A stretch of 37,060 bases of DNA, from positions 1 through 37,060 of the forward strand of contig VHCZ01000032.1 of the NCBI GenBank assembly GCA_016871535.1, written 5' to 3'. The DNA comes from Verrucomicrobiota bacterium. GTDB lineage: Bacteria > Verrucomicrobiota > Verrucomicrobiia > Limisphaerales > SIBE01. The notes beneath the pieces are model-generated. The model saw nothing but the letters and a program-made list of their open reading frames with translations. It did no database searches and was not told the origin of the DNA. Below, in pieces: positions 1 through 37,060 of this stretch; within the stretch, counting starts at the first letter, position 1; the number at the start of each line of letters is the position of its first letter. The position numbers were made by a program, and so were the translations under genes.

Positions 1-124
1 TTTTTCGCCAGACTTCGTTGCTTGCTCCTTACAGATCCACTTCGGGATATGCTCGTCGCTCGCGCCTCGTCTGGCCGAAAAATCCCTTGCCGCGAACGTG
101 AGCGTATTTATGAAATGGACCACT
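1..124. repeat. Left copy of window-terminal inverted repeat
   Basis: These 124 bases are identical to the reverse complement of 36934-37057 at the other end, and identity stops abruptly at base 125. Within the repeat, TTTTTCGCCAGAC near the start pairs imperfectly with GTCTGGCCGAAAAA about 70 bases later, so the unit itself is a long hairpin. Its interior resembles the core of the element at 34941-35033 (shared words TTCGTTGCT, GATCCA, GCGCCTCG). The likely explanation is a multicopy genomic repeat at which the assembly ended. Confidence 0.9.
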
Positions 125-271
125 TAGGGTCTGTCTGAAAACTGTCTTCTGGGTGGAACAGGCCACCGGCCTGTTGCGGCGGGCTAACAGCCCGCCGGGC
201 CTTTTGGCGGCAGGTTGCCGCCAAAAACGGGCTGGTAGCCCGTTCCACCCATTTTTCAGACAGGCTCTTAA
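124..271. repeat. MITE-like multi-hairpin element with TTA/TTAA ends
   Basis: The outer arms are TTAGGGTCTGTCTGAAAA at the left and TTTTCAGACAGGCTCTTAA at the right, which are imperfect inverted repeats. Inside, GGGTGGAAC pairs with GTTCCACCC and encloses four consecutive perfect small hairpins: CAGGCC/GGCCTG, GGCGGGCT/AGCCCGCC, TTTTGGCGGCA/TGCCGCCAAAA and ACGGGCT/AGCCCGT. The right end recurs at 31065-31083, and a diverged version forms the ends of the element at 34791-35071. There is no coding capacity. The size and ends fit a non-autonomous transposable element, but no matching transposase is in the window. Confidence 0.75.
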
Positions 272-318
272 TCAGGTTTCAGGTTGACCCGAACTCAGAC
301 GTTCCCAAGAATCGCGCG

Positions 319-1878
319 GTGTTGCGCGTTCGATTCGCTCTCTTTGCCCTCTTTCTGGCTGCATTTTCCTCACCTCAGGCTTTGGGCGCAGGTAAAGCCC
401 GCCACGTCGTGGTCCTGGTCTGGGATGGAATGCGCCCGGACTTCGTGACACCGGAGTTGACGCCGACGCTCTGGCACCTCGCTCGCGAAGGCGTGACCTT
501 CGAAAATCATCATCCGGTTTTCCTGAGCGCAACGGAAGTGAACGGAACCGCCATCGCCACTGGCGCCTATCCCAGTCGCAGCGGCATTGTGGCCAACCGC
601 GAGTACCGTCCGGAGATCGACCCGCTCAAACCGTTCGGCACGGAGGCACGCACGGCGGTGCGAAGGGGCGACGAACTTTCCCACGGCCATTATCTGGACC
701 GGTTCACCGTTGCGGAAATTCTCCAGCGCAAAGGACGCCGAACCGCGATTGCCGGAGCGAAACCGGTGGCGTTGCTGCACGACCGCGCGGACCGCGAGTC
801 GATCGCGTCGCCCAATCCCAATCTTTACGAAGGGCAGACTCTGCCGACGAACCTGCTGCAAAAGATTGTCCAGCTCCAAGGCGCATTTCCAGCCGTCGAA
901 AAACCAAAGACCAAGCGGGACAACTGGACCACGCAGGCTTTGATCGGCCCGTTGTGGGAACGCGAAGTCCCTGCGTTCTCTTTGCTCTGGCTGAGCGAGC
1001 CGGATTATTCGCAGCACGAAACTGGGCTGGGCTCGGAAACGTCGCTGGCGGCGATCAAAGGCTCGGACGCCAACCTCGCCGCGGTGCTGCGCGCACTGGA
1101 GGCGCGCGGAGTTCGCGACAAGACGGACATCTTTGTCGTTTCCGACCACGGCTTCTCGACGATTTCGCGCAAGATCGATGTCGCGGAGTCTCTCAAGAGA
1201 GCCGGCTTCAACGCTTCGCGTGAATTCAAGTCGCCGCCGGCGAAGGACGACGTGGTGGTTTCGAGCAACGGCGGCTCGGTGCTGCTTTACGTCATTGGCC
1301 GCGATGCCGGGACGATCGATCGCATCGCGCGCTTCCTGCAAGGCGAAGAATACGTCGGCGTCATTTTTACGCGTGACCCGGTCAAAGGCGCGTTCACGCT
1401 GGCTCAGGCGAAACTTCACACGGCTAATCCTCCAGACATTGCGTTCGCGTTGCGCTGGACGGCCGAGAAAAACACCAACGGCGTTCCCGGAATGGTATTC
1501 TCGGACGATCCGAACCGTTCCGCCGGCCAGGGGATGCACGTCACGCTGAGCCCGTTCGACATGCACAACACACTCATCGCAGCCGGCCCGGATTTCCAGC
1601 GCGGGATCGTCGATCCCCTTCCGACCGGGAACACTGATCTTGCGCCGACGATTCTGTGGATCCTTGGGGTGAAGCCTCCCAAAGCAATGGATGGACGCGT
1701 GCTCAGTGAAGCCTTGCTCAACGGGCCCAAGGGAAAGCCGCCCGTCCTCAACAGAATCGAACGCCTTGAAACCCGCCGCGAGCAGGAGGGGTTTACCTGG
1801 CACCAATACCTGGTCTGCACCGAGGTCAACGGCGTGGTTTATTTTGAGGAGAGCAACGGTTTCACGACGCCGAAGTGA
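319..1878 (+). CDS. Secreted alkaline-phosphatase-superfamily phosphodiesterase/nucleotide pyrophosphatase-like protein
   Basis: This 519-residue protein starts at a GTG and opens with a signal peptide (hydrophobic residues about 5-22, cleavage near AQLGA-type residues 21-24), so it acts in the periplasm or outside the cell. It has the metal-binding layout of the alkaline phosphatase superfamily: VVLVWDGMRPD with Asp36, a nucleophile Thr72 in SATEVNG, then SEPDYSQHETG, VVSDHGFS and a late His in MHVTLSPFDMHN. Family members hydrolyse phosphodiesters or phosphate monoesters with two zinc ions; the substrate cannot be read from the sequence. No clear Shine-Dalgarno precedes the GTG, so the start rests mainly on the signal peptide. 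The gene stands alone, facing the broken pseudopilin gene. Confidence 0.85.
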   Translation: MLRVRFALFALFLAAFSSPQALGAGKARHVVVLVWDGMRPDFVTPELTPTLWHLAREGVTFENHHPVFLSATEVNGTAIATGAYPSRSGIVANREYRPEIDPLKPFGTEARTAVRRGDELSHGHYLDRFTVAEILQRKGRRTAIAGAKPVALLHDRADRESIASPNPNLYEGQTLPTNLLQKIVQLQGAFPAVEKPKTKRDNWTTQALIGPLWEREVPAFSLLWLSEPDYSQHETGLGSETSLAAIKGSDANLAAVLRALEARGVRDKTDIFVVSDHGFSTISRKIDVAESLKRAGFNASREFKSPPAKDDVVVSSNGGSVLLYVIGRDAGTIDRIARFLQGEEYVGVIFTRDPVKGAFTLAQAKLHTANPPDIAFALRWTAEKNTNGVPGMVFSDDPNRSAGQGMHVTLSPFDMHNTLIAAGPDFQRGIVDPLPTGNTDLAPTILWILGVKPPKAMDGRVLSEALLNGPKGKPPVLNRIERLETRREQEGFTWHQYLVCTEVNGVVYFEESNGFTTPK

Positions 1879-2121
1879 TGGCGCCGGCATGTCCGCGCTC
1901 TGCAGTTCGGACAAAATCTACGCCCTGGCCGGAACGATTCAGATCGGGTGGGGAGCGCACGCGCCCCCGCGTGCCGTGGTCGGCGCCCTGGCCGACTCCA
2001 TCCAATCGGACCGAACCGTCCTATCCAGTGCGAGGGTTTCAACGACGATCCGGCTGGCGAGGCGCCAGTCGGCACACGCGAGGGCGCGTGTGCTCCCCAG
2101 TTCCAACGAAATCGCCGCGGC

Positions 2122-2621
2122 TCAGCGCGTCACCGAGGCATGCGACAGAAGCCAGCGCAAGTCCGGGTTGTCGGACGAGGGCTGCCGGTGCTCGTGCCAT
2201 TTGATGGAGCCGGTGTCCGGCGCGCTGCAATCGGGCGTTCCGAGTGTCCGATGATCGGTCCACGTCCGGGCTTCGACGTGGCTATCGGCCCACGCGATCA
2301 GCCCTCGCCCGTTGTGGTGGCTTCCTGGAAACATGAAAAACTCCGCTGTTGCACCCACATCGAACGCGAGGGTTCGCCGCCGCCGCGCACGTACCCATTC
2401 TGGACGAGCCAGTCGCTGTTGTCGTCGGCATAGATCACCCACGTCAAAGCGAGTTGACGCTGGTTGTTTTGGCAGACGGCGCGCCAGGCATGCGCCTTGG
2501 GCTTTCCCACCGCCGGCAGGACCAGTCCCGCCAGAACGAGGAGGATCGTCACGACGATCATCAATTCGATCAACGTGAAGCCGCTCGCCCGCTGCCGGCG
2601 CGAATCGTTGACTTCGCTCAA
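2122..2621 (-). pseudogene. Frameshifted type II secretion/pseudopilin-like protein
   Basis: The N-terminal part (2621 down to about 2345) has a prepilin N-terminus: a short basic leader, then GFTLIELMIVVTILLVLAGL, the type IV pilin/pseudopilin cleavage site and helix. That frame reaches a stop at 2298. The adjacent frame (2442-2122) carries the matching C-terminal half with FPGSHHNGRG.IAWADSHVEA and a NPDLRWL tail, as in Verrucomicrobiota prepilin-like proteins. One extra T in the run of five Ts near 2345 would join the frames as ...QQRSFFMFPGSHH. The joined protein would also be shorter than relatives as I remember them. It is either a real pseudogene or a homopolymer sequencing error. Confidence 0.75.
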
Positions 2622-2649
2622 CGCGCAGAATCTCGCCCTTTACCCGCCG

Positions 2650-2695
2650 CCCTCCTCGGTCCTCTCCCCACTCGTTCCTCGCGGGGAGAGGAAGA
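2650..2695. repeat. CTCTCCCC hairpin repeat (copy 1)
   Basis: CTCTCCCC at 2662-2669 pairs with GGGGAGAG at 2683-2690 around a short loop. Variants of the same word family occur at about 10595-10665, 14358-14480 and 33890-34015. Here it lies between the divergent pseudopilin remnant and the phosphoesterase gene. Confidence 0.7.
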
Positions 2696-2864
2696 AGACG
2701 AAGAGTCTCATTTCGCCTAATTCAACGGCAGTAGCTCCGCCCGAGCCAGGCGTCGCATGGTGATTGGTTCGCGAGACCCTCGCCCTGCTTCCACGGAGGA
2801 AACACCGAACGTTGAACTTTCAACCTCCGGAGGCTTCGTGCTACAAACAAAGCCGCCATACATC

Positions 2865-5372
2865 ATGAACTTCCCGAACTCCACTCCCCTCGTTCTAATT
2901 GCTGCGGTGTTCCTCGCGACGCCCTCCCTTGCCGCCGACAAGAATCCGGTGCGGCAACCATCCGAGGACGTGAATAGCCCGGCAGTGCGGTCGCGAGCGG
3001 GACTTCAGCCCAACGAGAACCTGCTCTTCAGTGGCTGGGGAGTCACCCCGGCCGGCCAACACGCCGCGATGAGCGACATGGCTTTGAAACTCGTGGTCGC
3101 TCCTGACAAGGAAACGCTGGTTGCTGTCAGCGGCGGATTCAGCAATCACGGCGTCACGTTGCTGGACATCACCCAGCGCCGCGTGACTCAATTCCTGCAG
3201 CTTACTCAATCCTGGAATGGACTGGCTTTCAGCCGGGATGGCGGGCGCTTTTTTGTTTCCGGCGGCGACTCCGGTTTGATCCACGTTTTCAACTATGCCG
3301 ATGGCAAAGCGGCGCTTGAGAAATCGGTGTACCCCTCGCCGGAGACCAACGCCATCTTCCTGGCTTCGATCACGGTTCACCCTGCCACCGGCAAGTTGTA
3401 CGTCTGCAACCTGGGCAATCATGAAGTTTGGGTCCTGAACCCGGCCACGCTCGCGATCGAAGATACGGTCGCCGTCGGCCAATATCCGCATTCGTGCGCG
3501 ATGGGCGCGGATCAACAACACCTTTACGTCAGCAACTGGGGCAGCCGAAGCGTCAGCATCGTCGATACGAAGAAGAACCGCCGCGTGCGGGACCTTACCG
3601 TCGGGTTGCGGCCCAACGACATGACGGTCGCGCCGGATGGGCGTTTGTTCGTTGCTTGCGGCGGGGACAACATCGTGCACGTTATTCAAACCAAGGCCGT
3701 GGAAACGCCGGGAGAAGCGCCCAGCCCCGCCCGCCGTTTGTGGGAAGGCACGCGCGAAGTGATTTCCACGTCGCTTTACCCGCAATCCCCAGAAGGCAGC
3801 ACGCCCGACGGCGTCGCGGTTTCGCCCGATGGCCGGACGCTTTTTGTCGCCAACGCCGACAACAACTGCGTCATGGTCGTGGATATTTCCAACACGCTCT
3901 CTGAGGAAGCGCGGCGGAATCGCGAATCGCTGTCCGTCGTGGAAGGCTTCATTCCCGTGGGCTGGTATCCCACGGCTGTCGCGGTCAGCCCGGACAACAA
4001 AACGATGTTCGTCGCGAACGGGAAAGGCCTGGCCTCGCGTCCGAACGTTCCGCCCCAGACGAGCGACCCGCGCAAACTCCACAAAGGGCCGGCGTATGAT
4101 TACATCGGACGCACGTTCGAAGGCTCGATCTCGTTTATCGACCGCCCGAACACCGCGCAAATGGCCGCGCACACGCAGCAGGTCCGACGCAATTCGCCGT
4201 ACACGCCGCTGCAATTCCATCTCGCGCCGGTCCGCAGCAACAGCGTGATCCCGGATCAAGTCGGCCAGCCTTGTCCGATCAAATACGTGCTCTACATCAT
4301 CAAAGAGAACCGCACGTACGACCAGGTTCTCGGCGATATGAAGGACGCGCAGGGCAAGCCGATCGGCAACGGCGACCCGAATCTCACGATTTACGGCGAG
4401 GCCGTGACGCCCAATCACCACCAGATCGCGCGCGAGTACGTCCTGCTCGACAACCTTTACTGCAACGGCGAAGTCAGCGTCGATGGCCACAGTTGGTGCG
4501 ATGCCGCCATCGCCACCGACTACAATCAGCGGTCCTGGATCATTTCCTATTCCAAACACGGCAAACTCCCGGGCAACGAGGAAATGGAGAATCCCGCTGC
4601 CGGTTACCTCTGGGACCTCTGCAAACGCCACGGGATTTCTTTCAAAAACTACGGCGAAGGCGCCCAGCGCGTCCCTTCCTCCAACCGCGGCAAATGGACC
4701 GGCGCCCGTGACATGGACAAAGTCAAATGGTGGATCGCGGACTTGCAGCGCGCCGAGAAGACCGGCGTTCTCCCGCGCTTCACGATCATGTCGTTGGGGG
4801 AAGATCACACCCGCGGGACCACGCCGGGCGCATTCACGCCGGAAGCTTGCGTGGCGAGCAACGACCTCGGGTTAGGCCGAATCGTCGAAGCCGCGACGCG
4901 CAGCCGGTTCTGGCCGCAAATGGCGATTTTCGTCATCGAAGACGACGCCCAGAACGGGCCGGACCACGTCGACGCGCATCGCACGGTCGGATTTGTCATC
5001 AGCCCTTACGCCAAACGGCGCTTTGTCGATAGCACGCTTTACACGACGGCCAGCATGATCCGCACAATAGAACTCATCCTTGGCTTGCCGCCGTTGACGC
5101 AGTATGACGCCGCGGCGACGCCGATGTTCAACTGCTTTCAGCGAACGCCCCGGAGCACGCCTTACACGGTGCTGATGCCGAAGGTGAATTTGTTCTCTAA
5201 GAACACGGAGAAGTCGCCCTTTGCCAAAGAATCCAGGCGCATGAATTTTCGCGATTACGATCTGGCGCCCGAAGACGAGTTGAATCGCATTCTCTGGTAC
5301 GTGGCCAAAGGGCCGGACGTCCCGTACCCCACTCCCATCCATCGGGCCATCTTCACCGGGCCGGCTGAGTAA
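2865..5372 (+). CDS. Secreted YVTN beta-propeller / phosphoesterase fusion protein
   Basis: I chose the ATG at 2865 because it begins a good signal peptide (MNFPNSTPLVLIAAVFLATP, cleaved near LAA); an in-frame start at 2757 would add an unconvincing leader read through repeat DNA. The resulting protein is 835 residues. The first half contains beta-propeller blades of YVTN/YncE type, for example GVAVSPDGRTLFVANADNN and KLYVCNLGNHEVWVLNPATL. The second half matches the phosphoesterase (acid phosphatase/phospholipase C-like) family: YVLYIIKENRTYDQVLGDM, LLDNLYCNGEVSVDGHSW, SLGEDHTRGT and FVIEDDAQNGPDHVDAHR, which supply the metal and nucleophile residues. Such fusions are usually annotated as bifunctional YncE/alkaline phosphatase proteins; the substrate is unknown. 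It is probably monocistronic. Confidence 0.88.
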   Translation: MNFPNSTPLVLIAAVFLATPSLAADKNPVRQPSEDVNSPAVRSRAGLQPNENLLFSGWGVTPAGQHAAMSDMALKLVVAPDKETLVAVSGGFSNHGVTLLDITQRRVTQFLQLTQSWNGLAFSRDGGRFFVSGGDSGLIHVFNYADGKAALEKSVYPSPETNAIFLASITVHPATGKLYVCNLGNHEVWVLNPATLAIEDTVAVGQYPHSCAMGADQQHLYVSNWGSRSVSIVDTKKNRRVRDLTVGLRPNDMTVAPDGRLFVACGGDNIVHVIQTKAVETPGEAPSPARRLWEGTREVISTSLYPQSPEGSTPDGVAVSPDGRTLFVANADNNCVMVVDISNTLSEEARRNRESLSVVEGFIPVGWYPTAVAVSPDNKTMFVANGKGLASRPNVPPQTSDPRKLHKGPAYDYIGRTFEGSISFIDRPNTAQMAAHTQQVRRNSPYTPLQFHLAPVRSNSVIPDQVGQPCPIKYVLYIIKENRTYDQVLGDMKDAQGKPIGNGDPNLTIYGEAVTPNHHQIAREYVLLDNLYCNGEVSVDGHSWCDAAIATDYNQRSWIISYSKHGKLPGNEEMENPAAGYLWDLCKRHGISFKNYGEGAQRVPSSNRGKWTGARDMDKVKWWIADLQRAEKTGVLPRFTIMSLGEDHTRGTTPGAFTPEACVASNDLGLGRIVEAATRSRFWPQMAIFVIEDDAQNGPDHVDAHRTVGFVISPYAKRRFVDSTLYTTASMIRTIELILGLPPLTQYDAAATPMFNCFQRTPRSTPYTVLMPKVNLFSKNTEKSPFAKESRRMNFRDYDLAPEDELNRILWYVAKGPDVPYPTPIHRAIFTGPAE

Positions 5373-5645
5373 GCACTGCGTGATTTTGGAGTTGAGAGTG
5401 TTTTGAGTTGAGAGTTGAGGAATTTCAGTGGAGGTGGGGCCCTTGAGCGAGGTAGCGCAGGCTTTCGAGCCTGCGGGTTCACGGAGCTTTCCAGCTCCGT
5501 TGCGCGAGCCGCGCCGCGAGGGGACTGGAAAGTCCCCCTGACCGGCAGGCTGGAAAGCCTGCCCCACAAGCCAGTGAGATGCGCGTGCGCCCCAGTGTGC
5601 AATTCCTTGTTGCCGCGATTTCGGAATTCCGTTACTCAAGAGCGC
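5373..5645. other. Intergenic region holding a dispersed palindromic repeat
   Basis: No gene is apparent. The first 60 bases contain GAGTTGAGAGT words, followed by the repeat at 5447-5569. An ORF from 5415 reads through this repeat into dprA, but its extra N-terminus is repeat-encoded and lacks any domain. Confidence 0.6.
5447..5569 (+). repeat. Dispersed four-hairpin repeat, copy A
   Basis: This unit is nearly identical to 31262-31395 in the same orientation. It is a string of small palindromes: CAGGCTTTCGAGCCTG, GGAGCTTTCCAGCTCC, GGGGACTGGAAAGTCCCC and GCAGGCTGGAAAGCCTGC. The hairpin stems are the most conserved parts. Copy B has an internal duplication of the GGCTGGAAAGCC word. It lies just upstream of dprA and downstream of the phosphoesterase gene. 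Confidence 0.85.
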
Positions 5646-6752
5646 ATGAACGCCAAGGAAGCGTTGATCGCGCTCAACATGATCGATCACGTCGGGCCCG
5701 TCCGGGTCCGGCAACTCCTCGAACACTTCGGTGAAGCTCCGGCCATTCTGGCCGCGTCCAAGAGCCAATTGCTCAAAGTTCGCGGCGTCGGCGAGGAAAC
5801 CGCCGAGGCGATCTCGCGCTGGGAACGCAGCGTGGACCTCCAGGGTGAATTGAGGCGAATCCCCGAGTTCGACTCCCACGTCCTCACGCAAGCGGATGAA
5901 TTGTATCCCGAACTCCTGCGCCAGATTTACGACCCGCCCATTGTCCTCTACGTCAAAGGGCGCCTGACGGAGAAGGAGAAGAACTCCGTGGCCATGGTCG
6001 GCTCGCGCCTGACCACGCACTACGGCGTGGAGGTCGCCCGAAAGCTGGCCTACCAACTCGCCTACGTCGGCGTCACCGTGGTCAGCGGCGGCGCGCGCGG
6101 GATTGACACCGCCGCGCACCAGGGCGCGCTCAGCGGCAAAGGCCGCACCATCGCGGTGCTGGGCACGGGCATCAATCTGGTCGTGCCGCCGGAAAACGCC
6201 GAACTGTTCGAGCGCATCGCCGCGAACGGCGCGGTCGTCACGCAATTCCCGTTCAATCGCACGGCGGACAAGCAAACGTTTCCCATCCGGAACCGCATTG
6301 TCGCCGGCATGACGCTCGGCACTGTGGTCGTCGAAGCCAATCTCACGAGCGGCGCGTTGATCACGGCGAACATGGCGGTGGATTACGGCCGGCAGATCTT
6401 CGCCGTTCCGGGCCGGATCGATTCGCCGCGCAGCAAAGGCTGCCACGAGTTGATCAAAAAAGGCGCCAAACTTTGCGAAGGGGCCGAGGATATTCTGAGC
6501 GAGTTCGAATATCTCTTCCCGCCATCCAATCGCCCGCCCTCGCCCAATGAAACCGGCTCGCTGCCCGCGCTGGAGTTGTCCGACAACGAACAAAAGGTCT
6601 ATGGGGCGCTCGACACCGAGACGACGGCGATCGACGACGTGATTCGGCAAAGCGGTTTGCCGGCGTCAGCGGCGTCCGTCGCGCTGCTGAGTTTGGAAAT
6701 GAAACGGCTCGTCAAACAACTGCCGGGGAAGCTTTTTGTGAGGAATCAATGA
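5646..6752 (+). CDS. dprA: DNA processing protein DprA
   Basis: DprA loads RecA onto incoming single-stranded DNA during natural transformation, acting in the cytoplasm. The protein is 368 residues from the ATG at 5646. A helix-hairpin-helix region (about residues 10-60, with KVRGVGEETAEAI) precedes the Rossmann-like core: MVGSRLTTHYG, VVSGGARGIDTAAHQGAL, VLGTGINLVVPPENAELF and FPIRNRIVAGMTLGTVVVEA. A C-terminal winged-helix-like segment (LELSDNEQKVYGAL to the end) is also typical. The longer upstream ORF adds only repeat-derived sequence, so the internal ATG is preferred. No com genes are in the window, so competence itself cannot be inferred. Confidence 0.95.
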   Translation: MNAKEALIALNMIDHVGPVRVRQLLEHFGEAPAILAASKSQLLKVRGVGEETAEAISRWERSVDLQGELRRIPEFDSHVLTQADELYPELLRQIYDPPIVLYVKGRLTEKEKNSVAMVGSRLTTHYGVEVARKLAYQLAYVGVTVVSGGARGIDTAAHQGALSGKGRTIAVLGTGINLVVPPENAELFERIAANGAVVTQFPFNRTADKQTFPIRNRIVAGMTLGTVVVEANLTSGALITANMAVDYGRQIFAVPGRIDSPRSKGCHELIKKGAKLCEGAEDILSEFEYLFPPSNRPPSPNETGSLPALELSDNEQKVYGALDTETTAIDDVIRQSGLPASAASVALLSLEMKRLVKQLPGKLFVRNQ

Positions 6753-6798
6753 AATGTTACATCGTTGCAAAGTTCAATTCGCGTCTGGCTTACCAGGT

Positions 6799-8170
6799 TC
6801 AAAACCGCAACGTCAGCTTCGCATACACCGCCCGGTCCACCTGCACGTTGCTCGAACTGACAATCTGCGGCGCCGCCTCGCGGTGGTGCGGGTCGAGCAC
6901 GTTGCGGCCGATGACGACGAGTTCGCAGTTGGCGGTGGGTTTCCACGCCAGTCGCGCGTCCAGAGCGGTGTAATTCGGAATCCCCAGCCCCCGCCGATCA
7001 TCTACGTAGCGCAACCTCATTCCCCATTCCACCTTGCGCCCCAAATCCATGTCTGACCAGACAAAGAATTGCTGCTGGGGATCGTAGGTCTCGCCGTCTT
7101 CAGAAAAAGATCGAATCGGGCCGCGCGTGTGGAAGTTCTGTTTGAGAAAACTGTAGCCGCTGCGCAGGCGCCAGGCGTCCAGCGGTTGCCAGACTGCGGA
7201 CACTTCAAATCCATAACTCTCGGCGTAAAGGTCGTTCTGATACGTGGCGGGAATGAACAGGTGCGCTTCAGGCGCAAACCGCAAACACGCCGAACGGAGA
7301 CGAAGAGAGCCGGAACACCTGGCCGTCCATCTCCCCGTAATAATAGTCCCCTTGCAGAGTTGCGGTGTTGGCCTCGGACGGATACCAGTCCAGCCGGAAT
7401 CCCCCTTGCGACCGCCACCAGGCGTCGCCCGCGGCGCGGCCGTCGGTCAGGGTGAATTCATCCCGGTTGGAGTATTTCCCATAGACGCGGAAGTACACGT
7501 TGGTTCCCAACTGCCCGCCATAACGCACCGTTCCAAAGCCCCGCTCCTCTGCGCCGCCGCCGCCGCTGATCAGCGTTCCCTGAGTTTCATTCGCCGGCCT
7601 GGTCATGATATTGATCACGCCGTTAACCGCGTTGGCGCCCCACAGCGCCGCGCCTGGGCCGCGGATCACCTCGATGCGATCGATATCTTCCAACACGGTG
7701 TCGGTCTCCTCCCAATAAACGCCGGAGAAGGTCGGGGTGTAAATCGAACGCCCATCCATCAAGACGAGAAGTTTGTTGGCGAAAATGCTGTTGAACCCGC
7801 GCACCGTGATGGCCCATTGATGAGAATTGGCCTGCGCGACTTCCATTCCGGGCACCGTGCGAAACAGCTCCGGAATCGAATTGATGCCGGAACGCCGGAT
7901 GTCTTCCGGGCGGATCACATAAATGGCCGCCGGCGCGCTCGACAGACTCTCGCTCCTTCGCGAGACCGTGGTGACCTTGATTCGCCCCAGATCTTCCAGA
8001 CTCACCTGAAGCAGGTCGGCATTCGGAATATCCACCGCCGGCGCGTCCTCAGCCTTCGCGAGGAGGCATGCCAGCACAGCCAGCACCAGCGCAAATCGAA
8101 CCAGCGGACTGGCGAGGTTTGGCACTGCAATCGTCCGGATGGCTCGCAGACCGCGGTGAAATTTGCTCAA
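6799..8170 (-). pseudogene. Decayed TonB-dependent outer-membrane receptor
   Basis: The N-terminal 300 residues (8170-7268) hold a signal peptide and a full plug domain: VTTVSRRSESLSSAPAAIYVI, PGMEVAQANSHQWAITVRGF, LVLMDGRSIYTP and IEVIRGPGAALWGANAVNGVINI, plus the first barrel strands. The C-terminal part (7284-6799) is in another frame: SYGFEVSAVWQPLDAWRLRSGYSFL through to KLTLRF with a terminal aromatic residue. The two together give about 460 residues, whereas the family usually has 650 or more. A middle-barrel segment of very roughly 200 residues is therefore missing and the frames do not join near 7275. An internal deletion is the simplest reading. The ligand is unknown, and there is no TonB or ExbB nearby. 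Confidence 0.85.
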
Positions 8171-8686
8171 CTCACTTATTGGACCGATTTAACGATTTAA
8201 CCTTGTCACGTTGGAACGCCGTAACCATTCGGCTGCGAAGTTGCCGTGCCGCGTCCGTCGTCTAGAAAACGTGATCATCGCTGTGCCCTGCAGGGGCACG
8301 GGCGATCCTACTTGGCGGTAGGAAATTCGCCAGACAGGATTCATCCTTGGAAAAGCAGTTGGGCCCACCAAACACACGAAACACCCAAAAGCCGAACGGA
8401 TGCCAGAGAATAGATCCTCGCCCAACCGGTGGCCGCATCCTGAGTCCAATCCTTTTCCTTTCCTGCCTTTCGTGGGATCAACCGCCGCTTTAGGGTTTAT
8501 GAGCCCACCGGTGCTGTAACAGGAGGTAACAGAGTTAACGGAGGTCGCTTCGGATCGTGCGCCGCTTCACAAGTTTCTCCCCGACTTTGGTTGCGGCTTA
8601 CCGCGGTGGGTCTATCTGCGGTCCAACAGGGTGCGCTCACTTGCCCTTGGTCTCCGTTATCTCCGTTAGCTCCTGTTGTATGCCAG
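8171..8686. other. Gene-free region with two eroded inverted repeats
   Basis: No coding sequence is convincing. The region contains a GTGCCCTGCAGGGGCAC palindrome near 8281-8297. About 8345-8490 is a worn copy of the CACGAAACACACGAAA repeat seen intact at 13447-13597. The region ends in the GGAGGTAACGGAG inverted repeat at 8513-8680. Confidence 0.6.
8513..8680. repeat. Inverted repeat built from GGAG-TAAC-GGAG words
   Basis: The left arm TGTAACAGGAGGTAACAGAG pairs imperfectly with the right-arm words CTCCGTTATCTCCGTTAGCTCC and TGTTG. About 110 bases separate the arms. Degenerate tandem words within each arm suggest growth by slippage. The right end abuts the 3' end of dgoK. Confidence 0.65.
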
Positions 8687-9685
8687 TTAACCCAACGCCG
8701 TTGGTTCCGCCACGACGCGCAACCCGGCGAGCAATGCGGCTTCAAGTTCGGCTGCGGAAGTTGCGGTCGCGTGAATGGCGGATTTCTCCAGCGCGTTTCG
8801 CCATGCTTCTGCCACCGCCCCGCTGCCCGTAATCCGGACGCTGGCTCCCGATGCGATCACGCCTCGCCGGAGCATCGCTTCCAAATCCGCGCCGACAAAC
8901 CCGCCGCTCAAAAACGAAAGCCGTTGGTCCGGCGTGCCGATCCGATTCAATTCGAGCAACCGCACGCAAAACAGCGCGCGCGCCAACCCTGACCGGCGTT
9001 GCTCCTTGATGCCGGCTTCACACCAATCCGCGTCAATTGACGACGGCCGCTCGCGAGGCACGGCACTGGCCAGAATCGTCTGCGTCTGCGTGGCATGAAT
9101 CAATTCACCCGACAGTGAAGTCAGACTCGAATCGATCCGCCCGTGCCCGTCGAGGTGAATCGCTTTCCAGTGCGAACCCACATTGAGCACCGTCGCCGGC
9201 GGCTGAATCAAACCCAGAGCCACCAGCCCAAGGCAAAGCGTCTCCTCACCGCGCATCACATCCACGTCGCCGATTGTCACTAGATCCACAGAACGTCCGC
9301 CGCAGCGCACGCCTGGAACCAACCAGATCGGCAATTCGGTAACGTCCTGAAATTGAAATCGACGCATCGCAGCGGCCAGCTCCGTCTTGCCCGCCGGAGC
9401 CGGGACGTGGGGAACCTCGGCCAATCCCAGCGGCGACGTGATCATGCCCGCGGCCAAAACGCAGCTCGGCCTCGCATTCGGGCCCTTTTCCCGGACCGTT
9501 TGAATCAGATCGCGCAGACCAGCTCTGATCCGGGCCGGCGATCCATCGCGTGCCGAGTCGCGCACGCCGATCCCCGCCTGCGCCCGAGCCAGGACTTCGG
9601 CGCCCTGCACCAGCCAGACGCGAGTGTTCGTCGTGCCCATATCGACGCAGACGGCGCATGCCGGCCTTGCCGAGTGGTCAGTCAT
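8687..9685 (-). CDS. dgoK: 2-keto-3-deoxygalactonate kinase (DgoK family)
   Basis: This 332-residue cytoplasmic sugar-acid kinase is expected to phosphorylate 2-keto-3-deoxygalactonate with ATP, feeding the adjacent aldolase. The N-terminus has the phosphate-1 motif of the ASKHA fold, VDMGTTNTRVWLV, followed by CVLAAGMITSPLGLAEVPHV and WLVPGVRCG, typical of DgoK. FLSGGFVGADLEAML and ITGSGAVAEAWRNALE are in the C-terminal half. The ATG at 9685 is chosen because it overlaps the aldolase stop by 4 bases (ATGA) and gives family length; the longer ORF is the antisense overlap of eda. Function follows from family plus pairing with an aldolase; galactonate specificity is inference. Confidence 0.88.
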   Translation of the reverse strand: MTDHSARPACAVCVDMGTTNTRVWLVQGAEVLARAQAGIGVRDSARDGSPARIRAGLRDLIQTVREKGPNARPSCVLAAGMITSPLGLAEVPHVPAPAGKTELAAAMRRFQFQDVTELPIWLVPGVRCGGRSVDLVTIGDVDVMRGEETLCLGLVALGLIQPPATVLNVGSHWKAIHLDGHGRIDSSLTSLSGELIHATQTQTILASAVPRERPSSIDADWCEAGIKEQRRSGLARALFCVRLLELNRIGTPDQRLSFLSGGFVGADLEAMLRRGVIASGASVRITGSGAVAEAWRNALEKSAIHATATSAAELEAALLAGLRVVAEPTALG

Positions 9686-10386
9686 GATTTGAGAAATGTA
9701 ACCTGAGGCAACCTTGAGCCCTTCACAGCCGACGTGAAGGCTCGCGCGCGTTCCCGTAATCTTTCCAAGCCTCGGTCGCTTTGAACGTCCTTCCCCAGCA
9801 ATTCGGAGCCAGCGCCCACAGCCCACGCGCCCAATGCTAAATACGTCCGTGTCGTCTCCGGGGTGATCCCCCCGGTCGGAACCAGCCGTACCTGAGGCAA
9901 CGGGCCGCGCATCGCTTTCACAAAGCCCGGCCCCAGGCATTCCGCCGGAAAAACCTTCGCGGCATCCGCGCCGGCTTGCATCGCCGCGACCACTTCCGAC
10001 GGTGTGAAGCACCCGGGAAATGAGGCGAGTCCGCGCCGCTTGGTGGCGGTAATGACGCGCGCGTCGCAATTCGGCGATACGATGAACTGCGCTCCGACGT
10101 CCGCGGCTCGGTCAACTTCCTCTGCCGCGAGCACCGTGCCTGCGCCGACGGCCATCTTCGCCGAGAATCGCTTCGCCAGCCGCAGGATCGAATCCAGCGC
10201 TCCGGGAGAATTGAGCGTCACTTCGATGGCAGTGATCCCGGCGTTCAAAACGACCGCCGCAATATCCTCTTCCCGTCCGCCGAATTCGCCACGCAAGATG
10301 GCGATGATCCGGCCCGCCTGAATGCGATCGAGAATCTCAGTGGAGTTCAAGGGAAGCTTTGCGGTTTTTCGGACGCGGATGGACAC
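9682..10386 (-). CDS. eda: 2-keto-3-deoxy-6-phosphogluconate/phosphogalactonate aldolase
   Basis: This 234-residue class I aldolase cleaves a 2-keto-3-deoxy-6-phospho sugar acid to pyruvate and glyceraldehyde 3-phosphate. The catalytic base Glu55 is in [16 protein letters not shown] follows at 81-86, and the Schiff-base Lys144 is in [21 protein letters not shown] binds phosphate. Its stop overlaps the dgoK start by 4 bases, so the two are probably co-translated as a galactonate (De Ley-Doudoroff) or related module. Whether it is the Eda or the DgoA subtype cannot be decided from motifs alone. No galactonate dehydratase or transporter is in the window. Confidence 0.92.
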
Positions 10387-10842
10387 ATGAACTGGTAAGG
10401 ACGCGTTCCACCGCGTCGCTGAAATACATCTTCTGACATGGCCACGGCGTCCATGAACCCACCCCCAACGCTTCCCAGGAAGGGAGCCCTGTTCGTCGCG
10501 TCTAAATCAAGTTCCCCTCCTGGGAGGGGTAAGAGGCTGGGTTGGTTCCTGGGAAGTGTCCTGTTCCGTTCGAACCTGCACTCGGCCCATGAACCGTTCG
10601 GATTCCCCCTCACCCGTCCTGCGGACACCCTCTCCCCCACTGGGGGAGAGGGATGGGGTGAAAGGGTTCGGTTCATGGGAAGTTTCCTTGGCCCAGAAGC
10701 CATGCCCATGGCCCATGAACCGAAAACTGCGCGGACCGCAGCCTTCAGGCTGCTTCCGTGCACTCTCCGGAGTCGAGCGTTGAAGCGGCCTGAAGGCCGC
10801 GGTCCGAAGAGACGGTTCATGGGAAGAAGAATCCATCCGCTT
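10387..10842. other. Gene-free region occupied by a modular palindrome array
   Basis: There is no coding sequence I would support. Most of the region is the array described at 10451-10823, between the convergent-side 3' end of the hydrolase gene and the 5' end of eda. Any eda promoter must lie within or just before 10387-10450; no clear sigma-70 boxes are visible. Confidence 0.6.
10451..10823. repeat. Modular palindrome array, three units
   Basis: Three units (about 10451-10554, 10586-10679, 10712-10823) are each bounded by CCATGAACC on the left and GGTTCATGGG, or a close variant, on the right. They are separated by spacers of 31-32 bases that begin GAAGT.TCCT. Each unit contains a different internal hairpin: GTTCCCCTCCTGGGAGGGG; CTCTCCCCCACTGGGGGAGAG; and GGACCGCAGCCTTCAGG with CCTGAAGGCCGCGGTCC. 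The first spacer (TCCTGTTCCGTTCGAACCTGCACTCGG) is nearly repeated at 12266-12292. Confidence 0.85.
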
Positions 10843-11805
10843 TCAATCGGCCAGCGGTTTGCGCGGTTTCAGATGCCTCGCGAAGAATTCGCGGACCATT
10901 CGGGTGAGTTCCGGGCCGCCGAATCCGTGGCCGGCGCCCTTGACTACATGGAACGTCACTTCCACGCCCGCGCTCTTCAACGCCGCCTCAAGCAATTCGC
11001 TTTGATTCATGGGCACCAGCGGATCCCTGTCGCCGTGCATGATCAAGAAGGGCGGATCGTCACGGCTGACGTACGTGATCGGATTCGCGCGCGCTGTCTT
11101 TTCCTTGTTGTTCTGGATCGGTCCACCGATCAGGTGCGACTCCGGAGAGTCTGCCGCGTCATGATCCATGCTGCTCCCGGCCTTGTTCATCTGCGTAAAA
11201 TCGGTCGGCCCGAACCAATCACATACCGCCTGGACCCGGCTGGACCACTCGAGATGCTCGCCCTTCTCAAACTGCTTCGCGTCTCCGGCCGTGCCGAGCA
11301 GGGCCACCAGATGACCGCCCGCGGAAGATCCCCAGACACCGATCCGGTCGGCATCGATTCCATACTGGCCGGCGTTTGCGCGCAGCCAGCGGATCGCCGC
11401 TTTGCAGTCCTCGATCTGCGCCGGGAAAATCGCATGCTGACTGAGGCGATAATTGATGCTCGCGACGACGTAGCCTTCCCGGACAAATGAGAGAGCCGGA
11501 CACGTATCTTTGCTGCCTGCACGCCACGCACCCCCGTGCACCCAAACAAGCAGAGGCAATTGGCGCCCTTCCTTGGGCAAATAAAGATCCAGTTTCTGAC
11601 GCTCGTGTCCACCCGGAACGTATTCGAGATCGCGGAAGGTGCGCGCCCCGTCCGGCAACGCGGGTTGAGTGGGCGTCGGACGGCCTTGCGGGTTCTCCCT
11701 TTGCGGCGCTTGGGCGGCGGGCTGGTTGGGCCCCGGCTTCTCTTGGGCCGCAACAGGAGTCGAAAGCAGGACCCCCAGCACGCTGGCGAGTAGTCTCCAT
11801 TTCAT
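10843..11805 (-). CDS. Secreted alpha/beta hydrolase (carboxylesterase/BD-FAE-like)
   Basis: The 320-residue protein begins at the ATG at 11805 with a signal peptide (MKWRLLASVLGVLLSTPVAA), then a Pro/Gln-rich linker of about 35 residues, then an alpha/beta-hydrolase fold. The oxyanion motif is VWVHGGAWRAGS, the nucleophile Ser is in GVWGSSAGGHLVALLG, the Asp in MHGDRDPLVPM and the His in KGAGHGFGG. This arrangement fits esterases that act on acetylated sugars, ferulate or short acyl esters. The substrate is not determined. The longer ORF upstream overlaps the small membrane protein and adds no domain. Confidence 0.88.
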   Translation of the reverse strand: MKWRLLASVLGVLLSTPVAAQEKPGPNQPAAQAPQRENPQGRPTPTQPALPDGARTFRDLEYVPGGHERQKLDLYLPKEGRQLPLLVWVHGGAWRAGSKDTCPALSFVREGYVVASINYRLSQHAIFPAQIEDCKAAIRWLRANAGQYGIDADRIGVWGSSAGGHLVALLGTAGDAKQFEKGEHLEWSSRVQAVCDWFGPTDFTQMNKAGSSMDHDAADSPESHLIGGPIQNNKEKTARANPITYVSRDDPPFLIMHGDRDPLVPMNQSELLEAALKSAGVEVTFHVVKGAGHGFGGPELTRMVREFFARHLKPRKPLAD

Positions 11806-11855
11806 GTGATCGGGCACGCGCAAAAGTTGTGATCTCTGGTCTGGAGGGAGCGGCG

Positions 11856-12065
11856 TCAAGCCTTGCTCTTGAATCCAAGCAGGCGCGCCGGCAAGCAAAG
11901 AATGGCCCGGATCAGTCCAAAGACTCCTTCCACGACGAAGAAGATCAGCCTGAAAGGCAGCAAGGCGAGCCAGACCACCGGGAACACGACCACAGCCAGC
12001 AAGGCCAGCGGCCAGCAGACCAAGAACAACAGGCACCAGAGAACGAAGCCAATGAAGATTTTCAT
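11856..12065 (-). CDS. Small hydrophobic membrane protein
   Basis: I do not recognise a named family. From the ATG at 12065 the product is 69 residues: a long hydrophobic stretch (about residues 4-36, enough for one or two helices), a second hydrophobic helix (about 40-60) and a basic tail ending KSKA. Coding is supported by the clean membrane-protein pattern in one frame only. An in-frame start 30 codons earlier would add a Cys-rich, non-hydrophobic leader and is less likely. The gap to the hydrolase start is 50 bases on the same strand, so they may be co-transcribed. Confidence 0.65.
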   Translation of the reverse strand: MKIFIGFVLWCLLFLVCWPLALLAVVVFPVVWLALLPFRLIFFVVEGVFGLIRAILCLPARLLGFKSKA

Positions 12066-12213
12066 TTCAAAACCGTCCGTTCGTTGAACCACGAATTCTT
12101 GTACTTGAGCGGCACACTCACGCCGCTCGCAACACTTTAACACATCTGGCGTCAAACTTTCTTCAACTTTTTTTCACAGACCCTAACTAAGTCGCGATCC
12201 GGCTTTGTCGCGG

Positions 12214-12401
12214 ATCCAGTTCCCCTCCTGGGTGGGGCGAAGGGGTGGGTTCGTTCATGGAGAGTTTCCTGTTCCTTTCGGACTTGCACTCGGCCCATGA
12301 ACCCGGTAGGGCGAGTCCGTCCCGGCGAGCCGCTCGACGTGCGTGGAATACGTCCGACTCGGCTCGCTGGGACAGGCTCGCCCCACCGTCTCGTTCATGG
12401 G
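12214..12401. repeat. Modular palindrome array, second locus
   Basis: Two units of the same design as 10451-10823. The first ends in CGTTCATGG at about 12260. The spacer 12261-12292 is nearly the same as the first spacer of the other locus. The second unit (12293-12401) is bounded by CCCATGAACCC and GTTCATGGG and carries the hairpin payload GGGCGAGTCCGTCCCGGCGAG ... CTCGCTGGGACAGGCTCGCCC. That payload recurs inverted at 34668-34754 without the outer arms. The rest of 12156-12413 has no gene. Confidence 0.82.
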
Positions 12402-12413
12402 AAGTGGCTGCAC

Positions 12414-13439
12414 TCAACGCTCCGCCGCGGTGGCGAAGAAGGTGTAGGCGTTTTCATTGTGCGTCTCTTCGCAGCCGATCCTCCATTTCAAGAACGTGCC
12501 GAGATGGATCGGTTGAACCACGAAGCCCTGTTGCTCGAACAACGCGCCGGTCCGCGCGAGGCTGAGCGTGTTCCAGTGATAATCCTCGACGGCTCTGACG
12601 AGGTGCTCGGCTTCCTCATGCATGTTGAAGAAGCCCAGGCAAAGCCCCTCGCGTGTGACACGGCCGATTTCTCCTGCAGCCCGATCCAAGGCCGCAATTG
12701 ACAAATGCTCGAACAGGTCGTGGACCAGACAGAGATCGAACGTTTTGTCCGGCGCCTCCACTTCAAAGATGTTCCCGAGATCGAACCGGGTTTCGGGAAA
12801 CATCGCGCGGGCATTGCGAATGTTTTTTTCGCACAGATCGCAACCGAAGTAGTCCACCAGCCGCGCGAGGCCGAACGAGTGCAGGAACCGGTAATCGGTG
12901 GCGGAACCGCAAGCGGGTTCGAACACCCGGAGGCCGCGCGGCGTTTCATTCTCCAGCGCCGTCCACCAAATTCGCTCGAAGGTGGAGAGCCGTTCATCGG
13001 CAAGTCGCGACCCGGTTTCCGTCGGCCTCGTTGCGGACAGCGTCTCATGGATGTACTGAGGAACGATCCATGCATCCACAACCGCCGGCAAGCGCGCGAA
13101 AGTTTGGGAAAGAAAGGCCGGGATGGGGAGGCCCTCGGCATTGTCGGCTCCGCGCTCCAAGGCGTAGAGCAGGCTTGCGAAATCCTCGAAGCCGCCCGGC
13201 TTTTTGGCGAGCTTCAGCAGCCAGTTCATGACGGCGCCAAAGCGGAGTTCATGTTCCATTAGGAGCGCGAACTGGCCGCTGAACAAAGCCTCGATCAGGA
13301 AGTGCCGCGTGAGAATGCTCTGGAGGTTGATCCGCGGGTCCTCCACGCCGGAAACGAGATAATCCCGGAGCATCTCCTCGTCATGCCGCATCCACGATTT
13401 GATCAGCCCCGCGGTTTCTCGGCGTAAATCGTCGTTCAT
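12414..13439 (-). CDS. SAM-dependent methyltransferase-like protein
   Basis: The product is 341 residues from the ATG at 13439; a longer ORF start lies inside the CACGAAAC repeat and is rejected. The N-terminal half is alpha-helical and has no motif I recognise. From about residue 190 there is a class I methyltransferase fold: motif I RGLRVFEPACGSATDYRFL, an acidic strand end in YFGCDLCEKNIRNAR, then FDLCLVHDLFEHLS and a motif-like GLCLGFFNMHEE. The expected role is methyl transfer from S-adenosylmethionine in the cytoplasm. The substrate is unknown, and the neighbours give no pathway hint. Confidence 0.75.
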   Translation of the reverse strand: MNDDLRRETAGLIKSWMRHDEEMLRDYLVSGVEDPRINLQSILTRHFLIEALFSGQFALLMEHELRFGAVMNWLLKLAKKPGGFEDFASLLYALERGADNAEGLPIPAFLSQTFARLPAVVDAWIVPQYIHETLSATRPTETGSRLADERLSTFERIWWTALENETPRGLRVFEPACGSATDYRFLHSFGLARLVDYFGCDLCEKNIRNARAMFPETRFDLGNIFEVEAPDKTFDLCLVHDLFEHLSIAALDRAAGEIGRVTREGLCLGFFNMHEEAEHLVRAVEDYHWNTLSLARTGALFEQQGFVVQPIHLGTFLKWRIGCEETHNENAYTFFATAAER

Positions 13440-13446
13440 CCTGGAA

Positions 13447-13597
13447 AAGGCAGTTGAACCCACGAAACTCACGAAACTCACGAAAACCAAACGAGCGGGG
13501 ATCTCTTCCCTGGCAACTCGACCGGCGAGTTCTCTGTGGTTCTACTCCATCTCCTTTCGTGTTTTTCGTGTGTTTCGTCGGCTCAACTGCCGCTTTG
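13447..13597. repeat. CACGAAACACACGAAA-type inverted repeat
   Basis: The left arm reads AAAGGCAGTTGAACCCACGAA followed by degenerate tandem ACTCACGAA units. The right arm TTTCGTGTTTTTCGTGTGTT, CGTCGGCTCAACTGCCGCTTT is its inverted counterpart. About 60 bases lie between them. It fills the gap between the DUF1349-like gene and the methyltransferase start. A worn relative lies at about 8345-8490. Confidence 0.8.
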
Positions 13598-13601
13598 CGG
13601 T

Positions 13602-14285
13602 TCATGGTTTGCGCGCGGAGCCAGGCTCCTGCGCCCCGAGCCGAACAACGCGGAAGTCGGTGAGGCGCGCCCAGTGCTCGACTCCAGCCGGGCCTTGATA
13701 ACACTGCAGGCTGATTTTGGCCGGGCCGCGCGCAGGCAAGTCGCATTCGCCCGCGGTGCGCCAGGCTTCCGCGTCGGTGGTGCGGAACTGCCCGCGAATT
13801 CGTCCACCGCTCACCAGGAATTTCAGCCGCACAACCGGCGACAATTGCGGGATGATAGCGATCGTGCGCGTGCGGTCGCCTTCCTCGCGGCCCATGACGA
13901 TGCTCAATCGACCATCCACGAGTTCCAGCCCGATCTTCACCATGTGGCTGTCATCGTAATACCAGACGAGATCGACTTGTTCGTATTGCTCCGTCGGACG
14001 GTTTTCGACGTTGACCGAAACTTCGATTTCGCCCTTGGCCGCGTCCGGCGCGGCGCGCACCAAAACATTTTTCGCGTTGTTGGCTGGTCCCCACATATTG
14101 CCGGGCTCGATGCGCACTTCGAGTCCGCGCGGCGAGACGCGCCGGGCTTCGCGATGCTCGCGCACCCAGGACCAGCCTTCGCCGAGCTTGCCCGCGAAAT
14201 CGTCCTGGAACAGCACCTCGTCCGCGCGACAGGCCGACGTCACAAAAACGGTTAACCCAACAAGGAATTCCAAACGAGCTGTCAT
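13602..14285 (-). CDS. Secreted concanavalin-like (DUF1349-type) protein
   Basis: This 227-residue protein has a signal peptide (MTARLEFLVGLTVFVTSACRA, cleavage near residue 21). It is followed by one jelly-roll/concanavalin-like domain of the DUF1349 type: LFQDDFAGKLGEGWSWVREH, LEVRIEPGNMWGPANNAKNVLVRAAP, VDLVWYYDDSHMVKIGLELVDG and EHWARLTDFRVVRLG. Such domains often bind or act on carbohydrate, but no catalytic residues are evident. It is directly downstream of the proteasome operon on the same strand, separated by 259 bases of repeat-bearing DNA, so membership of that operon is unlikely. Confidence 0.72.
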   Translation of the reverse strand: MTARLEFLVGLTVFVTSACRADEVLFQDDFAGKLGEGWSWVREHREARRVSPRGLEVRIEPGNMWGPANNAKNVLVRAAPDAAKGEIEVSVNVENRPTEQYEQVDLVWYYDDSHMVKIGLELVDGRLSIVMGREEGDRTRTIAIIPQLSPVVRLKFLVSGGRIRGQFRTTDAEAWRTAGECDLPARGPAKISLQCYQGPAGVEHWARLTDFRVVRLGAQEPGSARKP

Positions 14286-14357
14286 GGACTCATGTTAGAC
14301 CCGATGCGAGGAATCCGAAATCGGAAACTCACCGAACTCTGCCACCGGAGTTTCTCT

Positions 14358-14480
14358 CTCGCCCGCGACCAAGGAGTGGGGGAGGGTTGGGGTGAGGGCA
14401 CCCGTTTCCGCTTATCGCGGACCTACGACGCACCTCCTCTCCCCGGTCCTCTCCTCCTCCGTCATGGAGGAGAGGGAGTT
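14358..14480. repeat. CTCTCCCC-family inverted repeat (copy 3)
   Basis: GGAGTGGGGGAGGGTTGGGG on the left is complementary in pattern to CCTCTCCCCGGTCCTCTCC on the right, with a small hairpin CTCCTCCGTCATGGAGGAG inside the right arm. It occupies most of the gap between pafA and the DUF1349-like gene. It could fold in the 3' end of the proteasome transcript, but no U-tract follows. Confidence 0.65.
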
Positions 14481-14544
14481 TCGCCGTTGAAGATTCGGGC
14501 AGTGTGCGGATGGGCCCTCGCAGGATACGGGAAGGGGACTGGAG

Positions 14545-15948
14545 TTATCCCCGCGTATTATTCAGTTGCCGGCACCAACTGGCGACGGTGTCGGTCGAGG
14601 CTTCAAACGGATTCAGCAAATTGAGCGAGCTGATGCCTTCGGCGTCGATCACTTCCCAATCGACGAAATAGCGAATCGAGTGATTGCGGAGCTGCTGCAT
14701 GATGTGGGAACGAATCTGGGCGCGCGTGTTCGTCGGCGCCCGCCGCGTCGCTTCCGAGATGTCAGCGCTGGTGATCTCCCACGGCGGCGGCGTTTGCGCG
14801 AGCGCCAATCCCAGATTGCGCGCGGGATCGACGTGATGAAATTCCAGATCCTGCGCGCGCAGCCAGGGATCGACCCACGCGATCTTCTCCCGCTCGACGA
14901 ATTGTTGAAACAGCCAGCGTTTGGTGACCCAATCCACTTTCCCGACCAGCGCCTCCGGTTGCTTGCCCAGGGCAGTCAATGTTTCCTGCCAGACGTCCAG
15001 CACCACGTTCGTCTCTTCGTCGCGCCCGCTGAATTCGCTTCGGGCGGCTTCGTAAAACTGAAAGAGCAACTCCACGGCATTCTCGGTGCGGCCATCGGAC
15101 AGCGTCACGATCCAGGGGCCGTCCGGTTGGTGGGAGATGCCGCGAAAGCTCAGCACCGCGTCCGCCAGCACCATTTTGGGCATCCGATCCAATTCCAGGA
15201 GGTCGAGCACGAGCGAAGTCGTTCCGACTTTCAACATCAACGTCGTCGGCAGCACGCTCGTGTCGCCGTGCAGCAGATGCAGGCGGCGGTACTTGCGGGC
15301 GTCGGCGAGCGGTTCGTCGCGCGTGTTGATGATGGCGCGGTTGAATTGGACCCATTCGAAGAGATCGTTGTTGATGTAGTCCGCGCGCTGGCTGATTTGG
15401 AAATAACTGTCGGCGCCGGGCCGGATCAGGTCTCCGCGCAATTCGGCGCCTGGCGTGGAACCGACACGCCCCGCGCCGCCGTAAAGCTGCCGGAGCGTGA
15501 GAAACGCGAGCAACGACAAAACGTTCGCTTCGGTCAACGACGGAGCGGAACGCCGCACGAGGTAATTCTCGTGGCAGCCGAACGTGGCGCCGGAGTAGTG
15601 GTCGATGTTGTTCCGAATGAAGCTGACGTGATCGTGCAGCCGCAAATCCTTCAGCGCTTGAACCAAAATGGCATCGCCCGCGCGGTCGTAGCGCAGCAGA
15701 TCGATCAGAGACAGGCATTCGGGCGTGCAGTATTCCAGGTGCCCCATATCGACATAGGCCCGTCCGCCATTGAACAGGAATCCGCCGTTGCCCGCCGGTT
15801 CGTCCCAGTCGCGCTGGTGCATGTCGGGAAGGCCGAAGCGGGCGCGATCAAAAATCCAGTTCCGGACCCGCCCCACAGCGCTGGGCGGGCCGGACGGATC
15901 GTTGGTCAAACATCCGTATTCGGTCTCGAGACCTACGACGCGATTCAT
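14545..15948 (-). CDS. pafA: UBact/Pup--protein ligase PafA
   Basis: PafA attaches the C-terminal glutamate of a Pup-like modifier to lysines of target proteins, using ATP. At 467 residues it has typical length. The glutamine-synthetase-like start GLETEYG (Glu8, Glu10) is present, the catalytic Asp67 is in AYVDMGHLEYCTPE, and FIRNNIDHYSGATFGCHENYLV, INTRDEPLADARKYRRLHLLHGD and MLKVGTTSLVLDLLE follow. The C-terminal domain has VDWEVIDAEG...LNPFEA as in actinobacterial PafA. It lacks the long loop seen in the Dop paralogue at 17635-19155, which separates the two. The usual HPEY is HLEY here. Its ATG overlaps the prcA stop by 4 bases, so it is the last gene of a coupled operon. Confidence 0.93.
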   Translation of the reverse strand: MNRVVGLETEYGCLTNDPSGPPSAVGRVRNWIFDRARFGLPDMHQRDWDEPAGNGGFLFNGGRAYVDMGHLEYCTPECLSLIDLLRYDRAGDAILVQALKDLRLHDHVSFIRNNIDHYSGATFGCHENYLVRRSAPSLTEANVLSLLAFLTLRQLYGGAGRVGSTPGAELRGDLIRPGADSYFQISQRADYINNDLFEWVQFNRAIINTRDEPLADARKYRRLHLLHGDTSVLPTTLMLKVGTTSLVLDLLELDRMPKMVLADAVLSFRGISHQPDGPWIVTLSDGRTENAVELLFQFYEAARSEFSGRDEETNVVLDVWQETLTALGKQPEALVGKVDWVTKRWLFQQFVEREKIAWVDPWLRAQDLEFHHVDPARNLGLALAQTPPPWEITSADISEATRRAPTNTRAQIRSHIMQQLRNHSIRYFVDWEVIDAEGISSLNLLNPFEASTDTVASWCRQLNNTRG

Positions 15949-16685
15949 AATCCGATTTGCTCCAAAGGCAGCATTTCAAAGCGGGCCAGCCGCGGGCTTT
16001 TCCGCGCCAGCCAGCCGATCTCCACGATTTTTCCATTCACGGCGGCGCGCCAGCCGGCTCGGCGTTCCTCCTCGGAGGGAGGATTCTCCGTGAAAGACTT
16101 ATGCTCTAGCAAACACCACCAGACCTGAAGGAGCAAGTCCGCCAACTCGCGTCTCTCCCTTTTGCCGGCCGCGTTTTGGCTCAACCATTCCAGCGCGGCT
16201 TTCTCCGGCTCCGGAAGGCCCGCGGCCAAAATGATTCCTTGTGTTTGGTACTGAAATGCGCCGTCGAAATGGAGACGAAACAGCAAGTCGTGTCCCGGTT
16301 CGGCGCCGACTTCCACGAGCAGCAGTTCCACTAAAAAGGGCGCGCTGTAGATTTGCTCGAAGTGCGTCTTCAATTGCGGACTCAGCCCGAAGCTGACCAG
16401 CCGGCGCAAACTGACATCCTCCGGCGCGCGCGTGAACGCTTCCAGGTGCGCGGCGTCGATCGCCGCCTGGCGAATTTTCTCCATGTCCGCCGGATGCCCC
16501 AGGCCCGCCAGCGCGTGCCGGTCAAAGAGCTCGAAGACCTTCGAATTGCCGGTGCCGATGCCGAGGAGAAGAATGCCGTCCGGCAAACTCGCGGCAAACA
16601 CGGGAGAGCCGCTTTTGATCTGCTCGCGAACGTATTCGCGGCGGTTCTCAATGGCCTCCAGCCAACGATAAGGCTCTTCGGTCAT
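15945..16685 (-). CDS. prcA: Proteasome alpha subunit
   Basis: This 246-residue protein forms the outer, non-catalytic rings of the 20S core. The N-terminus EEPYRWLEAIENRREYVREQ matches the alpha-specific H0 helix preceding the first strand (SGSPVFAASLPDGILLLGIG). There is no N-terminal Thr exposed by processing. The Ntn-fold continues through KVFELFDRHALAGLGHPAD and PFLVELLLVEVGAE. It overlaps prcB upstream and pafA downstream by 4 bases each, giving ATGA junctions on both sides. Similarity to actinobacterial PrcA is clear in pattern but low in identity, as expected for a distant phylum. Confidence 0.9.
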   Translation of the reverse strand: MTEEPYRWLEAIENRREYVREQIKSGSPVFAASLPDGILLLGIGTGNSKVFELFDRHALAGLGHPADMEKIRQAAIDAAHLEAFTRAPEDVSLRRLVSFGLSPQLKTHFEQIYSAPFLVELLLVEVGAEPGHDLLFRLHFDGAFQYQTQGIILAAGLPEPEKAALEWLSQNAAGKRERRELADLLLQVWWCLLEHKSFTENPPSEEERRAGWRAAVNGKIVEIGWLARKSPRLARFEMLPLEQIGL

Positions 16686-17455
16686 GCGCGCAAAAATCCG
16701 GCTTGCTGCTCCGCTTCGATTGTTTCCACGCCGGCGGAACGGAGCACTTTGATGGTGGCGAACGTCCGCGTCTCCGGGTTCACGCCGCCGGTGGCGGAAT
16801 CGAATTCCGACGCGACCATGAGCAGGCGCAGGGCGAACTGCACGGCCTGGGGCAGTTGCATCTCCGAGGGCTTTGGCCCGCCGTGCCTCTCCTGAAAACT
16901 GAGAATGCTTCGGATGGTGCCGGAGCCGGAACCGGAAGCCGCGTAGCCGACCGCGTGAAACTGCGCGCCCAGCGGATCGTAGAAATAAATCTTGGCGCGA
17001 GCTGGAGCAGTCGCGTGGTCCAGACCGGCAAAGAGCGGCATGACGACGCCGATGCCTTGCATTGTCATGGGAAGGTTCTCGCGCAGCAGCCGCGCCAGCG
17101 CCCGGACTTTGGCGGGCAGACTGAGCGGCTGCAATTGGCTTCGCCGATAGTATTCGAAGGAAGTTTGCAGCACTCGCGCCATTTCGAACGCCGTGGCCGG
17201 CACTCCCGCGATGGCGAGAAGCGAGGTGGCATCGATCTCGATGACTTTGTCCACGCGATCGGTGACGATGATGTTCCCGGCAGTGGCCCTGCGATCGCCC
17301 GCCATCAAGATGCCGTCGGCGAAATGGAAGGCGAAGACAGTTGTGGCTTGAGTCTGAACGGGAGCGGAAAGAGAAACATCGCCTCGCAGCGGCGGCACCT
17401 GGCGGGCCGCGAGCAAGGAGAGAAAATCGCCGGCAATCGGCGCGGGATCGCTCAT
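16682..17455 (-). CDS. prcB: Proteasome beta subunit (catalytic)
   Basis: This is the 257-residue threonine protease subunit of the inner rings. A propeptide of 37 residues precedes TTVFAFHFADGILMAGDRR. With Thr38 taken as mature Thr1, Asp54 falls exactly at position 17 and Lys70 (TDRVDKVIEI) exactly at 33, completing the known catalytic set. GYAASGSGSGT and EFDSATGG provide the later conserved Ser and Asp residues. The residue before Thr1 is Ala instead of the usual Gly, so autoprocessing is predicted at Ala37-Thr38. Start and stop overlap the UBact stop and the prcA start by 4 bases each. Its position immediately after the modifier gene is typical of pup-prcB loci. Confidence 0.95.
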   Translation of the reverse strand: MSDPAPIAGDFLSLLAARQVPPLRGDVSLSAPVQTQATTVFAFHFADGILMAGDRRATAGNIIVTDRVDKVIEIDATSLLAIAGVPATAFEMARVLQTSFEYYRRSQLQPLSLPAKVRALARLLRENLPMTMQGIGVVMPLFAGLDHATAPARAKIYFYDPLGAQFHAVGYAASGSGSGTIRSILSFQERHGGPKPSEMQLPQAVQFALRLLMVASEFDSATGGVNPETRTFATIKVLRSAGVETIEAEQQAGFLRA

Positions 17456-17622
17456 TGGCCGGTGCGCTGTCGGTAGCGCTTGGCCTGATCAGGATCCACC
17501 TTGCGCATCCGCTTCAGAAGTTCTTCGACATTGGGTTTATCGACCTTGGGTGCGCTGGGGCCATCGCCGCCTCCACTCGGTCCAGGGGCGACGGGACGAG
17601 TTCTCTGAGCTTGGTCTGGCAT
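17452..17622 (-). CDS. ubact: UBact, Pup-like protein modifier (56 aa)
   Basis: I found this short gene by translating the dop-prcB gap. The reading frame of 56 codons starts at the ATG at 17622 and stops in TGA overlapping the prcB ATG. The N-terminal half is Gly/Pro-rich and disordered-looking (PVAPGPSGGGDGPSAPKV). The C-terminal half, VEELLKRMRKVDPDQAKRYR, ends in QRTGQ. This is the conserved tail of UBact, the Pup relative described in several Gram-negative phyla. The terminal residue is Gln56, so it should need deamidation to Glu by Dop before PafA can ligate it. It begins 12 bases after dop. The tail match and operon position together make the call secure. Confidence 0.95.
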   Translation of the reverse strand: MPDQAQRTRPVAPGPSGGGDGPSAPKVDKPNVEELLKRMRKVDPDQAKRYRQRTGQ

Positions 17623-17634
17623 AAAATCTACTCG

Positions 17635-19155
17635 TTAACTTGCCACGTTCCCGATGATTCGCAAATCATCCGGAGAATGGGCGGCGTCGATCACTCGAGC
17701 ATATTCCGCGACGTCGCCCGGTGCGAACAAATCCATCAGCGAGATTCTAATGGGACCATGCGTTCCTTGCAACGTAATGTGATCCCACTGGGCGGAGATC
17801 ACCGCCGAAGCGAATTTCTGGATGCACCGGCCCCGCACGTAGGCTCGCGTCGAAGGCGGATGCTTGACCGCGGCTCTCACTGTGCTCTCTTCCGGAACGC
17901 CCTGAAAACTGTGCGCGTGTTCCAGGCCGTAATACAAGCCTTCCGACCGGTCGAGGCGGTGATACTCCAAATCCAGACTCTGCAACCACGGATCATCGTC
18001 CGTAACTTTCTGAGCGGCCTGAAACTCGCGGACCAAAGCCAGCTTCGCGACCCAGTCCAACCGATCGCGGCATTTCATGAAGTCCGTTTCCAGATCGTCC
18101 AGCACGCGCTCCCAATCCTCAACAAGCTGCCGCTTTTCCGGGTTCGTGAGATCGCAGCCATCCTTCGCTGCCGTGAGATATTCCCGCTGAATGGACACGG
18201 CGGTTGCTTTCGCTCCACCGTCCAGCAATGTCTCCCAGCGAAACGCCGGATCGCGGGAAATCGTCGTCAGCCCGGAGAGTGGATCTGCCAGTTTGGGGTA
18301 GAGGCGCTTGGGATTCATCACCAACGCTTCCAGGGCCAGCGCCGTTGTTCCGACCTTCAAACGGGTGGCGAACGGCGACATGTTGGCGTCGCCCAAAATG
18401 ACGTGAAACCGCCGGAACGTTTTCGGATTCGCGTGCGGCTCGTCGCGGGTGTTGATGAGCGGACGCCGTTGCATGGTATCGACGCTCTGAAGTTCGCTGA
18501 AGAAATCGCTCCGTTGCGAGATTTGAAATCCTGGCGACAGAAATTTGTCTTCCGCTTCGACGGCAAACTTCCCCGTTCCGGCGAAAATCTGGCGCGTGAC
18601 CAGAAACGCCTGCATCCCGTGCGCGAGGATTTCCCAGGGCAACGCCCGAGGCAGAAGATAGTTCTCGTGGCAACCGTAGCTGTGTCCAAAGAAGTCCGTG
18701 TTGTTTTTGTAGAGCCGAACCGCGCGCTGGCGCTTCTCCGAGAGATGCTGGGCGCACGCCATCAGAATCCGCTCGCCGGCGCGGTCGTGCGCGACCAATT
18801 CGGCCAGGGTTCGGCATTCCGGCGTGCAATACTCCGGGTGCGCATGATCGTTGTAGAATCGCGCTCCGTTGCCGAGCACGAGATCGCTCTTGATTTCGAC
18901 GAAACTCAGTTCGCGCTCAGCGTCCTGGGCAAAGTATTTCGCCTCGTCGGTGTCCTGGCGAAGCTCGCGAACGCGAAAGCCCCGCATGTCCACGTGCGGA
19001 TCTTCGCTTTCATAATCCCAGCACATCCAGACGCCGGGTTCGGTGGCGCTGCGGACCAGGGCGATCGACTCGGCCACCACGTCCACTTCGCCGTCGTGCT
19101 CGGAGGTGATGCCGAACTCGGTCTCCAGTCCAAATTGGATGATGGGGGAGTTCAT
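17635..19155 (-). CDS. dop: Dop, deamidase/depupylase of the UBact modifier
   Basis: The 506-residue Dop deamidates Gln-ended modifiers and removes them from substrates. The fold matches PafA: GLETEFG at residues 9-15 and the catalytic Asp103 in FYNDHAHPEYCTPE. RLYKNNTDFFGHSYGCHENYLL, GFQISQRSDFF, INTRDEPHANPKTFRRFHVILGDANM and RLKVGTTALALEAL follow. A long insertion between WDYESEDPHVDMRGF and NGAR (about residues 50-92) corresponds to the Dop-loop and exceeds the actinobacterial version as I remember it. This loop and the HAHPEY motif separate Dop from PafA. Placement directly before the Gln-ended modifier fits a deamidase role. Confidence 0.93.
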   Translation of the reverse strand: MNSPIIQFGLETEFGITSEHDGEVDVVAESIALVRSATEPGVWMCWDYESEDPHVDMRGFRVRELRQDTDEAKYFAQDAERELSFVEIKSDLVLGNGARFYNDHAHPEYCTPECRTLAELVAHDRAGERILMACAQHLSEKRQRAVRLYKNNTDFFGHSYGCHENYLLPRALPWEILAHGMQAFLVTRQIFAGTGKFAVEAEDKFLSPGFQISQRSDFFSELQSVDTMQRRPLINTRDEPHANPKTFRRFHVILGDANMSPFATRLKVGTTALALEALVMNPKRLYPKLADPLSGLTTISRDPAFRWETLLDGGAKATAVSIQREYLTAAKDGCDLTNPEKRQLVEDWERVLDDLETDFMKCRDRLDWVAKLALVREFQAAQKVTDDDPWLQSLDLEYHRLDRSEGLYYGLEHAHSFQGVPEESTVRAAVKHPPSTRAYVRGRCIQKFASAVISAQWDHITLQGTHGPIRISLMDLFAPGDVAEYARVIDAAHSPDDLRIIGNVAS

Positions 19156-19238
19156 GCGGAGTGCCGGGACGCAGAGATCGGATTCATGCGCTCCAGTGAA
19201 ATCGTCGCAGGCGGTCTCGGCTTCACGGAGCGACTCGC

Positions 19239-20948
19239 CTAGACGATGCCGCTGCCGAGCGACTCGCTTTTGCGCGGCCGCACCGGGCCCAGACGAACGA
19301 CATTGTCCGGGTCGAAATCAGTCAGTTTCAGCCAGTCCTCAGTCAGGTCAGTCGCCGGGAACAGGTCATTTTCCGCGTATTCCTTTTCCAGCGCTTGAAG
19401 CAAATCCTCCCGTGTCAAGGAGGTGGGCAACTTGGTCTCGATCGAGCGTTTGATGGCCAGACTTTTGGCGCGTTCCACGACGACGGCAATGATAGCGCCG
19501 CTGGCCAGGTCGCCGCGGTAAAGCATGTCTTTCTTCCCGCTGCGATAGACGACTTCCAGGAACTGATTCTCTGGGGTGCGATTGAACTGGGCTTGCGTCA
19601 CGGCCGCCGCCAGGTCGGTTTTCGGTTCAGCCAACGGCAAGCTCTCCCGCAAGTAGATTTCATAGATGCGTTGCGAACCGGCCAGGTCAGGCCGGCGCAC
19701 CTTGATTTTTCGATCGATGCGGCCCGGACGCAGGATGGCCGGATCGATCAAGTCGGCCCGATTCGATGCGAGGATCACGACGACATTCTGGAGCGGTTCG
19801 ATGCCGTCCATTTCCGTGCAAAACATCGGGACGAGCGTGCTGAGAATGCTGTGGTATCGTCCGGCGCGACGCGTGCCCAGAATCGACTCGGCTTCGTCAA
19901 TAAAGAGGAACGCCAGCGCCCCGTCGTTGGCGCGTTCCCGGCATTGCGAGAACAGGTCGCGAACTTGCCGCTCGGATTCGCCGACCCACATGTTCAGGAT
20001 TTCCGGCCCTTTGACGTGCAGAAAGAATTCGGGATGATCGACGCCGGTTTGAGCCTTCACTTGTTGACGGAGATTGTAGGCCGTTGCTTTTCCAAGCAAC
20101 GTCTTGCCGCAACCCGGCGGGCCGTAGAGCAGAAAACCCTTCGGCACAGAATGCTCGAAGCGTTTGAAAAGGTCGCGGTGCAGGAACGGCAGTTCGATGG
20201 TGTCGCGGATCGCTTGCACCGCTTCTTCCTGACCGCCAATCGCGCTCCACGGCAATTCGGTCACCGTTTCGAGGGAACGCTTGACGCGCTTGCCGACGCC
20301 GACCACTTCCAGCGCGACGCGCTGGTTCCCGTCGAGACGCACTTCCAAACCCGGACGCAGTTTTTCTTTGGCCAGCAATGCCGAGCGTTGGAGCACCAGC
20401 GGCATCAAGCCGCTTTCCTGGCCGATCCGCAAGCGTCCGTCCGAGAGCAATTCGTCCACGCGGACGATCGGGCCGTTGCGATCGAACCCCAGTCCCTGGA
20501 CGACGGCGAATGCCTCGTTGCAGAGCACGCGCTGGCCGAGCTGCAAACTGGAAAGCGGGATTTGCGGATCGACGCGGCAGACGTAGTCCGTGGCTCCGAT
20601 GCAGACGTGCGCTTTGTCCGGTTCCACCGGCATGAGGAACGTGCCGACGCGATAGGCCGGGGACCGCAGTTTCTCCACGATCGCATCCAGTTTCTGGATC
20701 GCTTCCTGGGCTTGATAATTGGTTTCTTCGATGGAGGAGACGCGTTCCCGCAGATACACCATGTCGAGGATCGACGGATGACGGGGCGGGAGTTTGCTGA
20801 TGATGAGATCGACGATTTGCAGCGTGGAGAGCTTTTCCATCTCCTCGTGGGAAAGCAAATCGCTCAACGGGCCTTGGCCTTCGGTCGCGCCACCCGGAAG
20901 TTTGTTCAGCGCGGACGGTGGAACTGACTTCTTTTTAGGCTCAGCCAT
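19239..20948 (-). CDS. arc: Proteasomal ATPase ARC/Mpa
   Basis: This 569-residue hexameric AAA unfoldase should recognise UBact-tagged proteins and thread them into the 20S core. A coiled coil (about residues 62-95) captures Pup-type modifiers in relatives. Tandem OB-type domains follow (about 98-225). The AAA module has Walker A GPPGCGKT (276-283), Walker B FLFIDE (347-352) and RPGRID with arginine fingers (407-412). The pore loop reads KGPEILNMWVGESE. The N-terminus has a basic, Pro-rich extension. The C-terminus ends GSGIV, without the penultimate Tyr used by mycobacterial Mpa to dock on the proteasome. It is separated from dop by 83 bases and from the upstream regulator by 56. Confidence 0.93.
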   Translation of the reverse strand: MAEPKKKSVPPSALNKLPGGATEGQGPLSDLLSHEEMEKLSTLQIVDLIISKLPPRHPSILDMVYLRERVSSIEETNYQAQEAIQKLDAIVEKLRSPAYRVGTFLMPVEPDKAHVCIGATDYVCRVDPQIPLSSLQLGQRVLCNEAFAVVQGLGFDRNGPIVRVDELLSDGRLRIGQESGLMPLVLQRSALLAKEKLRPGLEVRLDGNQRVALEVVGVGKRVKRSLETVTELPWSAIGGQEEAVQAIRDTIELPFLHRDLFKRFEHSVPKGFLLYGPPGCGKTLLGKATAYNLRQQVKAQTGVDHPEFFLHVKGPEILNMWVGESERQVRDLFSQCRERANDGALAFLFIDEAESILGTRRAGRYHSILSTLVPMFCTEMDGIEPLQNVVVILASNRADLIDPAILRPGRIDRKIKVRRPDLAGSQRIYEIYLRESLPLAEPKTDLAAAVTQAQFNRTPENQFLEVVYRSGKKDMLYRGDLASGAIIAVVVERAKSLAIKRSIETKLPTSLTREDLLQALEKEYAENDLFPATDLTEDWLKLTDFDPDNVVRLGPVRPRKSESLGSGIV

Positions 20949-21004
20949 GCCAAGAAATTAACCTGCTGTTGAACTTTTGCAAATAGTCGCTGCGGCAAAT
21001 CGCA

Positions 21005-22024
21005 CTATTTTTTGCGCGCAGGACGCAACGGGCGATTCCGCAAGATGCGCAGCGCGGCCTGCCGCACCGACGCCGCGAGCTCCGGCGGCTCGATTACGAC
21101 GGCCTGTCCGCCCCAGGCCAGAATCCACCGCTGGACTTCCACCAGGCTGGAAAGTTTCAGAGACAATTCGACGCCGCCCTCGCTCAGCTCCCGCAACCTC
21201 TGCGAGGGATGCCATTTCTTTTCACGAATATAATCGGCCACGAGTTCGCTGAATTGAATTCGAATTTGGTATTCGCCGCTTCCCGCGTGGATGCCAAAAC
21301 TGTCCTTCAACCTTCGCTCGAGCGAGAATCTCGCCGGGCGAACGAATCGCTGGCCGGTTCTCTCCACGGCCTTGATGCGTGCCGGAACGAACGTGCGGAT
21401 GTCGCGGCGGAGATGGTCGAACCCGAACAGGAACCACTCGCCGTTGACGTTGGCGAGATGATACGGATCCACGGTTCGGCGCTCCGTGTTCTTCAGGCCC
21501 GGCTTCCGATACGTCAGCACGACCCGTTCGCGTTGCGACGTGGCCTTGGCCAGCGCATCAAAGATCTCAAGGTTAAGAATCGGCTCGGCGCTCGTCCGAA
21601 ACGAAATCGTCTGCTCCCAGTCCGCCAGATTCAGCGAGACGGTTTCCGGCAGCGAAGCCGCCATTTTCTTAAACGCGCTCAGGAGCGGTTTCTCGAAACT
21701 TGTTCCGCGATACTGCTGCAGCGCTTTCTCAGCGACCAGAAGAGCAAAAAGCTCGCCTTCCGTGATCTGCAACGTTGGGAAAGATCGAACCTCCTGCGTG
21801 TAGTAGTATCCATGCCGGATGGCGTCGTACGCCAGCGGCAATTCCAGCCGTTCTCGCATGAACTCCAGGTCCCGTTGGGCGGTCTTTGAGCTGATCTCCA
21901 GCTCCAGGGAGAGCGTTTGCGTGTTGGGAAAAGTTCCTTCCTGAATCGCCTGGTGGATGCGAAGCATTCTCTCCAACGGCGCGCGGTAAAGGGGCTCCGT
22001 TCTGGCTCGCTCCGGTTTCGTCAT
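21005..22024 (-). CDS. WYL-domain transcriptional regulator (PafB/PafC-like)
   Basis: The 339-residue protein has an N-terminal winged helix-turn-helix (RMLRIHQAIQEGTFPNTQTL to RDLEFMRERLELPLAY, about residues 18-70). A WYL domain follows (about 150-230), with RVVLTYRKPGL, RRTVDPYHLANVNGEWFLFGFD and RRDIRTFVPARIKAVE, and then a C-terminal WCX-like extension. In actinobacteria PafB and PafC, also WYL proteins, lie beside pafA and control DNA-damage genes. A single WYL gene at the head of this operon suggests a related role, but that is inference. It starts 235 bases after the rho 3' end, so the operon promoter probably lies at 22025-22260. Confidence 0.82.
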   Translation of the reverse strand: MTKPERARTEPLYRAPLERMLRIHQAIQEGTFPNTQTLSLELEISSKTAQRDLEFMRERLELPLAYDAIRHGYYYTQEVRSFPTLQITEGELFALLVAEKALQQYRGTSFEKPLLSAFKKMAASLPETVSLNLADWEQTISFRTSAEPILNLEIFDALAKATSQRERVVLTYRKPGLKNTERRTVDPYHLANVNGEWFLFGFDHLRRDIRTFVPARIKAVERTGQRFVRPARFSLERRLKDSFGIHAGSGEYQIRIQFSELVADYIREKKWHPSQRLRELSEGGVELSLKLSSLVEVQRWILAWGGQAVVIEPPELAASVRQAALRILRNRPLRPARKK

Positions 22025-22260
22025 GCCGAATTCGCGGAACTCACCCTAAGGGAGCGGCCTTCAATTACAAGCGCGGAAGATCCTCGTGGTTTACCTTGGC
22101 CGTAAACCTGGGGCGAATTCAGCCGTCGGGACTTGCGCACTCCAAACACAACCCCGCCGGCGAACTCGGGGTCATTGTCAAATCTCCCTCCGGAGGAGAA
22201 CCGAGCGAAATGTCCAAACCAGCGCGCGGACAAGCTGTCCGCGCTCCTTCTTGAAACCCC
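22025..22260 (-). promoter_or_regulatory. Probable promoter region of the proteasome operon
   Basis: No gene lies here. On the minus strand there is one perfect TTGACA (22176-22181), but no good -10 box at a normal distance. CTCCCTCCGGAGGAG at about 22185-22199 is a near-perfect palindrome that could be an operator or a hairpin. The region is bounded by the rho 3' hairpin at 22224-22244. Promoter identity is inferred from gene layout only. Confidence 0.35.
22224..22244 (-). terminator. Hairpin just downstream of rho
   Basis: GCGCGGACA and TGTCCGCGC form a perfect 9-bp stem with a 3-base loop, starting 17 bases beyond the rho stop codon. There is no run of Us after it in the direction of rho, so it may be an RNA-stabilising hairpin or a repeat unit and not an intrinsic terminator. 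Confidence 0.45.
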
Positions 22261-23406
22261 TTAAACCAACTTGCTCAGCAACTCATCGTTCGTCTTGTGC
22301 TTCTTGAGGGCGGCAATCAGCGTTTCCATGGCTTCGACCGGATTCAGATCCACCATCATGCGGCGGAGCTTTCGGATCGCTTCGATGTTTTTCGACGGAA
22401 ACAACTTTTCCTCTTTGCGCGTGCCGCTCTTGGGAATGTCAATCGCGGGGAACAGGCGGCGGTCGGAGAGCTTCCGGTCCAGAATCAATTCCATGTTGCC
22501 GGTGCCTTTGAACTCCTGGAAAATCAATTCGTCCATCCGTGAACCGGTATCGACGAGCGCCGTGGCCAGGATCGTCAACGACCCGCCTTCTTCGATCTTG
22601 CGCGCAGCGGCGAACATCTTGCGGGGTATTTCCAGCGCGCGCGCGTCCACACCGCCCGTCATCGTCCGGCCGCTGCCGCCGTGCACGCTGTTGTAAGCGC
22701 GCGCGACGCGCGTGATGGAATCCAGGAGCACGAAGACGTCTTTGCTCGCTTCGACCATCCGGCGACAGCGCTCGATCATGAATCGCGACAGCCGGACGTG
22801 TGTTTCCAGGTCCATGTCATTGGAGGAGGCGACCACCTCGGCTTTGACCGAGCGTTGAAAATCCGTGACCTCTTCCGGGCGTTCATCAATGAGAAGCACG
22901 AGCACGTGCACTTCCGGATGGTTGGCAGTCACAGCGTTTGCGATCTGCTTCAAAATAGTGGTCTTGCCGCTTCGCGGCGGAGATACGATCAAACCGCGTG
23001 TGCCTTTGCCAATCGGGGTGACCAGATCGATGATCCGGGTCTCGATCAGGTCCGGCGTGGTTTCGAGGAGGAATTTCTCGTGCGGGTCGATGGTGGTGAG
23101 ATTCTCGAACCGCATGGCCTTGGTGTATTCGGAGAACGGCATGTTGTTGACCTTCTCCACCTCGCGCAGTTGCGGACTGCTCCCGCGGTGCGGCGGTTGC
23201 GTCGGCCCGTACACCAGGCAACCTTCGCGCAGGAAGTTTTTCTTGATCGTGTCCGGCGTGACGAAGATGTCCGTCGGTTTCGGTTGAAAATGATTCTCGG
23301 CCGAACGAAGAAAACCGAAGCCTTTGTCGGAAATCTCCAGATAACCGGAACCGCGTTCCTGGTTTGTCTTCGTCGTCGTTTCAGTCGCAGTACTGTTCGT
23401 ACTCAT
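22261..23406 (-). CDS. rho: Transcription termination factor Rho
   Basis: Rho is the hexameric RNA helicase that ends transcription at untranslated RNA. This 381-residue form has a short Thr-rich N-terminus, then the cold-shock-like primary RNA site (RGSGYLEISDKGFGFLR, residues 18-34), then the ATPase: Walker A SPPRSGKTT (142-150), VLLIDERPEEVTDF, DVFVLLDSITRVARAYN and GGVDARALEIPRKMF. The N-terminal helical RHO_N region found in E. coli is missing or reduced. It is a single housekeeping gene upstream of and co-oriented with the proteasome operon, with a 236-base gap. Confidence 0.96.
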   Translation of the reverse strand: MSTNSTATETTTKTNQERGSGYLEISDKGFGFLRSAENHFQPKPTDIFVTPDTIKKNFLREGCLVYGPTQPPHRGSSPQLREVEKVNNMPFSEYTKAMRFENLTTIDPHEKFLLETTPDLIETRIIDLVTPIGKGTRGLIVSPPRSGKTTILKQIANAVTANHPEVHVLVLLIDERPEEVTDFQRSVKAEVVASSNDMDLETHVRLSRFMIERCRRMVEASKDVFVLLDSITRVARAYNSVHGGSGRTMTGGVDARALEIPRKMFAAARKIEEGGSLTILATALVDTGSRMDELIFQEFKGTGNMELILDRKLSDRRLFPAIDIPKSGTRKEEKLFPSKNIEAIRKLRRMMVDLNPVEAMETLIAALKKHKTNDELLSKLV

Positions 23407-23751
23407 ATCGATGCTCTATGGTGTTCAAGCGGTGTCTGTCCCGATGCGGTGACCCAGTAATGCAGGCGCTTGAAATCTGAATTAGGGAGAACCGCAGACC
23501 CGAAATTATTTCATGTTACCCGACAAGGGGCCCAGCGGTTAGACCTGTGACACGCGGAATCTAAGCGCAAAGCCCCGCCTGTGCAACAAATATTTTCCGC
23601 TCAATTCCGCTCATTCCCGAAGATCTTGATGTGGCCACGGATGACACGCATGAGCACCGATAGGAACTTCGGTGATCCAGGTCACTCCCTTCTCCATCCG
23701 TGTGCTCCGGTGTAATCCGTGTTTAATTGTTGCGGCAGCCGCAATAGGGGC
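23407..23751. other. Gene-free rho leader region with inverted repeat
   Basis: There is no coding sequence. About 23628-23726 is an inverted repeat made of CACGGATGACACGCATGAGC on the left and CATCCGTGTGCTCCGGTGTA, ATCCGTG on the right. The remaining part (23407-23620) should hold the rho 5' leader; I see no convincing promoter boxes. Confidence 0.55.
23628..23726. repeat. CACGGATGACACGGATGAGCACGGAT-type inverted repeat
   Basis: The left arm has CCACGGATGACACGCATGAG and then CACCGATAGG; the right arm carries the complementary words CCATCCGTGTGCTCCGGTGT and AATCCGTGTTTAA. About 40 bases separate the arms. It belongs to the same style of word-built inverted repeats as 13447-13597 and 8513-8680. 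Confidence 0.7.
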
Positions 23752-25092
23752 TCAAGCGGCCAGGGCCCGGTCAATGCGTTTCAGCACCTGTTCTTTGCCC
23801 AATACCTCCAGCAGGTGATAGAGACTTGGTCCGGAAGTCCGACCGGTACAGGCGAACCGGCACGGGTGCACCAGAGCGCCGACCTTGGCCCCCAGGCTCC
23901 GAGCCGTCTCCTTCAGCGCGACCTCAACCGCGGTCGCGTTAAAGTGCTCCAACTCCGCAAAGGCCGCGCGCAAGCTCGACAGCCGGGCGCGTTCGTCCTG
24001 ACCAAGATTCGCCTTCGCCGCCGCCGGGTCGTGAGCGAGTTCATCGACGAAATAAAATCCGGCGTAATCCGCCAGTTCGGAGAATTGTTTGATCTTGCCC
24101 ACGCAAGTTTCCAGCGCGGCGCGAATGTACTGCGGGCTGAAACGGGCCACTGGCAAGCCCGCGCGATTCAACGCCTGCACGCCGAGGTCCTGGAAACGCT
24201 CCCGGCTCATCGTTCGGATGTATTCGCCGTTGAGCCATTGGAGTTTGCTCGCGTCGAAGCGCGCGTTGTGGCGGAGAATCTGCGGCAGATCGAAGAGCTG
24301 AACGATTTCCTCTCGGGCCAACACTTCGCGATTCTGCTTTGGCGACCAGCCCAGCAAACAGAGATAGTTCACCACCGCGTCGGGGACGCACCCTTCCGCT
24401 TCGTAAGCGGTGAGCGACGCGCCTTTGTCGCGTTTGCTCATCTTGGTGCCGTCGGGGTTCAGGATCAGCGGGATGTGGGCGTAGGCAGGAGGTTCGGCGC
24501 CAAACGCCTGAAACAGCGCGATGTGTTTGGAGGTGTTGGAAAGATGATCTTCGCCGCGGATCACGTGAGTCACCCGCATTTCCAGATCATCAATCACATT
24601 TACCAGGTGAAACACCGGCTGGCCGTCCGAACGCACAATCACAAAATCCGGATCCTCGATTTCGCGGTCGGTCAATTCCCGCTTCACCTCGCCGACAATC
24701 AGGTCGCGAATGAGGATCGGCTCACGGGTCATTCTGAATTTCACCGCGCCTTCGTGTTCGTAAGCGCAGCCCTTTTGAATCAGCTCTGCCACGCGCTGTT
24801 TGTAGATGGGTCCGCGCTGCGATTGAAAGTACGGGCCGAAACTGCCTCGGCTTGCGCCTTTGGGATCACCGCTGGTCGGCCCTTCGTCCCAATCCAGTCC
24901 AAGCCATCGCAACCCGTTCAGAATCACTTCGACCGCTTCCTGCGTGTTGCGGGCGGCATCCGTGTCTTCAATGCGGAGAACGAACGTTCCGCCCGTGTGT
25001 CGGGCATACAGCCAGTTGAAGAGCGCCGTCCGGGCGCCTCCAATATGAAGGAAGCCCGTGGGACTGGGCGCGAAACGAACGCGGACACTCAT
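23752..25092 (-). CDS. gltX: Glutamyl-tRNA synthetase lacking the zinc-binding insert
   Basis: GltX charges tRNA-Glu with glutamate. The start is placed at the ATG at 25092 (MSVRVRFAPSPTGFLHIGGA); the longer ORF adds 152 residues without homology. The HIGH-type motif is HIGG (16-19) and KMSKR is at 217-221; VLRIEDTD, IRGEDHLSNT and a normal anticodon-binding helical C-terminus are present. The total is 446 residues, short for the family. The roughly 40 residues that usually follow ELI.KG.AY, with the CFC...Y..C zinc site, are missing: GCAYEHEGAVKFRM joins directly. The rest is intact, so the enzyme is probably functional. It faces away from rho's leader and is co-oriented with it. Confidence 0.93.
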   Translation of the reverse strand: MSVRVRFAPSPTGFLHIGGARTALFNWLYARHTGGTFVLRIEDTDAARNTQEAVEVILNGLRWLGLDWDEGPTSGDPKGASRGSFGPYFQSQRGPIYKQRVAELIQKGCAYEHEGAVKFRMTREPILIRDLIVGEVKRELTDREIEDPDFVIVRSDGQPVFHLVNVIDDLEMRVTHVIRGEDHLSNTSKHIALFQAFGAEPPAYAHIPLILNPDGTKMSKRDKGASLTAYEAEGCVPDAVVNYLCLLGWSPKQNREVLAREEIVQLFDLPQILRHNARFDASKLQWLNGEYIRTMSRERFQDLGVQALNRAGLPVARFSPQYIRAALETCVGKIKQFSELADYAGFYFVDELAHDPAAAKANLGQDERARLSSLRAAFAELEHFNATAVEVALKETARSLGAKVGALVHPCRFACTGRTSGPSLYHLLEVLGKEQVLKRIDRALAA

Positions 25093-25179
25093 AAAGTCAG
25101 TCTCATGATTAGGATCTGGAATCAGTCGCGCGAAGATACGGTTGTCGCCGGGGCACTGGCAACACCGCTGTTGAAAGAC

Positions 25180-25210
25180 AAAAAAAGACCGGGCAATGCA
25201 GCCCGGTCTT
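25180..25210 (-). terminator. Rho-independent terminator of the large secreted protein gene
   Basis: On the minus strand, AAGACCGGGC and GCCCGGTCTT form a perfect 10-bp stem with a 6-base loop, followed at once by a run of seven Ts. It starts 19 bases after the stop codon at 25230. This is the clearest intrinsic terminator in the window. Confidence 0.92.
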
Positions 25211-25229
25211 CGCGAGTAGTCAGCCGAAA

Positions 25230-28200
25230 TTACGGGGCCAGCAGGCGGTAGAACTTGCGCGGGCCCGCCGTTTGCGCGTTGAATGTGCCCTGCGGATTGC
25301 CGGCCACATCCGTCCAAGGGCCGGTCACGTCCGAAGCTTCTTGCAGCTTTCCGCCCCCGGTCCAGGTGATCGTGAGCGTGGTTCCGCTCAGAGTCGATTT
25401 GCCAAACGCGGGCCTGCCTCCCACCGGAGGAGCAACTCCCCCCGTGGCCCGCGTCACCACCACGCCGTACATGTTTAGGCCGGCGTTGTCCGCTTGCTTG
25501 AGTTGGAAGGTGCCGGCCGGAAAGGCTTTTGTATAGACCGAATACCATTGGTTGATCGTTCCGTCCGCGCCTTCGTCAATGCCCACTTCGTCCGGAGCGG
25601 TCGCGCTGCCCGCGCGATTCTTGCCCGACACCATCGGTTTCCACCCTTCAACCAGCACCCATTGCATTTTCGTGGGGCCTAGCGCAGGAGGCGTGTTGTT
25701 GGCGCTGTTCGGGTCGCCCAGACGATTGTCGATCAACAGATAGACTTGCACGGCCTGCGCGACAGTCACATCCAGGCGATAGCCCGCGTTGTCGCGATTG
25801 TCATTGCCGGACATGATGTATTCGCCGCCGACCAGGTAAGCAGGAATCGACACGGTGTCCGAGGCGTTGGTGTAGCGATGATTGCGGTCCACAAACGCCG
25901 GGGAATGATTGCCGAAAAGCCCGACGGTGTACTTCTCCCCGATCACGGCACCCGGGATAGGTTCATTGGCGACGGAAACCGGGAACGTTTGGCCGGTCCA
26001 CTTCGCGATGATCGTGTCAGTCGCTTCGTTGTCGCCCCCTGTTTCCACAACGTTCGTGATGATTGCCGGGACCGGTGCGCCGCCCGCAGGCGTCGTCGGA
26101 TCATCCTTTGGATCGGGATGGCTGATGACCGTGAAGAGGTTCACTTCCCGCGGTGAAGTCACGCCCAGTTCGGCTTTGTTCTGAAGATTGATTTCGCCCT
26201 TGGCCGCGATGCAGATTTCTTTCGTAGTCGTAGCCACACTCATCTGCAACGTGCGGATTCCGCCCGTCTTGGACGCGTTCAAAAACGCGAGGAAACTTTT
26301 GGTCAACGGCGTGAAGGCTTTCTTGGCGCCGTCAAAGGCCAGCACGCGCGCGGCGACCTGCTGTTGCTCGTAACCCGGCGGCTTGGAAACCCACGAGACC
26401 GTCAGGCGGTTCAACGCGTCCACAGCGATATTGACGCGGTCGAAGTCACCCGTGAAGGCCGGCTCGCTCACTTCCGTGACGGCGACGAACTTTTGATCGC
26501 GGGAATCAAACGCGGCGACTTTCACCAAAGCACCGCTGGTCACCTTGCCCGCCAGAAAGACATACGGGCTGTTGATATGACTGGCGATGCGGGTACCATC
26601 ACCCCGGCCCCCGTCGAACGTTTCACCAGAAGCGCTCTGGGCCACAGTGCCCTTCAGATTGCCGGCATTGTCGTAGAACCGGAGGTTGCCGTTGACGCGA
26701 ACGCAAAAACCGCCTTGATACGCCGCCACGTTCGACCAGATCTGGCCCATGTCAATCGTGAACGAATCTTTCACGATCGTTCCGTCCGGCGCGATGATCA
26801 CCGCAGTGGCGGCACGGTCGGTCGCCCGAGCATTCGAGCGGTCATCGGCCACGACGACGAAATTCCCGTTATCCAGTCCTGCGACGTCTCCGCCAAAACG
26901 TCCGATTTCAGGCGTGACTGCGGGCGTTCCCGAAGTCAGCCGTCCATTCACCGCGTCGATGGCTCTACTCAACGAAGTTTGAGTCAACGTCGCCGCATCC
27001 AGTTTGAAGGTCTGAACCACGGCATAACGGCCATCCGCACCGCGATCGAATCCTAGCGTCCATCTCTTGTCCGAGCCGAACGCCGGAAACACGTGCGGGG
27101 AAGCTTCGCCGCCGACGATGAAATTGACCGCGCCAGGCCGCTTGTCTCCGGCGACACGGCCTGGATTTCCGTTTTGGCGCGAGGCATTGATCTGGCCTTT
27201 GTAAGGTTTGCCGTCATCACCGAAGAACCCATCGCCCAGTTTCATGGGTTTGCCGTCCACAGGTTGGAGCGCCACAACGTATCGTTGTTCGGTCGCCGAG
27301 CCGTCCGCGAAGGTGTTGCCTCCGATCAAGAAAACGCTGTTGCCCAGGACGCTGATATACGGCTCCCAGTTTCCGAGGGCATCGGCCTGCGGATTGATGA
27401 CGGGTGTGTCGGCGACAATCCGCTTTAGTCCGACGGACTCCACGCTGCCGGCGGTGAAGGTGCTGAACATTCTCCCGGCGACCACGCGTTTGTCGGGAGA
27501 GGTTGGCTCGTTCCGACTCTGCCAGACCACAACGGCCAGGCCCCCGCGCCAAGCGACGCGCGCTTGCCGAGATTCCAGGGTTGCACCTGGCCCATTCTCG
27601 ATCTCACTGACGTAAAACGTGCCGCCCAGTGGGTTACCCCTCTCATCAAACATCCGCCCAAGCACCAGCCGGTTCGCTCCGCCCGTGGCGCTCGTATCGT
27701 CAAACACCGCGATTACGCGCCCGCTGGCATCAATGGCCGCGTCCACGCGATCCGGTCCATTTAGCGTAATGTCGTCAGCCACGGCGCGCGACCACCGCAC
27801 GCTGCCGTTCGTGGAGTTCAGGACCGTGAGCCAAACCTGTTTGGCGCCTTGTTCATCCGTGCCGCTGTTCACGACGACGTAGGCATCGACACCATTTCCG
27901 TGAAAACCCAGTCCATCACCGCGCCCGCCGTTGGCGGCCCCCGCTTTTCCGGTGATCTTGGCGATATCGATGTTTGTCGAGATCGGCGCGCCGCTGTTGT
28001 CGAACAAGCGGACCGCACCCACGCCGCTCCAGGAAAACCGAACGGCGAACCCGTTTTTGGTGACTCCGACGCCGTGCCAGATCTCACTCTTCACCGGTTC
28101 GGAACTGACCAGCCCAACAGGTCGGAGCTCTTTCCCGGTGGGATCGACAATGCGGTAGATCGCGTGATTCTCGGCGGAGGCGCCTTTGTACTTATCGACT

Positions 28201-28886
28201 AGGTCCTGTTTCTGACGGCTCTCGCCGACGATGACGATGTTGCCATTGGAAAGGTACTCCCAGTCGCCGATGCGGATGTCTCCGCCCGTGTCGGCATAGG
28301 CATCATCGACTCCGGAGACGATGCCGATGGGCTTGCCATCGTTTGTTAGCAATTGGACGGCAGGAAAATCGCCCGCATCTCCCGCGGGTGTTGTTTGGAT
28401 GCTGGCGAATTCCGGCACATCCAAACCCAGTTCGAAGGCAGTCGCCCCCATGCCGAAACCGTCGCCGAACAAGTTCGCTTTGATTTTTGGACCCCAGGAA
28501 GTGTGCCCGGAAACCGGGGTGCCATCCTTCCGGAAGAAAGCGCGGTACCTGGTGGTCACTTTGGTGCCATCTGCTTTGTGGACTTCGCCGTCGGAACTCA
28601 AGGCTTTGCCCGCGGGATCGAACAGCATCCAAACCGCCTCGAAGTCCGTGACGCCGTCACCGTCATCTTCCCACCCGACGATGACATTTCCATTATTGGC
28701 GATCGCGACGCCCAGACTTTCCACTTTGCCATTATTAAGGTTGTCCGGCGGGACGTTGATGTAGAACGTATCGGTCTTCGGCAGAAGGCCGTTGTCCTCC
28801 GGATTGCCTGGTTGTTTAGTCTGCGCCGTGGCGATTTGAGCCAGGGCGAAGGCCAGGATAGTGATGCTTGCGAGATGTGCTTTCAT
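25230..28886 (-). CDS. Large secreted protein of unknown function, Verrucomicrobiota-type C-terminus
   Basis: The product is 1218 residues from the ATG at 28886, which begins a clear signal peptide (MKAHLASITILAFALAQIATAQ); the upstream extension of the ORF is not needed. I recognise no enzyme. The first two thirds read as repeated beta-strand blades of propeller type, for example NNGNVIVGWEDDGDGVTDFEA, LSNGNIVIVGESRQ, GLAVVVWQSRNEPTS and VAGLDNGNFVVVADDRS. A Pro/Gly-rich region follows with IIAKWTGQTFPVSVANEPIP and VYLLIDNRLGDPN. The tail SGTTLTITWTGGGKLQEASD to RKFYRLLAP is the module frequent at the C-terminus of secreted Verrucomicrobiota proteins. It is probably surface-exposed or exported and ends at a strong terminator. 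Confidence 0.8.
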   Translation of the reverse strand: MKAHLASITILAFALAQIATAQTKQPGNPEDNGLLPKTDTFYINVPPDNLNNGKVESLGVAIANNGNVIVGWEDDGDGVTDFEAVWMLFDPAGKALSSDGEVHKADGTKVTTRYRAFFRKDGTPVSGHTSWGPKIKANLFGDGFGMGATAFELGLDVPEFASIQTTPAGDAGDFPAVQLLTNDGKPIGIVSGVDDAYADTGGDIRIGDWEYLSNGNIVIVGESRQKQDLVDKYKGASAENHAIYRIVDPTGKELRPVGLVSSEPVKSEIWHGVGVTKNGFAVRFSWSGVGAVRLFDNSGAPISTNIDIAKITGKAGAANGGRGDGLGFHGNGVDAYVVVNSGTDEQGAKQVWLTVLNSTNGSVRWSRAVADDITLNGPDRVDAAIDASGRVIAVFDDTSATGGANRLVLGRMFDERGNPLGGTFYVSEIENGPGATLESRQARVAWRGGLAVVVWQSRNEPTSPDKRVVAGRMFSTFTAGSVESVGLKRIVADTPVINPQADALGNWEPYISVLGNSVFLIGGNTFADGSATEQRYVVALQPVDGKPMKLGDGFFGDDGKPYKGQINASRQNGNPGRVAGDKRPGAVNFIVGGEASPHVFPAFGSDKRWTLGFDRGADGRYAVVQTFKLDAATLTQTSLSRAIDAVNGRLTSGTPAVTPEIGRFGGDVAGLDNGNFVVVADDRSNARATDRAATAVIIAPDGTIVKDSFTIDMGQIWSNVAAYQGGFCVRVNGNLRFYDNAGNLKGTVAQSASGETFDGGRGDGTRIASHINSPYVFLAGKVTSGALVKVAAFDSRDQKFVAVTEVSEPAFTGDFDRVNIAVDALNRLTVSWVSKPPGYEQQQVAARVLAFDGAKKAFTPLTKSFLAFLNASKTGGIRTLQMSVATTTKEICIAAKGEINLQNKAELGVTSPREVNLFTVISHPDPKDDPTTPAGGAPVPAIITNVVETGGDNEATDTIIAKWTGQTFPVSVANEPIPGAVIGEKYTVGLFGNHSPAFVDRNHRYTNASDTVSIPAYLVGGEYIMSGNDNRDNAGYRLDVTVAQAVQVYLLIDNRLGDPNSANNTPPALGPTKMQWVLVEGWKPMVSGKNRAGSATAPDEVGIDEGADGTINQWYSVYTKAFPAGTFQLKQADNAGLNMYGVVVTRATGGVAPPVGGRPAFGKSTLSGTTLTITWTGGGKLQEASDVTGPWTDVAGNPQGTFNAQTAGPRKFYRLLAP

Positions 28887-29330
28887 GTGCGTATCGGGAA
28901 TAGTTTTTTTGCCTTTGTGTCTTGCCATCACCAGGCTGACGCATGCTGCAGCCATCCCACGAAAAAGCGAAACGCCTGGGAACACAGGGTCGAACCGCAT
29001 TGGAATCGTGGAGAAAGAGCAAACAGTTTCATGCCTGGAACCAAAGCTGAACAGGCGGGAATCATGAATTGAATCCGGTTGACTTGTCAACGCTTTACGT
29101 CTGTCCAAACGTAATTCTATGACGCCACGCCTCCGGCGCCGGCGCGAAAAGAAATACTTCTTGCTTTGCGGGCCGGCTGTGACATTGTCCCCCCCACTTA
29201 GATTTGATTGTCCAGCTTCCGCAGACCTGGTGAATCTTCAGTTGAACCCGTTTCAGTGATGATTTGAAACCCGGCAGCCGGGAACGGTCCCGCAAGCAGC
29301 AAGTCAGTCTAGTCGAATAACATCATCATA
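28887..29330. other. Divergent intergenic region between the large secreted protein and the RRM gene
   Basis: No gene is visible. The region must contain promoters for both directions. Noted signals are the possible minus-strand promoter at 29061-29090 and a CCCGGCAGCCGGG hairpin near 29271-29283, just upstream of the RRM gene. The latter could influence translation or stability of that mRNA. Confidence 0.5.
29061..29090 (-). promoter_or_regulatory. Possible sigma-70 promoter
   Basis: On the minus strand a perfect TTGACA (29085-29090) is followed after 18 bases by CATGAT (29061-29066), a 4 of 6 match to TATAAT. It would drive the large secreted protein gene with a leader of about 170 bases. 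The -35 half is also part of the palindrome TTGACTTGTCAA. The evidence is by eye only. Confidence 0.3.
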
Positions 29331-29642
29331 ATGAACACGAAATTGTATGTCGGGAATCTATCCTTCGACACCACCGAAAACGACCTCCAGGACACTTTCA
29401 CGGCCTTCGGCCCGGTCACGGAAGTGAATCTCATCACGGATCGCAGCACCGGGCGCTCCAGGGGCTTTGCCTTCGTCACTATGGCCACGCCCGAGGGGGC
29501 GAAAGCGGCGATTGAGGGGATGGCGGGCAAAAGCATCGGCGGCCGCAATCTCACCGTGAACGAGGCGCGTCCGCGCGAAGAACGCGGCGGCGGGGAAGGT
29601 TTTAGTCGAGGCCCGCGCCGTCAACAATACTCACGACATTAA
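29331..29642 (+). CDS. RNA-recognition-motif (RRM) RNA-binding protein
   Basis: The 103-residue protein is a single RRM domain with RNP2 [11 protein letters not shown] (residues 4-14) and RNP1 SRGFAFVTM (about 43-51), followed by a Gly/Arg-rich tail ([20 protein letters not shown]). Bacterial proteins of this form are widespread single-domain RNA binders in cyanobacteria and the PVC group, often linked to cold response. The target RNA is unknown. It sits 45 bases before infA on the same strand, suggesting a translation or cold-related transcription unit. Confidence 0.93.
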
Positions 29643-29687
29643 CGATGACTTCGCGTCCGCGCGGCTCAGCATTCCCACGAAAACCAG

Positions 29688-29903
29688 ATGAGCGACGAAC
29701 ATCTTGAACTGGAAGGAACCGTGGCCACGGTTCTGCCCGGAACAATGTTCCGCGTCCGGCTCGACAATGATCGCGAAGTCCTCGCGCATTTGTCCGGCAA
29801 AATGCGCAAACACTTCGTGCGGCTGACCACCGGCGATCGCGTCCGGCTGGAAATGTCGCCCTACGATTTGACAAAGGCCCGAATTACTTACCGCCTCCGC
29901 TGA
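29688..29903 (+). CDS. infA: Translation initiation factor IF-1
   Basis: IF-1 binds the ribosomal A site during initiation. The 71-residue protein is a complete S1/OB fold with the signature [40 protein letters not shown] and [20 protein letters not shown]. It has normal length and is intact. It is not in its common place near rpmJ or secY; instead it follows an RRM gene, suggesting it might be an additional copy or a relocated single copy. Confidence 0.96.
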
Positions 29904-29947
29904 TCCGCTCCAATGGGGACGGATGAACGGAGGCATTTTACTCAGCG

Positions 29948-30553
29948 ATGATGTCTTTATTTATTTTTTGGACCACAATCGGAGTTGTACTCGGCACCGT
30001 TTACAGCTCATTTTTTGAATGGACCTTGCATCGCTATCTGATGCACCAGCCAGTCGGGGTCTTCACCTACCCCTTCGAGCGCCACGCCCTGGTCCATCAC
30101 CGCATCTTCCGCGCGGACTACACGTATCACCTGATTGACGAAAAGGACAAGCCGACCATCCCCATGGCGTGGTGGAACGGCCCTTTGCTGATCGCCGCTT
30201 GCCAGATTCCTTTTGTCCTGGCCTCCTGGTGGTCCGGTCACTGGGGTATTGTGTGCGGCTCCCTGCTGGCTTGCAGCGCTTACTACGGCGCTTACGAATA
30301 CCTCCACTGGTGCATGCACTTGCCGCGGCAACGGAACGTCGAACGTTCCGGCATCTTCTTCCGGTTGAACGGGCACCATTTGCTCCATCACCGTTACATG
30401 CACAAGAACTTCAACGTCGTGTTCCCGCTCGCGGATCTTTGCCTGGGCACACTGCTGCTGCGTTCCAAAGTGCATTTCAAACAAGCGGAAGGCGCTTCGG
30501 TGCCGAACGTGCAGCCAAAAGCTCCGCAGCACGCCCTGGCCGTTGGTCCGTAG
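29948..30553 (+). CDS. Membrane fatty-acid-hydroxylase/sterol-desaturase superfamily protein
   Basis: This 201-residue integral membrane protein has the histidine clusters of the di-iron hydroxylase superfamily: HRYLMH (28-33), HALVHH (46-51), HWCMH (120-124) and GHHLLHHRYMH (142-152). Hydrophobic segments lie at about residues 4-24 and 78-112. Members hydroxylate or desaturate fatty acyl chains, sterols or carotenoids using a di-iron centre and oxygen; the substrate here is unknown. Two ATGs are adjacent (29948 and 29951). A GGAGG at 29929-29933 is the likely ribosome site, slightly distant. The 3' end adjoins the remnant of a group II intron. Confidence 0.88.
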   Translation: MMSLFIFWTTIGVVLGTVYSSFFEWTLHRYLMHQPVGVFTYPFERHALVHHRIFRADYTYHLIDEKDKPTIPMAWWNGPLLIAACQIPFVLASWWSGHWGIVCGSLLACSAYYGAYEYLHWCMHLPRQRNVERSGIFFRLNGHHLLHHRYMHKNFNVVFPLADLCLGTLLLRSKVHFKQAEGASVPNVQPKAPQHALAVGP

Positions 30554-30559
30554 CGTCGC

Positions 30560-30823
30560 TCAAGAAGTGGCAGAACGTTGTCGCGGCCCCGGAGCAGTGT
30601 ATCGGAGTAACGGCCGACGACTTCATTATCCAATGCCGCAGCCAAACCGAAGCGCAAGCCGCTTTGGATGAGGTGAAGCACTGGGTGGAAGCCGAAGGTT
30701 TGCAACTGCACCCGACCAAGACCCGCCTCGTGGACGCCACGCAACGTGGGGGATTCGACTTTCTGGGTTATTAATGGCCTCGGCAGAAGAGCCAGGAGAA
30801 GTTGAAAGAAACGATTCGCGGTG
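30560..30823 (+). pseudogene. Group II intron reverse transcriptase/maturase remnant
   Basis: A short stretch translates to TADDFIIQCRSQTEAQAALD...VEAEGLQLHPTKTRLVDATQ, then RGGFDFLGY and a stop, then in the same frame WPRQKSQEKLKETIRG. This is the region after the YADD active site of LtrA-type reverse transcriptases, with Tyr replaced by Thr, a stop after FLGY and a few residues lost. There is no 5' part, no X or En domain, and no intron RNA ends that I can see. It is clearly non-functional debris. Confidence 0.85.
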
Positions 30824-30862
30824 GTCGATGGCGCGGGCCCAATTTTCCGGGCGTCGCCCGCG

Positions 30863-31027
30863 CAGCCCCTTTTCAAAGTGCGCGTTCCGACGCGCGGGCT
30901 TTTGAGCCAGTACCAACCGAGCGATGACGGCCAGCGTCTTCTCGTGAACACGTTGAGCGAGCAAGCGCAGACCCCGCGGACGCTCACCGTCGTGCTGAAC
31001 TGGCCATCGCTGGTGAAGAAGAGAGAA
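30863..31027 (+). pseudogene. C-terminal fragment of a PD40/WD40-like protein
   Basis: QPLFKVRVPTRGLLSQYQPS, then DDGQRLLVNT...TLTVVLNWPSLVKKRE, matches the last blade and terminal strand of TolB/PD40-type proteins, which often follow a serine/threonine kinase domain. There is no upstream propeller or kinase, since maturase debris lies immediately before it. About 55 residues remain. The recurrent repeat end TTTTCAGACAGGCTCTTAA follows at 31065. Confidence 0.7.
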
Positions 31028-31064
31028 ACCGGCCGGGTTGCAGAAACGCCCTCCTCGCCTCAGA

Positions 31065-31083
31065 GTTTTCAGACAGGCTCTTA
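31065..31083. repeat. Solo end of the TTAA MITE-like family
   Basis: The bases TTTTCAGACAGGCTCTTAA are identical to the right end of the element at 124-271. No matching left end is visible nearby. It therefore marks one edge of a deleted or rearranged insertion, immediately beyond two gene fragments. Confidence 0.75.
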
Positions 31084-31101
31084 AGATTCGTCTGGGGAGA
31101 G

Positions 31102-31178
31102 TGGTCGGGGCGGTGAGATTTGAACTCACGACCTTCTGAACCCCATTCAGACGCGCTACCAAGCTACGCTACGCCCCG
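31102..31178 (-). tRNA. tRNA-Pro (GGG)
   Basis: The reverse strand gives a full cloverleaf: acceptor CGGGGCG pairing with CGCCCCG, D-arm GCGTAGCTTGGTAGCGC, anticodon stem TCTGA/TCAGA with loop ATGGGGT (anticodon GGG), and T-arm GTGAG TTCAAAT CTCAC. The 3' ACCA is encoded. The total is 77 bases. It reads proline codon CCC, and probably CCU by wobble. Confidence 0.96.
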
Positions 31179-31180
31179 AC

Positions 31181-31663
31181 CAAGAGTCGCAACCGTCAGT
31201 TGCGCCGAGTCAGGATAGTAGGCGCGGGGAATCCGAATTCAATGCTTTTCGCGAGGCCATTGCGAAGTAGCCCAGGCTTTCGAGCCTGCGGGTTCACGGA
31301 GCTTTCCAGCTCCGTTTCCCGAGCGGCACTGCCGGGGACTGGAAAGTCTCCCAAACCGGCAGGCTGGAAAGCCGGCTGGAAAGCCTGCCCCACAACGCCA
31401 AGGTTCTTGCATGAGAAAAAGCGGATGACATCAACAGCTCCCACGCCGTGCGACTGAGGTTCAAGTTCCTGAGGCCATCTGACCCTTTGAGGTGAACCAA
31501 CCCGGCTTTGAGTCAGGATCGCGGCGGCAAGAACGGCCAATGCCAATGCCCCCACCCGAATCCGATCCACGCAATCTTCTTTCTGCTCCTGGTCGTCATG
31601 CTTGCTCGTGGCCGTCTTCCCAGCCCCGGAATCTCTCTTGCCTCCGTGTCCTCCTGTTGAAAT
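31181..31663. other. Gene-free region with dispersed repeat
   Basis: The region between tRNA-Pro and the peptidase stop holds the repeat at 31262-31395. About 31470-31570 reads on the minus strand as a short hydrophobic leader (MDRIRVGALALAVLAAAILT) that runs into the repeat; I treat it as debris at most. Confidence 0.55.
31262..31395 (+). repeat. Dispersed four-hairpin repeat, copy B
   Basis: Copy of 5447-5569 in the same orientation, with the same four palindromes in the same order. An extra GGCTGGAAAGCC word duplicates the last hairpin, and the middle spacer is altered (TTTCCCGAGCGGCACTGCCG against TTGCGCGAGCCGCGCCGCGA). Confidence 0.85.
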
Positions 31664-33775
31664 TCAATTTCCCGACGCCGGGTCGGTGTAAGTAATCTCC
31701 ATCGGCGGCATCGCGCCGCCCGGCCCTTGGAGGTAATGCTCCATCCATTGCATCAGTCGGAGATTGTAATCCAGACGCGCCGCGGCCTTGCGGTTGCCAT
31801 GCACTTCGCCCGGATAAAGGACCAATCGCACCGGCGCCCGATTGTGCAGTTTGAGATGGCGATAGAGTTCCCGCGACTGGCCGACGTTCACGCGTGGGTC
31901 GTCCTTGCCGTGCAGAATCAGCAAGGGCGTGCGGCCTTGCGCGGCATGGTAGATCGGGCTGCGTTCGAGCAGGAATTTCCAATCGTCCCAGGGCCGCTTC
32001 AAGGAGTGGACATAGAACTCTTCATTCGGAATGTCCGTCGTGCCGACCTTGGAAAGCTTGTCGCTGATGCCGACAAACATCACGCCGGCGGCGAATCGTT
32101 CGGAGTAACGCGTCGAGCACCACGCCGTGGCGTAACCGCCGTAGGAACCGCCCGTGACGCCGACTTTTGCGCGATCCGCCAGCCCGATTGAGATCAGGTG
32201 GTCCACCGCGTCGATCAAGTCGTCGAATTCCTTCCCGGCGGCGTCGCCCTGGCCAAGTTTGGAAAACGCCACGCCGCGGCCGGTGCTGCCGCGGTAATTT
32301 GGATAGAACACGGCCATGCCGCGCGCCGCCGCCACCTGGCCGGGCAAACTGTAAGTCGTCAGCCAGCCGTGGCTCACATGCGCTTCAGGTCCGCCGTGCA
32401 CGGCCAGGATCAACGGGTAACGCGTCCCAGGTTTTTCATCGAGCGGACGGATGAGGATGCCCTCCAGTGCGAGGCCATCGCGCGCTTTGTGGCGAATCAC
32501 TTCCTGGCGCGCGAGCCGAGTTTTCTCCAGAGCCGGATTGCTGTCGGTGCGGCGTCTGGGCGTGGCGTCGCCCTGGCGCCAGGTGAAGAGCTCCGGCGGA
32601 TGCGCGGGAAAACTCGCGATCAAAGCCGCGTGTTGGCCGTTTTCCGAAATCGATAAGCTTCCAAGAACGGGGCCGGTTGGCCCGAAGATCGGCTGCGGCT
32701 CGCGCGCGGTCGATCCCACATCAATCTTGGCAAAGACGGTTTCCACGCCAATGGCCGCGACGTAGCTGATCGTGTGGTTGCCCGCCCATTCGAAATGGCT
32801 GACTGCTCCATCGAAGCCGGGCAGAAGTTCGCGCAGCGGACCGCCGGCCGCATCGGCCACCATGAGCCGGCCGGGGTCGGGATCGTGAACGTCCGCCGCG
32901 GCGATCAAACCGATTCGTTTGCCGTCCGGGCTCCATGCGACGCCGCCGAGTTTTCCTGGATTATCGACGCGCGCGAGCCCTTCTCCGGTCCTGGCGTCGA
33001 GCACGCGAACTTGCTGGCGCATGAACGAATCATCCACTGACGGCGTCGGAGCGGCGGTCACGAGCAGCCGATCATCCACGGGGCTCCAGTGCGCTTGATA
33101 AACGTGGCCCTCGAACGGGAGCGGTTTGGAAGGAGCTTTCTCGAAGAGCGTCACCGGCCAGATCTTGGCGGGCCGCCAATCCTCTTCGTAAATCTCGGCC
33201 TTGAATCCTCTCTCTTGAAGTTTCTTTTTTGCCTCAGGTTCAGCCTCGCTGGCAATGAGCGCCGCGCGCCGGCCATCCGGGGCCAGTGTATAGGCTGCGA
33301 TGTCCGAGCCGATTTCAGCGGCTTTGCGCGCTTCACCGCCATCGACGGGAATGAGGTAGAGCGCTTTGGATTTGTCGTCTCCGCGTTTGGCGAGGAACGC
33401 GATCAGGCGGCCATCCGCGGTCCAGCGTACCGCACTGACGCTCACTTTGCCCGTGACAAAAGGCCGCGCGGCACCGTCGTGGGCGCCGACGATCCACAGC
33501 TCGCTCCACGGTTCGCCATCTTCGTCCACGTTTGGCTGGCGCGGCACGCCCAAGGTGTAGGCGACACGGCTGCCGTCAGGCGAAATGACGGCCGTGGTCA
33601 CTTGCCGGAGCTCAGCGATGCGATGGGGCGTGAGGACGTTCTCGGCGGCCAAGGCACATGCCGCGATTAACGCCAGGATGGTTATGACGGCGCCCAGCAC
33701 GGATGGCAGTGGGCGGAGGATCGAGTTCGTCTGAAGAATTTGGTGGCGATGAGCGGTGCAGGTTCGGCTTTTCAC
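31664..33775 (-). CDS. S9-family (prolyl oligopeptidase-type) serine peptidase
   Basis: The protein is 703 residues if begun at the GTG at 33775; an in-frame ATG at 33838 would add 21 residues. Both keep a signal peptide (hydrophobic VLGAVITILALIAACALAAE). A seven-bladed propeller follows (for example VISPDGSRVAYTLG, WTADGRLIAFLAKRGDD, WSPDGKRIGLIAAAD). The C-terminal peptidase domain has HGGPEAHVSHGW, the nucleophile Ser in GGSYGGYATAW, Asp in HGKDDPRVNV and His in GEVHGN. It probably cleaves peptides in the periplasm or outside the cell. The ORF reaches 34024 but its first 60 codons read through a CTCTCCCC repeat and are unlikely to be coding. Confidence 0.9.
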   Translation of the reverse strand: MKSRTCTAHRHQILQTNSILRPLPSVLGAVITILALIAACALAAENVLTPHRIAELRQVTTAVISPDGSRVAYTLGVPRQPNVDEDGEPWSELWIVGAHDGAARPFVTGKVSVSAVRWTADGRLIAFLAKRGDDKSKALYLIPVDGGEARKAAEIGSDIAAYTLAPDGRRAALIASEAEPEAKKKLQERGFKAEIYEEDWRPAKIWPVTLFEKAPSKPLPFEGHVYQAHWSPVDDRLLVTAAPTPSVDDSFMRQQVRVLDARTGEGLARVDNPGKLGGVAWSPDGKRIGLIAAADVHDPDPGRLMVADAAGGPLRELLPGFDGAVSHFEWAGNHTISYVAAIGVETVFAKIDVGSTAREPQPIFGPTGPVLGSLSISENGQHAALIASFPAHPPELFTWRQGDATPRRRTDSNPALEKTRLARQEVIRHKARDGLALEGILIRPLDEKPGTRYPLILAVHGGPEAHVSHGWLTTYSLPGQVAAARGMAVFYPNYRGSTGRGVAFSKLGQGDAAGKEFDDLIDAVDHLISIGLADRAKVGVTGGSYGGYATAWCSTRYSERFAAGVMFVGISDKLSKVGTTDIPNEEFYVHSLKRPWDDWKFLLERSPIYHAAQGRTPLLILHGKDDPRVNVGQSRELYRHLKLHNRAPVRLVLYPGEVHGNRKAAARLDYNLRLMQWMEHYLQGPGGAMPPMEITYTDPASGN

Positions 33776-33889
33776 GATGGCGAAACGATTAACGAGTTTC
33801 GTAGCCCGAAGCAATCGTGAAGCGGTCACGAGGGCCATCCACCCGTTGTCGGGGGTGCGCTTAAGAGTGGCGGTCAGCGACTCCGATTG

Positions 33890-34015
33890 ACTTCCTTCTC
33901 CCCAGGAGGAACGAGTGGGGAGAGGGTTGGAGAGAGGGGTCTCTTGGAAACATGAGAAGCGAGCCAACGCACCTCCTCTCCCCGGCCCTCTCCTCTCTTC
34001 GGGAAGAGAGGGAGA
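33890..34015. repeat. CTCTCCCC-family inverted repeat (copy 4)
   Basis: CTTCTCCCCAGGAGGAACGA with GTGGGGAGAGGGTTGGAGAG lies on the left, and CCTCTCCCCGGCCCTCTCCT with CTTCGGGAAGAGAGGGAGAAG on the right; the halves are partly inverted. It lies upstream of the S9 peptidase and is a shared word family with 2650, 10595 and 14358. Confidence 0.68.
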
Positions 34016-34193
34016 AGCCTTCATTGACCGACAGTTTCAATCGCACTCAGTTGCCGGTGGCATGGTAGCGAGATCTGGTCGATAGGATAGAGTGCAACTC
34101 TGCGCTACAACGGACGGAGTCAGCGACAACTTGTGGATGCACTGGGCGCTGACCTGCAGTCTGGAAGATTATTGAAAATCTGCGCGCGAGCTA

Positions 34194-34487
34194 TCAGCAG
34201 GGCACGGCAATCCGTTCGACAAGAATTCCCTCGGCCAGCTTTGCGCCGATGCCCATCCGGCAATTGTCGATCTGGCAAATGACGCCGCCGCGTTGCGCCA
34301 GGCATTGGAGCACCTGCTGCTCGAAGAAGCCGATCTCTCGCAAACGCTGGCAAAGCTCGTCCGAAACGTTCAACCGCCGGATGCGCACGGTGGTTCCGGC
34401 CTGGATTTCGGTCAGGGGGCAGAGAGATTGCGCTCCGCAAATTTCACAATCCGGATTGGCGGTTTTGGGCGACGCAAAAGCGTTCAT
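34194..34487 (-). CDS. feoA: FeoA-family protein
   Basis: FeoA is a small SH3-like cytoplasmic partner of the ferrous iron transporter FeoB. The 97-residue product has a short N-terminal extension with Cys pairs (DCEICGAQSLCPL), then the FeoA core: TEIQAGTTVRIRRLNV, LCQRLREIGFFEQQVLQCLA, QRGGVICQIDNCRMGI and AKLAEGILVERI. No feoB is present on either side within the window, and 34025-34193 beyond the stop holds no gene. The Cys cluster could bind metal, but that is inference. Confidence 0.88.
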   Translation of the reverse strand: MNAFASPKTANPDCEICGAQSLCPLTEIQAGTTVRIRRLNVSDELCQRLREIGFFEQQVLQCLAQRGGVICQIDNCRMGIGAKLAEGILVERIAVPC

Positions 34488-34790
34488 AAGCTGTCCGGTT
34501 CATACAGGCGAAGAGGCCGCCTCACTACACGTGGTTTGTTCAACGCTGCCTCTTTTTTGCCGCGAGCTGGAAAAAACAGGGCGAGTCCCACTGGCGAACC
34601 GCTCCAGACGGCGCTTCAGCGCTTTAAGGCCTCAACGACTATGACTGGCGGTTCTCATTTTGATTTGGGTAGGGCGAGCCTGTCCCAGCGAGCCGTCTTC
34701 AACGTGTTCCTGATACGTCGGACACGGCTCGCCGGGACGGACTCGCCCTACCGATGTGAACTGAGGCGCTATTTGCAACAAGGTTTTCGA
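34488..34790. other. Gene-free region upstream of feoA
   Basis: This 303-base gap contains the GGGCGAG hairpin payload at 34668-34754 and no coding sequence. A feoA promoter would be expected in 34488-34620; I see no clear boxes. Confidence 0.5.
34668..34754. repeat. GGGCGAG hairpin payload, second copy
   Basis: GGGTAGGGCGAGCCTGTCCC, then AGCGAGCCGTCTTC at the left pairs with ACGGCTCGCCGGGACGGACT, CGCCCTACC at the right. In reverse orientation it matches the payload in the array unit 12293-12401. Here it stands without the CCCATGAACC arms, showing that payload and arms move or vary independently. Confidence 0.82.
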
Positions 34791-35071
34791 TTAAGAGCGT
34801 GTCCGAAAATTGCGCGGGGTCCTGCGGCGAGGGATTTTGGCTGTGGCCAAGGCGGCGAGGTCCGAGCATCCCCAACGCGGGCTGTAAGGACCGAGCCAAC
34901 GCAGGCCACGGACAAAAGACCCGCCGCCCGGAGGGTTTTCGCGCCAAAGGCCGCCTGGCTTCGTTGCTCCTCAGTCGAAGATCCAGGGAGGATATTCTCC
35001 TTCGCTGCGCCTCGCCATCCGGCCTTTGGCGCGAGAACAGGACCCCGCGGAATTTTCGGACACGCTCTAAG
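34791..35071. repeat. MITE-like element with TTAAGAGCGTGTCCGAAAA ends
   Basis: The left end TTAAGAGCGTGTCCGAAAAT and right end ATTTTCGGACACGCTCTAAG are inverted repeats continuing into GCGGGGTCCTG / CAGGACCCCGCGG. They resemble the ends TTAAGAGCCTGTCTGAAAA of the 124-271 element. Inside, GCGCCAAAGGCCG (34941) and CGGCCTTTGGCGCG (35021) flank a core that is similar to the window-end repeat. There is no convincing ORF within the 281 bases. The element is most likely a composite: a MITE carrying the other palindromic repeat. Confidence 0.78.
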
Positions 35072-35266
35072 TTTAGGACGAAGATAAGCGGGGCCTCTGG
35101 AGTGTTTGCGCATGACCAAACTCGCCAGTCAAGAAAGGGTGACTCCATGCCAAGCGGCGTGTGGCTCCTTCAACGCCGGCAGGGCATTTTCACTTTGAAA
35201 TCCGAAAATTGTGTTTCGAGAGAGCGTGCCTCTCTCACCGGCGCGAACCAAAGAAAGAAGCGACCT

Positions 35267-35506
35267 ATGAAAGCTGCACAACCCTGCGAGGTGAACCGCC
35301 TGTTCTCCTTCCACGCGCCTGACGCACAGAGCGTCTTGCTCGTGGGCGATTTCACTCACTGGCAACAGAGTCCGATCAGTCTCCTGAAGGGAGCCGATGG
35401 CGACTGGCATGCGACCGTGCCGTTGTCGGAGGGCGTCCACCGGTATCGATTCCTGGTGGATGGAGAATGGCGAGATGATCCGGATTACGAGGTCCGAGTT
35501 CCATAA
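35267..35506 (+). CDS. Stand-alone glycogen-binding (CBM48/AMPK-like) domain protein
   Basis: The 79-residue product from the ATG at 35267 is one isoamylase-N/AMPK-beta type domain: NRLFSFHAPDAQSVLLVGDF, THWQQSPISLLKGADGDWHA, and EGVHRYRFLVDGEWRDDPDY. The purine-rich AAAGAAAGAAG before the ATG serves as ribosome site; a much longer in-frame ORF begins inside the MITE-like element and is rejected. Such small proteins bind glycogen-like glucan or act as adaptors. It lies 17 bases before the GltD-like gene on the same strand, so the two are probably co-transcribed. Confidence 0.85.
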   Translation: MKAAQPCEVNRLFSFHAPDAQSVLLVGDFTHWQQSPISLLKGADGDWHATVPLSEGVHRYRFLVDGEWRDDPDYEVRVP

Positions 35507-35523
35507 CGGCTCCTGGAATTCCG

Positions 35524-37029
35524 GTGAACCCAAGCGCGCAAACCAGCCCTGCTTGGAAACCCAAGCACGCCTGGCAAATGGTCCGCCGCGTCGCTCCGCC
35601 CAAGCGGTTCGCGCGAGAACGGATCGGCGATTTTCGCGAGATCGACCTCCTGTTCGACGAACGCGCGGTGCGGGAGCAAGCCAGCCGCTGCTTACACTGC
35701 CCCGAACCGATGTGCCGCACGGGTTGTCCCCTCGCCAACCGCATCCCCGAATGGCTGGCTCTCGCGGCCGACGGGAGATTTCTGGAAGCCTCCGCGCTCT
35801 CGCACTCGACGAGCAACATGCCGGAAATCTGTTCGCGCGTGTGTCCTCAAGATCGGCTTTGTGAAGGCGCGTGCATTCTGAACGCCCGCTCGGATCCCGT
35901 CGCCATCGGCAGCGTGGAGAAGTTCATCAATGAGTACGCGCTGGCGCGCGGAGAAATCCACGGCTGCACCGCCCCGCGCAACGGAGGACGAGTCGCCGTC
36001 GTCGGTTCGGGGCCGGGCGGGCTGGCCTGCGCCGACGAGTTGGCCAGGCTGGGCTACGCGGCCACTGTCTTCGAGTCGCAGCTCGTGCCCGGCGGCTTGC
36101 TCATGACTGGCATCCCTTCGTTCAAGCTGGAGCGAGGCGTCGTGGAGCGGCGCTTGGGAGTTTTGCGGGAGCGCGGCATCAACTTTCGCCTCGGCGTCAC
36201 GCTCGGGCGCGACCTTTCATTGGGCGAACTCCGGGGCCGCTATGATGCGGTCTTTCTCGCGATTGGGGCTCAGGTGCCAAAGGTTCCGGACGTTCCCGGC
36301 GTTGAACTGAAGGGGGTCGTCGATGCCCTGCCGTTTTTGGCCCAGACGAAAGTGGGCGCGCTGGCAAAAGTGCCTCCCATCGATGTCGCGGGCAAAAGGG
36401 TCGCGGTCCTGGGCGGGGGCGACACGGCGATGGATTGTTTGCGCTCGGCCATTCGCCGCGGCGCGCGCGAGGCGGTCTGCCTGTACCGGCGCGATCTCGC
36501 CAACATGCCCGGGAGCCGAAAGGAATACTACAACGCCCTGGAAGAAGGCGCTCAGTTTCATTTTCTCACGAATCCAATCGCCATCGAAGGCAACGCGGAG
36601 GGCCAGGTCGCGCAGGTTCATTGTGTGCGCATGGAGTTGGGCGAACCGGATGCGAGCGGCCGGAGAAAACCCAGGGCTGTTCCCGGGTCCGAGTTCGTGG
36701 CCTCCGCGGAGCTTGTCCTCATCGCTTACGGATTCGATCCGCCGCCGCTGTCCGGCGTGAGTCCTGTTCTCAAGATCGCGACGAACGAATGGGGCGGAGT
36801 GATCGTCAATTCGGATCAGACCACGAACGTGCCAGGGATTTTTGCCGGCGGGGATTTGGTCCGCGGCCCAAGCCTGGTGGTTCACGCGGTGCGAGATGGA
36901 CGGGCCGCTGCGGCAGGGATCGACCGCTATCTTAGTGGTCCATTTCATAAATACGCTCACGTTCGCGGCAAGGGATTTTTCGGCCAGACGAGGCGCGAGC
37001 GACGAGCATATCCCGAAGTGGATCTGTAA
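35524..37029 (+). CDS. GltD-like NAD(P)H-dependent oxidoreductase (glutamate synthase small-subunit family)
   Basis: The family moves electrons from NADPH through FAD and Fe-S clusters, in glutamate synthase and related partners. The product is up to 501 residues from a GTG at 35524; an ATG at 35578 is possible. Cys-rich Fe-S motifs are SRCLHCPEPMCRTGCPLANR and CSRVCPQDRLCEGACILN. FAD binding is GRVAVVGSGPGGLACADELA, NADPH binding is KRVAVLGGGDTAMDCLRSAI, and the second FAD contact is GIFAGGDLVRGPSLVVHAV. The family core ends near IDRYLSG (about 36936); the last 30 residues are encoded by the window-end repeat and may be foreign or an artefact of the contig end. No gltB large subunit is visible. 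Confidence 0.9.
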   Translation: MNPSAQTSPAWKPKHAWQMVRRVAPPKRFARERIGDFREIDLLFDERAVREQASRCLHCPEPMCRTGCPLANRIPEWLALAADGRFLEASALSHSTSNMPEICSRVCPQDRLCEGACILNARSDPVAIGSVEKFINEYALARGEIHGCTAPRNGGRVAVVGSGPGGLACADELARLGYAATVFESQLVPGGLLMTGIPSFKLERGVVERRLGVLRERGINFRLGVTLGRDLSLGELRGRYDAVFLAIGAQVPKVPDVPGVELKGVVDALPFLAQTKVGALAKVPPIDVAGKRVAVLGGGDTAMDCLRSAIRRGAREAVCLYRRDLANMPGSRKEYYNALEEGAQFHFLTNPIAIEGNAEGQVAQVHCVRMELGEPDASGRRKPRAVPGSEFVASAELVLIAYGFDPPPLSGVSPVLKIATNEWGGVIVNSDQTTNVPGIFAGGDLVRGPSLVVHAVRDGRAAAAGIDRYLSGPFHKYAHVRGKGFFGQTRRERRAYPEVDL

Positions 37030-37057
37030 GGAGCAAGCAACGAAGTCTGGCGAAAAA
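36934..37057. repeat. Right copy of window-terminal inverted repeat
   Basis: Exact inverted copy of bases 1-124. It begins inside the GltD-like gene and encodes its last residues (HKYAHVRGKGFFGQTRR...). From its start to the last base of the window is 127 bases, close to a common assembler k-mer size, so a graph-derived contig end is plausible. Confidence 0.9.
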
Positions 37058-37060
37058 GAA

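Follow-up and report, generated by a model that had tools for sequence, protein, structure and literature searches.

A Gln-ending UBact gene in a complete proteasome operon of an uncultured Verrucomicrobia lineage

A short open reading frame (ORF) between dop and prcB was confirmed as a real UBact gene, far beyond what chance would produce. UBact is a known bacterial protein tag with a role like that of ubiquitin; here it very probably serves a Pup-like proteasome system of the Gram-negative type with a Dop–PafA–Mpa–20S scheme. In the window (the whole stretch of DNA analyzed, 37,060 nucleotides), the gene is part of a complete minus-strand operon, mpa-dop-UBact-prcB-prcA-pafA. The features of the region are as follows.

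21005..22024, minus strand: WYL/WCX-domain regulator, upstream of mpa
19239..20948, minus strand: mpa/ARC-like proteasomal AAA ATPase, 569 amino acids; C-terminus ...LGSGIV, GQYL motif absent
17635..19155, minus strand: dop, depupylase/deamidase homologue, 506 amino acids; Dop-loop motif WDYESEDPHVDMRGF, Tyr101, Asp103, His104, His163
17452..17622, minus strand: UBact, 56 amino acids; Gly-rich N-terminal half, tail RYRQRTGQ, stop codon TGA overlapping the prcB start (ATGA)
16682..17455, minus strand: prcB, 20S proteasome beta subunit; in alignments, Thr38 falls on residue 1 of mature beta chains of known structure
15945..16685, minus strand: prcA, divergent 20S proteasome alpha subunit; TIGR03691 60 bits, below the cut-off
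14545..15948, minus strand: pafA, putative UBact ligase, 467 amino acids; no Dop-loop, divergent alpha-loop, placed in the UBact-ligase clade

The UBact ORF runs from an ATG at 17622 to the stop codon ending at 17452 and encodes the protein MPDQAQRTRPVAPGPSGGGDGPSAPKVDKPNVEELLKRMRKVDPDQAKRYRQRTGQ. The 56-residue, Gln-ending gene of the original prediction, which gave no strand, was thus recovered exactly; the plus-strand frame at 17452-17622 is unrelated to UBact. The gap from the dop stop codon (17635) to the prcB start (17455) measures 179 bases rather than the 183 first counted, and UBact starts 12 bases past the dop stop and overlaps prcB by 4 bases. The gene had been called hidden, which holds in a relative sense: the ORF is shorter than gene callers usually require, yet the NCBI annotation model picks it up. 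Its identity was borne out by a match to the Pfam family PF20513 (UBact; residues 15-56, E 7.3e-24) and to the NCBIfam UBact equivalog NF033388 (83.7 bits; curated cut-offs 27.8 for Pfam and 35 for NCBIfam). The sequence RYRQRTG is followed by Gln and then by the stop codon, and Dop/PafA-type enzymes as well as a 20S proteasome are encoded alongside. UBact is present in a single copy, no second one being found in the genome, and no solved structure is similar to it by sequence.

The codon substitution pattern was analyzed at two evolutionary distances. Compared with the same-genus locus L021, the whole gene differs by 21 synonymous changes and one non-synonymous change (dS 0.514, dN 0.008). 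In the last 40 codons, 98 distinct relatives showed 442, 322, and 2125 differences at codon positions 1, 2, and 3, respectively. This purifying selection shows that UBact is translated and constrained. A chance ORF or non-coding spacer between dop and prcB would fit the shortness of the frame (56 amino acids) and the lack of a strong ribosome-binding site upstream by eye; with family-model E-values of about 1e-24, strict conservation across phyla, and strong purifying selection, this explanation has a negligible probability, and we consider it ruled out by the family models and the substitution pattern. The operon logic, the similar length, and the terminal Gln would also suit a Pup of the actinobacterial type. 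However, the tail reads RTGQ and not GGQ as in Pup, and UBact is the only Pfam and NCBIfam match at E up to 0.1, with no Pup-family match in that range. An identification as Pup is therefore very unlikely and was rejected.

UBact has been in the literature since 2017 (Lehmann et al., PMID 28087277, as cited in PMC12751074, PMC12441361, and PMC5751360), and both UBact and its operon are already known. The gene reported here has the same size, Gly-rich N-terminal part, and RYRQRTG[Q/E] tail as the described family (PF20513; NF033388) and the same neighbors (dop, prcB, prcA, pafA, and the Mpa/ARC ATPase). No feature distinguishes it from that family, of which it is a further species' member. What is gained is the confirmation of a complete UBact-proteasome operon for an uncultured Verrucomicrobia lineage and the observation that the Gln/Glu end was often interchanged in evolution. 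UBact conjugation has been little studied relative to that of Pup, and UBact goes unmentioned in a review of bacterial proteasomes from 2025 (PMC12288473).

The tail had been proposed as diagnostic of UBact and an alignment with other phyla as a check. In 92 distinct relatives, RYRQRTG[Q/E] was invariant, with homologues of the tail in Verrucomicrobiota, Gemmatimonadota, Latescibacterota, and a metagenome-assembled genome (MAG) labeled Omnitrophota, which supports the diagnostic value. All intact tails of these 92 proteins end in RTGQ (61) or RTGE (31); Gln thus predominates, and a terminal Gln is no oddity in the UBact family. A tree built from 87 Dop sequences requires 11 changes of the Gln/Glu state, at least 10 of which are forced by well-supported branches, compared with approximately 27 changes when the labels were shuffled. 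Gln and Glu are therefore inherited within clades, yet have been interchanged many times. The switch is a single first-position base (CAA/GAA), and the ATGA overlap is compatible with either codon, as seen for 51 Gln-ending and 11 Glu-ending proteins. The loci L087 (Glu end) and L134 (Gln end) encode an otherwise near-identical UBact pair; such pairs offer matched natural material on whether deamidation matters.

In one relative, at G516:C74:96987-97133 on the minus strand (L166/L188), UBact reads ...KVDPAAARIT-stop, so that the conserved DQAKRYRQRTGQ tail is gone, while dop, prcB, and pafA-type genes are still present. A deletion that extends into a GC-rich palindromic repeat, located between UBact and prcB in the sister species, apparently removed the tail; because only one MAG shows it, this may be an assembly error. 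Several related species (L047, L078, L129, and L130) carry a palindromic element (GCGGACGCCCACGTCCGCAG...CTGCGGACGTGGGCGTCCGCGCTCC) in the interval from UBact to prcB, and in some of these loci the same word was found again elsewhere.

The relatives keep UBact beside prcB: of 80 loci in named genomes, L060 is the sole one in which prcB does not follow; dop is directly upstream of UBact in most loci and pafA downstream, whereas both are sited elsewhere in the genome in some lineages. Dop and PafA homologues have been reported as sporadic in Verrucomicrobia (PMC7947786). Within the order (196 genomes sampled), PF03136 (Dop/PafA) was present in all 69 UBact-positive genomes and in 11 of the 127 UBact-negative ones. 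It also occurred in 27 of 27 further UBact-bearing genomes, 24 of which carry two copies. Dop without UBact was seemingly present in two genomes, but gaps in the assemblies account for both equally well or better: the G023 contig stops immediately upstream of prcB, and G033 lacks prcB as well. Long, divergent gene pairs of the Pup-ligase family, adjacent to each other and with open frames of about 550-990 amino acids, were found at G573:C4, G567:C198, G557:C136, and G047:C193 (L169, L170). The genomes carrying them belong to the order and are mostly UBact-negative, and the pairs probably represent a different system.

The dop product is closest to the solved Dop structures 4b0r and 5lrt (E about 6e-96), and its Asp103 aligns with Asp94 of Dop from A. 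cellulolyticus. Tyr101, Asp103, His104, His106, His163, and Arg237 are kept in all 117 distinct Dop homologues. The Dop-loop motif is found in 134 of 140 Dop sequences and in none of 62 PafA sequences; the window's Dop has this loop together with the catalytic Asp, Tyr, and His residues. TIGR03688 is still its best match, although the score of 413 bits does not reach the cut-off of 492.3. At the catalytic positions checked, no difference was seen between Dop of Gln-ending and Glu-ending lineages, which at these positions rules out a distinct active site in the former.

The significance of the terminal Gln can be judged by comparison with Pup, the deamidation of which is already known. In Actinobacteria with a Gln-ending Pup, Dop turns the terminal Gln into Glu, a required step, and PafA links the Glu side chain to a lysine (PMC8223512, PMC12288473). 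Chemically, this deamidation and tag removal are equivalent, and one enzyme carries out both (PMC8223512, PMC8599861). By analogy, UBact would be produced in the Gln form, Dop would hydrolyze the amide in the side chain of its last residue, converting Gln to Glu, and PafA would phosphorylate the gamma-carboxylate and couple UBact to a target lysine. The tagged target would then be passed to the Mpa-20S proteasome, or Dop would strip the tag. In the Glu-encoding relatives, the first step would be unnecessary and Dop would presumably serve for tag removal only. Judging from PafA chemistry and the precedent set by PupQ, the likeliest course is that Dop deamidates UBact-Q ahead of ligation, and the step would presumably be obligatory, as originally predicted. 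The need of PafA for a Glu side-chain carboxylate, the neighboring dop gene with its intact Dop-loop and catalytic residues, and the Pup precedent are consistent with that prediction.

Dop is retained in Glu-ending relatives as well; this implies another role, presumably tag removal, and the presence of Dop alone is no argument for deamidation. It is conceivable that the Gln form is handled by another amidase, by spontaneous deamidation, or by the ligase, leaving tag removal as the only conserved role of Dop. The equal conservation of Dop and its checked active-site residues in lineages needing no deamidation would accord with this, as would a ligase alpha-loop unlike that of actinobacterial PafA, since substrate rules could differ. 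We nevertheless regard such a division of labor as improbable: genomes with a Gln-ending UBact have genes of the Dop/PafA family, two of them in almost every case (one in a few fragmentary assemblies), deamidation and depupylation are the same Dop chemistry (PMC8223512), and PafA ligation, as established for Pup, requires a carboxylate to phosphorylate. Deamidation by Dop thus remains the preferred reading. A more speculative idea, which we hold to be rather doubtful, is that the Gln/Glu end forms an evolutionary switch between a Dop-activated (Gln) and a ligation-ready (Glu) tag, with Dop kept for tag removal; if so, the switching would determine how strongly tagging relies on Dop.

The assignment of the pafA product is ambiguous by score, since it reached 275.5 bits with TIGR03686 (PafA; cut-off 551.3) and nearly the same, 274.0 bits, with the Dop model TIGR03688. 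The Dop-loop is absent from this protein and from all 62 homologues. In a first tree with one long-branched actinobacterial PafA reference, the UBact ligase stood apart, but a PafA clade was not rejected in the constrained test with this reference (p-AU 0.336). Adding a second PafA reference placed UBact-PafA on the same side of a branch as actinobacterial PafA (support 57/7). The references comprised partial sequences from PDB alignments and two actinobacterial records. Orthology with actinobacterial PafA is thus compatible with the trees, albeit weakly supported, and an independent origin of the UBact ligase was not upheld. In the alpha-loop (ADYINNDLFEWVQFNRAIINTRDE), which shows good conservation across the UBact lineage, Val and Gln occupy the positions of two threonines (T183 and T184 in PMC7947786) that are conserved in actinobacterial PafA and Dop and missing from the UBact ligase. 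When these threonines were replaced by Ala, the enzyme examined there ligated more slowly (PMC7947786).

Overall, the window's system shares with the actinobacterial Pup-proteasome the operon logic, the Dop-loop in Dop, the catalytic Asp in both enzymes, the alternation of terminal Gln and Glu, and the predicted deamidation. In contrast, Dop, PafA, PrcA, PrcB, and Mpa all score under their actinobacterial equivalog cut-offs, and the Mpa homologue differs from actinobacterial Mpa in lacking the GQYL tail, the gate-opening motif known from mycobacteria (PMC12288473). In most Mpa/ARC homologues, the last two residues are instead small and hydrophobic (as in GIV, GVV, or AII).

Six loci with records titled Akkermansia muciniphila, Klebsiella pneumoniae, or Bacteroidetes (L044, L047, L053, L064, L072, and L102) group with Verrucomicrobiota UBact loci, and their titles are probably wrong. 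A gene for a WYL-domain regulator adjoins mpa in eight closely related loci, which is an association only. PafB and PafC are WYL regulators. In Actinobacteria, pafB and pafC share an operon with pafA (PMC5656591).

Follow-up and report, generated by a model that had tools for sequence, protein, structure and literature searches.

A superfamily of MITEs with a conserved hairpin interior in Verrucomicrobiota

The contig analysed here over its whole length of 37,060 nucleotides (VHCZ01000032.1, from the Verrucomicrobiota bacterium assembly GCA_016871535.1; hereafter the window) carries a repeat at 34941–35033 whose core resembles that of an inverted repeat at the two ends of the window, whilst the flanking arms differ in sequence. 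Since the arms appeared complementary within each copy, the original prediction argued from these two copies that the pairing matters. This raises the question of what kind of element the repeat belongs to, whether its pairing is kept in other copies, and on which strand the paired structure is formed.

The element around the repeat and the ends of the window

The repeat is a real paired hairpin, with arms (34935–34959 and 35014–35038) that are 88% complementary. The minus strand folds as RNA at −56.8 kcal/mol, a value reached by 0 of 200 shuffles (z about −5.6 to −5.7, the two strands being similar), and at least 40 near-identical copies occur in the same genome. The predicted hairpin therefore stands, but the well-formed conserved structure lies on the minus strand and not on the strand as first noted, and its extent has to be enlarged: the repeat forms the right-hand hairpin within an element of 273 bp at 34795–35067 (MITE A), which holds a second, convergent hairpin at 34825–34926.

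MITE A was delimited by end-to-end alignment of 47 copies with both flanks. A target-site duplication, TAA (34792–34794 and 35068–35070), encloses a left terminal inverted repeat (TIR; 34795–34824, plus strand) and a right one (35038–35067, minus strand), both placed by inverted-repeat and TIR comparison. Between them lie hairpin 1 (type 1; 34825–34926), a central mini-hairpin of the form CCC-GGA-GGG (34927–34935) and hairpin 2 (type 2; 34936–35037), which is the repeat itself. By model hit and by fold, the strand that forms the mismatch ladder described below (the ladder strand) is the plus strand for hairpin 1 (model hit 34836–34914) and the minus strand for hairpin 2 (model hit 34949–35026). 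TNA flanks both sides of all 47 copies, and the duplication is identical in 41 of them. Short and devoid of coding capacity, MITE A is a gene-less transposable element of the MITE class. A lone small RNA was rejected as a reading of the locus, as the symmetry and mobility fit a transposon.

The window ends (1–127 and 36931–37057) form a 127-nt inverted pair with 99% complementarity, each containing half of a second element, MITE B, cut by the contig end: hairpin B2 and TIR at 1–123 on the minus strand (model hit 3–79 on that strand; TTA at 124–126), and TIR and hairpin B2 at 36935–37057 on the plus strand (model hit 36979–37055; TTA at 36932–36934). The half element has at least 40 full-length matches in the same genome, mostly at or near contig ends, and complete copies are found at two loci (L048, L059). 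The window thus stops where it does because the assembly broke inside a high-copy element, and the superfamily to which MITE A and MITE B belong accounts for many contig breaks in these MAGs. An assembly artefact as the source of the elements themselves was rejected, since there are copies in contig interiors, flanked by clean duplications. What had been described as a terminal repeat of the window is indeed a related copy with a common core and different arms, although the pairing of the terminal arms is imperfect, with one extra bulged C, and the two copies compared belong to two different transposable-element families and not to one.

Other features were seen at these ends. A GltD-like gene (35524–37029) runs into the right MITE B copy, its last 31 codons and stop being MITE B sequence. 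At 127–267 another structured MITE, with TIRs GGGTCTGTCTGAAAACTG / GAGCCTGTCTGAAAAATG and TTA on both sides, abuts MITE B and lacks the ladder core; a lone TIR akin to it lies at about 31063, beside a tRNA gene (31105–31178).

Superfamily plan, distribution and mobility

MITE A and MITE B share a plan with further families (C to G), whose TIRs differ from those of both: a TIR of about 31 bp, a type-1 hairpin, a CCC-NNN-GGG mini-hairpin, a convergent type-2 hairpin and a second TIR, in about 270–280 bp. Among 33 elements examined, 17 have TIRs of 29–35 bp and one more has a TIR of 16 bp; the length of 17 elements with a clear TIR is 270–283 bp. In the other 15 of the 33 the scan as set found no clear TIR, many of these being single-hairpin, degraded or contig-end cases, and several single-hairpin elements of this kind show long outer stems. 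Across 191 hits in five alignments, all 48 of the 48 neighbouring hit pairs within one element are convergent, with gaps of 32–37 nt (34 nt in 32 pairs); no same-strand neighbouring pair was found in this set, and its sole divergent pair consists of two adjacent elements. The mini-hairpin, as CC(C)-NNN-(G)GG, occurs at 34 of the 35 distinct centres, which are related rows and not independent ones, and the sequence of the interior centre is similar across families.

The original prediction had proposed a covariance model built from genome copies. Such a model (R1), built from four hairpins, gave at least 150 matches in the same genome; in 20 stretches of 20 kb picked regardless of hits it gave 15 matches with E<1e-4, mostly in convergent pairs. 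R1 matches were present in 20 of 57 relatives (21 of 58 with the source genome included), and a second model (R2), built from 82 hits and used with stricter filters, matched 20 of 287 other genomes of the phylum (21 of 288 with the source genome). Convergent pairs with the same spacing also occur outside the order of the window (genomes G218, G286, G135, G109 and G314). With R2, no match at E≤1e-4 was found in 17 unrelated genomes, which had come up through a chance match to a short pattern; these 17 negatives alone constitute the test, the 12 positive genomes of that comparison having been chosen for their matches. Of the 12, two are titled Planctomycetota and one plain bacterium, the phylum being known by title only. 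Likewise, the MAGs with R1-confirmed matches are titled Verrucomicrobia, Verrucomicrobiales or Pedosphaera, except for a few titled Planctomycetota, Akkermansia or plain bacterium. The superfamily belongs to Verrucomicrobiota, and both it and its fold are well supported. With gene context taken from a home-made, crude gene caller, MITE A is oriented with the upstream gene in 19 cases and against it in 22, and intergenic copies are weakly enriched between convergent genes (9 of 36, p 0.045, or 10 of 27 by a second count).

The mobility of MITE A is seen most directly where it interrupts the same MITE C hairpin, at L018/L067 and at L090. At L018/L067, where both sides are visible, TCA is duplicated around MITE A within MITE C; the same MITE C site is uninterrupted at L011, L078 and L031. 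Since the same interrupted form is found at several places, the composite of MITE A in MITE C itself seems to have moved. A nested MITE A was observed at this same place of MITE C at L018, L067, L090 and L102.

A candidate source of transposase is a 951-bp IS5-type element (L255:1434–2384), which we take to be a member of the IS1031-like group of the IS5 family. Its transposase (DUF4096 and DDE_Tnp_1) accounts for the genome's sole DUF4096 match. Over the first 18 letters its TIR (AGAGCCTGTCCGAAAATT) and that of MITE A (AGAGCGTGTCCGAAAATT) are identical at 17; among the families, such a match of TIR to transposase was found for MITE A only. MITE A thus has the TNA duplication and a near-identical TIR in common with the IS5-type element, but carries no transposase gene, whilst the one autonomous copy examined has no ladder hairpins. 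Given the TNA duplications and the near-identical resident TIR, IS5-type transposases probably move MITE A, and on this sequence evidence mobilisation in trans by IS5-family enzymes is likely. A TIR-G-like pair 820 bp apart at L128 encloses an ordinary 210-aa frame and other repeats and no transposase.

The hairpins are placed symmetrically, with model hits starting 41 bp from each MITE A end, as would be expected if they were subterminal transposase binding sites, one per element end. We regard this as highly improbable: the IS5 copy lacks hairpins, which are therefore not needed for IS5 transposition as such; elements with a single hairpin exist; and the hairpins are common to families with unrelated TIRs.

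Hairpin fold, arm pairing and strand asymmetry

Four hairpins of two families adopt a common fold on the ladder strand, comprising from the outside an arm, a 2×3 loop, helices of 1–5 pairs, a GCA-U / C-UGU-like stem and a loop; on the reverse strands of the same four hairpins this common fold is absent. The ladder, near the hairpin tip, consists of short helices separated mostly by 2×2 GA/AA or GA/GA mismatches. The GCA/UGU stem opens with a G.U pair in 35 of 56 rows of alignment A4 and in 62 of 67 rows of alignment A5; in the remaining rows that pair is G-C or A-U. The hairpins are about 100 nt long and have conserved feet (RAGG / CAACGMMG).

The arms change in sequence together. In A4 (56 distinct rows) 83.8% of cells are paired and both sides have changed in 202, against 72 in shuffles and at most 78 in slid registers, with a covariation score of 0.46 against 0.14 in shuffles; in A5 85.2% are paired and both sides have changed in 152, against 48. 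The covariation score exceeds that of every shuffle and of all slid registers, the rows of A4 and A5 being related, such that these counts are not counts of independent events. As both alignments had been fitted to the search model, the arms were also paired without it, for the 173 hairpins whose flanks are both available, the 18 of the 191 hits that lack flanks being set aside. At least 9 of 12 Watson-Crick pairs are formed by their own arms in 150 of the 173 hairpins, and by arms swapped between unlike families in 252 of 2814 combinations. Together with the covariation beyond shuffles, this bears out the original prediction that the pairing matters; copies with non-pairing arms, which it had named as the refuting case, are absent save for a handful of weak rows (a score of 7 or below in 10 of 173).

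Such pairing might in principle arise neutrally, by quasi-palindrome template switching that keeps the arms complementary whilst common descent keeps the core. That all stems, TIRs included, drift in sequence yet stay paired, and that the interior centre is alike across families, would agree with this. Template switching would, however, remove mismatches and favour neither strand. In these elements the GA ladder keeps its fixed place, as does a GA step about 14 pairs out, and the arms do show a strand bias. On the ladder strand of 47 non-redundant arms, at positions 4–12, which the search model leaves unpaired in that register, G.U outnumbers A.C by 19 to 2 (p 2e-4) and GA outnumbers CT by 16 to 1, after removal of the 23 of 173 arms in which fewer than 9 of 12 positions pair. 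Looser cuts over positions 0–12 keep the direction, with G.U to A.C at 51:13 (cut of 7) and 62:18; positions 9–13 alone give 8 and 5, which places the bias mainly in the inner arm. A double-stranded DNA cruciform or neutral arm-copying predicts no bias of G.U over A.C or of GA over CT. A neutral origin hence appears improbable to us, and the two biases indicate that each hairpin seems to be selected as a single strand, its own. That the interior fold is kept while its letters change suggests that the fold itself has a job.

Possible function and relation to known systems

G.T is better tolerated than A.C in single-stranded DNA as well, so the asymmetry fits RNA and single-stranded DNA alike. 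Our best guess is that the hairpin works as RNA, the main rival being a function as single-stranded DNA, in which the hairpins would form in the lagging strand, or else in an intermediate of transposition, and be bound by an enzyme, as REP/REPIN sequences are by tyrosine transposases. The two inverted hairpins per element do resemble REPINs, and the genome contains 13 Y1-transposase matches; the ladder hairpins are nevertheless absent from 12 of these 13 loci, the exception (L244) being an ordinary MITE A copy, and a separate GTAG-tagged palindrome, with 39 matches in 400 kb, lies near one Y1 gene. TNA duplications, moreover, point to a DDE and not a Y1 transposase. In 27 of 34 centres the mini-hairpin loop is GNA or TNC, which is compatible with single-stranded DNA and equally with RNA, since hyperstable mini-hairpins are formed in DNA by C-GNA-G and in RNA by C(UNCG)G. 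A single-stranded DNA function is accordingly doubtful, if less so than a neutral origin.

The reading that we consider somewhat probable combines a MITE superfamily and a MITE A moved by IS5-type enzymes with hairpins that act single-stranded, each through its own ladder strand and most likely in the form of RNA, made when transcription of a neighbouring gene reads through the element. Because the two hairpins lie on opposite strands, either orientation of insertion gives one correct hairpin. The mismatch ladder would, by conjecture, be a docking surface for a host factor, and such docking could make insertions tolerable or affect the surrounding transcript, in its stability or its termination. 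More tentatively, and short of an even chance in our judgement, the ladder hairpin may be a phylum-wide functional RNA module whose shape has persisted through changes in the TIRs, and hence the transposases, of its carrier MITEs; it could, for example, be recognised in either orientation by a host RNA-binding or transcription factor that spares the transcript from the harm of insertion. MITE interiors are usually regarded as debris; here, across a phylum, conservation resides in the interior fold and change in the ends. If the fold works as RNA, each genome supplies hundreds of natural variants with which to find its partner, and makes it possible to test directly whether an RNA under selection can be borne by a non-coding transposon.

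Among known systems, REPINs and their RAYT genes are characterised by a GTAG or CGTC tag at the end of a 20–40 bp palindrome and by a position beside Y1 genes. A REP/REPIN identity was rejected, since the ladder hairpins are about 100 nt long, have RAGG / CAACGMMG feet and no GTAG or CGTC tag, and lie inside a TIR element with TNA duplication, away from Y1 (RAYT) genes. An attC site was likewise set aside as an unlikely reading, and an origin from a plasmid or phage was rejected, as no match was found. Above the gathering cut-off, Rfam found only a tRNA in the window; for L059 and L002, searched by E-value, every match obtained fell short of it.

Excerpts of a published account describe REP, BIME and REPIN sequences as high-copy, mostly intergenic hairpin repeats in inverted pairs (PMC3733652), features which the ladder hairpins share as far as that description goes. 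The same excerpts present ERIC, NEMIS, RUP and Nezha as non-coding bacterial MITEs of 70–300 bp with TIRs and strong secondary structure, found near genes, and credited there with being transcribed and with either stabilising mRNA or accelerating its decay (PMC3733652). The ladder MITEs are similarly non-coding, short and strongly folded, with TIRs and a position near genes; unlike these elements, as the excerpts portray them, they have a defined interior (ladder hairpins, mini-hairpin, fixed spacing) common to families with unrelated TIRs across the phylum, and show strand-specific covariation. The portions surveyed of the open-licence literature on Verrucomicrobia MITEs and REPs, IS5 MITEs, structured RNAs, tandem G-A mismatches and Pedosphaera contain no account of a ladder-hairpin family.

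Two other repeats of the window were observed. At 34668–34752 and 12304–12387 lies a GTAG-tagged palindrome pair (GGTAGGGCGAG...) resembling a REPIN; GTAGGGCGAG occurs 39 times in a 400-kb sample of the genome, and there is one occurrence close to a Y1 transposase gene (L243). A long repeat at 5447–5570 and 31262–31395, with pieces about 88–91% alike, contains short hairpins with CTGGAAAG loops.
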